From Aurantimonas manganoxydans SI85-9A1 (GTDB taxonomy: Bacteria > Pseudomonadota > Alphaproteobacteria > Rhizobiales > Rhizobiaceae), in assembly GCF_000153465.1 (NCBI RefSeq), contig NZ_CH672387.1:3776628-3840627 (forward strand): a stretch of DNA of 64,000 bases, in the 5' to 3' direction. Below, piece after piece: positions 1-64,000 of this stretch. The notes under the pieces are model-generated. The model saw only the letters and a program-made list of their open reading frames with translations. It did no database searches and was not told the origin of the DNA. The translations under genes were made by a program, and so were the position numbers. Numbering within the stretch: the first letter of the stretch is position 1; every line of letters starts with the position of its first letter.

Positions 1-267
1 GAGACCCTTGTGCTTGCCGGCGGCGTGCGGGTCGCCACGACCAACGGGATTACCATCAGCCTGTCGGCGGCCGACATCGACATTGCCAGCGGCGCCTTGA
101 AAGGCGAGGGTCCTGTCCGGATCGAAACCCCGGAACAGACCATCGAAGCGAGCTCCCTGAACCTGACAAATGGCGGCGACGTCATTACCTTCGGCGGACG
201 GGTGAAGATGTTGCTGCGCCCGGACAAGTCGTCGCAAGCCCTGCAACAAGCGTCAACCAGCGAGTAG
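1..267 (+). CDS. lptC: LptC, LPS export periplasmic/inner-membrane protein (C-terminal part)
   Basis: The window opens inside this gene; 88 C-terminal residues are visible in frame from base 1 to a TAG. The visible part is a run of short alternating beta-strand segments (for example ADIDIASGALKGEGPVRIET) typical of the LptC/LptA beta-jellyroll that carries lipopolysaccharide across the periplasm. The assignment rests mostly on position: lptA starts three bases after the stop and lptB follows, which is the standard lptC-lptA-lptB operon. In the family, LptC is anchored by one N-terminal helix and receives LPS from LptB2FG; that helix lies outside the window. An LptA-like paralogue is the only realistic alternative. 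Confidence 0.85.
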   Translation, partial: ETLVLAGGVRVATTNGITISLSAADIDIASGALKGEGPVRIETPEQTIEASSLNLTNGGDVITFGGRVKMLLRPDKSSQALQQASTSE

Positions 268-270
268 TTC

Positions 271-888
271 ATGCCCAGCATCATTCCCCGCAGCGCGAAC
301 ATCGCCGGCGCCGTCTTCCTCGTCGGGCTTGCGCTCGGTGCGCTGGCGCCCGCGCAGGCGCAACAGACAGAGCCCGGCCTCGGCAAGAGTTTCGGTGGCC
401 TGCAGGTCGACGGCGACCAGCCGATCTCCATCGAATCCAACCAGCTCGTCGTCGACGACGCGAAGGCGGTCGCGACCTTCACCGGCAACGTCCAGGTCGA
501 ACAGGGCGAGACGGAACTGCGCACCGGCCGCCTCGTCGTCACCTACAAGAAGGACGAGACCGGCGGCAGCCAGCCGGCCGGTGGCGGCGGCCTGCCGGGC
601 GGCTCGAACCAGATCGAGCGGCTGGAAGCCAGCGAGAAGGTCTATGTGAAGTCGGCCGATCAGGTCGCCACGGCCGACCAGGCCGATTTCGACATGGGGA
701 CTCAGGTCGTGGTAATGCGCGGCAATGTCGTTCTCACCCAAGGCCAGAACGTCGCCGAGGGTTGCCGGCTCACCATCCAGATGGACACCGGGCTGGCCCG
801 GCTGGAAAGCGCCTGCGACGGCGGTGCCGAGACCGGCGGCCGCGTGCGGCTGATGCTGACGCCCGGCGCCGGGCAGGCAACGAATTGA
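271..888 (+). CDS. lptA: LptA, periplasmic LPS transport protein (OstA-like)
   Basis: 205 residues. A Sec signal peptide (hydrophobic stretch about residues 10-28, likely cleavage after AQA at 31) is followed by an OstA/LptA jellyroll with its recurring strand motifs, such as PISIESNQLVVDDAKAVATF and GNVQVEQGETELRTGRLVV. Family knowledge: LptA forms the periplasmic bridge that passes lipopolysaccharide from LptC to the outer-membrane LptD. The ATG lies 3 bases after the lptC stop, and lptB follows within about 30 bases, so the three are co-transcribed. A glycine-rich insert near residues 95-110 is a likely loop. Length and features are normal for alphaproteobacterial LptA. Confidence 0.93.
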   Translation: MPSIIPRSANIAGAVFLVGLALGALAPAQAQQTEPGLGKSFGGLQVDGDQPISIESNQLVVDDAKAVATFTGNVQVEQGETELRTGRLVVTYKKDETGGSQPAGGGGLPGGSNQIERLEASEKVYVKSADQVATADQADFDMGTQVVVMRGNVVLTQGQNVAEGCRLTIQMDTGLARLESACDGGAETGGRVRLMLTPGAGQATN

Positions 889-917
889 GGCAGGCGTTGA
901 AACGGCAGCCCGCGGCC

Positions 918-1736
918 ATGGCCAATGCCGAGCCGGGCCCGCACCCGGCCGCGCCGACTTACGGCCTGCCGCACGGGATAGGCGACCTCGAAGGTCTCCA
1001 CCCGGATGCGGCCGAGGGCACGCTGGCGGCGGCCGGCCTGACCAAGAGCTATCGCGGCCGACGGGTCGTCGACGACGTCGGCCTCTTGGTCCGGCGCGGC
1101 GAGGCGGTCGGCCTGCTCGGCCCGAACGGCGCCGGCAAGACCACCTGCTTCTACATGATCACCGGGCTCGTGCCCGTCGATCAGGGCCGCATCATGCTCG
1201 ACGGCCACGACATCACGACCGTGCCGATGTATCGGCGCTCGCGTCTCGGCATCGGCTATCTGCCCCAGGAAGCATCGATCTTTCGCGGCCTGTCGGTCGA
1301 GGGCAACATCCGCGCCGTGCTCGAAGTGGTGGAGCCCGACCGCGACGTGCGCGAAGAGGAACTGACGGCGCTGCTCAGCGAGTTCCACATCGACCATCTG
1401 CGCAAGCAGGCCTCGACCTCGCTCTCGGGCGGCGAGCGGCGGCGCTGCGAGATCGCCCGGGCCCTGGCCTCCAAACCCACTTTCATGCTGCTGGACGAGC
1501 CTTTCGCCGGCGTCGATCCGATCGCCGTCTCCGACATCCAGCAACTGGTCCGGCATCTCACCAAACGCGGCATCGGCGTGCTCGTCACCGACCACAATGT
1601 GCGCGAGACGCTGGGTCTGATCGACCGGGCCTACATCATGCATGCCGGCGCGGTGCTGACCCACGGCAAGCCGCAGGAGATCGTCGACAATCCGGATGTG
1701 CGCCGGTTCTATCTCGGCGACGAATTCAGCTTCTAG
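918..1736 (+). CDS. lptB: LptB, ATPase of the LPS export ABC transporter
   Basis: 272 residues from the ATG at 918. Walker A GPNGAGKT is at 68-75, the ABC signature LSGGERR at 169-175, Walker B FMLLDEP at 189-195, and an H-loop histidine occurs in VTDHNVRETL. These mark the cytoplasmic ATPase that powers LPS extraction with LptF/LptG. Compared with the enterobacterial protein there is an N-terminal extension of about 37 residues, rich in Pro and Gly. The frame is open further upstream, and a TTG at 885 overlapping the lptA stop is an alternative start; I chose the ATG because it already gives a protein longer than the family norm. It is the third gene of the lpt operon. Confidence 0.95.
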   Translation: MANAEPGPHPAAPTYGLPHGIGDLEGLHPDAAEGTLAAAGLTKSYRGRRVVDDVGLLVRRGEAVGLLGPNGAGKTTCFYMITGLVPVDQGRIMLDGHDITTVPMYRRSRLGIGYLPQEASIFRGLSVEGNIRAVLEVVEPDRDVREEELTALLSEFHIDHLRKQASTSLSGGERRRCEIARALASKPTFMLLDEPFAGVDPIAVSDIQQLVRHLTKRGIGVLVTDHNVRETLGLIDRAYIMHAGAVLTHGKPQEIVDNPDVRRFYLGDEFSF

Positions 1737-1996
1737 CCGGTCCCTGCACAATCTCTGCGCAACCGCCGACCGGCGCTTGCGCCGGTCGGCGAGCCGTCGA
1801 TTCCGGAACCACCGGGACGCGCGCAATCGCACGCAGCAACCGCGCCGCGCGACGCCATGGCGCGATCGAACTCACATTGACAACGAATGCGGCAAGCCGC
1901 TTTGATGACCGGTGACGGCCGCGTGATCGATGCGGTCTCGACCGGGGATGCCCATCGTCCCCACCAGCAGTCGCACTGGGGAGTGTCTCGGCGTCC

Positions 1997-3508
1997 ATGG
2001 CTCTTTCCGCCAAACTGCAGATGCGGCAATCGCAATCGCTGGTGATGACGCCCCAGCTGCTGCAATCGATTCGGCTGCTGCAGTACTCCAATGTCGAGCT
2101 GGCGGCCTATGTCGACGGCGAGATGGAGCGCAACCCGTTGCTCGCCGCGGGCACCGCGGAGGCCTCCGGGCGCCCGGCGGCGGAGATGGACACACCGGCC
2201 GATTCGCCCGTACCGCTTCAGCCCCGCGAGGAAGCAGCCGCGGGCACGCAGATCACCGGATCGGAAAATGACAACGCGGCCTTCGAGAGCGGCTTTGCCG
2301 GGCGCGAGGACGCCGGCGACCGGCCGGAGCGGGCGGCCCCGATCGCCCGCGGCGAAGGCCGCATCGCGGCCTCCGATCATGATTTCAGCGTCGAGGATCT
2401 GGCAGAGCGGCGGCCGTCGCTCAACGCCCATGCCCTTTCGGAAGTGCGCGACGCGGTGTCTGACGGCCCCGCCCGGAAGATCGGCGAAGCGATGGTCGAG
2501 CATCTCGACGAGAGCGGCTATCTGCGCCTGTCCTGCGACCAGCTTGCCATCGATCTCGGCGTGACGGTCGCCGAGGTCGAGGCGGTGCTGACGGCCATCC
2601 AGAGCGAGGCGACGCCGGCGGGCCTCTTCGCCCGCGGCCTTGCCGAATGCCTCGCCATCCAGCTGCGCCGCCGCAACCGCTTCGACCCGGTCATCGCCGC
2701 TGTGATCGACAATCTCGACCTTCTCGCGCGGCGGGACTTCGCCGCGCTCAGGCGGCTGACCGGCGAGGACGAATCCGGCCTGATGGACATCCTGGCCGAG
2801 ATCCGGGGCCTCGACCCCAAGCCCGGCCACGCCTTCGACCACGAGGGCTTCGAGTCGATCGTGCCCGACGTCCTCGTCACCGAAGCGCCGAACGGCGGCT
2901 GGCAGGTGGAACTCAATCCCGACGCCCTGCCCCGGGTGCTCGTCGACAACAATTATCTGCGCACGGTGCGCAGCGGTGGCCTGTCCGACGACGACCGCGC
3001 CTTCATCGGCGAATGCCAGCAATCGGCCAACTGGCTGGTGCGGGCGCTCGACCAGCGGGCCAAGACCATCGTCAAGGTCGCCAGCGAGATCGTGCGGCGG
3101 CAGGACGGTTTCCTGACCCACGGCATCGGCGGATTGAAGCCGATGACGCTGATGGCCGTGGCCGAGGCGATCGGCATGCACGAATCGACCGTCAGCCGGG
3201 TGACGGCGACCAAGTTCATCGCCACGCCCCGCGGCACCTTCGAGATGCGCTTCTTCTTCACGGTCGCGATCGCCTCGGCCAACGGCGGCGACGCCCACTC
3301 GGCCGAAAGCGTGAAACACCGCATCAAGCTGCTGATCGATGCCGAGAGCCAGGGCAAGGTGATGTCCGACGACGACATCGCCGCCATCCTGAAGAAGGAA
3401 GGCATCGATCTGGCACGCCGCACCGTGGCCAAGTATCGTGAGGCGCTGGGCATTCCCTCATCGATCCAGCGTCGACGCGAGATGAACGCACGGCGGCTGG
3501 CCTCCTGA
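1997..3508 (+). CDS. rpoN: RNA polymerase sigma-54 factor (RpoN)
   Basis: 503 residues. The N-terminal activator-interacting region is rich in Gln and Leu (SAKLQMRQSQSLVMTPQLLQ). An acidic and variable linker follows to about residue 140, then the core-binding region. A helix-turn-helix lies around 382-417 (AVAEAIGMHESTVSRVTATK), and the diagnostic RpoN box ARRTVAKYRE is at 473-482. The protein directs transcription from -24/-12 promoters with AAA+ activators, classically for nitrogen, C4-dicarboxylate and flagellar genes. It lies downstream of lptB with a 260-base gap and upstream of hpf and ptsN, the usual proteobacterial rpoN neighbourhood. No internal sign of degeneration. Confidence 0.98.
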   Translation: MALSAKLQMRQSQSLVMTPQLLQSIRLLQYSNVELAAYVDGEMERNPLLAAGTAEASGRPAAEMDTPADSPVPLQPREEAAAGTQITGSENDNAAFESGFAGREDAGDRPERAAPIARGEGRIAASDHDFSVEDLAERRPSLNAHALSEVRDAVSDGPARKIGEAMVEHLDESGYLRLSCDQLAIDLGVTVAEVEAVLTAIQSEATPAGLFARGLAECLAIQLRRRNRFDPVIAAVIDNLDLLARRDFAALRRLTGEDESGLMDILAEIRGLDPKPGHAFDHEGFESIVPDVLVTEAPNGGWQVELNPDALPRVLVDNNYLRTVRSGGLSDDDRAFIGECQQSANWLVRALDQRAKTIVKVASEIVRRQDGFLTHGIGGLKPMTLMAVAEAIGMHESTVSRVTATKFIATPRGTFEMRFFFTVAIASANGGDAHSAESVKHRIKLLIDAESQGKVMSDDDIAAILKKEGIDLARRTVAKYREALGIPSSIQRRREMNARRLAS

Positions 3509-3585
3509 TGGCGGTTCGCTCCCCGGACTCACCGGCCCGACGAGCCCCCTGCGCAGGTGCCTGCGACGGGGCCATCGAGGCTGCG

Positions 3586-3614
3586 TTGACACTCCAGGCG
3601 ATCCTCCCTAGAAG
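3586..3614 (+). promoter_or_regulatory. candidate sigma-70-type promoter upstream of hpf
   Basis: A TTGACA hexamer at 3586-3591 is followed, after a 17-base spacer, by TAGAAG at 3609-3614 (4 of 6 matches to TATAAT). It lies about 145 bases before the hpf start, in the 250-base rpoN-hpf gap, and would let hpf and ptsN be transcribed separately from rpoN. This is a motif match only; no transcript start is visible from sequence. Confidence 0.4.
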
Positions 3615-3758
3615 GCGCCACTTCTCGAGCCCGGAGGGCAAGATGCCCGCTCATCCCGCAATTGCGACGACCGGACGGCATCCAACTCCGGCCCGGCGCG
3701 TTTCTGTCGACCGGTTCACGAAACCGGGTCAACTGTCATTGCAAGGGAGTTTCCAGCC

Positions 3759-4334
3759 ATGACACTGCGTATTTCGGGAAAGCACATGGACATCGGCGAC
3801 GCGTTCCGCACGCGGATCGGTGATCGTCTGAACGAAGCGGTCGACAAGTATTTCGACGGCAATTTTTCCGGCACGGTCGTCGTGTCGAAGAACGGTTCGC
3901 GTTTCTCGACCGACTGCGTGGTGCATCTCGATACCGGTGTCGTCTTCCAGGCCGCGGGACAGGCCCACGAGCCGGATGTGAGCTTCGCCGAGGCCGCCGA
4001 GCGGATTGAGAAGCGGCTGCGCCGCTACAAGCGGCGTCTGAAGGATCACAAGGCATCCTCGAGCGAGCATCGCGACATGGCCTATTCGGTCATGGCGGCG
4101 ATCCCGGAAGAGGAAGAGGAACTTCCCGAGGATTTCGCCCCGGCGATCATCGCCGAAACCACGCTGAAGGTCGGCACCCTGTCGGTCGCCGGCGCGGTGA
4201 TGGAACTCGACCGCCAGGACAGCCCGGTGGTGGTGTTCCGCAATGCCAAGTCCGGTGACCTGAACCTCGTGTTCAGGCGTGCGGACGGCAATTACGGCTG
4301 GGTTGATCCGTCGACCTACGCAGAGCGGGCGTGA
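3759..4334 (+). CDS. hpf: Long-form ribosome hibernation promoting factor (HPF/RaiA family)
   Basis: 191 residues, starting at ATG 3759 after an AAGGGAG ribosome-binding site. The N-terminal ribosome-binding domain (about 1-105, beginning MTLRISGKHMDIGDAFRTRI) is joined by an acidic linker (EEEEELPEDFAP, about 112-125) to a C-terminal dimerisation domain (about 130-188). This two-domain length is the long form, which in the family binds the 30S subunit and dimerises 70S into inactive 100S ribosomes in stationary phase. It sits between rpoN and ptsN as in most proteobacteria. The candidate promoter at 3586-3614 may drive it. Nothing unusual in composition. Confidence 0.95.
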   Translation: MTLRISGKHMDIGDAFRTRIGDRLNEAVDKYFDGNFSGTVVVSKNGSRFSTDCVVHLDTGVVFQAAGQAHEPDVSFAEAAERIEKRLRRYKRRLKDHKASSSEHRDMAYSVMAAIPEEEEELPEDFAPAIIAETTLKVGTLSVAGAVMELDRQDSPVVVFRNAKSGDLNLVFRRADGNYGWVDPSTYAERA

Positions 4335-4393
4335 GCGCCACACAACGTTCGGCGCTCACATTCACGCGCTACGCAGGATAAGGCATCGCAGCG

Positions 4394-4858
4394 ATGGATT
4401 TCGAAACGCTCATCGAACCGGCGGCGATTCTGCCCGGCTTGCGAGCCAATTCCAAGAAGCAGGTGCTTCAGGAATTGGCCGAGAAGGCCGCGGAGATCAC
4501 CGGACTCACCGAGCGCGAGATCTTCGAGACGATCCTGCAGCGCGAAAAGCTGGGCTCGACGGGCGTCGGCAACGGCATCGCCATCCCGCATGGCAAGCTG
4601 CCGACGCTCGACCGGATCGTGGGCGTGTTCGCGCGCCTCAGCCGTCCGGTTGAGTTCGACGCCCTCGACGATCAGCCGGTGGATCTCGTCTTCCTGCTCC
4701 TGGCGCCCGAAGGTTCGGGCGCCGACCATCTGAAGGCCCTGTCCAAGGTGGCGCGGTTGCTGCGCAATCCCGACACCGTGGCCAATATCCGCGGCTCGCG
4801 GGACGCCGGATCGATCTATTCGCTGATGACGGCGGCGGCCACCCAGAACGCCGCCTGA
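4394..4858 (+). CDS. ptsN: PTS IIA-like nitrogen regulatory protein (EIIA-Ntr)
   Basis: 154 residues, an EIIA type-2 domain over the whole length. The phospho-acceptor histidine is His66 in GNGIAIPHGKL, inside the conserved block that starts at LGSTGVGNG. In the nitrogen PTS the protein takes phosphate from NPr/HPr and acts by binding regulators and transporters, not by moving sugar. It follows hpf by 59 bases and ends in a strong hairpin at 4892-4923. The HPr and HprK that could feed it are encoded about 9-10 kb downstream, which supports one regulatory phosphorelay in this organism. Confidence 0.96.
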   Translation: MDFETLIEPAAILPGLRANSKKQVLQELAEKAAEITGLTEREIFETILQREKLGSTGVGNGIAIPHGKLPTLDRIVGVFARLSRPVEFDALDDQPVDLVFLLLAPEGSGADHLKALSKVARLLRNPDTVANIRGSRDAGSIYSLMTAAATQNAA

Positions 4859-4891
4859 ACCAGGCAGGCTTGGCGTCCATCCAGACAATGA

Positions 4892-4923
4892 AAAGGCGGG
4901 CCTGCAGATGCAGACCCGCCTTT
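4892..4923. terminator. bidirectional intrinsic terminator between ptsN and the DUF1150 gene
   Basis: Arms AAAGGCGGG (4892-4900) and CCCGCCTTT (4915-4923) enclose an inner CTGC/GCAG stem. The A-run on one side and T-run on the other let it work on both strands, matching its place between convergent genes. Confidence 0.8.
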
Positions 4924-4949
4924 GTCGTTCAGGGCATGACGCGCTGCCG

Positions 4950-5204
4950 TCAGTGGGTGCTGACGGTCTGCAGCTCGTTCTCGTCGGCGCTCGCAAGGAT
5001 GCTGCCGCGATCATCGGAGACTGCCAGCGGCGTGCCGTCGGCAGAAAACAGCGCCCAAAGGTTCAGCCCCGGCTCGATCGACTTGGCAGCCGGGAAACGC
5101 GCGCGCATGTCGTCGGAGGACATGCGGCGCAGATAGGCGAGGTGGCCCTCGCCAACCGCCGCGAGATCGGTCTCGCTCATGGTCGAAGCGATGTCATGGG
5201 TCAT
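4950..5204 (-). CDS. DUF1150 family small protein
   Basis: 84 residues on the minus strand; ATG at 5204 preceded by AAAGGAGA, an excellent ribosome-binding site, so the longer open frame upstream is not used. The sequence (MTHDIASTMSETDLAAVGEG, then YLRRMSSDDM and a conserved NLWALFSADGTPLAV core) matches the DUF1150 family of small alphaproteobacterial proteins of unknown function. It lies 38 bases downstream of the hsp20 gene, and the two genes occur together widely in Rhizobiales, so a role linked to protein quality control or stress is a reasonable guess only. No signal peptide or membrane segment. Confidence 0.82.
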   Translation of the reverse strand: MTHDIASTMSETDLAAVGEGHLAYLRRMSSDDMRARFPAAKSIEPGLNLWALFSADGTPLAVSDDRGSILASADENELQTVSTH

Positions 5205-5242
5205 GGGACGTCTCCTTTCTAGGCAAACGTAGGCAATTCGAG

Positions 5243-5677
5243 TCAGTCGGCGACCGCAATCTGGATCTTCTTGACGATTCGCTCGGGTTCGGGCTTGGCC
5301 AGATCCACGAGCAACAGGCCGTTCTTCAGTGTGGCACCGATGATCCGCATGCCGTCCGCGAGCAGGAAGCATTTCTGGAACTGCCGCGCCGCGATGCCGC
5401 GATGCAGATATTCGCGCTCTGCGTCGTCGGTCTGGCGACCACGGATCATCAACTGGTTCTCTTCCGTCGTGACCTCCAGGTCCTCGGGACTGAACCCCGC
5501 TACCGCCAAGGTGATGCGGATCAGGTCCTCGCTCTTGGCGTCGGTCGGCTTCGGACGGATGCGTTCGATGTTGTAGGGCGGGTATCCGTCACCGCCCTTG
5601 GCGATTCTCTCCAGCGTCTTTTCGACACTGTCGAAGCCAAGCAGCAACGGGCTGGAAAACGGCGTCATTCGGCTCAT
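5243..5677 (-). CDS. Small heat shock protein, Hsp20/alpha-crystallin family (IbpA-like)
   Basis: 144 residues from the ATG at 5677; a GAAGGA sequence lies about 10 bases upstream, and an alternative ATG is at 5668. An N-terminal segment ending YPPYNIERI leads into an alpha-crystallin domain (about 33-125) with the family strands LIRITLAVAGFSPEDLEVTT and YLHRGIAARQFQKCFLLAD and a GLLLVDLAKPEPE closing motif. This is the class A rhizobial Hsp20 layout. Such proteins hold unfolding proteins in the cytoplasm for refolding by DnaK/ClpB. I see no convincing ROSE-type thermosensor, but the 5' leader (up to 5901) was only read by eye. Paired with the DUF1150 gene. Confidence 0.93.
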   Translation of the reverse strand: MSRMTPFSSPLLLGFDSVEKTLERIAKGGDGYPPYNIERIRPKPTDAKSEDLIRITLAVAGFSPEDLEVTTEENQLMIRGRQTDDAEREYLHRGIAARQFQKCFLLADGMRIIGATLKNGLLLVDLAKPEPERIVKKIQIAVAD

Positions 5678-5845
5678 CGGTCGTGAAGTCCTTCGGAAAG
5701 CGACTTTCGGTGGCAGCGGCCCTGACAGGCACCGCTCCGGCCAATGATCTCCATATGGCGTCGCCCCACGCTCCATTCAATCGGTCGCCGTCCCGCATCC
5801 GGCCCATTGGTTGATCCGCATCGTCGCACCGCTTCCTTGCCAAAC

Positions 5846-5878
5846 GAAAAACGGCGGCCCGCTTTCGCGAACCGCCGT
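5846..5878 (-). terminator. intrinsic terminator after msrB
   Basis: On the minus strand a stem of ACGGCGG/CCGCCGT (arms 5872-5878 and 5851-5857) is followed by a run of five T (5846-5850 read as A on +). It begins 23 bases after the msrB stop. Confidence 0.75.
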
Positions 5879-5901
5879 CCCGTCGTTCCGCCACGAACCG
5901 G

Positions 5902-6408
5902 TCAGGAAGCCGTGGTCGGACCGGGTCGGAAGTTCAGCGCCACGCCGTTCAGGCAATGGCGCTTGCCGGTCGGCGCGGGGCCGTCATCGAAGATATGGCC
6001 GAAATGGCCGCCGCAGGTGGCGCAATGGACTTCGGTCCGCGTGTAGATGAGCCGGAAATCCTCGCGGGTGCCGATTGCATCGTCGGACAGCGGCGCCCAG
6101 AAACTCGGCCAGCCCGTGCCGGAATCGAACTTGGTCTCAGACGAATAGGCCGGCGTGTCGCAGCCGGCGCAGGCGTAGACACCGGCTTTCTTGTTGTCGT
6201 TCAGCTGGCTGGAGAAAGGCCGCTCGGTCGCCTCTTCGCGCAGCACGGCGAACTGGTCCGGGGTCAGCAGCTTGCGCCACTCGTCCTCGGTCTTGGAAAC
6301 GGGGAAGGTTTCGTCGTTGGCGTGGGCGCCGGCGCGGAAGAACAGGCTTCCGCCGATCGCCGTCACTGCCAAAGCGGCCGCGCTTGCCAGGAAGTTTCGT
6401 CTACGCAT
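5902..6408 (-). CDS. msrB: Exported peptide-methionine (R)-S-oxide reductase MsrB
   Basis: 168 residues; ATG 6408 follows AGAAGGAGA. The N-terminus is a twin-arginine-type signal (MRRRNFLASAAALAV, likely cleavage after AHA at 30), so the enzyme should work in the periplasm. The SelR domain covers about 37-162. Zinc-binding pairs are Cys80/Cys83 (CAGC) and Cys129/Cys132 (CATC); the catalytic cysteine is Cys152 in RHCLNGVALNF. It reduces the R isomer of methionine sulfoxide in proteins. A Tat-exported MsrB needs an electron source in the periplasm, and none is encoded nearby. Monocistronic, with its own terminator. Confidence 0.94.
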   Translation of the reverse strand: MRRRNFLASAAALAVTAIGGSLFFRAGAHANDETFPVSKTEDEWRKLLTPDQFAVLREEATERPFSSQLNDNKKAGVYACAGCDTPAYSSETKFDSGTGWPSFWAPLSDDAIGTREDFRLIYTRTEVHCATCGGHFGHIFDDGPAPTGKRHCLNGVALNFRPGPTTAS

Positions 6409-6553
6409 GGGACATCTCCTTCTGTAGGGCCGGCTGATCTGATCCGCGCGGCGAGCGCGTCGCAGCGATACTTGCCGATCGCCGCCGTCTACCGGATATG
6501 GCTTGCTTCGCAGCCGCATGCCAGCTTGTTACGCAGAAGTGACAAACGACGTA

Positions 6554-6577
6554 TCCCGCGCCGGTGACGGCGCGGGA
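6554..6577. terminator. hairpin after the fasciclin gene
   Basis: Perfect 9-bp arms TCCCGCGCC (6554-6562) and GGCGCGGGA (6569-6577) with a 6-base loop, about 58 bases beyond the stop of the minus-strand fasciclin gene. There is no T-run, so it may be a weak or Rho-assisted terminator or simply an RNA 3' stabiliser. Confidence 0.4.
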
Positions 6578-6634
6578 GATCGGTTGACATGACCGCCGCT
6601 ATCGTCATGAAAGTCGGCGGCCCGCCGGAGCCGA

Positions 6635-7207
6635 TTACATGGACGGCATCAGGACCGTGTCGATGACGTGCACGACACCGTTCGACTGCATGACGTCGGC
6701 CTGGATCACCGTTGCGGTGTTGCCGGCGGCGTCCATGACGACGATGTTGTCGCCGTCCATGCCAAGCGTGATGTTCTCGCCGGCGACGGTCGGTGCCGGG
6801 TGCTTGCCGCCATCATCCTCGATCATCTTCATCGCGGCTTCCGACGATGCCTTGGCCGGGACCACGTGATAGGTCAGGATCTTGGCCAGCTTTTCCTTGT
6901 TCTCCGGCTTCAGGAGATCGTCGACCGTGCCGTCGGGCAGCTTCTCGAAGGCCTCGTTGGTCGGTGCGAAGACGGTGAACGGGCCTTCGCCGGAGAGCGT
7001 CTCGGCCAGACCGGCAGCCTTCACGGCGGCGACCAGCGTCGTCAGGTTGGAGGCGGCGGAAGCGTTCTCGACGATGGTCTTTTCCGGGCTCATCTCGGCG
7101 CCGCCGACCATCGGCATGTCCTGCGCGAAGCTGCCGGCGCTGAAGCCGACGGTGCCTGCTGCAACGAGCGAGGCGATGGCGGCCGAACGGATAAGGGTCT
7201 TGATCAT
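6635..7207 (-). CDS. Secreted fasciclin (FAS1) domain protein
   Basis: 190 residues from the ATG at 7207, chosen because it gives a clean Sec signal peptide (MIKTLIRSAAIASLVAAGTV, cleavage near SFAQ) after a GGGAGA site. One FAS1 domain follows (about 45-188), with the family H1 motif FTVFAPTNEAFEKLPDGTVD and the H2-like end GVVHVIDTVLMP; YHVVP links the two. FAS1 proteins are exported adhesion or matrix proteins; the bacterial single-domain form is common in rhizobia but poorly understood. No neighbouring gene suggests a specific role. Confidence 0.92.
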   Translation of the reverse strand: MIKTLIRSAAIASLVAAGTVGFSAGSFAQDMPMVGGAEMSPEKTIVENASAASNLTTLVAAVKAAGLAETLSGEGPFTVFAPTNEAFEKLPDGTVDDLLKPENKEKLAKILTYHVVPAKASSEAAMKMIEDDGGKHPAPTVAGENITLGMDGDNIVVMDAAGNTATVIQADVMQSNGVVHVIDTVLMPSM

Positions 7208-7378
7208 ATCAATAGTCTCCCAGTGAAACTTGGATTTCCGTGGAAATCTCGGTTCCTCCCGGTCAGGAGGATACGGGAGATACGAAGGGTCGGGCCGCGT
7301 GGCTTCGAAAGATGCGATCACGGCTGCGTCAGTCGAACTTGACCGGCGGACAGCCGACCCGGCGCGGGTACCGGCGGT

Positions 7379-7813
7379 TCAGTCGTCGACCCGTCCGCGC
7401 AGATTCTTGATCTGGGAGCGGCCCTTCTTGGCCTTCAGGCGCCGCTCGACCGAGCCCTTGGTCGGCCGCGTCTTGCGCCGCGGCGGCAGGGGCGGCTTCA
7501 GCGCTTCGCGGATGAGGGCCGCCAGACGCTCGCGCGCATCCTCGCGGTTGCGCTCCTGGCTGCGGAAGCGTGACGCCTCGATCAGGACGTCGCCGTCCTT
7601 GGTCGCCCGTTGTCCGGCAAGCCGCAGCAGGCGGCGCAACGTATCGGGGTAGAGCGCGGCCGACTGGGCGGCGGCAAAGCGCAGTTGGACCGCGGTGGAG
7701 ACCTTGTTGACGTTCTGTCCGCCCGGTCCGCCGGCGCGGATGAACTGCTCCTGCAGATCCCCGCCGGAAATCGTCACGCGCTCGTTGATGATCAGATCGT
7801 GATCGCCGGCCAT
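7379..7813 (-). CDS. arfB: ArfB (YaeJ/ICT1-type) peptidyl-tRNA hydrolase, ribosome rescue factor
   Basis: 144 residues. The release-factor GGQ loop is at 31-33 in AGGPGGQNVNK, followed by a C-terminal basic tail (KPPLPPRRKTRPTKGSVERR and KAKKGRSQIKNLRGR) that in ArfB enters the empty mRNA channel of stalled ribosomes. The absence of codon-recognition domains and the small size separate it from RF1/RF2. It frees ribosomes that have run off truncated mRNAs, as a backup to tmRNA. It lies between the fasciclin gene and pckA on the minus strand with gaps of about 160-170 bases, so it is probably its own unit. Confidence 0.95.
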   Translation of the reverse strand: MAGDHDLIINERVTISGGDLQEQFIRAGGPGGQNVNKVSTAVQLRFAAAQSAALYPDTLRRLLRLAGQRATKDGDVLIEASRFRSQERNREDARERLAALIREALKPPLPPRRKTRPTKGSVERRLKAKKGRSQIKNLRGRVDD

Positions 7814-7972
7814 GCCCTGCCCCGTCTGCGACCGTCAGCCGCGTCCCGATGGGCATCGATAGCGCTGCCGGCTCCGGGCGGCAATGCGGCGGCGCGCGAA
7901 TGGGTTCCGGAAGGTCGCTGGAGGACCGCCGGCACCGCGAAGTCTGGCGGCACCGGCGGGGGAACGACATTG

Positions 7973-9583
<1,611 letters not shown>

Positions 9584-9714
9584 TGTCGTCTCCTTGCCGG
9601 AAGCCCGCGTCTGCCAGGCCAGCGCCCACCATGTTTGCCGCGCGTCCACTAACTACCCAGCGACTTCCAACAAGCAAGCCCTCCGGGCGGAAAATCGACA
9701 ATCAGAACAGTCAC

Positions 9715-9726
9715 TTAATCGATTAA
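9715..9726. promoter_or_regulatory. palindrome, candidate LacI-family (PckR-like) operator of pckA
   Basis: TTAATCGATTAA is a perfect 12-base palindrome with a central CG, the style of LacI/GalR operators. It lies about 132 bases upstream of the pckA start. In Sinorhizobium pckA is controlled by the LacI-family protein PckR; assigning this site to such a regulator is inference. No regulator gene of that family is in the window. Confidence 0.45.
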
Positions 9727-9749
9727 ATCCGAACGCCTCCCGATATGAT

Positions 9750-9761
9750 CGATTTAAATCG
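9750..9761. promoter_or_regulatory. second palindrome upstream of pckA
   Basis: CGATTTAAATCG is a perfect 12-base palindrome 23 bases beyond the first one and shares the CGATT/AATCG half-sites. The pair stands out as AT-rich in a GC-rich gap and may form a double operator. Confidence 0.4.
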
Positions 9762-9946
9762 CGGCGGGAGAGCGACGACATGGCGCGGTCGCCGCGGCAT
9801 GGCGGACCTGCCCGCCCGGACGCCCCTTCGAGGCTCTCATGACCAACGCGGCGACCGCGATCGCGCTGGCACCTTTCCCGGTCCGCTGCATTGTTCCATT
9901 CGAGAGCACCGGCTTCGGTGCAAGAAGAATGCGACAGGAGAACGCC

Positions 9947-10426
9947 ATGACCACCAGCGACATCGACAAATTCTGGGAGACGATCGGCAATTTCGACACC
10001 TGCATGGTGGTGACGCGCGACGGCGGCCGGATGCGGGCGCGCCCCATGGCGCTCCGCCTGCGCGGCGACGACCGGAAGCTCTATTTCCTGACCGAGCGCA
10101 TGACCCACAAGGTCGAGGAGATCGCCCGCGACGACGACGTCGCCTGCACCTTCTCCAAGCACGGACAGTACATGTCGCTGTCGGGACGCGCGGAAGTGGT
10201 GGGTGACCGGTCGCTCGTCGCCGATCTGTGGGATGCCTCCGCCGAAGCATGGCTGCCGGAGGGCAAGAACGATCCCGACGTGGTCGTTCTCGTGGTCGAT
10301 CCGGACTCGGCGGAAATCTGGGACGTGAAAGCCAGCAAGATCACCCAGGCCTGGGAGTTCGCTCGCGCCTATGTCGGCGGCAAGGAGCGGCCGCAGATCG
10401 GCGAGCAGCGCAAGGTCGATCTCTAG
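9947..10426 (+). CDS. Pyridoxamine 5'-phosphate oxidase family protein (general stress protein 26-like)
   Basis: 159 residues from ATG 9947, preceded by ACAGGAG. The protein is a split-barrel flavin-binding fold: TCMVVTRDGGRMRARPMALR, then LYFLTERMTHKVEEIARDDD, then YMSLSGRAEVVGD are the usual strand blocks. Similar proteins bind FMN, F420 or heme and are often called general stress protein 26; the exact substrate cannot be told from sequence, and it lacks the features of true PdxH. It is divergent from pckA and stands about 300 bases upstream of chvI. Function beyond flavin binding is uncertain. Confidence 0.85.
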   Translation: MTTSDIDKFWETIGNFDTCMVVTRDGGRMRARPMALRLRGDDRKLYFLTERMTHKVEEIARDDDVACTFSKHGQYMSLSGRAEVVGDRSLVADLWDASAEAWLPEGKNDPDVVVLVVDPDSAEIWDVKASKITQAWEFARAYVGGKERPQIGEQRKVDL

Positions 10427-10722
10427 ACCGGCCGAGCCACCACCCTGCGACCGGCGGGTCCGCGGGGCGGTGCCGGACACAGGACGAAGCCGCCGCGCGG
10501 GATGCCAGCCGGCCGAAAACTTCCGCTGCGTCTTTGTAATTTTCCAATCCCGCCACATTTATCGCTGATTGGCGCTGCCGATGGCGCGTTCCCTGTTGCG
10601 GAACGCATCAGCAGAAGGGACATCTGCCTCGACGGCCGCGACCAGTGATCCTGCCGGGCGCGGCCGAGCCCCTCTCGCGACATGCACGTCGCTGCGAGGG
10701 ACGGAAACTGGAGAAGATCGCA

Positions 10723-11424
10723 ATGCCAACCATCGCCCTTGTCGACGACGACAGGAACATTCTCGCGTCGGTCTCGATCGCGCTGGAGAATGAGGGCTAC
10801 CGGGTCGAGACCTACACCGACGGCGCGTCCGCGCTGGAGGGCCTGCAGTCCCGACCGCCGAATCTCGCCATCTTCGACATCAAGATGCCGCGCATGGACG
10901 GGATGGAGCTGCTGCGGCGCCTGCGCCAGAAATCCGATATCCCGGTCATCTTCCTCACCTCCAAGGACGAGGAGATCGACGAATTGTTCGGCCTGAAGAT
11001 GGGCGCCGACGATTATATCCGCAAACCGTTCTCGCAGCGCCTGCTGGTCGAGCGGGTGCGGGCGATCCTGCGGCGCGGCGCGCCGCGCGAGGCGGCCAAG
11101 CCCGGCGGCCCGGTGCCCGAATCCTCGCTGGAGCGGGGCCAGCTCGTGATGGATCAGGAACGCCACACCTGCACCTGGACGGGCCATCCGGTGACGCTGA
11201 CCGTCACCGAATTCCTCATCCTGCACTCCCTCGCCCAGCGGCCCGGCGTGGTGAAGAGCCGCGACGCCCTGATGGACGCGGCCTATGACGAGCAGGTCTA
11301 CGTCGACGACCGCACCATCGACAGCCACATCAAGCGGCTGCGCAAGAAGTTCAAGGCGATCGACGACGACTTCGACATGATCGAGACCCTCTACGGGGTC
11401 GGCTACCGCTTCCGGGAAGCGTGA
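10723..11424 (+). CDS. chvI: ChvI, envelope-stress response regulator (OmpR family)
   Basis: 233 residues from ATG 10723, after GGAGAAG. The receiver domain (1-120) has Asp8-Asp10, phospho-acceptor Asp52 in [11 protein letters not shown] and Lys101 in the KPF motif; a winged-helix DNA-binding domain follows (about 135-230), ending [12 protein letters not shown]. With ChvG (20 bases downstream) it forms the ChvG/ChvI (ExoS/ChvI) system, which in rhizobia, Brucella and Agrobacterium controls the cell envelope, acid response, exopolysaccharide and virulence. The neighbours pckA and hprK match the conserved locus. The 296-base gap upstream shows no clear promoter by eye. Confidence 0.97.
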
Positions 11425-11443
11425 GCGGGCCCTAGAAAGGTCG

Positions 11444-13267
11444 ATGGTGTCCATCAGCGAAACAGAAGCCGGCGATGGCGGTTCGGAGCGGCGCAACCGA
11501 CGGCGGCGCGAGGCGATCGTGCGCGGCCGCCTGCGCCGGCTGCCGTTCATCCGCAGGGTGCTCTACCGCACGCGCTGGCTGCTCGGGCACACGATCTTTT
11601 CGTCGCTGACACGGCGCATCGTCTTCCTCAATCTCGTCGCGCTGATCGTCCTCGTTTCGGGCATCCTGTACCTCAACCAGTTCCGCGCCGGGCTGATCGA
11701 CGCCCGGGTCGAAAGCCTCCTGACCCAGGGCGAGATCATCGCCAGCGCCATCGCCTCGTCGGCGACGGTGGAGACCAACTCGATCACCCTCGACCCCGAG
11801 CGTCTCCTGGAGCTCCAGGCCGGCGACACGCTGGCGCCGAGTGCCGATTCCACCGACAGCCTCGACTTTCCGATCAACCCGGAGCGGGTCGCGCCGCTGC
11901 TGCGACGGCTGATCTCGCCGACCCGCACCCGGGCGCGTCTCTACGACCGCGACGCCAATCTCATCCTCGATTCCCGGCATCTGTATTCGCGCGGGCAGAT
12001 CCTGCGCTACGACCTGCCGCCGGTCGCGGTGGACGAGGAGCCGGGGTTCGGCGAGATGCTGGCCGACTGGTTCCAGCAATTGTTCCAGCGCCGCGACCTG
12101 CCGGTCTATCGCGAGACCCCGGGCGGCTCTGGCGCCGCCTATCCGGAGGTGATGAACGCGCTGACCGGCGGCCCGGCCACGGTGGTGCGGGCAACCGAGA
12201 GCGGCGAGCTCATCGTCTCCGTCGCCGTGCCGATCCAGCGTTTCCGGGCGGTGCTCGGCGTTCTGATGCTGTCCACCCAGGGTGGCGACATCGACAAGAT
12301 CGTGCAGGCCGAGCGGACCGCCATCGTGCGAACCTTCGCCGTCGCCTCTCTGGTGACCATCGTCCTGTCGATCCTTCTCGCCTCGACCATTGCGACACCA
12401 TTGCGGCGCCTGTCGGCGGCCGCGATCCGGGTGCGGCGCGGCGTCAACGAACGCACCGCGATCCCCGATTTCGGCGACCGTGCCGACGAGGTCGGCAATC
12501 TGGCCACCGCGCTGCGCGACATGACCAATTCGCTCTATGCCCGCATGGACGCGATCGAGACCTTCGCCGCCGATGTCAGCCACGAGCTGAAGAATCCGCT
12601 GACTTCGTTGCGCAGCGCCGTGGAGACGCTGCCGCTGGCCCGCACCGACGCCTCGCGTGAGCGCCTGCTCGACATCATCCAGCACGATGTGCGCCGGCTC
12701 GACCGGCTGATCACCGACATTTCGGACGCTTCGCGCCTCGATGCGGAACTGGCTCGCCAGATCGCCAGCAAGGTCGATCTCGCCCAGCTCCTGCGCGCCG
12801 TGGTGGAGGGTGCCCGCAGCCAGTCCAAGGCCGGCCGGCAGGTCTCGATCACCTTCGACAAGCAGGCGCTGCCGGGCTCGATCAAGGACGGCTACGTGGT
12901 GACCGGCCACGATCTGCGGCTGAGCCAGGTCTTCACCAACCTGATCGAGAATGCCCGCTCCTTCGTGCCCGAAACCAACGGCCGTATCGACGTCCTCCTG
13001 CGCCGCCGCAACAGCCGCGTCGTCATCGTGGTCGAGGACAACGGCCCTGGCATCCAGGCCGAGATCATCGACCGGATCTTCGAGCGCTTCTACACGGACC
13101 GGCCCTCGGCCGAGGCCTTCGGTCAGAATTCCGGCCTCGGCCTGTCGATCAGTAGGCAGATTGTCGAAGCCCATGGCGGCACGATCCGGGCGGAGAACAT
13201 CGCCGACAGCGACGCGCCCAACGGCGTTGCGGGTGCGCGGTTCATCGTGTCCTTTCCGGCCGAATGA
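11444..13267 (+). CDS. chvG: ChvG (ExoS), envelope-stress sensor histidine kinase
   Basis: 607 residues. A cytoplasmic Arg-rich N-terminus leads to TM1 (RIVFLNLVALIVLVSGILYL, about 61-80), a large periplasmic sensor domain (about 82-285), TM2 (about 292-312), HAMP, then HisKA with His380 in VSHELKNPLTS and a HATPase domain (NLIENARSF, DNGPGIQ, SGLGLSISRQI). This is the complete architecture of the kinase that phosphorylates ChvI. In rhizobia the periplasmic protein ExoR restrains ChvG; no exoR is present here. The stop overlaps the hprK start (ATGA), so sensor and HPr kinase are translationally coupled. Confidence 0.96.
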   Translation: MVSISETEAGDGGSERRNRRRREAIVRGRLRRLPFIRRVLYRTRWLLGHTIFSSLTRRIVFLNLVALIVLVSGILYLNQFRAGLIDARVESLLTQGEIIASAIASSATVETNSITLDPERLLELQAGDTLAPSADSTDSLDFPINPERVAPLLRRLISPTRTRARLYDRDANLILDSRHLYSRGQILRYDLPPVAVDEEPGFGEMLADWFQQLFQRRDLPVYRETPGGSGAAYPEVMNALTGGPATVVRATESGELIVSVAVPIQRFRAVLGVLMLSTQGGDIDKIVQAERTAIVRTFAVASLVTIVLSILLASTIATPLRRLSAAAIRVRRGVNERTAIPDFGDRADEVGNLATALRDMTNSLYARMDAIETFAADVSHELKNPLTSLRSAVETLPLARTDASRERLLDIIQHDVRRLDRLITDISDASRLDAELARQIASKVDLAQLLRAVVEGARSQSKAGRQVSITFDKQALPGSIKDGYVVTGHDLRLSQVFTNLIENARSFVPETNGRIDVLLRRRNSRVVIVVEDNGPGIQAEIIDRIFERFYTDRPSAEAFGQNSGLGLSISRQIVEAHGGTIRAENIADSDAPNGVAGARFIVSFPAE

Positions 13268-13722
13268 GCGAGCCGGCCAATCTTCACGGCTGCGCGATCC
13301 GGATCGGCGATCTCGGCATTCTGATCCGCGGCCCGGCGCGCAGCGGCAAATCCTCCCTGGCGCTGTCGACGTTGCGCCGTTGCACGGCGCTGAACCTCAA
13401 AGCACTGCTGGTGGCCGACGATCGCGTGGTGGTCGCCCAAGATGGCGGCAACGCCGTCTCGATGTTGGCGCCGGCGGCGCTGGCCGGGCTGATCGAAGTC
13501 TCCGGCATCGGCATCCTGCGGGAGCCTTTCGCGACCTCCGCCCGCCTCGGCCTGGTCGTCGATCTGGTCGACCCGGCCGGCATCGAGCGGTTGCCGGAGC
13601 CCCGAACGGCGGAGATTCTCGGGCAGGCGATCCGGCGGGTGGAACTGCCGGCACGCGAGGCCGGCTTCGGCGCCGACATCCTCGCCTCGCTGGTGCTTTC
13701 ACCGCCCGTCAACGACGTCTGA
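13264..13722 (+). CDS. hprK: Short alphaproteobacterial HPr kinase/phosphorylase
   Basis: 152 residues, about half the size of firmicute HprK because the N-terminal domain is missing, as is normal in alphaproteobacteria. The P-loop GPARSGKSS is at 23-31; downstream LVVDLVDP and the C-terminal RRVELPAREAGFGADI correspond to the family's catalytic and signature regions. It phosphorylates HPr on serine, linking metabolic state to PTS-based regulation. Translation is coupled to chvG through an ATGA overlap, and EIIA(Man) and HPr genes follow after 187 bases. Coupling to ChvG/ChvI suggests joint control of envelope and carbon signals. Confidence 0.94.
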   Translation: MSEPANLHGCAIRIGDLGILIRGPARSGKSSLALSTLRRCTALNLKALLVADDRVVVAQDGGNAVSMLAPAALAGLIEVSGIGILREPFATSARLGLVVDLVDPAGIERLPEPRTAEILGQAIRRVELPAREAGFGADILASLVLSPPVNDV

Positions 13723-13909
13723 GACAATGGTGACCGGCAAGTGCGCAGGGCATGATCATTTAACTTGCGTATCCGCCGAAGGATGGCGAGGATGCGCGCC
13801 CGTGGAGGTCGGCTTTGCCGCATCTCCCGCAGCAGACATGCGGCCGAACGGCCCAGCAGTTCAGGGAGGCCGCCGCGATGCCGGGCCAGACTAGCGTGAG
13901 GGACGGCGT

Positions 13910-14311
13910 ATGATCGGTCTGGTACTCGTGACCCATGGCCGGCTCGCCGATGAATTCCGTCACGCGGTCGAGCACGTCGTCGGCCCGCAGGACGCCTTCG
14001 AGACGATCTCGATCGGCCCGGAGGACGACATGGAGCAGCGACGCGTCGATATCGTCGAGGCCGTCGCCCGGGCGGAACGTGGCGCCGGCGTGATCATTCT
14101 CACCGACATGTTCGGCGGAACGCCCTCCAACCTCGCCATCTCCGTCATGGACGGCAACCGCGTCGACGTCCTGGCCGGCGTCAACCTGCCGATGCTGATC
14201 AAGCTGGCCAGCGTGCGCGAAGAAAAACCGCTGGCGGTCGCCCTCGTCGAGGCGCAGGAAGCCGGCCGCAAATACATCAACGTCGCCAGCCGGGTCCTGA
14301 GCGGCAAGTGA
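13910..14311 (+). CDS. manX: PTS EIIA component, mannose family (regulatory EIIA-Man)
   Basis: 133 residues, an EIIA(Man) fold over the full length. The phosphorylated histidine is His9 in MIGLVLVTHGRLADEF, and the conserved TDMFGGTPSNLA block follows. No EIIB, EIIC or EIID transport partner lies nearby, so as in other Rhizobiales the protein is probably regulatory, receiving phosphate from HPr. It follows hprK by 187 bases and its stop overlaps an alternative GTG start for HPr. A gene symbol of manX/ptsM type is used by convention, not because mannose transport is shown. Confidence 0.93.
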   Translation: MIGLVLVTHGRLADEFRHAVEHVVGPQDAFETISIGPEDDMEQRRVDIVEAVARAERGAGVIILTDMFGGTPSNLAISVMDGNRVDVLAGVNLPMLIKLASVREEKPLAVALVEAQEAGRKYINVASRVLSGK

Positions 14312-14379
14312 GCACCAATGCCGGCACTCCGAGCGATACCAATTGCCCCGCCCCGGCCGATGCCGGCAGGCCCCATTCG

Positions 14380-14667
14380 ATGACCCGGCCCGACACCCCG
14401 CCGCCCCGCACCCTCACCATCGTCAACAAGCGCGGCCTGCACGCCCGCGCCTCGGCGCGCTTCGTGCAGACGGCCGAGGTGTTCGATGCCGAGCTGACAA
14501 TCTCGCGCGACGGCATGACCGTCGGCGGCCAGTCGATCATGGGGCTGATGATGCTGGCCGCCAGCAAGGGCACGACCATCGAGGTCGCCGCCACCGGCAA
14601 TGACGCGGACGCCGCGCTCGATGCGATCGAGACCCTCGTCGCCAACCGTTTCGGGGAGGACAGCTAG
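14380..14667 (+). CDS. HPr phosphocarrier protein
   Basis: 95 residues from ATG 14380. His21 in the active-site motif NKRGLHARAS accepts phosphate from EI; Ser52 in GGQSIMGLM is the HprK target, 31 residues away as in His15/Ser46 of classical HPr. A GTG at 14308, overlapping the stop of the EIIA gene, would add 24 Pro/Ala-rich residues and would couple the genes; I prefer the ATG because it gives the normal family length. The protein passes phosphate to EIIA-Man and probably to EIIA-Ntr (4394-4858). No sugar permease is encoded here. Confidence 0.92.
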   Translation: MTRPDTPPPRTLTIVNKRGLHARASARFVQTAEVFDAELTISRDGMTVGGQSIMGLMMLAASKGTTIEVAATGNDADAALDAIETLVANRFGEDS

Positions 14668-14682
14668 CCGCGCTGCGCCCGG

Positions 14683-16506
14683 TCAGTCGGCCGGCGGCAC
14701 CGCATCGCCCGGCTTGCTTGCGGCTGCGTCTTCCTCACGGGTGTCCGGCTCGGGTACGGTCTTCGTGCCCTCTTCGCCCGTGCTGCCTTCTCCAGCGTCT
14801 TCGCTTCCGGCCTGACCGGCCTCCGGGCGGGCAGCGGGCATCTCCGCGCCGTCCGTTCCGGTGGCCTCGCCGCTGTTCGGCGCCGGTTCGGCGTCGGCGG
14901 CATCCGGTGCCTCGGCAATCAGCAGCTTCCACAGATCGGCGGTGGCGGCCTTGGCCCGCTCCATCGGCAGGATGAAGCGGCCGGTATTCACCGCAGCCAC
15001 CAGATCGTCGCGCAGGCCCGCGGCAATTCGGTCGCCACCGGCCGCCGCAATCGTCGCCCAGCCATAGGCCCGCATGCCGTTGCGCGGCGTCTCGATGCCC
15101 TCGTAATAGCCGAAGGCCAGCCGCCGGATCGCCGCCCAGTCGCGCTGGCCGAAGGCCGCGACTTCCGCCGCGTGACGGGCTTCACCGGCGGGCGTCCGGC
15201 GCCAGCGCAGCTGTGCATCGTCCTCGGCGGCGGCCACCTCTTCCGGGCTGAGACGCCCCTGGACCGACGCGAGACTGTCGTCGGCGATGGCGATCCCGTC
15301 GGCCCGCGCCAGCAGCAGCGCCACATAGGCGCCGCGCAGGCCGTCCTGCGGGATCGCGACGCGCGGGTTCAGCGCCAGCGCACGGGCCAGGAGCCCGATG
15401 GCCGCCCGGTTGTCCTTTTCCACCGCCGGCAGGAGGATCGTCACCGCCTGCACGATGTCCTGCGGCACGCCGCGGCCGGCGATCAGGGCGTCAGCCGTCG
15501 TCAGCACCGCGGCAAGGTCGGCGTCCGGGCCAGACACGAGGGCATCGGGATCGAGCAGCGCGATGGCCGGCGCCGGCCCGGCGGCAACCGATGGTGCAAG
15601 CGCCACGATCTCGGCGGCGCCCACCGGTGCATCACCAGTCAGCCGGGCGAGATCGAAGGGTGCGGCGGGCTGCAGCCGCAGGCTCAGCCGGTCCGGCTTT
15701 GCCAGGAACGCCTGGACGCTCGCCGACCACTCGCGAGCCATGGCCTGCAGTCGCGGGTCGGGCGCGCCCGGCATGTCGGCAAACACCGCCGCGACGCCGA
15801 TGCCGGCCATCATGCCGGCGGTGCCGCGGGCCTGATCGGCGGTCATTCCCTGCATCGCGCCGACGACGTGGTAGAGCGCCTCCACCAGCCCGGCGTCGGT
15901 AAAGCTCGCTTCCGCCGACTGCAGCCGGCCGGCCAGCATCGGATCGTCGCTTCCCGCGCCGCCCTCGAACTCGTCCAGCGGCAGGAGGATGTGGAAGCCG
16001 CGGAGATCGGCGGACAGGTCGAGGGTTCCCACCCCATCGATCGCAACCGACGCCTGCAGATCGTAGTCGGCAGCCGCGACGTCGGTGCGGCCGGCCACGA
16101 CGATGTCGCCGGTCAAGACTTCCCGGTCGAGCCGCTGCAGGACCGCCCGCACGGGCGGATCGAGTGGCAAGGCACGAGTGTCCACGGCGACGGACTCATA
16201 GACCGCCTGTTCGGCGGACAGGCGCATCTGGCCGATCTCCGCGGTGAAATCGTCGCGTCGGATCTTCAGACCCGTCACGATCAGCGCCTGTGTCACATCG
16301 TCGTAACGGCGCGCGTCGTAGGTGATCTCGGCGACGCCCCGGCCCGCATAGAGGGCGAGGTCGAACAGATAGGGCGAATAGGGCAGCGCGAACTCGAACA
16401 GGCTGTCCGCAAGCGCCCCCTCCCTGCCACCGGCCGCCTCGACGGGGCCGTTCGCGACAAGGAGCCCGCACAGGCCCGCAGCCAGCATGCCAGACCTCAG
16501 GCCCAT
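14683..16506 (-). CDS. Exported protein of unknown function with Sel1-like repeats
   Basis: 607 residues; ATG 16506 follows GGAGGAGACGGTG, a very strong ribosome-binding site. A Sec signal peptide (MGLRSGMLAAGLCGLLVANG, cleavage near VEA at 24) is followed by a beta-rich part (about 40-230; ITYDARRYDDVTQALIVTGL and later strands). The second half contains at least two helical segments that look like Sel1/TPR-type repeats: ADALIAGRGVPQDIVQAVTI near 335-355 and LAFGYYEGIETPRNGMRAYG near 460-480. The tail (about 527-607) is low complexity, rich in Ala, Glu, Asp and Pro. I do not recognise a named family. It is transcribed away from ahcY and converges on the HPr gene. Confidence 0.75.
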   Translation of the reverse strand: MGLRSGMLAAGLCGLLVANGPVEAAGGREGALADSLFEFALPYSPYLFDLALYAGRGVAEITYDARRYDDVTQALIVTGLKIRRDDFTAEIGQMRLSAEQAVYESVAVDTRALPLDPPVRAVLQRLDREVLTGDIVVAGRTDVAAADYDLQASVAIDGVGTLDLSADLRGFHILLPLDEFEGGAGSDDPMLAGRLQSAEASFTDAGLVEALYHVVGAMQGMTADQARGTAGMMAGIGVAAVFADMPGAPDPRLQAMAREWSASVQAFLAKPDRLSLRLQPAAPFDLARLTGDAPVGAAEIVALAPSVAAGPAPAIALLDPDALVSGPDADLAAVLTTADALIAGRGVPQDIVQAVTILLPAVEKDNRAAIGLLARALALNPRVAIPQDGLRGAYVALLLARADGIAIADDSLASVQGRLSPEEVAAAEDDAQLRWRRTPAGEARHAAEVAAFGQRDWAAIRRLAFGYYEGIETPRNGMRAYGWATIAAAGGDRIAAGLRDDLVAAVNTGRFILPMERAKAATADLWKLLIAEAPDAADAEPAPNSGEATGTDGAEMPAARPEAGQAGSEDAGEGSTGEEGTKTVPEPDTREEDAAASKPGDAVPPAD

Positions 16507-16586
16507 CACCGTCTCCTCCTCCCGCGCATTGCCGCGGCACGCTATCCCCAAAACCGGCGCAGGCAAAGCGCGACGCATCCAATCAA

Positions 16587-16608
16587 GACATAAGCAAATG
16601 TTTATGTC
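16587..16608. promoter_or_regulatory. inverted repeat upstream of ahcY, candidate methionine-cycle operator
   Basis: Arms GACATAA (16587-16593) and TTATGTC (16602-16608) are perfect inverted copies separated by 8 bases. The site lies about 100 bases before the ahcY start and about 80 before the start of the divergent exported-protein gene. Its form resembles operators of ArsR-type regulators of S-adenosylhomocysteine metabolism (SahR type); that assignment is inference. Confidence 0.45.
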
Positions 16609-16653
16609 CCCTTGTCCGAAAGGCTCAAGACTGGTAGATCGCTGCCAATGCGA

Positions 16654-16669
16654 CCGGGGGAGACCCCGG
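16654..16669 (+). promoter_or_regulatory. GNRA-capped hairpin in the ahcY 5' leader
   Basis: CCGGGG (16654-16659) and CCCCGG (16664-16669) form a 6-bp GC stem closed by a GAGA tetraloop, 38 bases before the start codon. A stable GNRA hairpin here could be a structural RNA element, but the surrounding sequence does not match any SAM or SAH riboswitch that I know. Confidence 0.35.
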
Positions 16670-16707
16670 CCGACCACCCGATTTCCCACCGTACGAATGG
16701 ATTGCAC

Positions 16708-18108
16708 ATGGCCAACGCACAGGATTACGTCGTCAAGGATATCTCCCTCGCCGCCTACGGCCGCAAGGAACTCGATATCGCCGAGACCGAGATGCCGGGC
16801 CTGATGGCCTGCCGCGAGGAGTTCGGCACCGACAAGCCGCTCAAGGGCGCGCGCATCACCGGCTCGCTCCACATGACGATCCAGACCGCCGTTCTCATCG
16901 AGACGCTGCGCGATCTCGGCGCCGACCTGCGCTGGGCCTCCTGCAACATCTTCTCGACCCAGGACCATGCCGCCGCGGCGATTGCCGAGGCGGGCATCCC
17001 GGTCTTCGCAATCAAGGGCGAGAGCCTCGAGGAATACTGGACCTACACCGACGCCATCTTCCAGTGGCCGGATGGTGAGCCGTCCAACATGATCCTCGAC
17101 GATGGCGGCGACGCCACGATGTACATCCTGCTCGGCGCCCGCGCCGAAGCCGGCGAGGACGTGCTGTCCAACCCGGGCAACGAGGAAGAGCAGATCCTCT
17201 TCGCACAGATCAAGAAGCGCATGGCCGCCACCCCGGGCTTCTTCACCAAGCAGCGCGACGCCATCAAGGGCGTGACCGAAGAGACCACCACGGGCGTCAA
17301 CCGCCTGTACCAGCTGCAGAAGAAGGGCCTGCTGCCCTTCCCGGCGATCAACGTCAACGACTCGGTCACCAAGTCGAAGTTCGACAACAAGTATGGCTGC
17401 AAGGAATCGCTGGTCGACGGCATCCGTCGCGCCACCGACGTGATGATGGCCGGCAAGGTCGCCGTCGTCTGCGGTTACGGTGACGTCGGCAAGGGCTCGG
17501 CGGCCTCGCTGCAGGGCGCCGGCGCCCGCGTGAAGGTCACGGAAGTCGACCCGATCTGCGCGCTGCAGGCCGCCATGGACGGCTTCGAGGTCGTTCAGCT
17601 CGAGGACGTCGTCTCCAGCGCCGACATCTTCATCACGACGACCGGCAACAAGGACGTCATCCGCATCGAGCACATGCGCGAGATGAAGGACATGGCGATC
17701 GTGGGCAACATCGGCCACTTCGACAACGAGATTCAGATCGACGCGCTGAAGAATCTCAAGTGGACGAACATCAAGCCGCAGGTCGACATGATCGAGTTCG
17801 CCAAGGGCAACCGCATGCTGCTGCTGTCGGAAGGCCGTCTGCTGAACCTCGGCAACGCCACCGGCCACCCGTCCTTCGTGATGTCGGCGTCCTTCACCAA
17901 CCAGGTGCTGGCGCAGATCGAGCTGTTCACCAAGGGCGAGAAGTACGGCAACGAGGTCTATGTCCTGCCGAAGCATCTCGACGAGCGTGTTGCCCGTCTG
18001 CATCTCGCCAAGCTTGGCGCAAGGCTGAGCGAGCTGTCCGCCGAGCAGGCCTCCTATATCGGCGTGGAACAGCAGGGCCCATACAAGCCCGAGCATTACC
18101 GCTACTGA
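16708..18108 (+). CDS. ahcY: S-adenosylhomocysteine hydrolase (adenosylhomocysteinase)
   Basis: 466 residues. It starts [20 protein letters not shown] and ends in the conserved PYKPEHYRY. The NAD-binding [10 protein letters not shown] motif and the [10 protein letters not shown] block are present, as is the insert of about 40 residues found in bacterial and plant enzymes ([20 protein letters not shown]). It splits S-adenosylhomocysteine into homocysteine and adenosine, removing a product that inhibits methyltransferases. Codon use is markedly biased to C-ending codons, as expected for a highly expressed gene. An inverted repeat and a hairpin upstream are possible control elements; a strong terminator follows. 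Confidence 0.98.
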
Positions 18109-18139
18109 TCCCGTCCGGACACCGGACCCGAATCAGACG

Positions 18140-18177
18140 AACCGCCGGGGCGCAAGCCGTCCCGGCGGTTTTTTCTT
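18140..18177 (+). terminator. intrinsic terminator after ahcY
   Basis: Arms AACCGCCGGG (18140-18149) and CCCGGCGGTT (18161-18170) are followed by TTTTCTTTTC. It lies 31 bases after the ahcY stop. Confidence 0.9.
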
Positions 18178-18453
18178 TTCCGCCAGCCGCGTTGTTGTGG
18201 ATTGCGCAGGATTCCGCAGTGGCTACTATGTCCGAATCGCAGCTGCCGGTGGGTGGACCGGTCGCTGCGTCAGCGTTTCTTTGCGTTTCGTCAGGGCACT
18301 TCCGGTGTTCTGGCTTCGGCTCCGGATGAATGCGAATCCCACATTCGCATCACCATTCCGGGCCACCGGCAGCGGCGGTGCGTGCGGTATGGCGCCTGCG
18401 GCCGGGACAAGGACGCCGGGATACGCTGGCTGACACGAACGGGGACTGACGGA
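18178..18453. other. intergenic region before divL with GANTC sites
   Basis: Between the ahcY terminator and the chosen divL start there is no RNA gene or separate coding region that I can support. The divL frame is open back to a TTG at 18202, but the residues it would add (Arg/Cys-rich, no recognised domain) do not look like protein. GANTC methylation sites for CcrM occur at 18210, 18234 and 18334, with another at 18130, so this is probably the divL promoter region. Confidence 0.5.
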
Positions 18454-21096
18454 ATGAACGAGGGGTGTGGATCCGGGCGCGGCGGCGCTTTCCGGACACG
18501 AATGGATTCTTGCGACGGGCGCCGTACCGCAACGGCAGACCGACACGCGCACACACCCGCATCGCCGTCCCGGCGGCGGGCCATCGGCTCCGGCCTCGCC
18601 ATCCTGGCACTGGCTCCCTCGCCGGCCTCGGCCCAGCTTCTGTCGCTGGCGGGCGGCGTCGACACCATGCTGGGACCGGCCGACATTCTCTATCTGGCCC
18701 TCGTTGCCATGCTGATCGGGGCCTCGATGCTGAGCGCGGTCTTCCTGATCCGCCAGCGCGCCGCGACCGCCACCGAGAACGACATGCTGCGCGCCAGCCT
18801 GGCCGAAAGCCGGGCCGAAGCCGAAGCGCGCACCATGCTTCTGACCGCCGGCGAAGAGCGGCTTCTGGTCTATTCCGGCCCCGGCGCGCCGGAAATCCTC
18901 GGCGCTCTGCCCGGCCCCGCCGGCGCCCCGGTCGAGGAAAAGCGCTTCCTGTCCTTCGGCGACTGGATGGCTGCCGACGTCGCGCTGCGGCTGCAGACCG
19001 CGATCACCGCGCTGCGCCACGACGCCGAGCCCTTCAGTATCGAGATCGACCTGCCCCATGGCCGCCTGATCGAAGCCTCCGGCAAGACCATCGGCGGCCT
19101 TGCCGTCGTCCGCTTCGTCGCCCTGGAAGGCCTGCGCGAGCGCGCCCGCGAGGCCGAGATCGCCAGCGCCGATGCGCTCGCGATGATCGAGACGATGCAG
19201 AACCTGTTCAACGCCGCGCCGATCCCGGTCTGGCTGCGCGACCGCAACGGCCGCCTCGGCTGGGTGAACAACGCCTATGCGGCCTCGGTCGACGCAAAGG
19301 AGGCGGCCGACACGCTGGAGCGGCAGGTGGAGTTCCTGTCGGAGCAGGATCGCCTGACGATCGCCGCGCGGCTGTCCGAACAGGCCGTCTTCTCCGACAA
19401 GCTCTCGACCGTGGTCGCGGCCGACCGCCGCAATTTCGCGGTGGTGGAAGCCACCGGCCCGCTCGGCTCGGCCGGCCTTGCCATTGACGTGTCGGAGACC
19501 GAGCAGGTCCGCATGGAGCTGCGCCAGACCATCAACAGCCAGTCCGAGACCCTCGACCAGCTCACCACGGCGGTCGCCCGCTTCGACGACAAGACGCGTC
19601 TTACTTACCATAACGCCGCCTTCCAGCGCCTGTTCGACCTGACCAATTCCTATCTGGAATCGGAGCCGGACCATCTCGCCCTCCTCGACCATCTGCGCAC
19701 CCGTGGCATCCTGCCGGTGGAGAAGCTGTTCCGCAGCGAGATCCAGGACCAGGACCTCGCCGCCTACCGGGCGACCGAGCCGACCGAGACGATGTGGCAT
19801 CTGGCCGACGCCCGCACGTTGCGCGTCATCGCCACGCCGCAGCCCCAGGGCGGCGCCACCTGGATCTTCGAGGACATCACCGAGAAGCTCGATCTGGAAA
19901 GCCAGGTGAAGGCCACGGTCCAGCTGCAGCGCGAGACCATCGACTATCTGTCGGAGGCCGTCGCGGTGTTCGGCAGCGACGGCCGCCTGCGGCTGTCGAA
20001 CCCGTCCTTCGCCGAGCTGTTCGGGCTCAAGCCGGACTACCTCCTGTCACGGCCGCGCATCCACACCCTGTCCGATCTCGCCAGCGTCGCGATCCGCCGC
20101 ACGATCTCCTCCGCCGACACCGATGGCACGGCGTCCGCCGTCGGCGGCTGGCCGCTGTTCTGCCAGTCGGTCACCGCCTTCGACGAAACCCGCCGCGACA
20201 CCGAGACCGGCGAGATGATCCTGTCCTCCGGCCGCACCATCGCCTTCGCCATCGTGCCGTTGCCCAACGGCCAGACCATGCTGACCTTCTCCGACATCTC
20301 CGACGCGCGTCAGGCCGAACGGATGCTGCGCGAGAAGAACGAGGCCCTGGAGCAGGCCAACCAGATCAAGAACGACTTCGTCCAGCACGTGAACTACGAG
20401 CTGCGTTCGCCGCTGACCAACATCATCGGCTTCTCGGCGCTGCTGCGGTCCACCGAGACCGGGCCGCTCAACGAACGCCAGAGCGAGTATCTTGACTACA
20501 TCGCCGTCTCCACCAGCTCGCTCCTGACCATCGTCAACGACATCCTGGACCTTGCCACGGTCGATGCCGGCATCATGGAGCTCGACCTGTCCGAAGTGGA
20601 CATCGTCAGCACCGTCGAGCACGCGGCCGACGGCATCAGGGAGCGGCTGGAGGAAGCCGAGGTCACGCTGCGGATCGATCTCGCCAAGGCCGGCGAGACC
20701 TTCATGGCCGACAGCCACCGTCTCACCCAGATCCTCTTCAACCTCCTGTCGAACGCGGCGAATTTCGCACCGGCCGGCACTGCCGTCGACGTCGTCGCCA
20801 CACGCGGCCCGCGCGCCATCTCCTTTGCCGTCACCGATCGCGGCCCGGGCATTCCGGCGGACCAGATCGACCGGGTCTTCGAGCGCTTCGAATCCAATCC
20901 GGCCGGCGGGCGCCATTCCGGCGCGGGGCTGGGCCTGTCCATCGTCAAGAGCTTCGTCGAACTGCATCGCGGCACGATCTGCATCCAGTCCGCGCCGGAC
21001 GAGGGAACGACGGTGATCTGCGACTTCCCGCTCGACCCGGCTGCCCCGCTGCGCCACGATGGCGACGATCAGGCTTTCGAGGACGCCGCCGAATGA
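18454..21096 (+). CDS. divL: DivL, cell-cycle PAS-domain pseudo-histidine kinase with tyrosine in the H-box
   Basis: 880 residues from ATG 18454 (start uncertain; an in-frame ATG is at 18502). N-terminal hydrophobic segments (ILALAPSPASAQ and YLALVAMLIGASMLSAVFLI) are followed by a coiled coil, several PAS domains (about 230-620), a HisKA region and a HATPase domain (LFNLLSNAANFAP, DRGPGIP, GAGLGLSIVKS). The phospho-acceptor position is Tyr648 in HVNYELRSPLT instead of His, the hallmark of DivL. In Caulobacter DivL, membrane bound, binds DivK~P and sets the kinase/phosphatase balance of CckA and so CtrA activity. The stop overlaps the next gene (ATGA). Position between ahcY and tsaE matches Rhizobiales. 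Confidence 0.9.
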   Translation: MNEGCGSGRGGAFRTRMDSCDGRRTATADRHAHTPASPSRRRAIGSGLAILALAPSPASAQLLSLAGGVDTMLGPADILYLALVAMLIGASMLSAVFLIRQRAATATENDMLRASLAESRAEAEARTMLLTAGEERLLVYSGPGAPEILGALPGPAGAPVEEKRFLSFGDWMAADVALRLQTAITALRHDAEPFSIEIDLPHGRLIEASGKTIGGLAVVRFVALEGLRERAREAEIASADALAMIETMQNLFNAAPIPVWLRDRNGRLGWVNNAYAASVDAKEAADTLERQVEFLSEQDRLTIAARLSEQAVFSDKLSTVVAADRRNFAVVEATGPLGSAGLAIDVSETEQVRMELRQTINSQSETLDQLTTAVARFDDKTRLTYHNAAFQRLFDLTNSYLESEPDHLALLDHLRTRGILPVEKLFRSEIQDQDLAAYRATEPTETMWHLADARTLRVIATPQPQGGATWIFEDITEKLDLESQVKATVQLQRETIDYLSEAVAVFGSDGRLRLSNPSFAELFGLKPDYLLSRPRIHTLSDLASVAIRRTISSADTDGTASAVGGWPLFCQSVTAFDETRRDTETGEMILSSGRTIAFAIVPLPNGQTMLTFSDISDARQAERMLREKNEALEQANQIKNDFVQHVNYELRSPLTNIIGFSALLRSTETGPLNERQSEYLDYIAVSTSSLLTIVNDILDLATVDAGIMELDLSEVDIVSTVEHAADGIRERLEEAEVTLRIDLAKAGETFMADSHRLTQILFNLLSNAANFAPAGTAVDVVATRGPRAISFAVTDRGPGIPADQIDRVFERFESNPAGGRHSGAGLGLSIVKSFVELHRGTICIQSAPDEGTTVICDFPLDPAAPLRHDGDDQAFEDAAE

Positions 21097-22661
21097 ATGC
21101 CTCACGCCCGGCAACGATCGCGAGCGACGCGCCGGACGCGCTCGTCGAGATCGTCCGCATTCCGCTGGCTGACGAAGCCGCCACGCTGCGGCTCGGCGGC
21201 GATCTGGCGCTGGCCCTGACGGCGGGCGACGTCGTCGCGCTGATCGGTGATCTGGGCGCCGGCAAGTCGACGCTCGCACGCGCCGCGATCCGCACCCTGG
21301 CCGACAACCCGGAGCTCGAGGTGCCGTCGCCGACCTACACGCTGGTGCAGCCCTACGAGACGGTTCCGCCGGCGGCGCATCTCGATCTCTACCGCCTGTC
21401 GGGCGACGACGAACTGGACGAACTCGGCTTCGAGGAAATGGCGCGGGACGGCATCGTCTTCGTCGAATGGCCTCAGAACGCCCCGTCGGCGCTGGCCGCG
21501 GCCACGGTGACGGTCACGCTGGACAATACCCCCGGCGGCGGCCGGACCGCCCATGTGAGCGCCGACGCCGAGGCGACGCCCCGCATCCTGCGTTCGCTGG
21601 CGATCCGCCGCTTCCTCGCGGAAGCCGGCTGCGCGGAACAACCCCGCTGCCGCTTCAGAGGCGATGCCTCCAGCCGCCGCTACGAGACGGTGGACAGGGA
21701 CGGCCTGACGCTGGTGGTCATGGACGCTCCGCGCCAGCCCGATGGCCCGCCCATCCGCGACGGCCTGCCCTACAGCCGCGTCGCCCATCTCGCCGAGGAC
21801 GTCGCGCCCTTCGTGGCCGTTGCCAATGCGCTGTCCGCTGAGGGCTTCGCGGCACCGCGGATCCACCGTGCCGATCTGGACGCCGGCCTCCTGCTGATCG
21901 AGCATCTGGGCAGCCAGACCCTGCTCGACGCCGATGGCCGCCCGGTCCCCGAACGCTACGAGGCTGCGGCAGAGGCGCTCGCCGCCCTGCACGGGACCCG
22001 CTGGGACTCGGCCATGCCGGTTGCGGATGGCGTTTGCCACACGGTGCCGCCCTATGATCGCCGCGCCATGCGCATGGAAGTCGACCTCCTGCCCGACTGG
22101 TATCTTCCCCATGCCCGGCGTCGATCGGCCAGTCCCGACGAGACGGCGCGTTTCGCGCAGATCTGGAACGGCCTCTTCGATGCGCTGGACGATGCGGAGA
22201 CCAGCCTGGTGCTGCGCGACTTCCATTCGCCCAACATCATCTGGCGCCCGGCTGAAGAGGGCCTCGCCCGGATCGGCCTCATCGACTTCCAGGATGCGCT
22301 GATCGGCCCGGCCGCCTACGATCTCGCCTCGCTGGCACAGGATGCCCGCGTCGACGTGTCGGCCGAACTCGAGGCGCGGCTGACCGCGCACTACGTCTCG
22401 CTGCGCGCCAGGGATGCGGGTTTCGACGCCTCCGGTTTCGAGCGCGCCTACGCCATCATGGCGGCCCAGCGGGGATCCAAGATCCTCGGAATATTCGTGC
22501 GATTGCTGGAACGCGACGGCAAGCCGCAATATCTCCGTCACATCCCACGGATTAAAGCCTATCTGGCGCGCACGCTCGACCACCCGTCCCTGACGGCCCT
22601 GCGCGATCTGTACCAAGACTGGGGCGTCCTCGACGAGGCACCGACGCAGCGCCCCCTTTGA
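21093..22661 (+). CDS. tsaE: TsaE fused to an aminoglycoside-phosphotransferase-type sugar kinase (AmgK-like)
   Basis: 522 residues, two domains. Residues about 15-165 are TsaE, the ATPase of the t6A tRNA-modification complex: P-loop GDLGAGKST at 52-60, then PSPTYTLVQPY, HLDLYRL and FVEWPQ. Residues about 180-510 are an APH-fold kinase (RFRGDASSRRYETV nucleotide loop, catalytic LVLRDFHSPNIIW, metal-binding LIDFQDALIGPAAYDLASL). In Pseudomonas and Caulobacter the kinase AmgK phosphorylates MurNAc at C1 next to MurU, and a MurU-like gene follows here by 17 bases. The fusion is a recurring alphaproteobacterial form. The start overlaps divL by ATGA. Confidence 0.92.
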   Translation: MNASRPATIASDAPDALVEIVRIPLADEAATLRLGGDLALALTAGDVVALIGDLGAGKSTLARAAIRTLADNPELEVPSPTYTLVQPYETVPPAAHLDLYRLSGDDELDELGFEEMARDGIVFVEWPQNAPSALAAATVTVTLDNTPGGGRTAHVSADAEATPRILRSLAIRRFLAEAGCAEQPRCRFRGDASSRRYETVDRDGLTLVVMDAPRQPDGPPIRDGLPYSRVAHLAEDVAPFVAVANALSAEGFAAPRIHRADLDAGLLLIEHLGSQTLLDADGRPVPERYEAAAEALAALHGTRWDSAMPVADGVCHTVPPYDRRAMRMEVDLLPDWYLPHARRRSASPDETARFAQIWNGLFDALDDAETSLVLRDFHSPNIIWRPAEEGLARIGLIDFQDALIGPAAYDLASLAQDARVDVSAELEARLTAHYVSLRARDAGFDASGFERAYAIMAAQRGSKILGIFVRLLERDGKPQYLRHIPRIKAYLARTLDHPSLTALRDLYQDWGVLDEAPTQRPL

Positions 22662-22678
22662 GCCCGGACAAGAGCCGC

Positions 22679-23422
22679 ATGACCCTGACGACCACCCCGC
22701 CCTTCAAGCCCAAGACCGCCATGGTTCTGGCCGCCGGCCTCGGCAAGCGCATGCGGCCGATCACCTCGACCATTCCCAAGCCCCTCGTCGAGATCCGGGG
22801 CAAGGCGCTGATCGATTACGGGCTCGATGCGCTGGCCCGCAACGGCGTCGAGCGCGTCGTCGTCAACGTGCATTACATGGCCGATCTGATGCGGGCGCAT
22901 CTGCGCAAGCGCAAGGACATGGAGATCATCGTCTCCGACGAGCAGGACGAGTTGCTGGATTCGGGTGGCGGCATCGTCAAGGCGCTGCCGGAGCTCGGAT
23001 CCGAGCCCTTCTACGTGATCAATTCCGACACGTTCTGGATCGACGGCTACCGCGACAATCTCGATCTGATGGCGCATCTGTGGAACCCGGCGCGCATGGA
23101 TATGTCGCTGCTGATCGCCGACATGCAGCAGGCCACCGGCTACGACGGCAAGGGCGATTTCGTCATGGATGTCGAGGGCCGGCTGACCCGCGTCGAGGAG
23201 CGCGACATGTCGCCCTTCATCTATGCCGGCGTCGCGATCATGAAGCCCGAGATCTTCGCCGGCATGAAGCCGGAGAAATTCTCGCTGAACCGCGTCTTCG
23301 ACGATCTGATCGACGCCGACCGCCTCTATGGCGTGCGGCTCGGCGGCCTGTGGATCACGGTCGGAACGCCCGGCGCCATCCCTCTCGCGGAGGCCGCCTT
23401 CATCGCCAGCGCCGCCGCCTGA
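22679..23422 (+). CDS. murU: MurU-like sugar-1-phosphate nucleotidyltransferase
   Basis: 247 residues from ATG 22679 (a TTG at 22658 overlapping the previous stop is possible). The nucleotidyltransferase signature AMVLAAGLGKRMRPIT with the PKPLVEI lysine motif is at the N-terminus, and a metal-binding VINSDTFW segment lies near residue 115 (the usual NGD/NSD acid). With the upstream AmgK-like kinase domain it fits the MurNAc-1-phosphate uridylyltransferase of the cell-wall recycling route, which makes UDP-MurNAc without de novo synthesis and gives fosfomycin tolerance. Sequence alone does not exclude other NDP-sugar substrates; context is the main support. Confidence 0.85.
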   Translation: MTLTTTPPFKPKTAMVLAAGLGKRMRPITSTIPKPLVEIRGKALIDYGLDALARNGVERVVVNVHYMADLMRAHLRKRKDMEIIVSDEQDELLDSGGGIVKALPELGSEPFYVINSDTFWIDGYRDNLDLMAHLWNPARMDMSLLIADMQQATGYDGKGDFVMDVEGRLTRVEERDMSPFIYAGVAIMKPEIFAGMKPEKFSLNRVFDDLIDADRLYGVRLGGLWITVGTPGAIPLAEAAFIASAAA

Positions 23423-23574
23423 GCCGCTGCGCGTCGCCGACGGTTTACCACTGCAAAACAAACAGATCACCTCGCTGAACACTTATTTGTGTTTGCATTC
23501 CGAGGGCTGCCGTTGAGCCTTTTCTAACGCACCGGCCCGCAGAGTGCTGCCTGAGCACAAGACGGGTGGATTTG

Positions 23575-25440
23575 ATGCGGACAGACGGCCATTTCGCGCT
23601 GCAACAGCTGCAGACCGAAATCCTCGAGGCGATTGCCCTGGGTTCGCAGTTCCACGTCATTGCCAACCTCCTGTGCGCGCGCGTCGAAAGCCTGGCGCCC
23701 GGCGTGATCTGCTCGATCCTTCTGATCGACGAGAACCGCCAGCTGCGCTCTCTGGCGGCTCCGTCGCTGCCCGCGCATTACTGCGAAGCGCTGAATGGGC
23801 TAGACATCGGGCCAAGTGCCGGCTCGTGCGGCACTGCGGCATTCCGTGGCGAGCCGGTCGTGGTGACCGATATCGCCACCGACCCGCTCTGGTTCGGCTA
23901 CGCGCAGCTCGCGCTACCGTTGGGGCTGAGGGCCTGCTGGTCGAGCCCGATCTGCGATTCCTCGGGACGCGTCGCCGCAACCTTCGCCTTCTATTATCCG
24001 GTCCAGCGCGGCCCGAGCGCGTTCGAGCGACAGATCGTTGATGCCTGCGTGCATCTGTGCACGATCTCCATCGCCCACACGCAGATGCAGCAGCACAACC
24101 ATCACCTCGCCTATTTCGACCAGTTGACGAACCTGCCCAACCGTCGGTGTTTCGACGAGGCGATCACCGCGTTGGCGCTCGAGACGTCGCCGAGCTTCGC
24201 GCTGATCCTCGTCGACATCGACCATCTGAAGGCGATCAACGATTCCATGGGCCACATGGTCGGCGACCGGCTGATCCGCGAGGTCGCCCAACGCCTGCGC
24301 GACAGCGACGCCGCCGCCGTCAGTGCCGCCTACCGGCTGAGCGGCGACGAGTTCGCTGTAGTCTGCGATCCCTGCCGCAATCATGCCGAGCTCGCGCGGA
24401 TCGCCCACGCGATCCGTCGCCGGATGAGCCCGCCCTTCGAGTGCAACGGCAACATGATGGTGCCGCAGGTCACGCTCGGCGGCGTCGTCTACGGTCCGGA
24501 CGGAAGCGACGCCGAAACGCTGCGGCAGAACGCCGATTTCGCGCTCTACCATGCCAAGGAAACCGACCGCGGCAGCTACGTCGCCTTCGATGCCGAGCTG
24601 CGGACCACCATCATGCAACGGGTCGAGACCATCCGCGAGGTCGACCAGGCGTTGTCGGAAGACCGGATCCTGACCTACTACCAGCCCGTCGTCCGGCTCG
24701 ACACGGCCGAAATCGTCGGGCTCGAAGCCTTGGCGCGCATGGTCACGCCCGATGGGCGGATCGTCGCCGCGGGGGCCTTCTCGGCGGCCTTTTCCGACAA
24801 CAAGGTCGCCTCGCGTATCAGCGAGCGCATGTTCGCGCAGATCGCCCGCGATCTCGCGGCCTGGATCGCTCGCGGCCTGCCGATCCAGCATGTGGGTATC
24901 AACCTCGCCCCCGCAGATTTCGAATCCGGCGATCTGGAGGCGCGGTTCCTCGCGCCCTTCGAGGCGGCCGGGGTGCCGTATCATCAGCTCGTCGTCGAGG
25001 TGACCGAGAACGTCTTCCTCGACGGGCTCGGCGAGGATGTCGCCGAGAGCCTGACGCGGCTTCGCAACCTCGGCGTCCTGGTTTCGCTGGATGATTTCGG
25101 CACCGGCTTCGCCTCCCTCACCCACCTGCTCAAGCTGCCGGTGGACATCATCAAGATCGACCGCTCCTTCGTCGACCAGATGCTCACCGACGCGCCGAGC
25201 AGCGCGATCATCGAGGGGCTGATGGGCATCGCCGACAAGCTGGGCATGCGGGTCGTGGCCGAGGGGATCGAGAATGCAGGACAGGCCGAACGGCTGAACG
25301 AGCTCGGCTATGTTCTCGGCCAGGGCTACCATTTCGCCCGCCCCGCCGATTTCAACAGCACCACCGACCTCTTGCAGCTCTTCGCCCAACGCAAGGCGCA
25401 GCCGCCGGTCGTCGCAAAGGGCTGGGCCGAGGCGTCCTGA
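23575..25440 (+). CDS. GAF-GGDEF-EAL cyclic-di-GMP signalling protein
   Basis: 621 residues from ATG 23575 (in-frame GTG at 23566 also possible). A GAF domain (about 10-170, with the family GPSAGSCGTAAFRGEPVVVTDI) is followed by a GGDEF domain whose active loop reads SGDEF (256-260) in place of GGDEF, and an EAL domain with EAL at 384-386, NLAPADF, EVTENV, DDFGTGFASL and KIDRSF. The EAL residues look complete, so the protein is best predicted to be a c-di-GMP phosphodiesterase with an altered, perhaps regulatory, GGDEF domain. It stands alone between murU and addB, which are normally adjacent in Rhizobiales, so it looks inserted. Confidence 0.93.
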   Translation: MRTDGHFALQQLQTEILEAIALGSQFHVIANLLCARVESLAPGVICSILLIDENRQLRSLAAPSLPAHYCEALNGLDIGPSAGSCGTAAFRGEPVVVTDIATDPLWFGYAQLALPLGLRACWSSPICDSSGRVAATFAFYYPVQRGPSAFERQIVDACVHLCTISIAHTQMQQHNHHLAYFDQLTNLPNRRCFDEAITALALETSPSFALILVDIDHLKAINDSMGHMVGDRLIREVAQRLRDSDAAAVSAAYRLSGDEFAVVCDPCRNHAELARIAHAIRRRMSPPFECNGNMMVPQVTLGGVVYGPDGSDAETLRQNADFALYHAKETDRGSYVAFDAELRTTIMQRVETIREVDQALSEDRILTYYQPVVRLDTAEIVGLEALARMVTPDGRIVAAGAFSAAFSDNKVASRISERMFAQIARDLAAWIARGLPIQHVGINLAPADFESGDLEARFLAPFEAAGVPYHQLVVEVTENVFLDGLGEDVAESLTRLRNLGVLVSLDDFGTGFASLTHLLKLPVDIIKIDRSFVDQMLTDAPSSAIIEGLMGIADKLGMRVVAEGIENAGQAERLNELGYVLGQGYHFARPADFNSTTDLLQLFAQRKAQPPVVAKGWAEAS

Positions 25441-25566
25441 GACCAATACCGCGCGCCGCAAGGAACCGGCGCGAACGCCGCTCGCCCCGCCGGGACCCCC
25501 CGTGCAATCGGGCCGCGCCGGCAACTGGCCCGTGCGAATCGTCCGGGCTTGGCCTAGACTCGGTGC

Positions 25567-28500
25567 ATGACCGCCAACCTTTTTTCGATCCCGCCGGGAC
25601 GGCCTTTCCTTGCCACGCTTGCCGAAGGCCTGCTCGACGGTCGCATCGTGCCGTCCTTCCGCTATACGGGCGATCCGCTGGCCCTGGCCGGCGCGACGAT
25701 CTACGTGCCGACCCGCCGCGCCGCGCGCGCGCTGGCCGGGGAATTCGCCCGGCTTCTGGGCACCGGCAGCGCCATCCTCCCCGCCATCCGGCCGATCGGC
25801 GAGAGCGACGAGGCCAGCCAGTTCGCGCCCGAGGGCGAGCGGCCGTCGCTGGAACCGTCCATGGGCGAACTGGAACGGCGTCTGCAGCTCGCGCGCCTCG
25901 CTCGGCAATGGCGCTCGGTCACGCGCGGCCGTGAATTCGAGGCGCTGATCGGCGAAGAGGCCGTGCTGCCGGCCTCCGCCGCCGACGCCCTGTGGCTGGC
26001 GGCCGATCTTGGCGCGCTGCTCGACGAGGTCGAGACCGAGGGCACCAGCCTCGGTAAGCTCGCGGGCCTTGCTCCCGACGCCCTGTCCGACTGGTGGCAG
26101 CTCACCGTCACGTTCCTGTCGATCGTCACGGAAACCTGGCCACAGGCGCTGGCCGAGGCCGGCCGGGTCAGCGAGGCCACGGCCAAGAATGTCTGGCTGC
26201 GGGCCGAGGCCCAGCGGCTGCGGCGCGATCCCGGCATCGGTCCGGTGATCCTCGCCGGCTCCACCGCCACCGCCCCCGCGACGATCGAACTGATGCACGC
26301 CATCGCCCATCTCGAGCATGGCGCCCTGGTGCTGCCCGGTCTCGACCGGCATCTCGATCCGGAGGCCTTCGCCGCGATCTCCCGCGAGGGCGCGATCTCG
26401 GCGCCCGGCCATCCACAATACGGCCTGAAGACCATCCTCGCCCGCTTCGCCCTGCCACCGGAGGCGGTGACGCATCTGGCTCCGAACGAGGAGCCTGCCC
26501 TCACCGCCCGCGAGGCTTTCGTCGCCGATGCGCTGCGCCCCGCCGAAACCACCCATCGCTGGCGCGAGACGGCGCGCGATCACGGCGCAGAGGCCCTGGA
26601 CGGTCTCGCTCTCGTCGAGGCGAATGACGAACGCGAGGAGGCCCTCGCGATCGCCTGCGCAATGCGCGCGGCGCTGGCCGATCCGGATGCGACGACGGCG
26701 CTGATTACCCCGGACCGCAATCTCGCCCGCCGGGTCGTCTCGGAACTCGCCCGCTTCGGCATCGCCGCCAATGATTCCGGCGGCCGGCCGCTGGCGGCCA
26801 CGCCGCCCGGCACGCTGCTGACCACCCTCGCCGCCGTTGCGTTGCAGCCGGGCGACCCGATCGCCCTGATCGCGCTTCTGAAGCATCCGCTGACCCGGCT
26901 CGGCATGCCTGCTGCCGAGGCCCGCCGCGCCGCCCGCGCCATCGAGATGCTGGCCCTGCGCGGTTCGGTCGGCATTCCTGACGGCGCCCGCCTCGGCGCC
27001 ATCGTCGCCGCGCGGCGCAGGATGCTGGAGACGGCGACCCACATGCCGCGGCCGGTCCGCATCCTGCCCGAGGCCGAGCGCGAACTGGCCCAGATCATGG
27101 CCGACCGCCTGGAGGCGGCGCTGGAACCGCTGTCCGCCCTGCGCGACGGGACCGAACGCGAGATCGCGGCCTATGCGACCGCGCTGACACGCTGTCTCGA
27201 GGCCGTGGCGGCGGATGCCGACGAGGACGCCTCCGAAGTCTATGCCGAGGAGGCCGGCCGGGCGATGGTCGAGTTCCTGAGCGACATCGTGCGGGCGCCC
27301 GACACCGGCTTCGGCTTCGCGTCGCGCGAACTCGGCGACGTCATCGATGCGCTGATCGCCGGCGTCACGGTCAAGCCGCGCGGCGGCCTCTCCGCCCGCG
27401 CCTTCGTCTGGGGCACGCTGGAGGCGCGGCTGCAGAGCGTCGACATGGCGATCCTCGGCGGCCTCAACGAAGGTACCTGGCCCGGCGGCACCAAGAGCGG
27501 CGCCTTCCTGTCGCGGCTGATGCGCCGCGAGATCGCGCTCGACCCGCCGGAGCGGCGCATCGGCCTGGCCGCCCACGATTTCTGGATGGCGATGGGCGCC
27601 CGAAAGGTCGTCATCACACGTTCGCGGCGTGCCGGCGGCGCTCCGGCGATCGCCTCGCGCTGGCTGCAGCGGCTGACGACTCTGGCCGGCGAGGACGGCA
27701 CCGCGCGTCTGCGGGCCGCCGGACAGACCTATCTCGATCATGCCCGCCGGCTCGACGACGCGCCGGCCGATGCCGGACAGGACATCCGCGCGGCCCGCCC
27801 CGAGCCGCGCCCGCCGCTGGACCGCCGGCCGACCTCCTATTCGATCACCGATGTCGAGACGTTGATCCGCGATCCCTACGCGATCCATGCCCGCAAGATC
27901 ATGAATCTCGAGCCGCTGCCCGAACTGATGCGCGATCCGCACGCCGCCGAACGCGGCAATCTCTTCCACGACATTCTCGGCCGCTTCGTCCAGCGCGGCC
28001 ACGATCCCGACGCGGGCGATGCCGAAGCGGAGATCCTCGCCATCGCCCGCGAGCGCTTTGATGAGGAGATGCTGCCGCCGGACATCGAGGCCGTGTGGTG
28101 GCCGCGCGCAGAATCGCTGTGCGCCAACTTCATCGCCTGGGAGCGCGAGCGCGGGCCCCGTGTGGCGACGCGCCATGCCGAGATCGGCGGCGCTTACGAT
28201 TTCACCGACCTGGCGACGACGCTGCGCGGGCGGGCCGACCGCGTCGATGTCATGGCCGACGGCTCGACCGAGATCCTCGACTTCAAGACCGGCACGACAC
28301 CGTCGGTCTCGCAGGCCCGCGCGCTGCTGGCCCCGCAACTGCCGCTGGAAGGCGCCATGGCCAAGCTCGGCGCCTTTGCCGACGCCGGCACCGCCTCGGC
28401 GATTTCCGACCTCGTCTATGTCCGCCTGCGCGAACGCACGCTCTACGAGGACCATCTCGCCAGTGACGGCGGTCGCAAGGGCGAGCCGGTCGATCCCGAC

Positions 28501-28698
28501 GCGCTCAGCGATGAGGCCCTGGCCAAGTTCCGCGGCCTGGTGGCGAATTTCCGCAACGCGGCGACCCCCTTCCGCTCGCGCACACGGCCCTTCATCGCGG
28601 GCGATTTCTCCGGTGCCTACGATCATCTGGCCCGGGCGCAGGAATGGTCGATCGGTGCCGACGAGGGCGGCGACGGCGGCGAAGGGAGCGCGGCATGA
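25567..28698 (+). CDS. addB: AddB, helicase-like/nuclease subunit of AddAB double-strand break repair
   Basis: 1043 residues, the usual size for alphaproteobacterial AddB. An inactivated helicase-like first half (PTRRAARALAGEFARLLG) precedes a C-terminal PD-(D/E)XK nuclease with EILDFKTG near residues 902-909 and the upstream RADRVDV. With AddA it processes broken DNA ends to Chi-like sites for RecA loading. Cysteines of the AddB iron-sulfur cluster seen in firmicutes are not obvious. The stop overlaps the addA start (ATGA). A weak ribosome-binding site precedes the ATG, 126 bases after the GGDEF-EAL gene. Confidence 0.95.
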   Translation: MTANLFSIPPGRPFLATLAEGLLDGRIVPSFRYTGDPLALAGATIYVPTRRAARALAGEFARLLGTGSAILPAIRPIGESDEASQFAPEGERPSLEPSMGELERRLQLARLARQWRSVTRGREFEALIGEEAVLPASAADALWLAADLGALLDEVETEGTSLGKLAGLAPDALSDWWQLTVTFLSIVTETWPQALAEAGRVSEATAKNVWLRAEAQRLRRDPGIGPVILAGSTATAPATIELMHAIAHLEHGALVLPGLDRHLDPEAFAAISREGAISAPGHPQYGLKTILARFALPPEAVTHLAPNEEPALTAREAFVADALRPAETTHRWRETARDHGAEALDGLALVEANDEREEALAIACAMRAALADPDATTALITPDRNLARRVVSELARFGIAANDSGGRPLAATPPGTLLTTLAAVALQPGDPIALIALLKHPLTRLGMPAAEARRAARAIEMLALRGSVGIPDGARLGAIVAARRRMLETATHMPRPVRILPEAERELAQIMADRLEAALEPLSALRDGTEREIAAYATALTRCLEAVAADADEDASEVYAEEAGRAMVEFLSDIVRAPDTGFGFASRELGDVIDALIAGVTVKPRGGLSARAFVWGTLEARLQSVDMAILGGLNEGTWPGGTKSGAFLSRLMRREIALDPPERRIGLAAHDFWMAMGARKVVITRSRRAGGAPAIASRWLQRLTTLAGEDGTARLRAAGQTYLDHARRLDDAPADAGQDIRAARPEPRPPLDRRPTSYSITDVETLIRDPYAIHARKIMNLEPLPELMRDPHAAERGNLFHDILGRFVQRGHDPDAGDAEAEILAIARERFDEEMLPPDIEAVWWPRAESLCANFIAWERERGPRVATRHAEIGGAYDFTDLATTLRGRADRVDVMADGSTEILDFKTGTTPSVSQARALLAPQLPLEGAMAKLGAFADAGTASAISDLVYVRLRERTLYEDHLASDGGRKGEPVDPDALSDEALAKFRGLVANFRNAATPFRSRTRPFIAGDFSGAYDHLARAQEWSIGADEGGDGGEGSAA

Positions 28699-31600
28699 GC
28701 GGCTTCACCGGCATTGCCGAAACGACGCGGCTGCAGGCCATCGCTGCCGATCCGGAGCGCTCGGTCTTCGTGTCGGCCAATGCCGGCTCCGGCAAGACCC
28801 ATGTCCTGACCGAACGCGTCGTGCGGCTGCTCCTGTCGAAGGTCGAGCCGTCGAAGATCCTCTGCCTGACCTATACCAAGGCGGCGGCGGCCGAGATGTC
28901 GGGCCGCGTCTTCGCAAGGCTGGCGAAATGGGCGACCGCCGAGGATGCCGATCTCGCGGCGGAGATCGCCCGGCTCGACGGCAGGCCGCCGACGCCGGAG
29001 AGGATGATCGTCGCGCGCCGTCTCTTCGCGGAAGCGCTGGAGACGCCGGGCGGGCTGAAGATCCAGACCATCCACGCCTTCTGCGAGGCGATCCTCCACC
29101 AGTTTCCGCTCGAAGCGAACGTTCCAGGGCATTTCGAGGTGCTGGACGACGCCGAGAGCATGGCCCTGCTGGCCGAAGCGCGCCGCCTGCTGATTACCGG
29201 CGCGGCGCGGAAGGCACCGGACGAGGCCGCCTCGGCGCTGGCGGACGCCTTTGCCTCGGCCCTCACGCTGGCCGGCGAATGGGGCCTCGACCAGCTCATC
29301 GGCGAAATCGTCAACCGGCGCGACGCCATCCGGCGGCATCTCGACGAGGCCGGCGGGATCGACGCGGCGGTCGCGCTTCTGCGCCACGCCCTCGGGCTGC
29401 AGCCCGGCGAGGACGAGGCCGCGATCGTCGCGGCGGCAGACGATGCGCCCAGCTTCGACGCGGCCTTCTGCGACAGCGCTATGAGCCTTGCCGCCGCCAG
29501 TTCCAAGCCGACCGACGTCAAGTTCCGCGACCGCCTGCAGGCGCTCCGGGACGCCGGCACGCCGGATGCGCGGCTCGCCGCGCTGAAGGCGCTGTGCCTG
29601 ACGGCCAAGGGCACGCCCTACAAGCCGTCGAGCGTCGCCACAAAGGCGGTGGCCGACGCCCTGCCCGACTTTCCCGAGCGGTTGCAGCAGCTGGCCGACC
29701 ACGTCCAGGCGATCGACGAGCGCCTCGCCAGCCTGCGGCTGTTTCGCGCCAGCGCCGCCGCCCTGGTGATCGCCGACGCCTTCGAGCGCGACTACGCCAT
29801 TCTCAAGCGCCGGCGGGGGCGGCTCGATTTCGAGGATCTGATCGTGCGGACCGCCGAGCTCCTGACCCGCTCGGCCGCCTCGGCCTGGGTCCATTACAAG
29901 CTCGACCAGGGCATCGATCACGTCCTGATCGACGAGGCGCAGGACACCAGTCCGCGGCAATGGCAGGTGATGCGTCAGCTGGTGGAGGAGTTCTTCGCCG
30001 GCGCCGGGGCCCGAGAGGTCACCCGCACGGTCTTCGCCGTCGGCGACGAGAAGCAGTCGATCTACTCCTTCCAGGGCGCCTCGCCGCGCATGTTCGCCGA
30101 CGAGCAGCGGGCCATGCGAAAGCGTGCCGAGGCCGCCGAGGCGCGTTTCGAGGAAGTGCGGCTGACCCAGTCCTTCCGCACCGCCGCCGACGTCCTGCGG
30201 GCGGTGGACACCGTCTTTGCCGACGCCGAGAACCGCAAGGGCCTGTCGTCGGGCGACGAGCCGCCGGCGCACCAGACGGCGCGGGGCGAGGCGCCGGGCC
30301 TGGTGGAGATCTGGCCCGTCTATCAGGCCGAGGAGCAGCCGCAGTCGCGCGACTGGCTGCAGGCGATCGACTACGAGCCGGCCAATTCCCCGGCCAACCG
30401 GCTGGCGCGGCGGATCGCCGCCCAGATCGGCGACTGGATCGGCGACCCCATCGCGCACAAGGGCGCGGTGCGCCCGCTGGCGGCGGGTGACGTCATCGTC
30501 CTGGTGCGCAAGCGCTCCGGCTTCGTCGCGGCCATGGCCAAGGCGCTGCGCGATGCCGGCATTCCCGTCGCCGGCGCCGACCGGCTGGTCATCACCGACC
30601 ATATCGCGGTGAAGGACCTGATGGCGCTCGGCCGGACAGTGGCCAATTTCGAGGACGATCTGTCCTTCGCCGCCGTCCTGAAGTCGCCCTTCTTCGATTT
30701 CACCGATGACGACCTGATGGGGCTGGCCCTGTCGCGCGAGCGCCACGAGCCGCTGTCGCTCGGCCTGCGGCGGATCTGCGGACCGGAGGGACTTGCCCGC
30801 GTGCCGGAGTTCGTGCCGGACGAAACGACCGAGGCGTTTCTGGCCAAATGCCGTTACGCGCTGACGCGGCTCGACGAGTTACGGGCCCGTTCGGGCTTCG
30901 AGACCATCTTCGCCTTCTATGCCCGCATTCTCGGTCCCGAGGGGGGCCGCGCCCGGCTGACGCGCCGGCTCGGCTCGGATTCGGGCGAGGTGATCGATGC
31001 CTTCCTCGATCTGGCGCTGGCCGACGAGGACGCGGGCGAACCCGGCCTCGACGCCTTCCTCGCGCGGCTGGCCGCCGCCCCGCCCTCGATCAAGCGCGAA
31101 ATGGAGCAGGGCCGCGGCGAGGTGCGGATCATGACCACCCACGCCTCCAAGGGGCTGGAGGCGCCGGTCGTCTTCCTCGTCGATCCCGGTTCCGCCCCGT
31201 TCAGCCACGCCCATGGCTCCCGGCTGATGGAATGGCCCGACATGCCCGGTCTTGTGCCCGGAATGTCCCCGGGCTTCCTGTGGCGTGCCGCCAAGGATCT
31301 GGAGAACGACGCCATCGCTGCCCTCAAGGAAGCGGAGAAGGCGCGGGCCGAGGAGGAATATCGCCGGCTGCTCTATGTCGGCATGACCCGCGCCGCCGAC
31401 CGGCTGGTCGTCTGCGGCGTCTCGGGCGTGCGCGGCCCGAACGAGAATTCCTGGCTGCAGCGGGCCCAGCTCGCCCTGTCGGCGGAGTGCGAGCCGGTGA
31501 TCGACGCCGACGGCGCGACCATCGCCTGGCGTTTCGGCGCGGCCGGGACAGGCGACAAGCTGGCTGCCGCGATCCCCTCGCAGCCCGACGCGCCCGCGCC

Positions 31601-32324
31601 GCTCGACCTGTCGCCGCTGCCGCCGGAAATCCTGCCGCCGCGACCGCTGTCGCCGTCCTCCGCCGGCGAGGGGACCGAGATCGCCGAAGACGACGCAATC
31701 CCGCCCGAAGCCGCGCAGGCCTTCGTGTCCCCGGTGCTCAGCCAGACGGGCGATCCGTCCTTTGCCATCCGCCGCGGCCTTGCGGTCCACAAGCTGCTGC
31801 AGGTCTTGCCGGAGATGGCCGCGGACGCACGAGAGGCGGCCGCACGGCGCTATCTGGCGACGGCGGCGCCGGAGATGCGTGCGGGCGACCACGACGCGCT
31901 GGTCGCCTCCGCGCTGGCCGTCATGGACGATCCGGGCTTCGCCGCGATCTTCGCAGCCGGCAGCCGGGCCGAGGTGCCGGTTGCCGGCGAGATCACGCTT
32001 GCCGGCCGCAGCTACCGGGTCAACGGCACGATCGACCGCCTCGCGGTCACCACAACGCGCGTGCTGATCGTCGACTACAAGACCAACCGGCCACCGCCCG
32101 CTTCCCTAGCGGAGGTGTCGCCGGCCTACATCATGCAGCTGGCGCTCTACCGGGAGATGCTGAAGCCGCTCTATCCGGACCGGCCGATCGAGGCGGCGCT
32201 GCTGTTCACCGAAGCGCCGCGGCTGATCGCCCTCTCGGAAGCGGTGATGGAGCAGGCGGTCGCGCGCCGCCGGGCGTCCACGCAATCGGCAACGGAGCGT
32301 CAAGAGAACGGCGCCGTCGCTTGA
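28695..32324 (+). CDS. addA: AddA, UvrD-type helicase/nuclease of AddAB
   Basis: 1209 residues from ATG 28695, coupled to addB by ATGA. UvrD/Rep helicase motifs are complete: Walker A ANAGSGKT at 29-36, motif II DEAQDTSPRQWQVM, motif III VGDEKQSIYSFQGAS, motif V IMTTHASKGLEAPVVF and motif VI LLYVGMTRAADRL. A RecB-type nuclease closes the protein with VLIVDYKTNRPPP near residue 1127. It unwinds and degrades both strands at double-strand ends in the cytoplasm. The frame is open slightly upstream (28644), but that start would lie inside addB and has no support. Confidence 0.97.
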   Translation: MSGFTGIAETTRLQAIAADPERSVFVSANAGSGKTHVLTERVVRLLLSKVEPSKILCLTYTKAAAAEMSGRVFARLAKWATAEDADLAAEIARLDGRPPTPERMIVARRLFAEALETPGGLKIQTIHAFCEAILHQFPLEANVPGHFEVLDDAESMALLAEARRLLITGAARKAPDEAASALADAFASALTLAGEWGLDQLIGEIVNRRDAIRRHLDEAGGIDAAVALLRHALGLQPGEDEAAIVAAADDAPSFDAAFCDSAMSLAAASSKPTDVKFRDRLQALRDAGTPDARLAALKALCLTAKGTPYKPSSVATKAVADALPDFPERLQQLADHVQAIDERLASLRLFRASAAALVIADAFERDYAILKRRRGRLDFEDLIVRTAELLTRSAASAWVHYKLDQGIDHVLIDEAQDTSPRQWQVMRQLVEEFFAGAGAREVTRTVFAVGDEKQSIYSFQGASPRMFADEQRAMRKRAEAAEARFEEVRLTQSFRTAADVLRAVDTVFADAENRKGLSSGDEPPAHQTARGEAPGLVEIWPVYQAEEQPQSRDWLQAIDYEPANSPANRLARRIAAQIGDWIGDPIAHKGAVRPLAAGDVIVLVRKRSGFVAAMAKALRDAGIPVAGADRLVITDHIAVKDLMALGRTVANFEDDLSFAAVLKSPFFDFTDDDLMGLALSRERHEPLSLGLRRICGPEGLARVPEFVPDETTEAFLAKCRYALTRLDELRARSGFETIFAFYARILGPEGGRARLTRRLGSDSGEVIDAFLDLALADEDAGEPGLDAFLARLAAAPPSIKREMEQGRGEVRIMTTHASKGLEAPVVFLVDPGSAPFSHAHGSRLMEWPDMPGLVPGMSPGFLWRAAKDLENDAIAALKEAEKARAEEEYRRLLYVGMTRAADRLVVCGVSGVRGPNENSWLQRAQLALSAECEPVIDADGATIAWRFGAAGTGDKLAAAIPSQPDAPAPLDLSPLPPEILPPRPLSPSSAGEGTEIAEDDAIPPEAAQAFVSPVLSQTGDPSFAIRRGLAVHKLLQVLPEMAADAREAAARRYLATAAPEMRAGDHDALVASALAVMDDPGFAAIFAAGSRAEVPVAGEITLAGRSYRVNGTIDRLAVTTTRVLIVDYKTNRPPPASLAEVSPAYIMQLALYREMLKPLYPDRPIEAALLFTEAPRLIALSEAVMEQAVARRRASTQSATERQENGAVA

Positions 32325-32378
32325 TTTGGCGCTGGGCGACTTCTACGTAACGAGACGAACAGGATTTAGGAGCCGACC

Positions 32379-32699
32379 ATGGCCACGACAAAGATCGACA
32401 CCAGCAATTTCCAGACCGACGTCCTCGGCAGCGACAAGCCCGTCGTCGTCGATTTCTGGGCCGAATGGTGCGGGCCCTGCAAGATGATCGCGCCGAGCCT
32501 CGAGGAAATCTCCAACGAGATGGACAATGTCCGGATCGCCAAGGTGAACATCGACGAGAACCCGGACATCGCCGCCCAGTTCGGCGTGCGTTCGATTCCG
32601 ACGCTGATGATCTTCAAGAATGGCGAGCATGCCGACACGATGGTCGGCGCGCAGTCCAAGTCGAAGCTCGTCGACTGGATCAACAAGGGCGCTGCCTGA
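32379..32699 (+). CDS. trxA: Thioredoxin
   Basis: 106 residues with the redox motif WCGPC (Cys31, Cys34) in [20 protein letters not shown] and the cis-proline segment [15 protein letters not shown]. No signal peptide, so it is the cytoplasmic disulfide reductant that serves ribonucleotide reductase and, for example, methionine sulfoxide reductases. It follows addA by 54 bases with its own ribosome-binding site (TTTAGGAGCCGACC) and ends in a terminator shared with folC. The addB-addA-trxA order is standard for the order. Confidence 0.97.
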
Positions 32700-32733
32700 G
32701 CGGCTCAGCGTCCAGCGCCATCGCGATGAACTG

Positions 32734-32766
32734 AAAAAGACCTGGGTCGATCGCCCGGGCCTTTTT
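32734..32766. terminator. bidirectional terminator between trxA and folC
   Basis: AAAAAG at 32734-32739 and CTTTTT at 32761-32766 flank a CCTGGG/CCCGGG stem. It lies between convergent genes, so T-runs are available on both strands. Confidence 0.75.
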
Positions 32767-32795
32767 CGTGTGGTGGGCTCAGAGCCCGCAGGAGT

Positions 32796-34130
32796 TCAGC
32801 GCGGGGCGAGACCGCTGCTGGAGAGGACATCGCCAACCAGATAGAGCGAGCCGCAGATCAGGAAGCGCGGCGCGCGGCTGTCGTCCCAACTGCTGGAGAC
32901 CAGCCGGATCGCCTCCTCGACACTGTCGCAGGGCTCGGCGTCGAGACCGGCGTCGATCGCCGCCTCGGCGAGATCGTCGGGGTCGATGCCCGCGTCCGAC
33001 GAGCCGACGGGCACGGTGAAGACATGCCGCGCAATGCCGGCAAAGGACGCGAAGAAGCCGGTCGGGTCCTTGGTGTTGATCATCCCGACGATCAGGAACA
33101 GCGGCCGCGAGACGCGCTCCTCCAGATCAGCCAGCGTCTCGGCGATGGCCGCGCCCGCGCCGGGATTGTGGCCGCCGTCGAGCCACAGCTCCGAGCCCGG
33201 AAACGCCGCCCGGTAGAGCGGACCCGAGGCGATCTGCTGCATCCGTCCCGGCCATTCGACATGGGAAAGCCCCGCCTCGATCGCCTTGTCGGCCGGCGCG
33301 AAGCCGCCATGGCGCAATGCGGCGATGGCGGTTGCGGCATTGGTCAGCTGATGGCGTCCCGGCAGCCGCGGCATCGGCAGGTCGAGCAGGCCGGATTCGT
33401 CCTGATAGACCAGCCGTCCATGTTCCTCATAAGCGAAGAAGTCCTGGCCGTAGACGAGCAGCGGCGCCCCGGCGCGGTCGGCCATGGAGGTCAGCACCTC
33501 GAGCGCGATCGCCTCGTTCTGCTGGCCCAGCACCACAGGCACGCCGCGCTTGATGATGCCGCCCTTCTCTGCGGCGATCAGTTCGACGCGGTCGCCGAGA
33601 TAGGACTGGTGATCGAGCGAGATCGACGTGATGACCGTGACGGCCGGCTTCTCGATGACGTTGGTGGCGTCGAAGCGGCCGCCGAGCCCGACTTCCAGAA
33701 GCACCGCGTCGGCCGGGTTTTCCGAAAACAGCAGGAACGTCACCGCGGTGAGGATCTCGAACACGGTGATCGGCGCACCGGCATTGGCTTTTGCGGCGCG
33801 GGCCACGGCCTCGGCCAGCATCGCGTCGTCGACCAGGGCTCCGGGCTCGCCCTTGCGGCCGATGCGGTAGCGCTCGTGCCAGTTGACGAGATGCGGCGAG
33901 GTATGGGCGTGCACCGCCTGCCCGTCGGCCTCCAGAATGGCCCGGCAGAACGCCGTGACGGAGCCCTTGCCGTTGGTGCCGGCAATGTGGATCTGCGGCG
34001 GCAGCTTGCGCTGCGGCTCACCAAGATCGGTCAGAAGCCGGCGAATGCGGTCGAGGGACAGGTCGAAGCCCTTCGGATGCTTCAGCATCAGGGCATCGAT
34101 TTCGGCGGCGGCCAGCGAGGTCGTTGTCAT
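32796..34130 (-). CDS. folC: Bifunctional folylpolyglutamate synthase/dihydrofolate synthase
   Basis: 444 residues, Mur-ligase fold. The ATP loop GTNGKGSVTAF is near residue 50, SPHLVNWHERYRI binds folate, and the family block VLLEVGLGGRFDATNVI with SLDHQSYLG follows; the C-terminal domain has LWLDGGHNPGAG. It adds glutamate to dihydropteroate and to folates. It is the last gene of the minus-strand trpF-trpB-cutA-trpA-accD-folC run, 44 bases after accD. The p-aminobenzoate genes that feed the same pathway lie at 49.5-52.4 kb. Confidence 0.96.
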   Translation of the reverse strand: MTTTSLAAAEIDALMLKHPKGFDLSLDRIRRLLTDLGEPQRKLPPQIHIAGTNGKGSVTAFCRAILEADGQAVHAHTSPHLVNWHERYRIGRKGEPGALVDDAMLAEAVARAAKANAGAPITVFEILTAVTFLLFSENPADAVLLEVGLGGRFDATNVIEKPAVTVITSISLDHQSYLGDRVELIAAEKGGIIKRGVPVVLGQQNEAIALEVLTSMADRAGAPLLVYGQDFFAYEEHGRLVYQDESGLLDLPMPRLPGRHQLTNAATAIAALRHGGFAPADKAIEAGLSHVEWPGRMQQIASGPLYRAAFPGSELWLDGGHNPGAGAAIAETLADLEERVSRPLFLIVGMINTKDPTGFFASFAGIARHVFTVPVGSSDAGIDPDDLAEAAIDAGLDAEPCDSVEEAIRLVSSSWDDSRAPRFLICGSLYLVGDVLSSSGLAPR

Positions 34131-34174
34131 CGGAAAGAATTACGCCAGTGCGGGGAGCGATGCAAAAAGGCCGC

Positions 34175-35119
34175 TCAGCCCGCGGCCTGCGATTCCGGCG
34201 CCTCGGCTGGCTCGGCGCCCATCGCCTCAACGGGCTCGGCCGCGATCGCTTCCTCTTCGAGGGCCTCGGCCGGCTGCCTGGTCAGCAGCTTCAGGAGATT
34301 GGCGATGGTCGAGCGCAATTCGTGGCGATGCACGACCATGTCGACCATGCCGTGGGCCATCAGATACTCTGCGCGCTGGAAGCCCTCGGGCAGTTTCTCG
34401 CGGATCGTCTGTTCGATGACGCGGGCGCCCGCAAAGCCGATCACCGCACCCGGCTCGGCAATGTGGACGTCGCCCAGCATCGCATAGGAGGCCGACACGC
34501 CGCCGGCCGTCGGATTCGTCAGGACGACCATGTAGGGCAGCCCTGCCTCCTTCAGCATTTCTACCGCCACCGTCGTGCGCGGCAGCTGCATCAGCGACAG
34601 GATGCCCTCCTGCATACGCGCGCCGCCGGAGGCGGCGAACAGCACCACCGGGCGCCGCTCGGCGATGGCGGTCTCGAAGCCCTTGATGATCGCCTCGCCG
34701 GCGGCCATGCCGAGCGAGCCGCCCATGAAGGCGAAGTCCTGGACGATGGCCATCACCGGAACGCCCTCGAGGCTGCCGCGCGCCGCCAGCACGGCGTCGT
34801 CCATCTCGGCCTTCGCCTTGTATTCCTTCAGCCGTTCGACATAGCGCTTGGAGTCGCGGAACTTCAGCGGATCGACCGCGACCTTGGGCAGTTCGATGGT
34901 CTCGAAGGCGCCGTCGTCGAAGAACGCCTTCAGCCGGTCGCGGGCTCGGATGCGCATGTGGAAGCCGGAGGACGGCACCACCCACTGATTGGCTTCCAGA
35001 TCCTTGTGGAAGACCATCTCGCCGGTCTCGGGACATTTGATCCAGAGGTTTTCGGGCACTTCGCGCGTGGCGAGGAGGCTCGAGATCTTCGGGCGAACGT
35101 AGTTGGTGATCCAGTTCAA
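34175..35119 (-). CDS. accD: Acetyl-CoA carboxylase carboxyltransferase subunit beta
   Basis: 314 residues. The crotonase-like carboxyltransferase core is complete ([56 protein letters not shown]). The N-terminal zinc ribbon is degenerate: of the four cysteines in the usual CxxC...CxxC only Cys29 remains ([10 protein letters not shown]), while Thr32, Val48 and Ser51 replace the others. A Glu/Ala-rich tail follows residue 285. With AccA it transfers the carboxyl group to acetyl-CoA to make malonyl-CoA for fatty acid synthesis. I recall similar loss of the zinc site in other rhizobial AccD proteins, so the gene is very likely functional. Confidence 0.95.
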
Positions 35120-35254
35120 GGCACTTGTCCCGTGGCAAAATCGGTCCGGCAGCCGCTGCCGGCAAGGGGCGGCAGCGCAATCGCTGCCGCAGGAATTAGG
35201 CGGTCATGCGTCCCTGTCGACGGGGCGCGTCACGCCCCGGACATGGTCGCCCGC

Positions 35255-36088
35255 TCAGGACTTGGCAAGATGGGCGGCACGCACGCCGCCGGCGATCTCG
35301 CCGACGAGGTCGCGCACGTCGCTGACCGTGCGGGCGGTGGCGCGGCCGTTCTCCAGCGACTGCTCGATCGCCTTGACGATCGCCGAGCCGACGACGACGC
35401 CGTCGGCGCCCTTGCCGATCTCGCGCGCCTGATCGGCGGAGGTGACGCCGAAGCCGACGCAGACCGGCAGGTCGGTGTGCTTCTTGATGCGCCCGACGGC
35501 GGCGGCGACCTTGTCCGCATCGGGGGCGGCCGAGCCGGTGATGCCGGTGATCGAGACGTAGTAAACGAAGCCGGAGGTGTTCTTCAGCACCGCCGGCAGG
35601 CGCTTGTCGTCAGTCGTCGGGGTGGCGAGACGGATGAAGTTGAGCCCGCTCTGCAGGGCCGGCAGGCAGAGCTCGTCGTCCATCTCCGGCGGCAGGTCGA
35701 CCACGATCAGCCCGTCGACGCCGGCGGCCAGCGCGTCGGGAACGAAGCGCTCGACGCCGTAGATGTAGATCGGGTTGAAGTAGCCCATCAGGATGATCGG
35801 CGTGGTCTGGTCGCCCTCGCGGAAGGCGCGCACCAGCGACAGGGTCTTCTTCAGGCTTTCGCCGGCCTGCAGGGCCCGCAGACCGGCCTTCTGGATCGCC
35901 GGGCCGTCGGCCATGGGATCGGAGAAGGGCATGCCGAGCTCGATGATGTCGGCGCCGGCCGCCGGGAGTGCCCGGGCGATCTCCAGCGCCGTCTCGTGGT
36001 CGGGGTCGCCGGCCATGACGAAGGTCACGAAGGCGGGGCGACCCTCTTCCTTCAGCGCGCGGAACCGGTCTTCGATGCGTGTCGTCAT
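35255..36088 (-). CDS. trpA: Tryptophan synthase alpha subunit
   Basis: 277 residues, TIM barrel. The catalytic acids are Glu50 and Asp61 in [16 protein letters not shown], and the phosphate-binding loops GITGSAAPD and [19 protein letters not shown] are present. It cleaves indole-3-glycerol phosphate and channels indole to TrpB. The start lies 1 base after the cutA stop, so the two are tightly linked, and trpB is just upstream of cutA. accD follows after 135 bases, as in many proteobacteria. Confidence 0.97.
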
Positions 36089-36089
36089 G

Positions 36090-36410
36090 TCAGGCTTTCG
36101 TCACCTCGGCGACCCATTGGGCGGTCGCCGCGTCCACGTGGTCGACCTTGAAGCCGAAGATCGCGGGCGTGTCATAGGGATGGTGTTCGCGGATCGCCGC
36201 CGCGCAGGCGTCGAACCGGTCCGCCGTGGTCTTGATCGTCAGCGGCCACTCGTCGTGGCGCTCCTTGCTGCCCTGCCAGACATAGCGGCTGTCGACTTCC
36301 TTGCCGATATTGACGCAGGCCGCGAAGCGGCCGTCGATCAGGACATGCGACAGTTCCCGCGCTTCCTCAAGCGAGGGGCAGGTGACGTGGATTTCGACGA
36401 TGTCGGTCAT
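36090..36410 (-). CDS. cutA: CutA divalent-cation tolerance protein
   Basis: 106 residues, covering the whole CutA1 domain: [20 protein letters not shown], a [19 protein letters not shown] block and the C-terminal [14 protein letters not shown]. CutA forms very stable trimers that resemble PII signalling proteins; a role in copper tolerance was proposed in E. coli but is not settled. Here it sits between trpB (98 bases upstream) and trpA (1 base downstream), so it must be expressed with the tryptophan genes. No metal transporter is adjacent. Confidence 0.93.
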
Positions 36411-36508
36411 GCAGGCTCGCTTCGCTCGCTGGCTCGTCCAGCGTTGTCAGCTTGGTTTGAGGACATTCCGCTTACCGGGCCACCGATCGCGGCGGCCCGT
36501 CCGGCAGT

Positions 36509-37729
36509 CTAGAGCTCCACGCCCAAATGCTTGGCGGCGGTGAAGACGTCCTTGTCGCCGCGCCCGCAGAGATTCATCACGATGATCTGGTCCTTGCCCA
36601 TGGTCGGCGCCCGCTTGACCACTTCGGCCAGCGCATGGGCCGGCTCCAGCGCCGGGATGATGCCCTCGGTGCGGGTCAGGAGCTGGAAGGCCTCGAGCGC
36701 TTCGGTGTCCATGATCGGCACATATTCCACCCGGCCGGAATCCTTCAGCCAGGAATGCTCCGGCCCGATGCCCGGATAGTCGAGGCCGGCCGAGATCGAA
36801 TGGCCTTCCTTGATCTGGCCGTCGTCATCCTGCAGCAGATAGGTGCGGTTGCCGTGGAGAACGCCGGGGGAGCCTGCGGTCAGCGAGGCGCAGTGCTCCT
36901 CGCCGTCCAGACCCTTGCCGCCCGCCTCGACGCCAACGATGGCGACGTCCTTGTCGTCGAGGAAGGGATGGAACAGGCCGATGGCGTTGGAGCCGCCGCC
37001 GACGGCCGCCACCAGCATGTCCGGCAGGCGCCCTTCGGCGGCCATCATCTGCTCGCGGGTCTCCTTGCCGATCACCGACTGGAACTCGCGCACCAGCTCC
37101 GGATACGGATGCGGGCCGGCGGCGGTGCCGATCAGGTAATAGGTGGAATCGACATTCGTCACCCAGTCGCGGAGCGCCTCGTTCATGGCGTCCTTCAGCG
37201 TGCCGTGGCCGGCGGTGACCGGCACGATCTCGGCGCCCAGGAGCTTCATGCGGAAGACGTTGGGCGACTGCCGCTCGACGTCGGTCGCGCCCATGTAGAT
37301 GACGCACGGCAGGCCGAAGCGGGCGCAGACCGTGGCGGTCGCCACGCCATGCTGGCCGGCGCCGGTTTCGGCGATGATCCGGGTCTTGCCCATCTTGCGG
37401 GCAAGCAGGATCTGGCCGAGGCAGTTGTTGATCTTGTGCGAGCCGGTGTGGTTCAGCTCGTCGCGCTTGAAATAGATCTTGGCGCCGCCGAGCTTCTCTG
37501 TCAGCCGCTCGGCGAAATAGAGCGGCGACGGCCGGCCGGTGTAATGGGTATTCAGCCCGTCGAGCTCGGCCTTGAACGCCGGATCGACGCGCGCCGTCTC
37601 CCAGGCTTCCTGCAGATCGAGGATCAGCGGCATCAGCGTTTCGGCGACGAAGCGGCCGCCGAAGATGCCGAAACGGCCTTCCTCGTCGGGGCCGGCGCGG
37701 AAGGAATTCGGGGTCAGCGGCTGGTTCAC
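36509..37729 (-). CDS. trpB: Tryptophan synthase beta subunit
   Basis: 406 residues. The PLP lysine is Lys99 in [16 protein letters not shown]; the phosphate-binding loop [10 protein letters not shown] and the EAGGKGLDG segment are present, as is the N-terminal [17 protein letters not shown]. It joins indole and serine to make tryptophan in the alpha2-beta2 complex. Its start overlaps the trpF stop by 4 bases (ATGA). Length is normal. Confidence 0.98.
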
Positions 37730-38412
37730 GAGACTCGTGCCTTTCTCGCCGGCTCGCCAAGGCGATCCAGCGCATCGAAGAAGCTGTGCATGCGGCCGGC
37801 ATCCTTGACGCCGGGGGCGCTTTCGACGCCCGACGACACGTCGATGCCGGACGGATCGGCGATCCTGACGGCCTCGGCGACGTTGTCGGCGTCGATCCCT
37901 CCGGAGAGCATATAGGCCATTTGCGGGTCAAGGCCCGACCCGGCGGAGGTAAGCAGCGTCCAGTCGAAGGAGACGCCGTTGCCGCCCGGCAGATCGGAGC
38001 CCTTTGGCCGCTTGGAATCGAGCAGGATGCGGTCGGCGACGCCGGCATAGGGCGCAACCGCGGCGAGATCCCCTGCGGCGGCCACCGGCAGCGCCTTCAT
38101 CACCTTCAGCCCGGTGCGCGCCTTGATCTCGCGCACCCGCTCGGGCGTCTCGCGGCCATGCAGCTGAAGCCAGTCCGGCTTCACGTCACGGGCGAAGCGG
38201 TCGAGCAAGGCATCGTCGGGATCGACGGTGACGATCACGGTCTCGGCACGGCCGTCGACCTTTGCGACAAGTTCGGCCATCGGCCCCACGTCCATATGCC
38301 GCGGGCTCCTGGCGAAATGCACGAAGCCGACATGGCTTGCGCCACGCTCCAGCGCCACCGCGAGGGTCTCGGGCGTGGACAGTCCGCAGATCTTGACGTC
38401 GAAGGCTCGCAA
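37726..38412 (-). CDS. trpF: Phosphoribosylanthranilate isomerase
   Basis: 228 residues from a TTG at 38412, chosen because GGGAG precedes it by about 8 bases and the conserved VKICGL motif follows at residue 5; no ATG is suitably placed. The barrel signature blocks are [44 protein letters not shown] and the end [17 protein letters not shown] with [16 protein letters not shown]. It isomerises phosphoribosylanthranilate in tryptophan synthesis. It begins the minus-strand run that continues through trpB, cutA, trpA, accD and folC. Confidence 0.95.
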
Positions 38413-38501
38413 AAGCCGTACTCCCGAAGGTCGGATCGCACTCTTGGCGCCCTTATCGCGCCTCTCGCCCCGGCCTGTAAAGGATGCGGCAAAACCGCGG
38501 G

Positions 38502-39254
38502 TCAGGCGCCGGAACAATCGATGGCGTGGAGCCCGGCCCCGTGGCGCTTCAGCCAGTCGCGGCCGTGGTCCATGCCCGGGCAGAGCTCGCGGCAGAGCGC
38601 CCAGAACGACGCGCCGTGGTTCATCTCGCGAAAATGCGCCACCTCATGGGCGGCGAGATAGTCGAGCACCTCCGGCGGCGCCATGACGATGCGCCAGGAA
38701 AAGGCCAGTCGCCGGTCGATGGTGCAGGAGCCCCAGCGGCTGCGGGTGTCCTTCAGCGCCATCGAACGCGGACGCAGGCCGACGGTCGCCGCATGGCGAT
38801 CCACCGCCGCCTGCAGGTCCTGCCGCGCCTCGCGCTTCAGCGTATCGACGACGCGGCGCACGAAATGCTCCGGCGCGCCGCCGACCATGAGGCACGCCTC
38901 GCCGTCGACCGTCTCGAAACGCGACGCCCGGCGCTCCGGCGCCGACACGAGGCGCAGCGTGCCGCCGCGAAACGGGATCGTCGCACCGTCGGCAACGACC
39001 ACATGCCCCGGCGCCCGCGCGACGCGCTCCTCGACCCAGCCGCGGTGCCGCTCCAGGAATTCGGCGATCGCCCGGCCCGAGACCTGGCGCGGCGCGGTCA
39101 CGACAACACCGGAAGCGCCGGGGGCAAGCCGCAGGATCATGCGCTTGGCGCGGGGATTGCGCCGCACGGTCACCGCGACCGGGCCGCCGGCGAGATCGAG
39201 CCGTTCGGGGATCGCGGAGACGCGTGGCTTGGCACGGGGAAAGAGGAAGGACAT
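38502..39254 (-). CDS. YgjP/SprT-like zinc metallopeptidase (DUF45 family)
   Basis: 250 residues from ATG 39254 (an ATG at 39284 is also in frame). The N-terminal part carries beta strands (VTVRRNPRAKRMILRLAP); the C-terminal part has the DUF45 signature SRWGSCTIDRRLAFSWRIVM followed by zinc-binding HEVAH in AAHEVAHFREMNHGASFW, where the glutamate is catalytic. No signal peptide, so it is cytoplasmic. Family members are called M48-family or WLM-like peptidases, and their substrates are unknown. It stands upstream of trpF with a gap of about 90 bases and may share transcription with it. Confidence 0.9.
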   Translation of the reverse strand: MSFLFPRAKPRVSAIPERLDLAGGPVAVTVRRNPRAKRMILRLAPGASGVVVTAPRQVSGRAIAEFLERHRGWVEERVARAPGHVVVADGATIPFRGGTLRLVSAPERRASRFETVDGEACLMVGGAPEHFVRRVVDTLKREARQDLQAAVDRHAATVGLRPRSMALKDTRSRWGSCTIDRRLAFSWRIVMAPPEVLDYLAAHEVAHFREMNHGASFWALCRELCPGMDHGRDWLKRHGAGLHAIDCSGA

Positions 39255-39322
39255 CGGCAGCCGGACAGGGATAGGCGGCAGCACGCCGCCGTTCGAATCG
39301 CAGTCTACACCGTCACGATACG

Positions 39323-39358
39323 AAAACGGCGGCGCCCAGGGGACGCCGCCGTCTTTTT
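39323..39358 (-). terminator. intrinsic terminator after the DUF2852 gene
   Basis: Arms ACGGCGGCG (39326-39334) and CGCCGCCGT (39344-39352) form a 9-bp stem; read on the minus strand it is followed by TTTTCG. It lies 38 bases after the DUF2852 stop. On + it also ends in a T-run, so it may act on both strands. Confidence 0.75.
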
Positions 39359-39395
39359 CATGAGCGCGCAGCCAGGCCGGGCGCCATCGTCAGGG

Positions 39396-39827
39396 TCAGG
39401 CCGGCTGGCCGTCGACCACTGGGCCCTCGTCGCGGCGCTTGCCGCGCTCGGCCATGAAGCGGTCGAACTCCTGCTGGTCCTTGGCCCGGCGCAGTTCGCG
39501 CGCATAGGCGGCGAATTCGGCCTCGGCCTCGTGCAGCCGGCGGCGCTCCTCGTCGAGGCGGCTGAGTTCCTTCTCCCGCCAGTCGTCGAAGGCGACATTG
39601 CCGGTCCGCGGGGCGCCGAAGGGGCTGCCCCCGCCGGCGCGCTTCAGGCCGCCGAACAGGCGATCCGTCGTCTCATTGACGTCCCGCTTGAAGCCGTCCA
39701 AACGGTCACCCCAGAGGATGTAGGCCAGCATCGCCAGGCCGAGAGGCCAGAAGATCATGAACCCGCCAACCATCAGGGCAATCGTGGCCGGCGTCCATGC
39801 CGGACGAATCAAAGCTCGCGAAGTCAT
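39396..39827 (-). CDS. DUF2852 small inner-membrane protein
   Basis: 143 residues from ATG 39827, after AAAGGA. One membrane helix at about 13-33 (TIALMVGGFMIFWPLGLAML) is followed by a charged cytoplasmic part with a coiled coil (about 80-135, KELSRLDEERRRLHEAEAEF). This layout matches DUF2852, found mainly in alphaproteobacteria and of unknown function. It is monocistronic, with its own terminator, and divergent from the YqaA-like gene. No function is claimed. Confidence 0.82.
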   Translation of the reverse strand: MTSRALIRPAWTPATIALMVGGFMIFWPLGLAMLAYILWGDRLDGFKRDVNETTDRLFGGLKRAGGGSPFGAPRTGNVAFDDWREKELSRLDEERRRLHEAEAEFAAYARELRRAKDQQEFDRFMAERGKRRDEGPVVDGQPA

Positions 39828-39995
39828 CGCAGTCACGTTCCTTTCGAAAATGGCCGCGACGCTGAGGCATCGCGGGGGCTTCGACATGTCTTGCTGCAGT
39901 ATCCTCAACATGGTGACTGGCGAAACGGCGTTCAATCTCCCGTCCGCGAAAAACCGCCGGTGCGCGCGTTTTTCGGTTCGCCCGGCGGTTCTGCG

Positions 39996-40439
39996 ATGAC
40001 GCTGTTCGCCGCCTGCGCGGGCCTGTTCTGGAGTGCTTTCCTCGCCGCGACGCTGCTGCCCGGCGCCTCGGAGATCGTGCTGGTCGCGCTGCTTGCCGAA
40101 GGCGTCGGCGACCCCTGGCTTCTGGTCGTCGTCGCCGGGGTCGGCAACACGCTCGGCTCGGTGGTCAACTGGGTCTGCGGCCGCTTCCTTCTGCACTATG
40201 CCGACCGCCGATGGTTTCCGGTGCCACCGCGCCATCTCGACAGGGCCACGGGGTTCTTCAATCGCTACGGCGTCTGGACCCTGCTGCTTGCGTGGTGGCC
40301 GCTGGGCGGCGACGCGCTGACGGTGATCGCCGGCGTGCTGCGGGTGCCGCTGCTGCGGTTCACGATCCTTGTCGCGATCGGCAAGTTCGCCCGCTACGCG
40401 GTGGTCGCCGGCGCGACGCTCGCCTGGCCGGGGCTCTGA
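39996..40439 (+). CDS. YqaA-type small membrane protein (DedA/SNARE-associated superfamily)
   Basis: 147 residues from ATG 39996, chosen because the hydrophobic part begins there; the frame is open far upstream but only as a shadow of other genes. Four hydrophobic segments are visible (about 3-25, 28-52, 86-108, 118-143), with the DedA-like core GNTLGSVVNWVCGRF and a W-P-L-G-G-D-A-L-T-V-I-A-G motif in the second half. YqaA proteins are distant relatives of DedA membrane proteins, whose transport roles are being worked out. No neighbour indicates function. Confidence 0.8.
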   Translation: MTLFAACAGLFWSAFLAATLLPGASEIVLVALLAEGVGDPWLLVVVAGVGNTLGSVVNWVCGRFLLHYADRRWFPVPPRHLDRATGFFNRYGVWTLLLAWWPLGGDALTVIAGVLRVPLLRFTILVAIGKFARYAVVAGATLAWPGL

Positions 40440-40551
40440 CGCCGACGTCCGTTCGCGGCCCGCGCGATCGCGTCGACGGGTATGAAATTTTGATGACCCG
40501 GACGCCGGAACGCGGCTACGATGCTATCCTCGTCGCAAGGGAGGAGCCGCG

Positions 40552-40962
40552 ATGCCATCGACCGTCATTCCCACCATTCGTTACGAGAATTGCCGCAAGA
40601 TGATCACCTGGCTTTGCGACACACTCGGCTTCAGCCGCCACGCCGTCCACGAGGATACCAACGGCAGCATCCTGCACGCCGAACTCGTCCACGGCGACGG
40701 CATGGTGATGGTCGGCGATGCCCGGGACGACGATTTCGGTGCGTTGCAGGTGCCCGCCCGTTCCGACGCGGCGGTCACCCAGAGCCCCTATCTCGTCGTC
40801 AGGGACATCGACCATCTCTACGAGGCGGTCCAGGCGGCCGGCGCGACCATCGTCGCGGATCTGCAGGAGAAGAGCTACGGCTCGAAGGAATTCGCCTGCC
40901 GCGATCCCGAGGGCCAACTCTGGAACTTCGGCACTTACGATCCCTGGCGCACCGGACAATAG
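40552..40962 (+). CDS. VOC superfamily (glyoxalase/bleomycin resistance-like) protein
   Basis: 136 residues; GGGAGGAG precedes the ATG. Two beta-alpha-beta-beta-beta modules of the vicinal oxygen chelate fold are visible: MITWLCDTLGF with LVHGDGMVMVGD, then SPYLVVRDIDHLYEAVQAAG with the usual RDPEGQLWNFGTYDPW ending. Such proteins include glyoxalases, dioxygenases and drug-binding proteins; the metal ligands typical of glyoxalase I are not clearly complete, so the reaction cannot be named. It lies 22 bases upstream of the ceramidase-like gene and is probably co-transcribed with it. Confidence 0.85.
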   Translation: MPSTVIPTIRYENCRKMITWLCDTLGFSRHAVHEDTNGSILHAELVHGDGMVMVGDARDDDFGALQVPARSDAAVTQSPYLVVRDIDHLYEAVQAAGATIVADLQEKSYGSKEFACRDPEGQLWNFGTYDPWRTGQ

Positions 40963-40984
40963 GGCCTGACGCGACGGCGCGGCC

Positions 40985-41659
40985 ATGGACTGGACGCAAC
41001 CGATCGACGCCTATTGCGAGCGGTTGGAAGCCGGCTTCTGGGCCGAGCCGCTGAACGCGGTCTCCAACCTGGCCTTCCTCGTCGCAGCCGCCGCCGGCTT
41101 TGCACTGTGGCGCCGGGCTGGCGGATCGGACCGGCCCGTGCTTCTGCTGGCCGGCCTCGTCGCCATCATCGGCATCGGCTCGTTCCTGTTCCACACCTTC
41201 GCCAACCGCTGGTCGAGCCTTGCCGACGTCCTGCCGATCGCGCTGTTCATCTACGCCTATTTCTTCCTGGCGCTGCACCGCCTCGTCGGGCTCGGCCGCT
41301 GGGCCGCCGGCCTCGGCACCGCTGGCTTCCTGGGCGCCTCGATCATCTTGGAGCCCCTCTTCGCAGGAATGGTCGGATCCTCGGCGGGCTACGTGCCGGC
41401 GCTTCTCGCCATGCTTGGGATCGGCAGCTATCTGGCCGCGACCCGCCACTGCGCGGGGCCGGCCGTCCTTGCGGCGGGAACGGTCTTTTCCGTCTCGCTC
41501 GGCCTGCGCATGGCCGACACGCCGCTCTGTACGGATTGGCCCCTCGGCACGCACTTCCTCTGGCACGTCTCCAACGCGGTGACCCTCGGCCTGTTGCTCG
41601 CCGCCGCGTTGGCGGGCCGCCGATCCGCCAGCGATGCGGCCAGAGGGACCCCACGCTGA
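40985..41659 (+). CDS. Ceramidase-like integral membrane hydrolase (CREST superfamily)
   Basis: 224 residues with about seven membrane helices. The N-terminus carries EPLNAVSNLAFL, matching the alkaline-ceramidase pattern; GIGSFLFHTFANRWSSLADV supplies the Ser, His and Asp of the first CREST motifs, and THFLWHVSNA gives the C-terminal paired histidines. These residues bind zinc in the superfamily (ceramidases, progestin/adiponectin receptors). The bacterial substrate is unknown; alphaproteobacteria that make sphingolipids are rare, so a different amide lipid is possible. Overlap of function with the upstream VOC protein is not evident. Confidence 0.83.
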   Translation: MDWTQPIDAYCERLEAGFWAEPLNAVSNLAFLVAAAAGFALWRRAGGSDRPVLLLAGLVAIIGIGSFLFHTFANRWSSLADVLPIALFIYAYFFLALHRLVGLGRWAAGLGTAGFLGASIILEPLFAGMVGSSAGYVPALLAMLGIGSYLAATRHCAGPAVLAAGTVFSVSLGLRMADTPLCTDWPLGTHFLWHVSNAVTLGLLLAAALAGRRSASDAARGTPR

Positions 41660-41696
41660 GGCGCGGCAGATCGATCATCCAGCTCGATAGCGCAGG

Positions 41697-41737
41697 ACAA
41701 AAAAAGGCCGGACGCCTCCCCCGAAGCATCCGGCCCT
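41697..41737 (-). terminator. intrinsic terminator after the L,D-transpeptidase gene
   Basis: Read on the minus strand, a GGCCGGATG/CGTCCGGCC stem is followed by a run of seven T (As at about 41699-41705 on +). It lies about 65 bases after the stop of the minus-strand gene. Confidence 0.8.
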
Positions 41738-41798
41738 GGCGGTCCCCCGCCCTGTAAACTGGTGTCCGGTGACGGATCGCCGGAGACAGCGCCTCTGC

Positions 41799-42536
41799 TC
41801 AGCGAGCGGCGAGGCGCTCCTTGCCCTGCTTGACCACGACGCGCGCATCCATCGGAACGCGCTCGTACAGGTCGATGATGTCCTGGTTCATCAGACGGAT
41901 GCAGCCCGACGAGGCAGCGGTGCCGATCGTCCACCATTCCGGCGTGCCATGCAGGCGGAACAGCGTGTCCTTGCCATTCTGGTAGAGATACAGCGCGCGG
42001 GCGCCCAGCGGGTTGGTCAGGCCGGGATCCATGCCGTCGCGATAGGGCTCGAGATCCGGCTTGCGGTCGATCATCTCGGCGGGCGGAAACCACTTCGGCC
42101 AGGAACGCTTGGCGCGGATGTTGGCGTCGCCAGCCCAGGAGAAGCCGGCGCGGCCGACACCGATGCCGTAGCGCATGGCCATGCCGTCGGCCTCGACCAC
42201 GTAGAGGAAGCGGTTCGGCGTATCGACCACGACCGTGCCCAGCTCGTATTCGCGGCCTTCCGGGAAGGACACGCGCTGGCGCAGATATTCCGGATCGATC
42301 TTGTCGGTCGGGATCGCCGGCAGTGCGTAGCCATCATCGACGACGGCCGAATAGCCCAGCGCCGAGGTGGCGCCGAGGCTGCCTTCGTTCGGCAGGCTGG
42401 TCGGCGCGGTGTAGGCGGAGACCCCGGACGGCGCCAACGATGCGCGCTGGTTGCTCGCGCAACCGGCAGCCACGGCCAGCGAAAGGACCGCGGCACCAAG
42501 GAGAAGGGAACGTTTGCTCGTCATCGAAAATGCCAT
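41799..42536 (-). CDS. L,D-transpeptidase lipoprotein (YkuD/ErfK family)
   Basis: 245 residues. The N-terminus (LLLGAAVLSLAVAAGC) ends in a lipobox, so it is probably lipid anchored. The YkuD domain (about 95-240) holds the catalytic histidine His196 in RLHGTPEWW and the nucleophile Cys212 in TAASSGCIRLMNQD. Members make 3-3 crosslinks in peptidoglycan or attach proteins to it; Rhizobiales carry many, consistent with their polar growth. The start could also be the ATG four codons in. Monocistronic and divergent from the CueR-type gene. Confidence 0.93.
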   Translation of the reverse strand: MAFSMTSKRSLLLGAAVLSLAVAAGCASNQRASLAPSGVSAYTAPTSLPNEGSLGATSALGYSAVVDDGYALPAIPTDKIDPEYLRQRVSFPEGREYELGTVVVDTPNRFLYVVEADGMAMRYGIGVGRAGFSWAGDANIRAKRSWPKWFPPAEMIDRKPDLEPYRDGMDPGLTNPLGARALYLYQNGKDTLFRLHGTPEWWTIGTAASSGCIRLMNQDIIDLYERVPMDARVVVKQGKERLAAR

Positions 42537-42770
42537 GTTCGGGGTGGGATGGGATCAGTTCGCCGAACGAACCGCGCACCGGAGGAGCGCCGACCATCTG
42601 TAGCCGTCTCCTCGTTAGTCCGCGTCCATCCGTCAGGCAATACGCGATGGAAGCACGACGTTGGTTAACGAAGGCTTTGTTGCCGCTTGGTGACAGTTGA
42701 CGGCAGCGGCCGCTGCGACATCTCAGGCGCACTCTGGGACGTTCGCAACCTTAGCTACGAGGGCTTTTTG

Positions 42771-43169
42771 ATGAACATCGGAGAGGCGGCCCGGCTGTCC
42801 GGCCTCCCCCCCAAGACGATCCGCTATTACGAGGAAGTCGGGCTGGTGAAACCGTCCCGGGCCATCAACGGCTATCGCAATTACGGCGATCGCGATGTGC
42901 ATCTCCTGCGGTTCCTCCAGCGCTCGCGCTCCCTCGGCTTCACCATCGAGGAAGCGCGACGGTTGATCTCGCTCTACGAGGACGAGGGACGGCGTAGCGA
43001 GGACGTCAAGTCGATGGCCAGTTCCCGCATGGCCGAGATCGACCGCAAGATCGCCGAGCTGCAATCGCTGAAACGCGCTCTTGCAGACCTCAGCGAACGC
43101 TGCCACGGCGACGACGGGCCCGACTGCCCGATCCTCGAGGAGATCTCCGGGGACCGCACCGGCCGCTGA
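42771..43169 (+). CDS. cueR: CueR-type copper-responsive MerR regulator
   Basis: 132 residues. The MerR DNA-binding domain (MNIGEAARLSGLPPKTIRYY, 1-70) is followed by a dimerisation coiled coil and the metal loop C-H-G-D-D-G-P-D-C with Cys111 and Cys119, spaced as in CueR/HmrR for Cu(I), Ag(I) or Au(I). In the family it activates a copper-exporting ATPase by untwisting a 19-base promoter spacer. No copper ATPase, oxidase or chaperone gene lies next to it, so its targets must be elsewhere. A GAGGG site precedes the ATG. Confidence 0.9.
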   Translation: MNIGEAARLSGLPPKTIRYYEEVGLVKPSRAINGYRNYGDRDVHLLRFLQRSRSLGFTIEEARRLISLYEDEGRRSEDVKSMASSRMAEIDRKIAELQSLKRALADLSERCHGDDGPDCPILEEISGDRTGR

Positions 43170-43230
43170 GCCACGCCTTCGCATCGTCGGCGTATCGGTA
43201 CCGCGGGACGTGGATGCGACGTCGCGCCGC

Positions 43231-43245
43231 GTTTCTGGTTTGTTC
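43231..43245 (+). promoter_or_regulatory. candidate alphaproteobacterial LexA box upstream of mmcB
   Basis: GTTT-N7-GTTC (43231-43245), one mismatch from the alphaproteobacterial SOS consensus GTTC-N7-GTTC, 46 bases before the mmcB start. mmcB is an SOS gene in Caulobacter, which raises the prior. Confidence 0.5.
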
Positions 43246-43291
43246 GCATTTTTGCTTGCCGAGAGCGTCGCGGCTCGGCTAGGTCTCGATC

Positions 43292-43801
43292 ATGCCGATC
43301 GTATCCCCCTTCCGCGTCGACCCGCTGGTCGACGGCCGCCAGTCCGAGCGTGCCATGATGGTGCGCCGGGGCGTGCAGCGCCTGATGCTGGCACGCAAGG
43401 TGTCGTTGCTGCCGGAGATGGCGCTGGCGTCCGGCCGCCGCGCCGACCTCGTCTGCCTGTCGGAAAAGGGCGAGATCACCATCGTCGAGATCAAGACCTC
43501 GATCGAGGATTTCCGGGTGGACCGGAAATGGCCGGATTATCTGCAGCATTGCGACCGGCTGTTCTTCGCCACCCATCCGGGCGTGCCGGCGGACATCTTT
43601 CCCGAAAGCTGCGGGCTGATCGTGTCGGATGGCTACGGCGCCGAAATCCTGCGCGAGGCGCCGGAAGACCGGATCGCGCCGGCGACGCGCAAGGCGATGA
43701 CGCTGCGTTTCGCGCGGCTGGCCGCCGACCGCCTGGTGCAGGCGGAATGGGCGGCCAATCCGTTCATGACCGGGATGGCGGGCGAGACGGAGGCGGACTG
43801 A
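43292..43801 (+). CDS. mmcB: MmcB family DNA repair protein (PD-(D/E)XK nuclease fold)
   Basis: 169 residues. The restriction-nuclease core is visible: RRADLVCLSEKGEITIVEIK gives the Asp and the E-x-K of a PD-(D/E)XK site, followed by SIEDFRVDRKWPDYLQHCD. MmcB in Caulobacter is SOS-induced and protects against mitomycin C; its chemistry is not known. A near-consensus LexA box lies 46 bases upstream. A GC-rich hairpin (CCGCCTCC/GGAGGCGG, 43802-43820) follows the stop directly and separates it from convergent actR. Confidence 0.9.
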   Translation: MPIVSPFRVDPLVDGRQSERAMMVRRGVQRLMLARKVSLLPEMALASGRRADLVCLSEKGEITIVEIKTSIEDFRVDRKWPDYLQHCDRLFFATHPGVPADIFPESCGLIVSDGYGAEILREAPEDRIAPATRKAMTLRFARLAADRLVQAEWAANPFMTGMAGETEAD

Positions 43802-43820
43802 CCGCCTCCGCAGGAGGCGG
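43802..43820. terminator. hairpin between mmcB and actR
   Basis: Arms CCGCCTCC (43802-43809) and GGAGGCGG (43813-43820) with a 3-base loop sit between convergent stops. No T-run, so termination would be weak or Rho-assisted. Confidence 0.45.
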
Positions 43821-43822
43821 GT

Positions 43823-44398
43823 TCAGCGCGGCGCGCGCTTGGCGAGGATCCGCTGCAGGGTCCGGCGGTGCATCGACAGCCGGCGGGCGGTCTCGGAGAC
43901 GTTGCGGTCGCACAATTCGTAGACGCGCTGGATATGCTCCCAGCGGACCCGGTCGGCCGACATCGGGTTCTCCGGCGGCGCGGCGCGGTCGCCGGCCTTG
44001 CGGCTGAGCGCAGCGATCACTTCGTCGGCATCGGCGGGCTTGGCCAGATAGTCGATGGCGCCGAGCTTCACGGCGGTCACGGCGGTGGCGATGTTGCCGT
44101 AGCCGGTCAGCACCACGACCCGCGCGTCCTCGCGGGCCCGCTGCAGCGCCTCGATCACGTCGAGCCCGTTGCCGTCGGCCAGCCGCATGTCGACGACGGC
44201 GCAGGCCGGCGCCGAGCGCTTCAGGGCGGCGAGCCCTTCTTCAACGCTTTCGGCGGTCACCACTTCGAAGCCGCGCTGCTCGAGCGCCCGGCTCATGCGC
44301 TGCAGGAACGGGCGGTCGTCATCGACCAGAAGCAGGGATCGGTCACCCTGCGGCAGAAACGACCGCTCCGGAGCAGTCCCTACAGTTTCGGTCAACAT
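43823..44398 (-). CDS. actR: ActR/RegA-type redox response regulator
   Basis: 191 residues from ATG 44398, preceded by AAAGGAA, in preference to the longer open frame. The receiver domain has LLLVDDDRPFLQRM at the start and phospho-acceptor Asp70 in VVDMRLADGNGLD; a Fis-type helix-turn-helix ends the protein (NVSETARRLSMHRRTLQRIL, about 165-185). This is the RegA/PrrA/ActR family, which controls respiration, carbon and nitrogen fixation and acid tolerance in response to redox state. Its kinase actS lies upstream on the same strand after 134 bases. Confidence 0.95.
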   Translation of the reverse strand: MLTETVGTAPERSFLPQGDRSLLLVDDDRPFLQRMSRALEQRGFEVVTAESVEEGLAALKRSAPACAVVDMRLADGNGLDVIEALQRAREDARVVVLTGYGNIATAVTAVKLGAIDYLAKPADADEVIAALSRKAGDRAAPPENPMSADRVRWEHIQRVYELCDRNVSETARRLSMHRRTLQRILAKRAPR

Positions 44399-44532
44399 CG
44401 GCGTTCCTTTCCTTTGTCCGGGAAATGGAGCGCCGGGCACACGCCTTCAACGGCTTGCACCCGCCAGAACCGGCAATCGGCATGCGACCGAAGTACGCAT
44501 CCGGCGGTTGCCGCGCCGGCTCTGCCGCTGCG

Positions 44533-45888
44533 TCAGTCGCGATTGGCCGGCCGGTTCGACAGGAAGACGTCCCGCGGCCAGGAGATCACCACGACGGCGC
44601 CGTTGGCGACGCGGCCGCGGCTCGCCCGGTTGGCGAAGGTGATCGAGGCGCCGGAGCGTTCGAGCAGCGTCTTGGCGATGAACAGGCCGAGGCCGAGACC
44701 GCCGCCGGTGTTGCGCTCCGTCGAATCGCGGTCCGACATGTAGGGGTCGCCGATCCGGTCGAGGATCTCCGGGGCAAAGCCCGGCCCGTCGTCCAGCACC
44801 TCGATATAGACGTGGCTCTCGCTCCAGCCGGCGCGGATGATCACTTCGCCATCGGCAAAGTCCACGGCGTTCTCGACGATGTTGCCGAGGCCGTAGACGA
44901 TGCCGGCATTGCGGCGGGCGACCGGCTCGGCGCCGTCGCGCTCGACCGTCTCGACCTTCAGCGCGACCCCGAAATTGCGGTGCGGCTCGGCCACCTCGTC
45001 GATCAGCGACATCACTGACAGACGCGCCAGATGGGTCTCGCTGGACGAGGACAGTGAGCTGAGCTGGCGCAGGATCGTGCGGCAGCGCTCCGACTGCTCG
45101 ACCAGCAGATCCACGTCCTCGCGCTGCGGATCGTCGGCCGGCACCGAGCGGCCCATTTCCTTGGCGACGAGGGCGATGGTGGCGAGCGGGGTCCCGAGCT
45201 CATGGGCGGCGGCGGCGGCCAGCCCGTCCAGCGCCGACAGGTGCTGCTCGCGCTGCAGGACGAGTTCGGTGGCGCTCAGCGCATCTGCGAGCGCCCGCGA
45301 TTCCGCCGCCACGCGGTAGATGTAGATCGAGGAGAAGACGAGGGTCGTGACGATCGCGAACCACAGGCCGCCGACATAGGAGATCGGCAGTTCCAGCGAC
45401 ATGCCGTGGGGCCAGGGCACCGGCATGTGGAAGAAGGCCAGCGCCGTCGTGCAGACAACGGCCAGAAGCCCTACCCCCACCGTCGTCAGCGGCGGCTGCG
45501 TCGCCGAAGCGATAATCGAGGGCACCACGAGGAACACCGTGAACGGATTCTCGATGCCGCCGGTGAGGAACAGGAGACCCGTCGGCTGCAAAATGTCGAA
45601 GGTCAGCACGCCGGCCGCAGCCGTCGAGGACAGCCGCCGGCTCGCCGGGAAGCTGATCGACAGATAGATGTTCAGCGCCACCGAGGCGGCGATCAACGCG
45701 AGGCAGGTGCCGATCGGAAACGGCCACCACAGCCCCCAGGCCACGAACACGCAGGCCGCGGTCTGGCCGGCGACGGAGAGCCAGCGCAGCCGCACCAGCG
45801 TCGCCAGGCGCAGCCGCTGGCTCTCGCGCATCATGGTCACGAAGGCCGGCAGGCGGAGGTCGAAACTGGAACGGGTCGCCTGGTCCAT
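44533..45888 (-). CDS. actS: ActS/RegB-type redox sensor histidine kinase
   Basis: 451 residues from ATG 45888 (a TTG at 45900 is also in frame). Six membrane helices (about 40-195) include the quinone-sensing GGIENPFTVF motif between helices 3 and 4. The H-box is AAAHELGTPLATIA with His229, and the redox-active cysteine of the family is Cys269 in EQSERCRTIL. A HATPase domain follows (GNIVENAVDFA, DDGPGFAP, GGGLGLGLFIAK). It phosphorylates ActR when the quinone pool and Cys are reduced. The pair is standard in Rhizobiales. Confidence 0.95.
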   Translation of the reverse strand: MDQATRSSFDLRLPAFVTMMRESQRLRLATLVRLRWLSVAGQTAACVFVAWGLWWPFPIGTCLALIAASVALNIYLSISFPASRRLSSTAAAGVLTFDILQPTGLLFLTGGIENPFTVFLVVPSIIASATQPPLTTVGVGLLAVVCTTALAFFHMPVPWPHGMSLELPISYVGGLWFAIVTTLVFSSIYIYRVAAESRALADALSATELVLQREQHLSALDGLAAAAAHELGTPLATIALVAKEMGRSVPADDPQREDVDLLVEQSERCRTILRQLSSLSSSSETHLARLSVMSLIDEVAEPHRNFGVALKVETVERDGAEPVARRNAGIVYGLGNIVENAVDFADGEVIIRAGWSESHVYIEVLDDGPGFAPEILDRIGDPYMSDRDSTERNTGGGLGLGLFIAKTLLERSGASITFANRASRGRVANGAVVVISWPRDVFLSNRPANRD

Positions 45889-46098
45889 GATCGGCTTCAA
45901 CTATTCTTGGAAGGAAATCGGAGACTTACCGTCTAGCCCGTCATCCGCATTGCCGAAAGTGGTCAAAGCCGCGCGGGGCACCCGAGCATCCGGGACCAAG
46001 TGCCGCGCCGGTTCCCATCATGGAACACCCGGCCGTCCTTTGCCCTTTACCGTCCCGAAGCGCCACGGCGCACAGGATCAAGACGGAAGGGACGCATC

Positions 46099-46593
46099 AT
46101 GGCTCTCGCCAATCTCAAGGACATCTATATCGACCAGCTGCAGGACATTCACAGCGCCTGCAACCAGTCCGCAAAGGTCACCCGCGAACTGGCCGGCGTC
46201 GCCACCGACGGCGACCTGAAAAGCGCGCTGGACGCCGGCGTCGCCGGCATTGAGGACGGCATCGCCACGCTGAAGGAGATCATCAACGCCCATGGCGCGG
46301 ATCCCTCGGGCGAATTCTGCAAGGGCATGGAAGGCCTCGTCAAGGAAGCCCGCTCGCACGGCATCGAGGAGGAGATCACCGATCCCGACGCCCGCGACGC
46401 GATGATCATCACCCAGTATCAGCGCATGGCCCATTACGCGATCGCCGGCTATGGCTGCCTCGAAGCCTTCGCCAAGCGTCTCGACCTGAAGGACGACGCG
46501 CAGAAGCTGCAGAAGTGCCTGGACGCGACCTATCACGGCGACAAGACGATGACGCAGATCGCCACCGGCGGCATCAACAAGGCCGCCGCGTAA
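46099..46593 (+). CDS. DUF892 (YciE/YciF) ferritin-like stress protein
   Basis: 164 residues from ATG 46099, after GGAAGGGA. The protein is an all-helical bundle matching DUF892: IYIDQLQDIHSACNQSAKVT, ALDAGVAGIEDGIATLKEII, and the conserved QYQRMAHYAIAGYGCLEAFA block. Residues such as His, Glu and Tyr in these helices form a ferritin-like di-metal site in YciF. In enteric bacteria YciF is induced by osmotic and general stress, but its role is not known. A very long palindrome follows the stop, before the convergent hydroxyproline epimerase gene. Confidence 0.9.
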   Translation: MALANLKDIYIDQLQDIHSACNQSAKVTRELAGVATDGDLKSALDAGVAGIEDGIATLKEIINAHGADPSGEFCKGMEGLVKEARSHGIEEEITDPDARDAMIITQYQRMAHYAIAGYGCLEAFAKRLDLKDDAQKLQKCLDATYHGDKTMTQIATGGINKAAA

Positions 46594-46611
46594 GCACCCC
46601 GCGTCAGAGCC

Positions 46612-46655
46612 ACGATCAAGGCCGTCGGCGCATTCGCGCCGGCGGCCTTGATCGT
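46612..46655. terminator. 20-bp hairpin between convergent genes
   Basis: Arms at 46612-46631 and 46636-46655 are inverted copies over 20 bases with one G-T pairing and a 4-base ATTC loop (core GCCGTCGGCGC/GCGCCGGCGGC). It sits between the DUF892 and hydroxyproline epimerase stops and probably ends both transcripts, though it has no T-run. Confidence 0.7.
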
Positions 46656-46667
46656 CTAGTCGACCGA

Positions 46668-47669
46668 TTACAGCACCTGGAAGCCGTGCCGGAACGGGTC
46701 GCGGTCGTCGATGAAGATCGTGTTGATGCCGGTCAGCCGTGCCCAGCCGGCGATGGACGGCACGATCGCCGGCTTGCCGCCGATCTCGGCCGCGGCCTCG
46801 ACCCGGCCGTGAAACAGCGAGCCGATGATGCTTTCGTGGACGAAGTCGTCGCCGGGCGCGAGGCGCCCCTTCGCCGCCCATTGCGCCATGCGCGCCGAGG
46901 TGCCGGTGCCGCAGGGGCTGCGGTCGATCGCCTTGTCGCCGTAGAACACCGCGTTGCGGGCCGTGGCGCTCTCCATCGTCGGCTCGCCGGCCCACAAGAC
47001 ATGGCGCAGGCCGCGGATCGCCGGGGTCTGCGGGTGCACGAACTCATGGGCCTCGTTCAGCGCCGCGCGCAACGGGCCGGACAGGGCGACAAGCTGGGAA
47101 GCGGTGAAGTCGGCCATGTCGCGGAAATTCGACTGCGGATCGACGATGGCGTAGAAATTGCCGCCATAGGCGATGTCGACCGTCAGCGGGCCAAGGCCGG
47201 GGCAGTCCACCGCGATGCCTTCGGCGTGCAGGAAGGCCGGCACATTGGTCAGCCGGACCTCCTCAACGAACCCGTTCTCCTCGCGGTAGCGGCAGGTGAC
47301 CACGCCGGCCGGCGTGTCGAGCCGGAGGACCCCGGGCTCCTTCGGCCGCACGAGCCCGTGCTCCAGCGCCATTGTCACGGTGCCGATGGTGCCGTGGCCG
47401 CACATGGGCAGGCAGCCGGAGGTCTCGATGTAGAGCACGGCCACGTCGCAATCGTCGCGGGTCGGCGGGTAGAGGATCGCGCCGGACATCATGTCGTGGC
47501 CGCGCGGCTCGAACATCAGCCCGGTGCGGATCCAGTCATATTCGGCCATGAAATGCGCCCGCTTCTCGATCATCGTCGCTCCGTCGAGGAACGGGCCGCC
47601 GCCAGCCACGAGACGAACGGGATTCCCGCAGGTGTGACCGTCGAGGCAGAAGAAGCTGTGGCGTGCCAT
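46668..47669 (-). CDS. 4-hydroxyproline 2-epimerase (proline racemase superfamily)
   Basis: 333 residues. Both catalytic cysteines of the epimerase subgroup are present: Cys90 in LPMCGHGTIG and Cys253 in DRSPCGTGTSARMA. A threonine in place of the first would instead mean a dehydratase. Such enzymes convert trans-4-hydroxy-L-proline to cis-4-hydroxy-D-proline. The upstream gene, 19 bases away, encodes an FAD D-amino-acid oxidase that would take the D-product further. Later enzymes (deaminase, ketoglutarate semialdehyde dehydrogenase) are not in the window. Cytoplasmic, no signal. Confidence 0.92.
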   Translation of the reverse strand: MARHSFFCLDGHTCGNPVRLVAGGGPFLDGATMIEKRAHFMAEYDWIRTGLMFEPRGHDMMSGAILYPPTRDDCDVAVLYIETSGCLPMCGHGTIGTVTMALEHGLVRPKEPGVLRLDTPAGVVTCRYREENGFVEEVRLTNVPAFLHAEGIAVDCPGLGPLTVDIAYGGNFYAIVDPQSNFRDMADFTASQLVALSGPLRAALNEAHEFVHPQTPAIRGLRHVLWAGEPTMESATARNAVFYGDKAIDRSPCGTGTSARMAQWAAKGRLAPGDDFVHESIIGSLFHGRVEAAAEIGGKPAIVPSIAGWARLTGINTIFIDDRDPFRHGFQVL

Positions 47670-47688
47670 GTGGATCTCCGGTGGCAGG

Positions 47689-48957
47689 TCAGGCGAAACG
47701 GCGCGGCGAGAAGGCCACGAGGTTGATCGGCGTCGGCGTGCCGGTGACGAGATCGGCGAGAATACGCGCCGTCGCCGCCGACTGGGTCAGGCCGAGATGG
47801 CCGTGGCCGAAGGCATAGACCACGCGGTCGGTCGCGGATGCACGCCCGATGACCGGGAGCGAGTCCGGCATGGAGGGCCGAAACCCCATCCACTGTCGGC
47901 CCCCGGTGGTGTCGAGTGCGGGCAGGAAGCGCTTCGCCTTCTCCAGCGTGGTCGCCGACCGGCGATAGTCCGGCGGGCGCTTCAGGCCGCCCAGTTCCAC
48001 GGCGCCGCCCACCCGGATGCCGGATGTCAGCCGGCTTACCACGAAGCCATGGCCGGGAAAGGTCAGCTGTTGCTTCAGGTCGAAGGCGCCCGGCGGCAAC
48101 GTGGTGTTGTAGCCGCGCTCGGTCTCCAGCGGCAGCCGGTCGCCGAGGGCGGCCGCCAGCGGCTTCGACCATGCGCCGCCCGCAACGATTGCGTGTCGTG
48201 CCAGGAGCTCCGACCCGTCCGCCAGCTTCAGGCACACCGCGTCGCCGGCGGGCGTGAGGCCGCGCACCTCGGCGCGGACGATCCGTCCGCCCCGTTCGAC
48301 GAGGCGGCCGGCCAGCGCTTTTGCATAATCATAGGGGTCGGCGATCGACTGCCAGCCGGGCACGAAGGTCCCGTGGGTGAAGCGCGGCGACAGGCCCGGC
48401 TGCAATTGCGCGATGCCGGCGCCGTCCAGATGGCGACAGGCGATGCCGGCGGTTTTGCGCGCCTGCCAGGCCCCCAGCGACGCCTCGAACTCGGCGCGGC
48501 TTTCGTAGAGTTCCAGCGCCCCGTCGGAGCGCAGCATCGCGTCGAGCCCGGCCGCCGCGATCAGCCGACGGGTCTCGGTGCTCGCCAGTTCCATCATCGC
48601 CACCTGCGCTGCGAAGCTGGTCGCGAAGGCGGCGGGCCGGCTGGCACGCCAGAACCGGAACAGCCACGGGGCGATGGTCGGCAGATAGGCCGGCGGCACG
48701 CTCAACGGGCCCAGCGGATCGAGCAGCCAGCGCGGTGCCTTGCGCAGGATGCCAGGCGAGGCCAGCGGCATGACATCGCTGAACGCGAAGGCCCCGGCAT
48801 TGCCGAAGCTGGCGCCGTGGGCAACCTCGCCGCGCTCGATCAGGACGACGCTCTGCCCGCGCTCCTGCAGGGCGAAGGCGGCGGTGATGCCGATAATGCC
48901 CGCGCCGACGATCGCGACATCCGCGTCGATTGTCCTGCCGTCACTGGTGGACGCCAT
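47689..48957 (-). CDS. FAD-dependent D-amino acid dehydrogenase, probably D-hydroxyproline dehydrogenase
   Basis: 422 residues from ATG 48957, after GGGGACAGG. A Rossmann FAD motif (ADVAIVGAGIIGITAAFALQ) is near residue 12, and the DAO-type C-terminus SLPVIGRASATDRVVYAFGH with GLTQSAATARILADL closes the protein. The family oxidises D-amino acids such as D-hydroxyproline to imines. Pairing with the hydroxyproline epimerase 19 bases downstream makes cis-4-hydroxy-D-proline the likely substrate. A DadA-type alanine dehydrogenase is the alternative. Confidence 0.88.
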   Translation of the reverse strand: MASTSDGRTIDADVAIVGAGIIGITAAFALQERGQSVVLIERGEVAHGASFGNAGAFAFSDVMPLASPGILRKAPRWLLDPLGPLSVPPAYLPTIAPWLFRFWRASRPAAFATSFAAQVAMMELASTETRRLIAAAGLDAMLRSDGALELYESRAEFEASLGAWQARKTAGIACRHLDGAGIAQLQPGLSPRFTHGTFVPGWQSIADPYDYAKALAGRLVERGGRIVRAEVRGLTPAGDAVCLKLADGSELLARHAIVAGGAWSKPLAAALGDRLPLETERGYNTTLPPGAFDLKQQLTFPGHGFVVSRLTSGIRVGGAVELGGLKRPPDYRRSATTLEKAKRFLPALDTTGGRQWMGFRPSMPDSLPVIGRASATDRVVYAFGHGHLGLTQSAATARILADLVTGTPTPINLVAFSPRRFA

Positions 48958-49071
48958 CGCCTGTCCCCGCCACTGGTTCCTCGCAGCGATGCCGCAAGAA
49001 CGACCGGTGCACAAGGGGCGCGGCGGACGACCTTCACGCGCCGGTCAGGCTGGACGCCGGCGTGGGCGGCG

Positions 49072-49365
49072 TCAGTCCGTGCGGCCGGCCCGGCAGCGGC
49101 GATAGGCGGCCTCGCCCTGATCGAGCGCGCTCTGACGCGTCAGTGCGCGCACGCCGAACCCGTCCTCTTCGCGATCGATGCGGTTCTCGTAGCTGTTGCC
49201 CGCGGTCTGGCGGGCATACTGGCGGCAGAAGGCATCGGAGCCACGAGGGTTCTCATTGGCCGATACCCGCGCGCCGACGATGGGCGAGCCGTTGGGATAG
49301 GGGGCGGTGCTGTTGCAGCCGGCGACGCCGGCAAGGGCGGCAACCAGAAGAAGGGCGGATCGCAT
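49072..49365 (-). CDS. Small lipoprotein of unknown function
   Basis: 97 residues from ATG 49365, after GGAGATCCAGG. The N-terminus (MRSALLLVAALAGVAGC) is a signal II sequence with lipobox cysteine at 17, so the mature protein should be membrane anchored at the periplasm. The rest is polar with two further cysteines (FCRQYARQTAGN and YRRCRAGRTD) that could form a disulfide. No family recognised. It lies between the D-amino acid dehydrogenase and the divergent pabB, without a clear operon partner. Confidence 0.75.
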   Translation of the reverse strand: MRSALLLVAALAGVAGCNSTAPYPNGSPIVGARVSANENPRGSDAFCRQYARQTAGNSYENRIDREEDGFGVRALTRQSALDQGEAAYRRCRAGRTD

Positions 49366-49527
49366 CCTGGATCTCCGAATCAGAGGCAAGCTGGCTGGAT
49401 AGATGGCGCTGGTGGGCCCCGCCGCCAGTGGCCCGCCCCACGGCTCTGGCGGACTGCGACACGGCGGCCAGGCCGAGGCCGTGAAACCGGTTTGACGGGG
49501 CCCCGGAGATCAGGGCATCTGCCGGGG

Positions 49528-50931
49528 ATGGTGTATGACGAGATCGCTCCCCTTGCGCCGCAGATCGCGGCGGCCCGGCTGAGGCCCCTCGGCGGCCTGG
49601 CGTTTCTCGACAGCGCCATGCGGCACGCGACGCTGGGGCGCTACTCCTACGTCGCCGCCGCACCCTTCGCCGCGTTCACGGTGGATGCCGACGGTGCCAT
49701 GCTCGATGGAAACCGCCTCGACGGCCCGCCGCTGGCAGCGCTCGACGCCGTCCTTGCCGAGCATCGCCAGGAAGCGCATCCCGAACTGCCGCCCTTCCAG
49801 GGCGGGGCCATCGGCTTCATCGGCTACGAATTCGCCCGGCATCTGGAAACGCTCGCCGCGCCGGCCGATCTCGACCCGACAAAGCCCAGCCTGCGCTTCG
49901 ATCTCTACGACACGGTTCTCGCCTTCGACCACGAAGCAGACCGCGCCTTCGTGATCGGCGCGCGCCGGGCCGGCGAAAGCGACGACGCCCCGGCCCAGGC
50001 GCGTGTCGCCCGCTTCCGGGCCGCGCTGGAGACGGAGGCGCCGGCGCTCGGCACCGGCGCCCGGCCAGGCGGCCTCGACTGGCGCTCCAATTTCTTTGCC
50101 GACGACTACCGGGCGGCGATCCAGAAGGTGCGCGACTACATATTGGCCGGCGACATCTACCAGGCCAATGTTGCCCAGACCTTCACCGCCAGGCTTCCCG
50201 ACGCCTTCGATCCCTTCGCGCTCTATCTGCGGCTGCGTCGGACCAATGCGGCACCCTTCGGCGCCTATCTGGAGCATGAGGGCCTCGCCATCGCGTCCTC
50301 CTCGCCGGAGCGCTTCCTGAAACGCGACGGCGACACGGTGGAGACCCGGCCGATCAAGGGTACGGCCAAGCGCTCCGCCGACACGGAGGAAGACCGCGCC
50401 CTCGCCGAGGCCTTGCTGGCCTCGGAGAAGGACCGGGCCGAGAACGTCATGATCGTCGATCTCCTGCGCAACGACATCTCCCGGATCTGCACGGCCGAAT
50501 CCGTGGAGGTGCCGGTGCTGTGTGGCCTGGAGAGCTACGCCTCGGTCCATCACCTGGTCTCGGTGGTGACCGGAACACTTCGGCCCGGCCGGACCGCCGG
50601 CGACCTCATCGCCGCGACCTTTCCGGGCGGCTCGATCACCGGCGCGCCGAAGATCCGGGCCATGGACATCATCACCGAGATCGAGAACACCGCCCGCGGC
50701 CCCTATTGCGGCGCCATCGGCTATCTCGGCTTCGACGGGGCGATGGACCTCAACATCGCCATCCGCACCGTCAGCTTCGAGGCCGGCACGGCGCGGCTGT
50801 CGGCCGGCGGCGGCATCACCGTCCTGTCGGACCCGGCGGCCGAATACGAGGAGACCTTCACCAAGGCGACCCGCGTCTTCGCGGCCTTCGACGCGGACGA
50901 TGGGAACGGTGCGAAGGAGGGTCCGCGATGA
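49528..50931 (+). CDS. pabB: Aminodeoxychorismate synthase component I
   Basis: 467 residues from ATG 49528; the frame is open far upstream only as a shadow of the minus-strand oxidase. The chorismate-binding domain (about 190-455) shows ASSSPERFLKRDGDTVETRP, the PIKGT motif typical of PabB, then FPGGSITGAPKIRAMDIITE and the AGGGITVLSDP end. It makes 4-amino-4-deoxychorismate from chorismate and glutamine-derived ammonia. Its stop overlaps the pabA start (ATGA), and pabC follows, so the whole p-aminobenzoate branch of folate synthesis is encoded together. Confidence 0.95.
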   Translation: MVYDEIAPLAPQIAAARLRPLGGLAFLDSAMRHATLGRYSYVAAAPFAAFTVDADGAMLDGNRLDGPPLAALDAVLAEHRQEAHPELPPFQGGAIGFIGYEFARHLETLAAPADLDPTKPSLRFDLYDTVLAFDHEADRAFVIGARRAGESDDAPAQARVARFRAALETEAPALGTGARPGGLDWRSNFFADDYRAAIQKVRDYILAGDIYQANVAQTFTARLPDAFDPFALYLRLRRTNAAPFGAYLEHEGLAIASSSPERFLKRDGDTVETRPIKGTAKRSADTEEDRALAEALLASEKDRAENVMIVDLLRNDISRICTAESVEVPVLCGLESYASVHHLVSVVTGTLRPGRTAGDLIAATFPGGSITGAPKIRAMDIITEIENTARGPYCGAIGYLGFDGAMDLNIAIRTVSFEAGTARLSAGGGITVLSDPAAEYEETFTKATRVFAAFDADDGNGAKEGPR

Positions 50932-51524
50932 TCCTCGTCATCGACAATTACGACAGCTTCGTCTTCAACGTCGCCCGCTATCTCGAACGGCTGGGCGGCA
51001 CGATCGAGGTGGTGCGCAACGATGCCGTCACATTGCAGGAGATCGACGCGCTTGCACCATCGGCCGTGATCATTTCGCCGGGCCCATGCTCGCCGCGTGA
51101 GGCCGGCATCTCGCTCGATCTGGTGCGGCAATTGTCCGGCCGCGTGCCGATCCTCGGCGTCTGCCTCGGCCATCAGGTCATCGGCGAGGCCTTTGGCGGC
51201 ACCGTCACCCGTGCCATCAAGCCCATGCATGGCCGCGCCTCGCGGATCGCCCATGACGCGGCGAACCTCTTCGACGGATTGCCGCAACCGACCATGGTCG
51301 GGCGCTATCATTCGCTGATCGTCGAGGAGACGCCGGCGATGCGCGAACACCTCGCCATCGACGCCTGTTCGGACGAGGGCGAGATCATGGCCCTGTCGCA
51401 CCACACGCACCCGACCTGGGGCATCCAGTTCCATCCCGAATCCGTTTTGACCGATCGCGGCGAGCGGATCTTCGAGAATTTCCTGTCCCTTGCGGAGCGT
51501 TGGCGTGGACGAGATCTGGATTGA
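50928..51524 (+). CDS. pabA: Glutamine amidotransferase, aminodeoxychorismate/anthranilate synthase component II
   Basis: 198 residues; GAAGGAGG precedes the ATG, which overlaps the pabB stop. Class I amidotransferase: nucleophile Cys79 in ILGVCLGHQVIGE, and the His-Glu of the triad in GIQFHPESV near residue 172. It begins MILVIDNYDSFVFNVARYLE, typical of TrpG/PabA. It delivers ammonia to PabB; it may also serve anthranilate synthase, since no other trpG is visible in this window. The next gene begins within its last 20 bases. Confidence 0.95.
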   Translation: MILVIDNYDSFVFNVARYLERLGGTIEVVRNDAVTLQEIDALAPSAVIISPGPCSPREAGISLDLVRQLSGRVPILGVCLGHQVIGEAFGGTVTRAIKPMHGRASRIAHDAANLFDGLPQPTMVGRYHSLIVEETPAMREHLAIDACSDEGEIMALSHHTHPTWGIQFHPESVLTDRGERIFENFLSLAERWRGRDLD

Positions 51525-52365
51525 CGGCGGCTTTGTGTCGCCCCCCGGCGCCGTCGCCGCGAACGACCGCGGCCTGACCCTTGCCGACGGCGTCTTCGAC
51601 ACGTCGCTGGTGCTCGGCGGCAGGGTGTTTCGCCAGGAGGCCCATCTCGACCGGCTGATGGCCGCGGCGGCCAGCCTCGCCATCCCCGCGGATCGCGCGG
51701 CGCTGGAACTGGCGATGACGGCGCTGGCCGAGCGACGCGGCGACGGGGCGATCCGCCTGACGCTGACCCGCGGCCCCGGCGCACGCGGCCTCGCCTTTCC
51801 CGCCGATCCGCAGCCAACGCTGATCGGCACCACGGCGCCGCTCGCTCCCGCGATGATTTTCGCGCCGCTGCGGCTTCAGGTCTCGGAGATCCGCCGCAAC
51901 GAGACCTCGCCGACCGCGCGGGTCAAATCGCTGGCCTATCTCGACAGCGTCCTTGCCAACCATGCCGCAAGGCAGGCCGGCGCCGACGAGGCGCTGTTCC
52001 TCAACGGGGCGGACCGCGTCGCCTGTTCGGCGCTGGCGAATGTCTTCGCCCTGGCGGGGACCGAGATCGTCACCCCGCCACGCGACGACGGCGTCCTCGA
52101 CGGCATCGTGCGGGGCTGGATCCTCGCCAATGCCGGCGCGTTCGGTCTGTCGGCGGTCGAAAGGCCCCTGACGCTCCCGGATCTCGCGGCGGGTCAGATC
52201 GTCCTGACCAACAGCCTGCGCCTCCTCGCACCTGCCAGCCTCGATGGGCCGGCGCCGGTCATGCCGGCCCCGCCCTTGCGCGCGCTGATGGAAGGGCTCT
52301 GCGCCGCCATCGCGGAGGAATGCGGAGTCGATCCGCGCGAACGCGGGGCGGTGCTGCCCGGCTGA
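51505..52365 (+). CDS. pabC: Aminodeoxychorismate lyase (class IV PLP aminotransferase fold)
   Basis: 286 residues from GTG 51505, chosen because GCGGAG lies 8 bases upstream; a TTG at 51490 is also in frame. The class IV fold shows DGVFDTSLVLGGRVFRQEAH, the PLP lysine Lys141 in TARVKSLAYLDSVLA, and FLNGADRVACSALANVFAL. It removes pyruvate from aminodeoxychorismate to give p-aminobenzoate. Its position as third gene after pabB-pabA supports PabC over a branched-chain aminotransferase. Overlap with pabA by 20 bases suggests coupled translation. Confidence 0.9.
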   Translation: MDEIWIDGGFVSPPGAVAANDRGLTLADGVFDTSLVLGGRVFRQEAHLDRLMAAAASLAIPADRAALELAMTALAERRGDGAIRLTLTRGPGARGLAFPADPQPTLIGTTAPLAPAMIFAPLRLQVSEIRRNETSPTARVKSLAYLDSVLANHAARQAGADEALFLNGADRVACSALANVFALAGTEIVTPPRDDGVLDGIVRGWILANAGAFGLSAVERPLTLPDLAAGQIVLTNSLRLLAPASLDGPAPVMPAPPLRALMEGLCAAIAEECGVDPRERGAVLPG

Positions 52366-52380
52366 ACCGAGCCGCGCGCC

Positions 52381-52791
52381 TCAGCGCTGCGTCGTGCCGC
52401 CTGCCAGAAGCCAGGCCGGATCGAACCAGGTATCGGCCGCACCGTCATAGGGCAGCGTGTTGATGTCCCAGTGGCGCACATAGCGCGCATAGACGTCCCA
52501 GACCGCCGGGCCGCCGCCGATATAGACCACCCGCTCGCCGAAGCTCTCGAGCACCGTCTGGGGATCGTCGGCCGAGCGGATTTCCACGATGGTGCGGTCC
52601 TTGCGGGCGAAATACGGGAAGGACGCGACGGTCTTTGGCCCGGCGATCAGCACATGACCGCGGGTGATCTCGAAAAAGCGCTCGACATCCTCGGTGTAGA
52701 CGCGCTCGGGACACCCCTCCCACGGCATGCCGCCATCGAGGCCGAGTTGTCCGCTCCGGCCGATCGCGCAGATGACCCTGACGTCGGGCAT
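52381..52791 (-). CDS. Short dihydrofolate-reductase-like protein
   Basis: 136 residues from ATG 52791, after GAGGAGCGGGA. DHFR landmarks are visible: VICAIGRSGQLGLDGGMPW, an acidic residue in the following helix (TEDVERFFEITRG), HVLIAGPKTVASFP, and VVYIGGGPAVWDVYA, the NADPH-binding GG region. The protein is shorter than standard DHFR (about 160) and ends soon after the last strand region. It is convergent with the p-aminobenzoate genes, 15 bases from pabC. It may be a real but divergent folate reductase or a related enzyme with another substrate; sequence alone cannot decide. Confidence 0.72.
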   Translation of the reverse strand: MPDVRVICAIGRSGQLGLDGGMPWEGCPERVYTEDVERFFEITRGHVLIAGPKTVASFPYFARKDRTIVEIRSADDPQTVLESFGERVVYIGGGPAVWDVYARYVRHWDINTLPYDGAADTWFDPAWLLAGGTTQR

Positions 52792-53056
52792 GCGTCCCGC
52801 TCCTCTTTGCCGCACGTCGACCGACGACGCGCTCGGGTTGTGGTGTGATGCCAGATTCGGCGCGGCGAGACCATTGTTCGTCGGGAACCGATCGCGGAAT
52901 TTCTCGTTCGACAAACACCGCGGACCCCGCGTCAGCAACGTTCGGGCCGTGTCGGTCGCCCGTCGCACGCCACGAACTGCCAGCCTTGCGGATACTATGT
53001 ATGGCTGTCTTTTTCGTGCGGAGAATATACCAGTTTAAGGACCGGCCCTCGGCTAA

Positions 53057-53066
53057 CGGTTAACCG
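53057..53066. promoter_or_regulatory. palindrome next to the MarR start, candidate operator
   Basis: CGGTTAACCG is a perfect 10-base palindrome ending 5 bases before the ATG of the MarR gene, overlapping where its ribosome-binding site should be. Autorepression is plausible; this is inference. Confidence 0.35.
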
Positions 53067-53071
53067 GGATC

Positions 53072-53560
53072 ATGGATACGAACTCACAGACAACAGCATC
53101 GGTCCACACCGATCCTTCGACAATGATGACGCCGGTGATCGTGCCGTCGCTCCTGTCGATCGCCAAGTCCACCCGGGCCTTTCTCGCCCTGCTTCTTGCC
53201 GATATCGGACTGCATCCCGGCCAGGATCAGCTCCTCGACCGCCTCGATCCCCTCGCCCCGGTCAGCGTGTCGGCGCTGGCCGAGCAGCTTTCGGTGCGGC
53301 CTTCCACGGTGTCCAAGATGCTGGACCGGCTGATCGAGAAGGGCCTGGTCGCCCGCTCGGCCAACAGTGCCGATGCGCGCCGCACGATGGTGCAGCTGAC
53401 CCCGGATGGCGAGCGGGTGCAGGCGACCGTACGAAACGTCTGGCAGCGGCTCGAGATCGACCTCGCCCAGTCCCTGACGCAGGACGAACTGCAGGTGCTG
53501 CAGAGTTCCCTGACGCGCACCGGCGATATCCTGACCCAGAAGCTGCGACGCCTGCGATAG
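53072..53560 (+). CDS. MarR family transcriptional regulator
   Basis: 162 residues. The winged helix is at about 60-130: VSVSALAEQLSVRPSTVSKM for the HTH, LDRLIEKGLVARSANSADAR with the wing Asp-x-Arg, and TMVQLTPDGERV. Dimerisation helices lie at both ends. Most MarR proteins repress their own gene or a neighbour until a ligand binds. The 280-base gap upstream separates it from the divergent DHFR-like gene, and a palindrome sits next to its start. The aldose epimerase gene follows by about 95 bases. Ligand and targets unknown. Confidence 0.9.
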   Translation: MDTNSQTTASVHTDPSTMMTPVIVPSLLSIAKSTRAFLALLLADIGLHPGQDQLLDRLDPLAPVSVSALAEQLSVRPSTVSKMLDRLIEKGLVARSANSADARRTMVQLTPDGERVQATVRNVWQRLEIDLAQSLTQDELQVLQSSLTRTGDILTQKLRRLR

Positions 53561-53654
53561 ACGCGCGGCTGCCACGCGGGCGCTCGATTGACGCGCGCCC
53601 CGGCACTGCCTATTCCGCGATCGCCGGCTTGCGGCAGCGGAGGGGAGAATGCCG

Positions 53655-54617
53655 ATGAGCGAGTTCGTGACGATTGCCGGCGGCGGCCTCAGCGCCGAGA
53701 TCGCGACAGCCGGCGCAGCGGTCCGGGCCGTTCACCTCGACGGATTTGCCCATTCGCTGGTCGTCGGCGCCGCCGACCCCGAGCATTACACGGCCGGCAA
53801 CCGCGAATATCTCGGCGCCACCATCGGCCGCTTCGCCAACCGGATCGGCGAGGGTCGCTTCACCATCGACGGCCGGGGCTCCCAGCTCGCCCGTAACGAC
53901 CCGCCCAATCATCTGCATGGCGGGCCCGGTGGTTTTTCGACGCGCATCTGGACCATCGTCGAGCGCGCGCCGGACGCGCTGACCCTGAGCCTCGTGTCGG
54001 CCGATGGCGACGAGGGCTATCCCGGGACCGTCGACATCACCGCCCGCTTCGCGATCCTGCCGGAGCAGACGCTGTCGGTGAGCTACGAGGCGACCAGCGA
54101 TCGCCCGACCCCGGTGAACCTGACGACGCATTTCTACTTCAATCTCGACGGCAGCGACGACATTCGCGGCCACCGACTGACGCTGGCGGCGGATCGCTAT
54201 CTGCCGATCGACGCGGCGGCGCTTCCGACCGGGGCGATTGCACCGGTGGCGGGCACGCCGTTCGACTTCGGCGCGGGCCGGCTGGTGGGCGAGGCTCCCG
54301 ATCCGCTCGACCACAATTTCTGCCTGGCCGACACGACGGCACCGGAGCCACGCCTTGCCGCCCGGCTCCAGGGCGAGACAAGCGGCATCACCCTGACCCT
54401 TTCCACCATCGAACCCGGCCTGCAGGTCTATGACGGCGCCAAGCTGGACGGCTCGATTATGGGCCATGGCGGGGTGCCGATCGGCAGCCGCTCGGCCCTG
54501 GCGCTGGAGCCCCAGGGCTGGCCGGATTCGCCCAATCGGCCGGAGTTTCCCCAGGCGATCCTGCGGCCGGGCGAGACCTATAGCCATCACAGCCTCTACC
54601 GCTTTTCCGGCGGCTGA
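53655..54617 (+). CDS. galM: Aldose 1-epimerase (galactose mutarotase)
   Basis: 320 residues from ATG 53655, the start best spaced from GGAGGGGAGA; an ATG at 53649 is also possible. The beta-sandwich family blocks are present: the glycine-rich YLGATIGRFANRIGEGRF, the catalytic histidine region NDPPNHLHGGPGGF, a second histidine in VNLTTHFYFNLDG, and the catalytic glutamate near the end in NRPEFPQAILRPGE. It interconverts alpha and beta sugar anomers. No sugar catabolic operon is near, so the physiological sugar is unknown. Confidence 0.93.
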   Translation: MSEFVTIAGGGLSAEIATAGAAVRAVHLDGFAHSLVVGAADPEHYTAGNREYLGATIGRFANRIGEGRFTIDGRGSQLARNDPPNHLHGGPGGFSTRIWTIVERAPDALTLSLVSADGDEGYPGTVDITARFAILPEQTLSVSYEATSDRPTPVNLTTHFYFNLDGSDDIRGHRLTLAADRYLPIDAAALPTGAIAPVAGTPFDFGAGRLVGEAPDPLDHNFCLADTTAPEPRLAARLQGETSGITLTLSTIEPGLQVYDGAKLDGSIMGHGGVPIGSRSALALEPQGWPDSPNRPEFPQAILRPGETYSHHSLYRFSGG

Positions 54618-54747
54618 CACACGCCCTGTCCTCGTCAGGAAGCGTTCATCATCCGGGCCTACAAGCCTGTGCGCGGCGGCTATGTAATCGCCGCAATTGT
54701 GCCTATGCTCACGCCTTCGTGTCTGTTCTCAAACTCACAAGCAGCCC

Positions 54748-56358
54748 GTGAATCACAAGAGTTTTGCGTCCCGCCGTACCGCGCTGAAGACTGGTGTAGC
54801 GCTCACCCTCGCAGCGCTTCTGCCCCGTCCGGGCTTTGCCCAGGAGACGGAGGCTCCCACGCCGCCGGTCGGACAGCCGGCGACTGTCGGCGCGCCCGAC
54901 GCGCCGTTCACCTTCGATGAGCTGGCCGCGCGCATGCAGCAGCGCGCCGGCGAATCCTACAGCGCGCCGGCCAACGACCTGCCGCCGGAAATCCTCGACC
55001 TCAATTACGACGAGCACCGGGCGATCCGCTTCCGGCCGGACCACGCCCTGTGGCGCGCCGAGCCGGTGGAGTTCCACCTGCAGGCCTTCTATCCCGGTTG
55101 GGTGTTCAAGGAGACCACCAAGGTCTTCGTCGGGCAGAACGGCATCTACAATCGCCACGATTTCGCGCCCTCGGATTTCGAATACCGCCCGCCGCTGGAT
55201 CCGTCGAAATTCCAGGACCTGCCGCTGGACGGCGTTGCCGGTTTCCGGATCCACGCGCCGATCGAACGGCCGGACTATTTCGACGAGCTGGTGACCTTCC
55301 TGGGCGCGAGCTATTTCCGCGCGTTGGGCACCGGCACCCGCTACGGGCTGTCGGCCCGCGGTCTCGCCATCAACACGGCGACCAGCGAGACCGAAGAATT
55401 TCCGCGTTTCAGCGCCTTCTACATCGATGCGCCGAAGCCGGGCGATTCCCGCATCCGGCTGATGGCGGAGCTCGACAGCCCGAGCCTCACCGGCGCCTAT
55501 TCCTTCCTGATCACGCCGGGCCCGCAGACCACGATCGACGTGACCACCCGGCTGTTCTTCCGCACCGACGTCAACCGCGTCGGTATCGCGCCGCTGACCT
55601 CCATGTACACCTTTGGCGAGAACGACCGCTTCGGCCGCGACGACTTCCGCCCCGAGGTTCATGACAGCGACGGCCTGTGCATTCGCCGGGCCGATGGCGA
55701 AAAGCTGTGGCGGCCGCTGAAGAACCCCGAAAACCTGGCGATGTCCTATTTCCAGGAGACCAGCCCCCGCGGCTTCGGCCTCCTGCAGCGTGACCGCGAC
55801 TTCTCCCATTACGAAGACATCGAGGCCCGCTACGAACTGCGGCCCTCGCTGATGATCGAGCCGCTGGGCGACTGGGGCAAGGGGACCGTCGAGCTCGTCG
55901 AGATCCCGACGGATTCGGAAGCCAACGACAATATCGTCGCCTTCTGGGTGCCCGAGGCGAGGGCCGAAGCCGGCGGCGCGATGGAGTTCAGCTACCGGAT
56001 GCACTGGGGCCTCGACGTCGAGCTCGAGGACAACCAGGCCAAGGTCACCGGCACCTTCATCGGCGTCGGCGGCAACGCGGCGGATGCCGACCTGTCGACC
56101 CACCGCATCGCCATCAATTTCGAGGGCGGCAGCATTGCCAAGCTGCCCGCCGATGCCCAGATCGAGCCCCTGATCGACGTGCCGGACAACACCCGGCTGA
56201 TCCATTCGGGAATCGCGCGGCTGCCCAGTGGCGGCTGGCGCATCGCCCTGGAACTCGAGAAAACCGATTCACAGCCTGCTGAACTTCGCGTGAAACTTTC
56301 AATGCTGCAGCGCATTGTCAGTGAGACGTGGCTCTATCAATGGACGAACAGGACATGA
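54748..56358 (+). CDS. opgG: OpgG, periplasmic glucan biosynthesis protein
   Basis: 536 residues from GTG 54748. The N-terminus MNHKSFASRRTALKTGVALT is a twin-arginine signal (SRRTALK), with cleavage near GFAQ. The MdoG/OpgG domain follows (FTFDELAARMQQRAGESYSA; YDEHRAIRFRPDHALW; GASYFRALGTGTRYGLSARG; YFQETSPRGFGLLQRDRDF), covering both beta-sandwich lobes. It acts in the periplasm on the glucan backbone made by OpgH during synthesis of osmoregulated periplasmic glucans. Its stop overlaps a small orphan gene by ATGA, and opgH and opgC follow. Confidence 0.95.
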   Translation: MNHKSFASRRTALKTGVALTLAALLPRPGFAQETEAPTPPVGQPATVGAPDAPFTFDELAARMQQRAGESYSAPANDLPPEILDLNYDEHRAIRFRPDHALWRAEPVEFHLQAFYPGWVFKETTKVFVGQNGIYNRHDFAPSDFEYRPPLDPSKFQDLPLDGVAGFRIHAPIERPDYFDELVTFLGASYFRALGTGTRYGLSARGLAINTATSETEEFPRFSAFYIDAPKPGDSRIRLMAELDSPSLTGAYSFLITPGPQTTIDVTTRLFFRTDVNRVGIAPLTSMYTFGENDRFGRDDFRPEVHDSDGLCIRRADGEKLWRPLKNPENLAMSYFQETSPRGFGLLQRDRDFSHYEDIEARYELRPSLMIEPLGDWGKGTVELVEIPTDSEANDNIVAFWVPEARAEAGGAMEFSYRMHWGLDVELEDNQAKVTGTFIGVGGNAADADLSTHRIAINFEGGSIAKLPADAQIEPLIDVPDNTRLIHSGIARLPSGGWRIALELEKTDSQPAELRVKLSMLQRIVSETWLYQWTNRT

Positions 56359-56672
56359 CCGTTTTTGCAACGGAAGACCGCCGCTCCATGCAGGAGACCA
56401 ATGCCGGCCGGCTGATCGGCCGGGCCGATCTGGACGACGACGTCGTACTGGACGCCGTCCGCGCGCGCCTTGCTTCGAGCGGGCGTTCCGATGACGCCGA
56501 ACACTTGCTGGCCGCGGCCATGCAGGGCGACGCAGCGGCGCTGGCCTTCGTGCGCACGGTTGCCGTGCCGCCGCCTGTGGCCCGGCTCACCATGCCGATC
56601 CAGCCGCTAACCGGCCGGCCGCTGCGCTTCCCGACGATCTCGCTCGGCCGCCTTTCCGCCGACCGCAATTGA
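56355..56672 (+). CDS. Orphan small protein coupled between opgG and opgH
   Basis: 105 residues from ATG 56355, whose ATGA overlaps the opgG stop; ACAGGAC lies 5 bases upstream. Other in-frame starts are 56340 and 56328. The sequence (MTVFATEDRRSMQETNAGRL, then DDDVVLDAVRARLASSGRSD) has a helical N-terminal half with an Ala-rich helix (AEHLLAAAMQGDAAALAFVR) and a Pro-rich C-terminal half; no signal peptide, membrane helix or known domain is visible. Translational coupling to opgG and position before opgH suggest a part in glucan synthesis, but I recognise no family. Confidence 0.65.
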   Translation: MTVFATEDRRSMQETNAGRLIGRADLDDDVVLDAVRARLASSGRSDDAEHLLAAAMQGDAAALAFVRTVAVPPPVARLTMPIQPLTGRPLRFPTISLGRLSADRN

Positions 56673-56736
56673 TCACCATGCCTGAACGGCCCGGGGTGAT
56701 CCGGGCCGCGGCACCATCTCACCGACGGACACCGCG

Positions 56737-58530
56737 TTGATCACGGCTCAGCGTCTTCTCTTCGCCCTGGCCTCCGTCGTGCTGGCGGCGATCGCAGCTT
56801 CGCTGTTCTTCATCGTCGTGACGGTGAACGGGGTGACCTATCTGCACATCGTGCAGATCAGCCTGCTCGTGCTGTGCTGCCTCTGGCTCGCCTGGGGCTT
56901 CAACATGGCGTTGGCCGGCATCATGTCGTCCGGCGCGCCGCCGCGCCGCCGGGCGCTGCCCGGACATGTCAGCCGCACCGCCATCCTCGTCCCCGTCTAC
57001 AACGAGGACGCCGAAGCGGTGCTGGCGCGCGTCGGTGCCATGTATGAGGGCCTGCGCAGCATCGGCGGGCTCGACGCCTTCGACTTCTACATCCTCAGCG
57101 ATTCCACCCGGGCCGAGAACGTCGCCGCCGAACGGCGCGGCGTCGACATGCTCCTGTCCGAACTCGGGGCGGCCGGCCGGCTCTACTACCGCAACCGCGA
57201 GAAGAATGTCGGCCGCAAGGCGGGCAATATCGCCGACTTCGTGACCACCAGCGGCGGTGCCTACGACTACATGCTGGTGCTCGACGCCGACAGCCTGATG
57301 CGGCCGGAGACCATGGTGGAGATGGTCGCCCGGATGGATGGCGACCCCGAACTCGGCCTGTTGCAGACCCAGCCGCTGATCATCGGCCGGCGCACCCTGT
57401 TCGGCCGTGCCCTGCAGTTTTCCGCAGCCTTGTTCTCGCCGGTCTTCTCGCGCGGCATCGCCGTGCTGCAGGGCCGCGAGGGGCCGTTCTGGGGCCACAA
57501 CGCCATCCTGCGCGTGCGCGCCTTCGCGGCCTCCTGCGGCCTGCCCGACCTGCACGGCCGCCCGCCTTTCGGCGGCCATATCCTCAGCCACGATTCCGTC
57601 GAGGCGGCGCTGCTGGCGCGGGCCGGCTACAAGGTCCAGGTCGATCCGGACCTCGAAGGCTCCTACGAGGAAGCCCCGGCCAACATCATCGAATATGCCA
57701 AGCGCGACCGCCGCTGGTGCCAGGGCAATCTCCAGCACGGCAAGCTCCTCGCCGCGCCGGGGCTGAAGCTGTGGAGCCGCGTCTCGCTGGCCAGCGGAAT
57801 CATGGCCTATGCCGCCTCGCCGATCTGGCTGATGTTCCTGATCGTCAGCCTGCTGGACCCGATCCTGGCGCCCGAGCCGAACTATTTCCCGGCCGATTCC
57901 CTGTTCCCGGTGTTTCCGCGCCCCGAGACCGGCAAGGCGCTGCTCCTGCTCTTCGGCATCTTCGTCCTCTTGCTGCTGCCCAAGACGCTGATCGCGGTCG
58001 GCAGCGCCTTCACCGCTCGGCGGCGGCGGTTCGGCGGGACGCTCGCGGTGCTGGCCGGCGCGACGGCAGAACTGGTGATGACCAGCATCCTCGCCCCGGT
58101 GATGATGATGTTCCAGTCGAAGGCCGTGGCCGAGATCCTGATCGGCGCCGATGCCGGGTGGCCGTCGACCGAGCGCGCCGACGGCAGCCTGCCGCTCGAC
58201 GCCGCCTTCAAGGCGAGCTGGTGGATGGTGCTGGCCGGCGGCCTCGTGCTGTTCGCCACGATCAACTACGCCCCGAGCCTCGTCCTGTGGACCCTGCCGA
58301 TCGCGCTGCCGCTCGTCGCGGCGCCGGTCCTGATCAGCGCCACCGGCAACCCGGCGCTGGGCGACTGGGTGCGTCGCCAGCGCCTGTTCGAGACCCCCTT
58401 CGAGTCCGATCCGGAGCCGGTGATCCGCAGCTATGCCCTCTGGCAGGAGCGGCTGGCCCGTCTTTCGGCCGGTGCCGACCTTGAGAAAGCCACAGTGTCG
58501 GTGGCACCGGTGCTGCCCGATCCCGCATGA
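56737..58530 (+). CDS. opgH: OpgH, membrane glucosyltransferase for periplasmic glucans
   Basis: 597 residues from TTG 56737, the only start that keeps both N-terminal helices (about 8-28 and 35-57). A GT2 domain (about 80-360) follows: ILVPVYNEDAEAVLARVGAM, the DxD of LVLDADSLMRPETMVEMVAR at 183-185, GPFWGHNAILR and the catalytic KRDRRWCQGNLQHGKLL. Several C-terminal membrane helices (about 345-560) complete the channel. It polymerises UDP-glucose and exports the chain. It is shorter than the enteric OpgH, which has a longer N-terminal region. opgC follows by 16 bases. Confidence 0.94.
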   Translation: MITAQRLLFALASVVLAAIAASLFFIVVTVNGVTYLHIVQISLLVLCCLWLAWGFNMALAGIMSSGAPPRRRALPGHVSRTAILVPVYNEDAEAVLARVGAMYEGLRSIGGLDAFDFYILSDSTRAENVAAERRGVDMLLSELGAAGRLYYRNREKNVGRKAGNIADFVTTSGGAYDYMLVLDADSLMRPETMVEMVARMDGDPELGLLQTQPLIIGRRTLFGRALQFSAALFSPVFSRGIAVLQGREGPFWGHNAILRVRAFAASCGLPDLHGRPPFGGHILSHDSVEAALLARAGYKVQVDPDLEGSYEEAPANIIEYAKRDRRWCQGNLQHGKLLAAPGLKLWSRVSLASGIMAYAASPIWLMFLIVSLLDPILAPEPNYFPADSLFPVFPRPETGKALLLLFGIFVLLLLPKTLIAVGSAFTARRRRFGGTLAVLAGATAELVMTSILAPVMMMFQSKAVAEILIGADAGWPSTERADGSLPLDAAFKASWWMVLAGGLVLFATINYAPSLVLWTLPIALPLVAAPVLISATGNPALGDWVRRQRLFETPFESDPEPVIRSYALWQERLARLSAGADLEKATVSVAPVLPDPA

Positions 58531-58546
58531 GGCTGCCCCCGAGACG

Positions 58547-59758
58547 ATGACCGCTGTCACCCGTACTGCCTTGAAGTCACCCCGCGATTACCGGGTGGAC
58601 TTCTGGCGCGGCATCGCGCTCGCGATGATCTTCGTCAACCATATTCCCGGCAACGTCTGGGAGAACTTCACCTCCCGCAATTTCGGCTTCTCCGACGCGG
58701 CCGAACTGTTCGTCTTCCTGGCGGGCTTTGCCTCGGCCTATGCCTATGCCCCGCTGTTCCTGGCGGGCGAGCGGGTCGCGGCGACGCTGAAGGCGTGGCG
58801 CCGCGCGGGCGTTCTCTACCTCGTCCACATCACCCTGACCGTGGCGGCGATCGGCATCTTCTCCTGGGCGGCGCTGGCGCTCGGCTATGGCGACATGATG
58901 CGCACGATCGGGCTGCGCTCCTTCATCACCATGCCGATGGAGACGATGATCGGTGTCGCCGGCCTCGGCCACCAACTCGGCTATGTGAACATCCTGCCGA
59001 TGTATTGCGTGCTCTTGCTGATGCTGCCGCTGCATCTGGCACTGGCGCAGATCAGCCGCGGCGCGATGCTCGCCGGGGCCGTCCTGATGTGGATCGTCGC
59101 CTATGTCTGGGCGATCGACGTGCCGGCCTTTCCGCTGCCAGGCGGCTGGTTCTTCAATCCTTTCTCCTGGCAGCTGATCTTCGCCGTCGGCCTCTATTGC
59201 GGCCTGAACCGGCGCGAGACCGGCGTTGCGGTGTCCTATCGGCCTTGGCTCTACGCGCTGGCCCTCGCCTATGCGCTGCTGGCCTTCCTGACCATCCGCT
59301 TCGGCCTGTGGTGGATCTGGGGCCAGAGCCCGCTGCCGGTGCTGATCACCGGCTTCGACAAGACCTATGTCAGCCTGACCCGGCTGCTGCATGTGATGGC
59401 GATCTGCTACCTCTTCGCCAATGCCGCGGCGAGCTCGCCCTTCGCCAACATCTCGCGCGACAACATCTTCACCATGCTGGGACGCCATTCGCTGCCGGTC
59501 TTCGCCGTCGGCACAGTGCTGTCGCTGTGCGGCCAGGTGCTGAAGCACGGTTCGGAACCGTCGATCTGGTTCGACACGCCGATGGTGCTGGCCGGCCTCG
59601 CGATCCTCTTCGGCCTCGCGCGCTATCTCGACTGGTGGCGCACCGCCCAGAAGGTCACGGTGCGCAGCAGTGACGCGGCCGCCGAGAGAGCGCGCGGCGC
59701 GATGGCGACGCCGGACGAGCCGCTGACGCCGATCCTCAAGACACGCCGCCCGGTCTGA
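58547..59758 (+). CDS. opgC: OpgC-type membrane acyltransferase (glucan succinylation)
   Basis: 403 residues with about ten membrane helices. The start block DYRVDFWRGIALAMIFVNHI carries the conserved Arg-Asp and His of the OpgC family, with GFSDAAELFVFLAGFASAYA following. In Rhodobacter and E. coli OpgC adds succinyl groups to periplasmic glucans and so makes them anionic. It is the last gene of the opg cluster, 16 bases after opgH, and ends in a strong hairpin. The acyl group cannot be told from sequence. Confidence 0.93.
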   Translation: MTAVTRTALKSPRDYRVDFWRGIALAMIFVNHIPGNVWENFTSRNFGFSDAAELFVFLAGFASAYAYAPLFLAGERVAATLKAWRRAGVLYLVHITLTVAAIGIFSWAALALGYGDMMRTIGLRSFITMPMETMIGVAGLGHQLGYVNILPMYCVLLLMLPLHLALAQISRGAMLAGAVLMWIVAYVWAIDVPAFPLPGGWFFNPFSWQLIFAVGLYCGLNRRETGVAVSYRPWLYALALAYALLAFLTIRFGLWWIWGQSPLPVLITGFDKTYVSLTRLLHVMAICYLFANAAASSPFANISRDNIFTMLGRHSLPVFAVGTVLSLCGQVLKHGSEPSIWFDTPMVLAGLAILFGLARYLDWWRTAQKVTVRSSDAAAERARGAMATPDEPLTPILKTRRPV

Positions 59759-59778
59759 CGGTCGCGTCCGGATATGCG

Positions 59779-59803
59779 AAAACGGGCGCCGATGGCGCCC
59801 GTT
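59779..59803. terminator. bidirectional terminator between opgC and mmsA
   Basis: AACGGGCGCC (59781-59790) and GGCGCCCGTT (59794-59803) form a perfect 10-bp stem with a 3-base loop, with an A-run on the left that serves the minus strand. It lies between convergent genes. Confidence 0.75.
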
Positions 59804-59828
59804 CTGCATTCTGTCCTGTGGGTCCGCT

Positions 59829-61328
59829 CTACCGCATGACCGGCATGGCGAACTCGGCACCGTCCTTGATCCCCGACGGCCAGCGGCTCGTGACCGTCTT
59901 GGTACGGGTGTAGAAGCGGAAGGCGTCCGGGCCGTGCTGGTTGAGATCGCCGAAGCCCGAGGCCTTCCAGCCGCCGAAGGTGTAGTAGGCCAGCGGCACC
60001 GGAATCGGCACGTTGACGCCGACCATGCCGATGTTGATGCGGCTGGCGAAGTCGCGGGCGGCGTCGCCGTCACGGGTGTAGATCGAGACGCCGTTGCCGT
60101 ATTCGTGGCTCATCGGCAGGTCGATCGCTTCCTCGTAATCCTTGGCGCGCACCACCGACAGGACCGGACCGAAGATCTCGGTCTTGTAGATGTCCATGTC
60201 CTTGGTGACGTCGTCGAACAGGCAGGCGCCGACGAAGAAGCCGTTCTCGTAGCCCTGCATCTTGAAGCCGCGGCCGTCGACGGCAAGCTTGGCGCCCTCT
60301 TCGACACCCCGGTCGATGAGGCCCAACACGCGCTGCTGCGCCTCGCGGGTGACCAGCGGTCCCATGTCGACGTCGTCGCCGGCCGTATAGGGCGCGATCT
60401 TCAACGCTTCGACCCGCGGGATCAGCTTCTCCATCAGGCGATCGGCGGTCTCCTTGCCGACCGGGACGGCCACGGACACGGCCATGCAGCGCTCGCCGGC
60501 CGCGCCGTAGCCGGCGCCGATCAGGGCGTCCGCCGCCTTGTCGATGTCGGCGTCCGGCATGATGATCATGTGGTTCTTGGCGCCGCCGAAGCACTGGACG
60601 CGCTTGCCGTTCGCGCAACCGCGCGAATAGATGTACTGGGCGATCGGCGTCGAGCCGACGAAGCCGATGGCCTGGATGTCGGGATCGTCGAGGATCGCAT
60701 CCACCGCGCCCTTGTCGCCGTTGACGACGTTGAGAATGCCTTCCGGCAGGCCGGCCTCGATCATCAGCTCGGCCAGCATGAGCGGGACCGACGGGTCACG
60801 CTCGGACGGCTTCAGGATGAAGGCGTTGCCGGCGGCGATCGCCGGGGCGAACTTCCACATCGGGATCATCGCCGGGAAGTTGAACGGCGTGATGCCGGCC
60901 ACGACGCCCAGCGCCTGGCGGATCGAATAGAGGTCGATGCCGGGGCCGGCGCCCTCGGAGAACTCGCCCTTCAGGAGATGCGGCGCGCCGATGCAGAACT
61001 CGGCGACCTCGAGGCCGCGCTGCACGTCGCCCTTGGCGTCGGGAATGGTCTTGCCATGCTCGCGCGACAGCACCTCGGCCAGCTTGTCCATGTCGCGGTT
61101 CAGAAGTTCGACGAACTTCATCATCACGCGGGCGCGGCGCTGCGGGTTGGTCGCGGCCCAGGCCGGCTGCGCCGCCTTGGCATTCGCGACCGCCGCGGTC
61201 AGCTCGTCGGCGCTGGCCAGCGCGACCTGAGCCTGGACCTCGCCGGTGGCCGGATTGAAGACGTCGGCTGTGCGGCCGCTCGTGCCGGCGACGCGCTTGC
61301 CGCCGATGAAATGTCCGATCTGTTCCAT
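59829..61328 (-). CDS. mmsA: Methylmalonate-semialdehyde dehydrogenase (CoA-acylating)
   Basis: 499 residues from ATG 61328, after GGAGGAAACC. Aldehyde dehydrogenase fold; the nucleophile is Cys281 in AAGERCMAVSVAVP, with AGITPFNFPAMIPMWKFAPA for NAD binding, HMIIMPDADIDKAADALIGA, and the MmsA-type FGDLNQHGPDAFRFYTRTKT. It oxidises methylmalonate semialdehyde or malonate semialdehyde to propionyl- or acetyl-CoA in valine and inositol breakdown. A divergent LysR gene starts 127 bases away and probably controls it; the shared gap contains a TGCGCA/TGTGCG-rich stretch at about 61398-61417. Confidence 0.95.
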   Translation of the reverse strand: MEQIGHFIGGKRVAGTSGRTADVFNPATGEVQAQVALASADELTAAVANAKAAQPAWAATNPQRRARVMMKFVELLNRDMDKLAEVLSREHGKTIPDAKGDVQRGLEVAEFCIGAPHLLKGEFSEGAGPGIDLYSIRQALGVVAGITPFNFPAMIPMWKFAPAIAAGNAFILKPSERDPSVPLMLAELMIEAGLPEGILNVVNGDKGAVDAILDDPDIQAIGFVGSTPIAQYIYSRGCANGKRVQCFGGAKNHMIIMPDADIDKAADALIGAGYGAAGERCMAVSVAVPVGKETADRLMEKLIPRVEALKIAPYTAGDDVDMGPLVTREAQQRVLGLIDRGVEEGAKLAVDGRGFKMQGYENGFFVGACLFDDVTKDMDIYKTEIFGPVLSVVRAKDYEEAIDLPMSHEYGNGVSIYTRDGDAARDFASRINIGMVGVNVPIPVPLAYYTFGGWKASGFGDLNQHGPDAFRFYTRTKTVTSRWPSGIKDGAEFAMPVMR

Positions 61329-61455
61329 CCGGTTTCCTCCTGTTGCGGGTGTTGCCCTCAGTCTTCGCGCAGGCAGCGGCGAAAGCCAATCCTTCGCATT
61401 GCGCATCCGTTGTGCGTAGATTGACGTCCCTGGCGCGGATTGGAGAGGAACGGAC

Positions 61456-62343
61456 GTGAACTGGGACGATGTCAGGCTGTTTCTTGCGGTGGCACGAGCC
61501 GGCCAGATCCTGGCGGCAGCGCGGCGGCTGGAACTCAACCACGCAACCGTCGGCCGGCGGCTGACGGCGCTCGAAACGGCACTCGGCGCCCGGCTTCTCG
61601 ACCGGCGCCCGAATGGCTGCGAGCTGACGCCCACCGGCCGCGACTTCCTCGAACAGGCCGAGCGCATGGAAGCGGCCATGCTGGCCGCGCGTGCCGATAT
61701 CGGCGCGACAGAACTGGCGCTCTCGGGCACCGTGCGAGTGGGAACGCCCGACGGTTTCGGCACCGCGTTTCTCGCCCCCCGCCTCTGGCGGCTGACCGAA
61801 CGCCATCCCGACCTCACCGTCCAGCTCGTGCCCGTGCCGCGCGCCTTCTCGATTTCGCGCCGCGAGGCCGACATCGCGATCACGGTCGCCCGCCCAGAAG
61901 CCGGGCGGCTCGTCGCCGGCAAGCTCACCGACTATGCGCTCGGCCTTTATGCCTCACGCGGCTACATCGCCGCCCATGGCGCCCCGGCCTCGCTGGCCGA
62001 GCTCGGCCGGCACCGTCTCGTCGGCGCGGTGGAGGACCTCCTCTACAGCCCGCGGCTCGCCTACCATACCGACATCGTCGCCCGCTGGCCGGCGCACTAC
62101 GAGGTGTCGAGCGCGATCGGCCAGACCGAGGCGGTGGCTGCCGGCGCCGGGATCGGCATCCTGCACGGCTTCATGGCCGCCGACCGCCCCCAGCTCACGC
62201 GCATCCTGCCGGAGGAAACGATCCACCGCAGCTACTGGCTCGTCTATCACGAGAGCGTCCGCGACATCCGGCGGATCGCCGCCGTCGCCGACTTCATCCG
62301 CGACTGCGTGAGCGCCGAGCGTGCGGTCTTCGCCGCCAACTGA
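61456..62343 (+). CDS. LysR family transcriptional regulator, divergent from mmsA
   Basis: 295 residues. The N-terminal HTH (MNWDDVRLFLAVARAGQILA, then AARRLELNHATVGRRLTALE, 1-60) is typical, and the substrate-binding domain covers about 90-290 with VRVGTPDGFGTAFLAPRLWR. A GAGAGGAACG ribosome-binding site precedes the ATG. Divergent genes paired with a LysR protein are usually its target, so mmsA is the first candidate; the inducer is unknown. No other gene of valine breakdown is adjacent. Confidence 0.92.
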   Translation: MNWDDVRLFLAVARAGQILAAARRLELNHATVGRRLTALETALGARLLDRRPNGCELTPTGRDFLEQAERMEAAMLAARADIGATELALSGTVRVGTPDGFGTAFLAPRLWRLTERHPDLTVQLVPVPRAFSISRREADIAITVARPEAGRLVAGKLTDYALGLYASRGYIAAHGAPASLAELGRHRLVGAVEDLLYSPRLAYHTDIVARWPAHYEVSSAIGQTEAVAAGAGIGILHGFMAADRPQLTRILPEETIHRSYWLVYHESVRDIRRIAAVADFIRDCVSAERAVFAAN

Positions 62344-62520
62344 CCGGGGCCAACGTCGCTGCGAGTTCGACGCGAAGGCCGAGGGTCTTATGTGACCTCA
62401 GACCAGCGGACGCACGTCCGGGTCATCGCGAGCATCCGGACGGACACTTGATCGCCGTCAATCCTTCGGCCGCCGCGCCATGCGCATATCAGTCGGAGCC
62501 CGAACGCGAAGGAGACCGCC

Positions 62521-62934
62521 ATGTATGCCAGGATCATGATCCCCGTGGACCTCACCCATGCCGACAAGCTCGACAAGGCGCTGAAGACGGCCGCGGGTCT
62601 CGCCAGCCTCTACAATATCCCCGTGCACTATGTCGGCGTAACCTCCAACGCGCCGTCCGGCGTCGCCCATACGCCGGAGGAATATGCCGGCAAGCTGGAG
62701 GCCTTCGCGGCGGGCCAGGCCCGCGACCACGGCGTCGAGCAGACGTCGAAGGCCTATGTCCGCCACGATCCGAGCGTCGAGCTGGGCCGCACTCTTCTGG
62801 ACGCGATCGACGAATGCGGCGCGGACCTCGTGGTCATGGCGTCGCGTGTGCCGGGGCTGCCGGACCATCTCTTCACATCCCATGCGGGCCATCTGGCCAC
62901 GCACACCTCCGCATCCGTCTTCGTGGTGCGCTGA
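62521..62934 (+). CDS. Universal stress protein (UspA family)
   Basis: 137 residues, one Usp domain: MYARIMIPVDLTHADKLDKA, KTAAGLASLYNIPVHYVGVT and the C-terminal DLVVMASRVPGLPDHLFTSH. The classical ATP-binding G-2x-G-9x-G-(S/T) motif is not complete in the last part (GHLATHTSASVFVVR), so nucleotide binding is uncertain. Usp proteins accumulate under starvation, heat or oxidative stress. It has a GAAGGAG ribosome-binding site and stands alone between the LysR and MHYT genes. Confidence 0.9.
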   Translation: MYARIMIPVDLTHADKLDKALKTAAGLASLYNIPVHYVGVTSNAPSGVAHTPEEYAGKLEAFAAGQARDHGVEQTSKAYVRHDPSVELGRTLLDAIDECGADLVVMASRVPGLPDHLFTSHAGHLATHTSASVFVVR

Positions 62935-63212
62935 CCCGGGCGGCCCAGGCGCCGCATCCGCAGCAAGCCGCCGCCGCAAGGGCGTCCGGTGGCGGCGGTC
63001 TGTGCCCGCCGGCGCCGCTATGCCGATGGCGCTACGTTCAGGACGCAGTCCCGCTCGCCGGGCCCCGCGCCTCCCTTCGCGCCCGACTGCCGCTCATTAC
63101 TTTCAATTTTACGCTTCCTTCACGGAAGGAGGGCAAAGTCCCGCAGACTTAGTTTCAGCGTCGCGATCGGCTTGCCGATCCAAACGGCCGGATATCGGCG
63201 ACAGGTGTTTCC

Positions 63213-64000
63213 TTGGCCGCATTCGCGCAGAACGTTCTCGTCGACCATTCCCTTGGTTTCGTCGCGACGGCACTCGTCGTCTGCGCCATCATGGCCGCGA
63301 TCGTCCTGACCGTTCTCGACCGTGCCAGCTCGGTCGAAGGAGGCCGGCGCTACACATGGATGGCGGTCAGCGCCGCGGTCGCCGGCCTCGGCGTCTGGAC
63401 GACCCATTTCGTGGCGATGCTCGGTTTCCGCCCCGATGTCGTTCTTGGCTACGATCCCATGGTCACGATCGTGTCGGTGTTCGTCGGCATCCTGTTCGTC
63501 GGCCTGCCCTTGGCGGCGACCGTCCTGGTGCATTCGCGGGCCGCCCGGATGGCGCTGGGCGCGATCGCCGGCCTCGGTGTCGGTGCCATGCACTTCACCG
63601 GCATGAGCGCGTTGCAGGGTTGCCTGGCCGCCTACGATCCACTGGTCACGCTGATCTCACTCTTCGCCGGCGCCGGGTTCTTTGCCGCGGCGATGTCGAT
63701 GCCGCCCCGTGGCAAGCAGCGCCTCGCCGTCGCCACGCTGATGGTGCTGGGCGTCTGCTTCCTGCATTTCATCGCGATTGCGGGCCTGACCCTGAGCGCC
63801 GCCCCGGCCGCCGAGGTCTGGATCGTCGAACCGGTGACGCTGTCGGCCTTCGTCGCCCTCGCCGCGCTGATGATTTTCATCACCGCCTTCATCCTGGCCG
63901 TGAACGGCGAGAAGCTGGACGCCTCCTCGCGGGCGGCGGCCGCTGACGCGGCGGAGCATCTGCGCGTCCTGTCGGCGGCGCTCCAGAACATGTCGAACGG
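63213..64000 (+). CDS. MHYT-domain membrane signalling protein (N-terminal part, runs off the window)
   Basis: 262 residues from a TTG at 63213 to the window edge; no in-frame ATG is close, and ACAGGTG precedes it. Seven helices with the MHYT pattern are visible: VDHSLGFVATALVVCAIMAA, then the His-containing ends WTTHFVAML, AMHFTGMSAL and FLHFIAIAGLTL, three sensor repeats. After about residue 240 (AAEHLRVLSAALQNMSNG) a PAS domain seems to begin. In known proteins MHYT is followed by PAS, GGDEF and EAL; that part lies beyond the window. A copper or gas-sensing role is proposed for the family. Confidence 0.85.
   Translation, partial: MAAFAQNVLVDHSLGFVATALVVCAIMAAIVLTVLDRASSVEGGRRYTWMAVSAAVAGLGVWTTHFVAMLGFRPDVVLGYDPMVTIVSVFVGILFVGLPLAATVLVHSRAARMALGAIAGLGVGAMHFTGMSALQGCLAAYDPLVTLISLFAGAGFFAAAMSMPPRGKQRLAVATLMVLGVCFLHFIAIAGLTLSAAPAAEVWIVEPVTLSAFVALAALMIFITAFILAVNGEKLDASSRAAAADAAEHLRVLSAALQNMSN

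Follow-up and report, generated by a model that had tools for sequence, protein, structure and literature searches.

The 105-residue open reading frame between opgG and opgH of Aurantimonas manganoxydans SI85-9A1 is a genuine gene on which purifying selection acts, and it is very probably the known gene opgI, to which we matched it by its position in the operon. The C-terminal part of its product looks, by sequence comparison, like the same element as the cytoplasmic N-terminus of long-form OpgH. Our analysis moderately favors the view that OpgI represents, in detached form, a docking element of the glucan synthase OpgH, required in trans where OpgH lacks it. No printed link between OpgI and the OpgH N-terminus was found in the one paper library searched, which lacks most subscription journals; as far as our searches show, and within the limits of that literature, the match is new.

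The gene lies on the forward strand (56355–56672; ATG at 56355, 105 codons, stop TGA at 56670–56672) of the window, the 64,000-nucleotide stretch of DNA analyzed here. Upstream is opgG (mdoG; 54697–56358, forward strand), which encodes a periplasmic glucan biosynthesis protein (Pfam MdoG PF04349, E 3.8e-178); its TTG at 54697 is the first start in the open frame, and the true start may differ. As the first-pass annotation had stated, the opgG stop (TGA, 56356–56358) overlaps the opgI ATG as ATGA at 56355–56358, and opgH (mdoH) follows at 56737–58530 on the same strand (NCBIfam MdoH NF003959, E 1.1e-219). OpgH is of the short form, without the N-terminal motif described below. Its likely start, TTG at 56737, is 64 bases past the opgI stop, and no motif was found in the OpgH frame upstream of the short OpgH body (rows L001 and L002). 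Downstream lies opgC of the glucan succinyltransferase family (58547–59758, forward strand; Pfam OpgC_C PF10129, E 2.3e-96), for which the start at 58547 is our choice. The annotation had also described the ribosome-binding site of opgI as fair. An AGGA is indeed present at 56350–56353, but it ends one base ahead of the ATG, a spacing too tight for an ordinary site, and “fair” was generous. Since the AGGA is so near the ATG, initiation via coupling, or from the rival in-frame starts ATG 56340 and GTG 56328, is as likely as initiation from a normal site.

Rhodobacter sphaeroides has an opgGIH and opgC operon (Cogez 2002, as cited in passages of PMC10514313), and its opgI and opgH complement an E. 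coli opgH mutant, according to passages of the same paper. Like R. sphaeroides opgI, the window gene is small and lies between opgG and opgH, with opgC after opgH. The protein had been called unrecognized; by position it corresponds to OpgI of R. sphaeroides. The statement that it carries no recognizable domain was borne out, as OpgI gave no match to Pfam or NCBIfam up to E 1, and eight of its relatives gave no significant match to either. The papers found to mention opgI, which was described in 2002, give no functional role specific to it. Four Rhodobacterales plasmids carry an ORF of 56–66 residues with the same motif between opgG and opgH, and opgC follows opgH in three of them. These ORFs are annotated as “hypothetical protein” in three of the four cases and are absent from the gene table, itself incomplete, in the fourth. 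Unlike them, the window OpgI is nearly twice as long and has a helical N-terminal half.

The first-pass annotation had proposed synonymous rates as a check for coding constraint, and such constraint is present. Against the 94% identical locus L001 of Aurantimonas coralicida, opgI has a dN/dS of 0.114, with 18 synonymous and 6 non-synonymous differences; the 24 differences fall 5/1/18 over the three codon positions. Residues 67–105 show 8 synonymous and no non-synonymous differences. In the same comparison, dN/dS was 0.056 for opgG and 0.023 for opgH. A 134-aa antisense ORF (56318–56722, reverse strand) overlies opgI, and its frame also gave a low ratio (0.142). The L001 pair alone cannot rule out this antisense ORF, since the third positions are common to both frames and give the antisense frame a low ratio too. 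Stop codons interrupt the antisense frame in 16 of 25 homologous loci, and it stays open in nine; it is therefore most likely no gene. In contrast, the sense protein aligns across 26 rows, in which P72, P74, and M80 are invariant. The alternative that the ORF is a chance frame, or a bare device for translational coupling between opgG and opgH without protein function, could appeal to the many overlapping ORFs in the window and to the poorly spaced ribosome-binding site. It is contradicted by the low dN/dS with no amino-acid change in residues 67–105, by the conservation of OpgI across 26 loci, and by the retention of opgI in genome G515, where opgH is elsewhere; we give this alternative next to no chance, and the sequence evidence refutes the chance frame.

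OpgI of the window can be divided into a helical N-terminal half (residues 28–70; 56436–56564), which was delimited by AlphaFold2 and alignment and is common to the longer OpgIs of nearer relatives, the conserved motif PPPVARLTMPIQPL (residues 72–85; 56568–56609), and a basic C-terminal tail (residues 86–105; 56610–56669). Window-type OpgIs end in P-x-P-x3-L-x-M-P-x-Q-x-L, a motif defined here and present in the window OpgI, followed by the basic tail; short OpgIs end in a similar motif without the first of the motif's two prolines. Of 51 separate ORFs, two (L001 and L093) had been wrongly picked; in the remaining 49, the tail is net positive in 48 and carries a charge of +3 or more in 42. The same motif is visible in the cytoplasmic N-terminus of OpgH of other Alphaproteobacteria, for example as MPPEAPLPMPVQALDRW in L022. 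In these long forms, the motif lies inside the enzyme, before membrane helix 1, whereas in the window it is on a separate protein and OpgH starts approximately at membrane helix 1.

Profile comparison with hhalign supported this likeness. The OpgI profile gave a single match to the whole OpgH profile, aligning OpgI columns 82–108 with OpgH 30–55 (E 1.7e-4, probability 50%). In separate comparisons, the proline-rich motif common to window-type OpgI and the long-form OpgH/MdoH N-terminus was matched at E 3.9e-6 with the long OpgIs and at E 3.2e-8 with the short OpgIs, and long and short OpgIs matched each other at E 1.5e-7 (probabilities 87–95% for these three). Two Sulfitobacter OpgIs (P0002 and P0003) had MdoH NF003962 as their best NCBIfam match, at positions 8–44 of the model, although weakly (E 0.028 and 0.026).

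We trained an 18-column HMM exclusively on OpgI and applied it to the opgG–opgH interval of 146 loci (125 alphaproteobacterial, 21 other). These are the loci with a recognized upstream opgG among 194 distinct OpgH loci, a set that includes the best ~29 of ~150 from one search, part of another, and six plasmid loci, and in which L001 and L002 are near-copies. OpgH N-termini scored up to 22.1 bits, above every decoy (maxima of 7.7 bits on the reverse strand and 9.9 bits in five-fold shuffles). Above 9.9 bits, which served as the threshold, the element was in the OpgH frame at 28 loci, with OpgH starts picked mechanically, in a separate frame at 51 (26 of them outside the training set), and in both at none. 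None of these 79 loci carried the element twice in one opgG–opgH interval. Between opgG and the OpgH body lie 98–212 bases (416 in one case) in loci with an OpgH-borne element and 167–727 bases in separate-frame loci.

A single-sequence AlphaFold2 model of OpgI had a mean pLDDT of 63. It contains helices at residues 28–40, 47–56, and 60–70, a block with pLDDT 64–88 (80–88 in residues 31–70), while the C-terminal part is unstructured (pLDDT 41–53). Such a prediction would suit a small helical portion joined to a flexible tail that serves for docking. A Foldseek search of the PDB with this low-confidence model returned no match (best E 5.4), and a search for solved structures came up empty for both OpgH (at E 1e-5) and the OpgI profile (at E 1).

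We infer that OpgI binds to OpgH. Where OpgH is short, OpgI would provide in trans the proline-rich peptide and a basic tail some 20 residues long. The tail would probably rest on the membrane, and the peptide may dock on OpgH from the cytoplasmic side, next to its first membrane helix. Such docking would complete or activate the synthase, with the peptide able to act in cis or in trans. We favor this reading because the profile matches and the OpgI-only HMM place the motif in OpgH N-termini. It is also supported by the co-occurrence of OpgI and OpgH and by the element at the OpgH C-terminus or on a downstream ORF, both described below, and by the rescue of the E. coli opgH mutant with R. sphaeroides opgI and opgH reported in passages of PMC10514313. 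The reading is weakened by G515, in which OpgI stays with opgG and opgC; this arrangement would fit a tie to OpgG as well.

A search with OpgI of 120 genomes, its own included, gave 19 matches in 18 genomes at E 0.01. The 12 strongest (L002–L013) all lie between opgG and opgH, and L016 (E 0.005) is also flanked by both. The six weakest (L014, L015, and L017–L020) adjoin neither gene and are attributed to chance. The question raised in the first-pass annotation, whether homologs always sit between opgG and opgH, is thus answered positively for all 12 strong matches but not for G515. In that genome (L214:858-4230 and L215), opgG, opgI, and opgC lie together in this order, and opgH is found on the same contig at a distance of about 190 kb.

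The 26-row OpgI profile, with 23 candidates scored per genome, matched 21 of 199 family genomes at E 0.001. In 20 of the 199, the best OpgH is at least 67% identical to the window OpgH; these same 20 carry OpgI with E-values no higher than 3.2e-22, and none of the others does. The presence of OpgI in the 20 is partly by construction, since most of them contributed sequences to the profile. Independent information comes from the absences and from the unlinked copy of G515, which was outside the profile. The 21st genome, G602 (E 9e-4), has a motif-only match just upstream of a more distant OpgH. Within the genus, G000, G001, G003, G004, and G007 have both OpgH and OpgI. In G002, G005, and G006, OpgH was not found at E 1e-60, nor was a strong OpgI; G002 has one weak OpgI match, located away from opgG and opgH. 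In viral contigs, the OpgH alignment search found 29 stretches that fitted a pattern and no relatives.

We built a quick tree of 97 OpgH bodies from complete loci with the N-terminal part removed. The 35 OpgH-borne cases (23 by HMM, 12 by eye) formed one group with support 97. Separate labels were given to 34 loci by HMM and to six more by eye, and the window-type separate cases formed one group with support 100; this group includes L095, which has a separate OpgI scoring 9.5 bits and was left under “none”. Other arrangements of the element fall in other groups. Because each forms one group, the main contrast between OpgH-borne and window-type separate elements represents one switch, and the finding that the two never occur together therefore weighs about as much as a single event.

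The HMM found no element at 9.9 bits in the opgG–opgH interval of 40 of the 97 complete loci. By eye, 12 of these are OpgH-borne and six are separate variants; L095 is a further one. Seven have N-termini or ORFs of the gammaproteobacterial type, which escape the HMM, and six have candidates at the C-terminus or downstream, three of them firm. Nothing firm was found in any place examined in the remaining eight (L029, L033, L035, L036, L045, L049, L050, and L133), although L033, L035, and L036 have C-terminal look-alikes by eye; therefore, the element may be dispensable or may have moved in some of them.

At the OpgH C-terminus, the OpgI-only HMM detected the element in L131 (13.5 bits) and in L054, an Azospirillum plasmid (10.3 bits), and in these two only (decoys 7.5). 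A broader HMM gave 22.8 and 16.5 bits, respectively, against decoys of 6.2; L127 exceeded the decoys with this HMM only (9.3), and L126 hardly did (6.3 versus 6.2). The downstream search was judged by its own matched decoys, separate from the C-terminal ones. Only L030 is clear: an ORF that follows opgH carries the element there, at 13.6 and 16.6 bits against matched decoy maxima of 7.0 and 8.1. L038, with 9.6 bits downstream, is not set apart by its score from a chance-looking 25-residue frame in L121 (9.4 bits; matched decoy maximum 8.1).

The main rival of the detached-element reading is that the element, instead of completing the synthase, brings another protein to it, either the cell-division protein FtsZ or acyl carrier protein. 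OpgI would then be an adaptor, and the OpgH-borne copies would be that adaptor built into the enzyme. We regard this as rather unlikely. The E. coli OpgH N-terminus (Hill 2013, PMC3723540) is similar in that it holds a conserved proline-containing peptide in the cytoplasm before membrane helix 1. In passages of that paper, OpgH-N directly inhibits FtsZ assembly and an 18-residue peptide (residues 83–101, EAKRSSMFPDPWRTNPVGR) suffices to block division. These residues coincide in part with the 16 columns (E. coli 81–96) that are most conserved among 15 gammaproteobacterial N-termini, located before the first membrane helix, and the title of Therisod 1986 reports acyl carrier protein as essential for E. 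coli glucan synthesis. However, passages of PMC3723540 also state that OpgH-N still inhibits division after deletion or alanine substitution of the 18 residues, and a Caulobacter study reports, in passages of PMC11389396, that the N-terminus is hardly or not at all conserved relative to E. coli, arguing against the same role with FtsZ. In our own comparison, the alphaproteobacterial element showed no significant similarity to the gammaproteobacterial N-termini (hhalign E 0.29–0.67; HMM at most 0.4 bits), and homology between the two was not supported. Cogez is said to have found glucan production abolished by opgI inactivation, and such a loss would suit a part of synthesis better than a link to division. 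A broader proposal is that the peptide wanders among the enzyme N-terminus, the enzyme C-terminus, an upstream gene, and a downstream gene, that the division-blocking peptide of E. coli is a diverged form, that OpgI is a detachable link between glucan synthesis and cell division, and that long-form OpgI adds a sensing domain; we consider this a long shot.

Alternatively, OpgI could work with OpgG or as a general osmotic-response regulator, its likeness to the OpgH N-terminus being convergence of a short proline-rich stretch. In its favor, the motif spans only 14 residues, and opgI of G515 adjoins opgG and opgC with opgH elsewhere. In contrast, the profile E-values reach 3.2e-8 with scores above all decoys, the sole match reported against the whole OpgH profile falls at the N-terminus, and the Sulfitobacter OpgIs match an independent MdoH model there, if weakly; we thus judge this explanation very improbable. 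Nothing bearing on osmotic control of opgI was found. The first-pass annotation had read the product as an extra cytoplasmic factor for making periplasmic glucans or for their osmotic control. Our results support a real, conserved gene traveling with the glucan operon, but they speak for a component of the synthase and not for a further regulatory factor.

If OpgI is the OpgH N-terminal element acting in trans, the role of opgI becomes directly testable. OpgH activity would then depend on a cytoplasmic peptide, which would offer a way into the switching of glucan synthesis. A meaning would also emerge for the small ORFs that lie between opgG and opgH and are at present annotated as “hypothetical protein” or not listed.

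Other arrangements at or near OpgH were also observed. Seven small-genome Alphaproteobacteria (1.2–2.2 Mb; L031, L039, L042, L043, L159, L160, and L180) have an ORF of 143–154 residues between opgG and opgH that ends in an M-x-P-Q variant of the motif and is possibly a further type of OpgI. The likeness was seen by eye only, and the ORFs were excluded from the HMM counts because hhalign gave only E 0.29 and 0.27 against long and short OpgI. In four non-alpha Proteobacteria (L128, L129, L134, and L206), an ORF of 80–90 residues lies between opgG and an opgH with a short N-terminus; by eye, its terminal peptide is similar to the N-terminal stretch of the E. coli type, but the profile E of 0.041 is not significant. 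The genome of the window itself encodes a second MdoH-like glucosyltransferase (L149, G000:C1:291864-293609) with 35% identity and with no opgG within 1500 bases upstream. A regular-expression search upstream of L149–L154 found no motif in four of the six and a poor one in two. The best NCBIfam model for L149 is NF003963 on its first 233 residues, below the model's cut-off on this fragment, and similar copies are present in G001, G003, G004, and G007.
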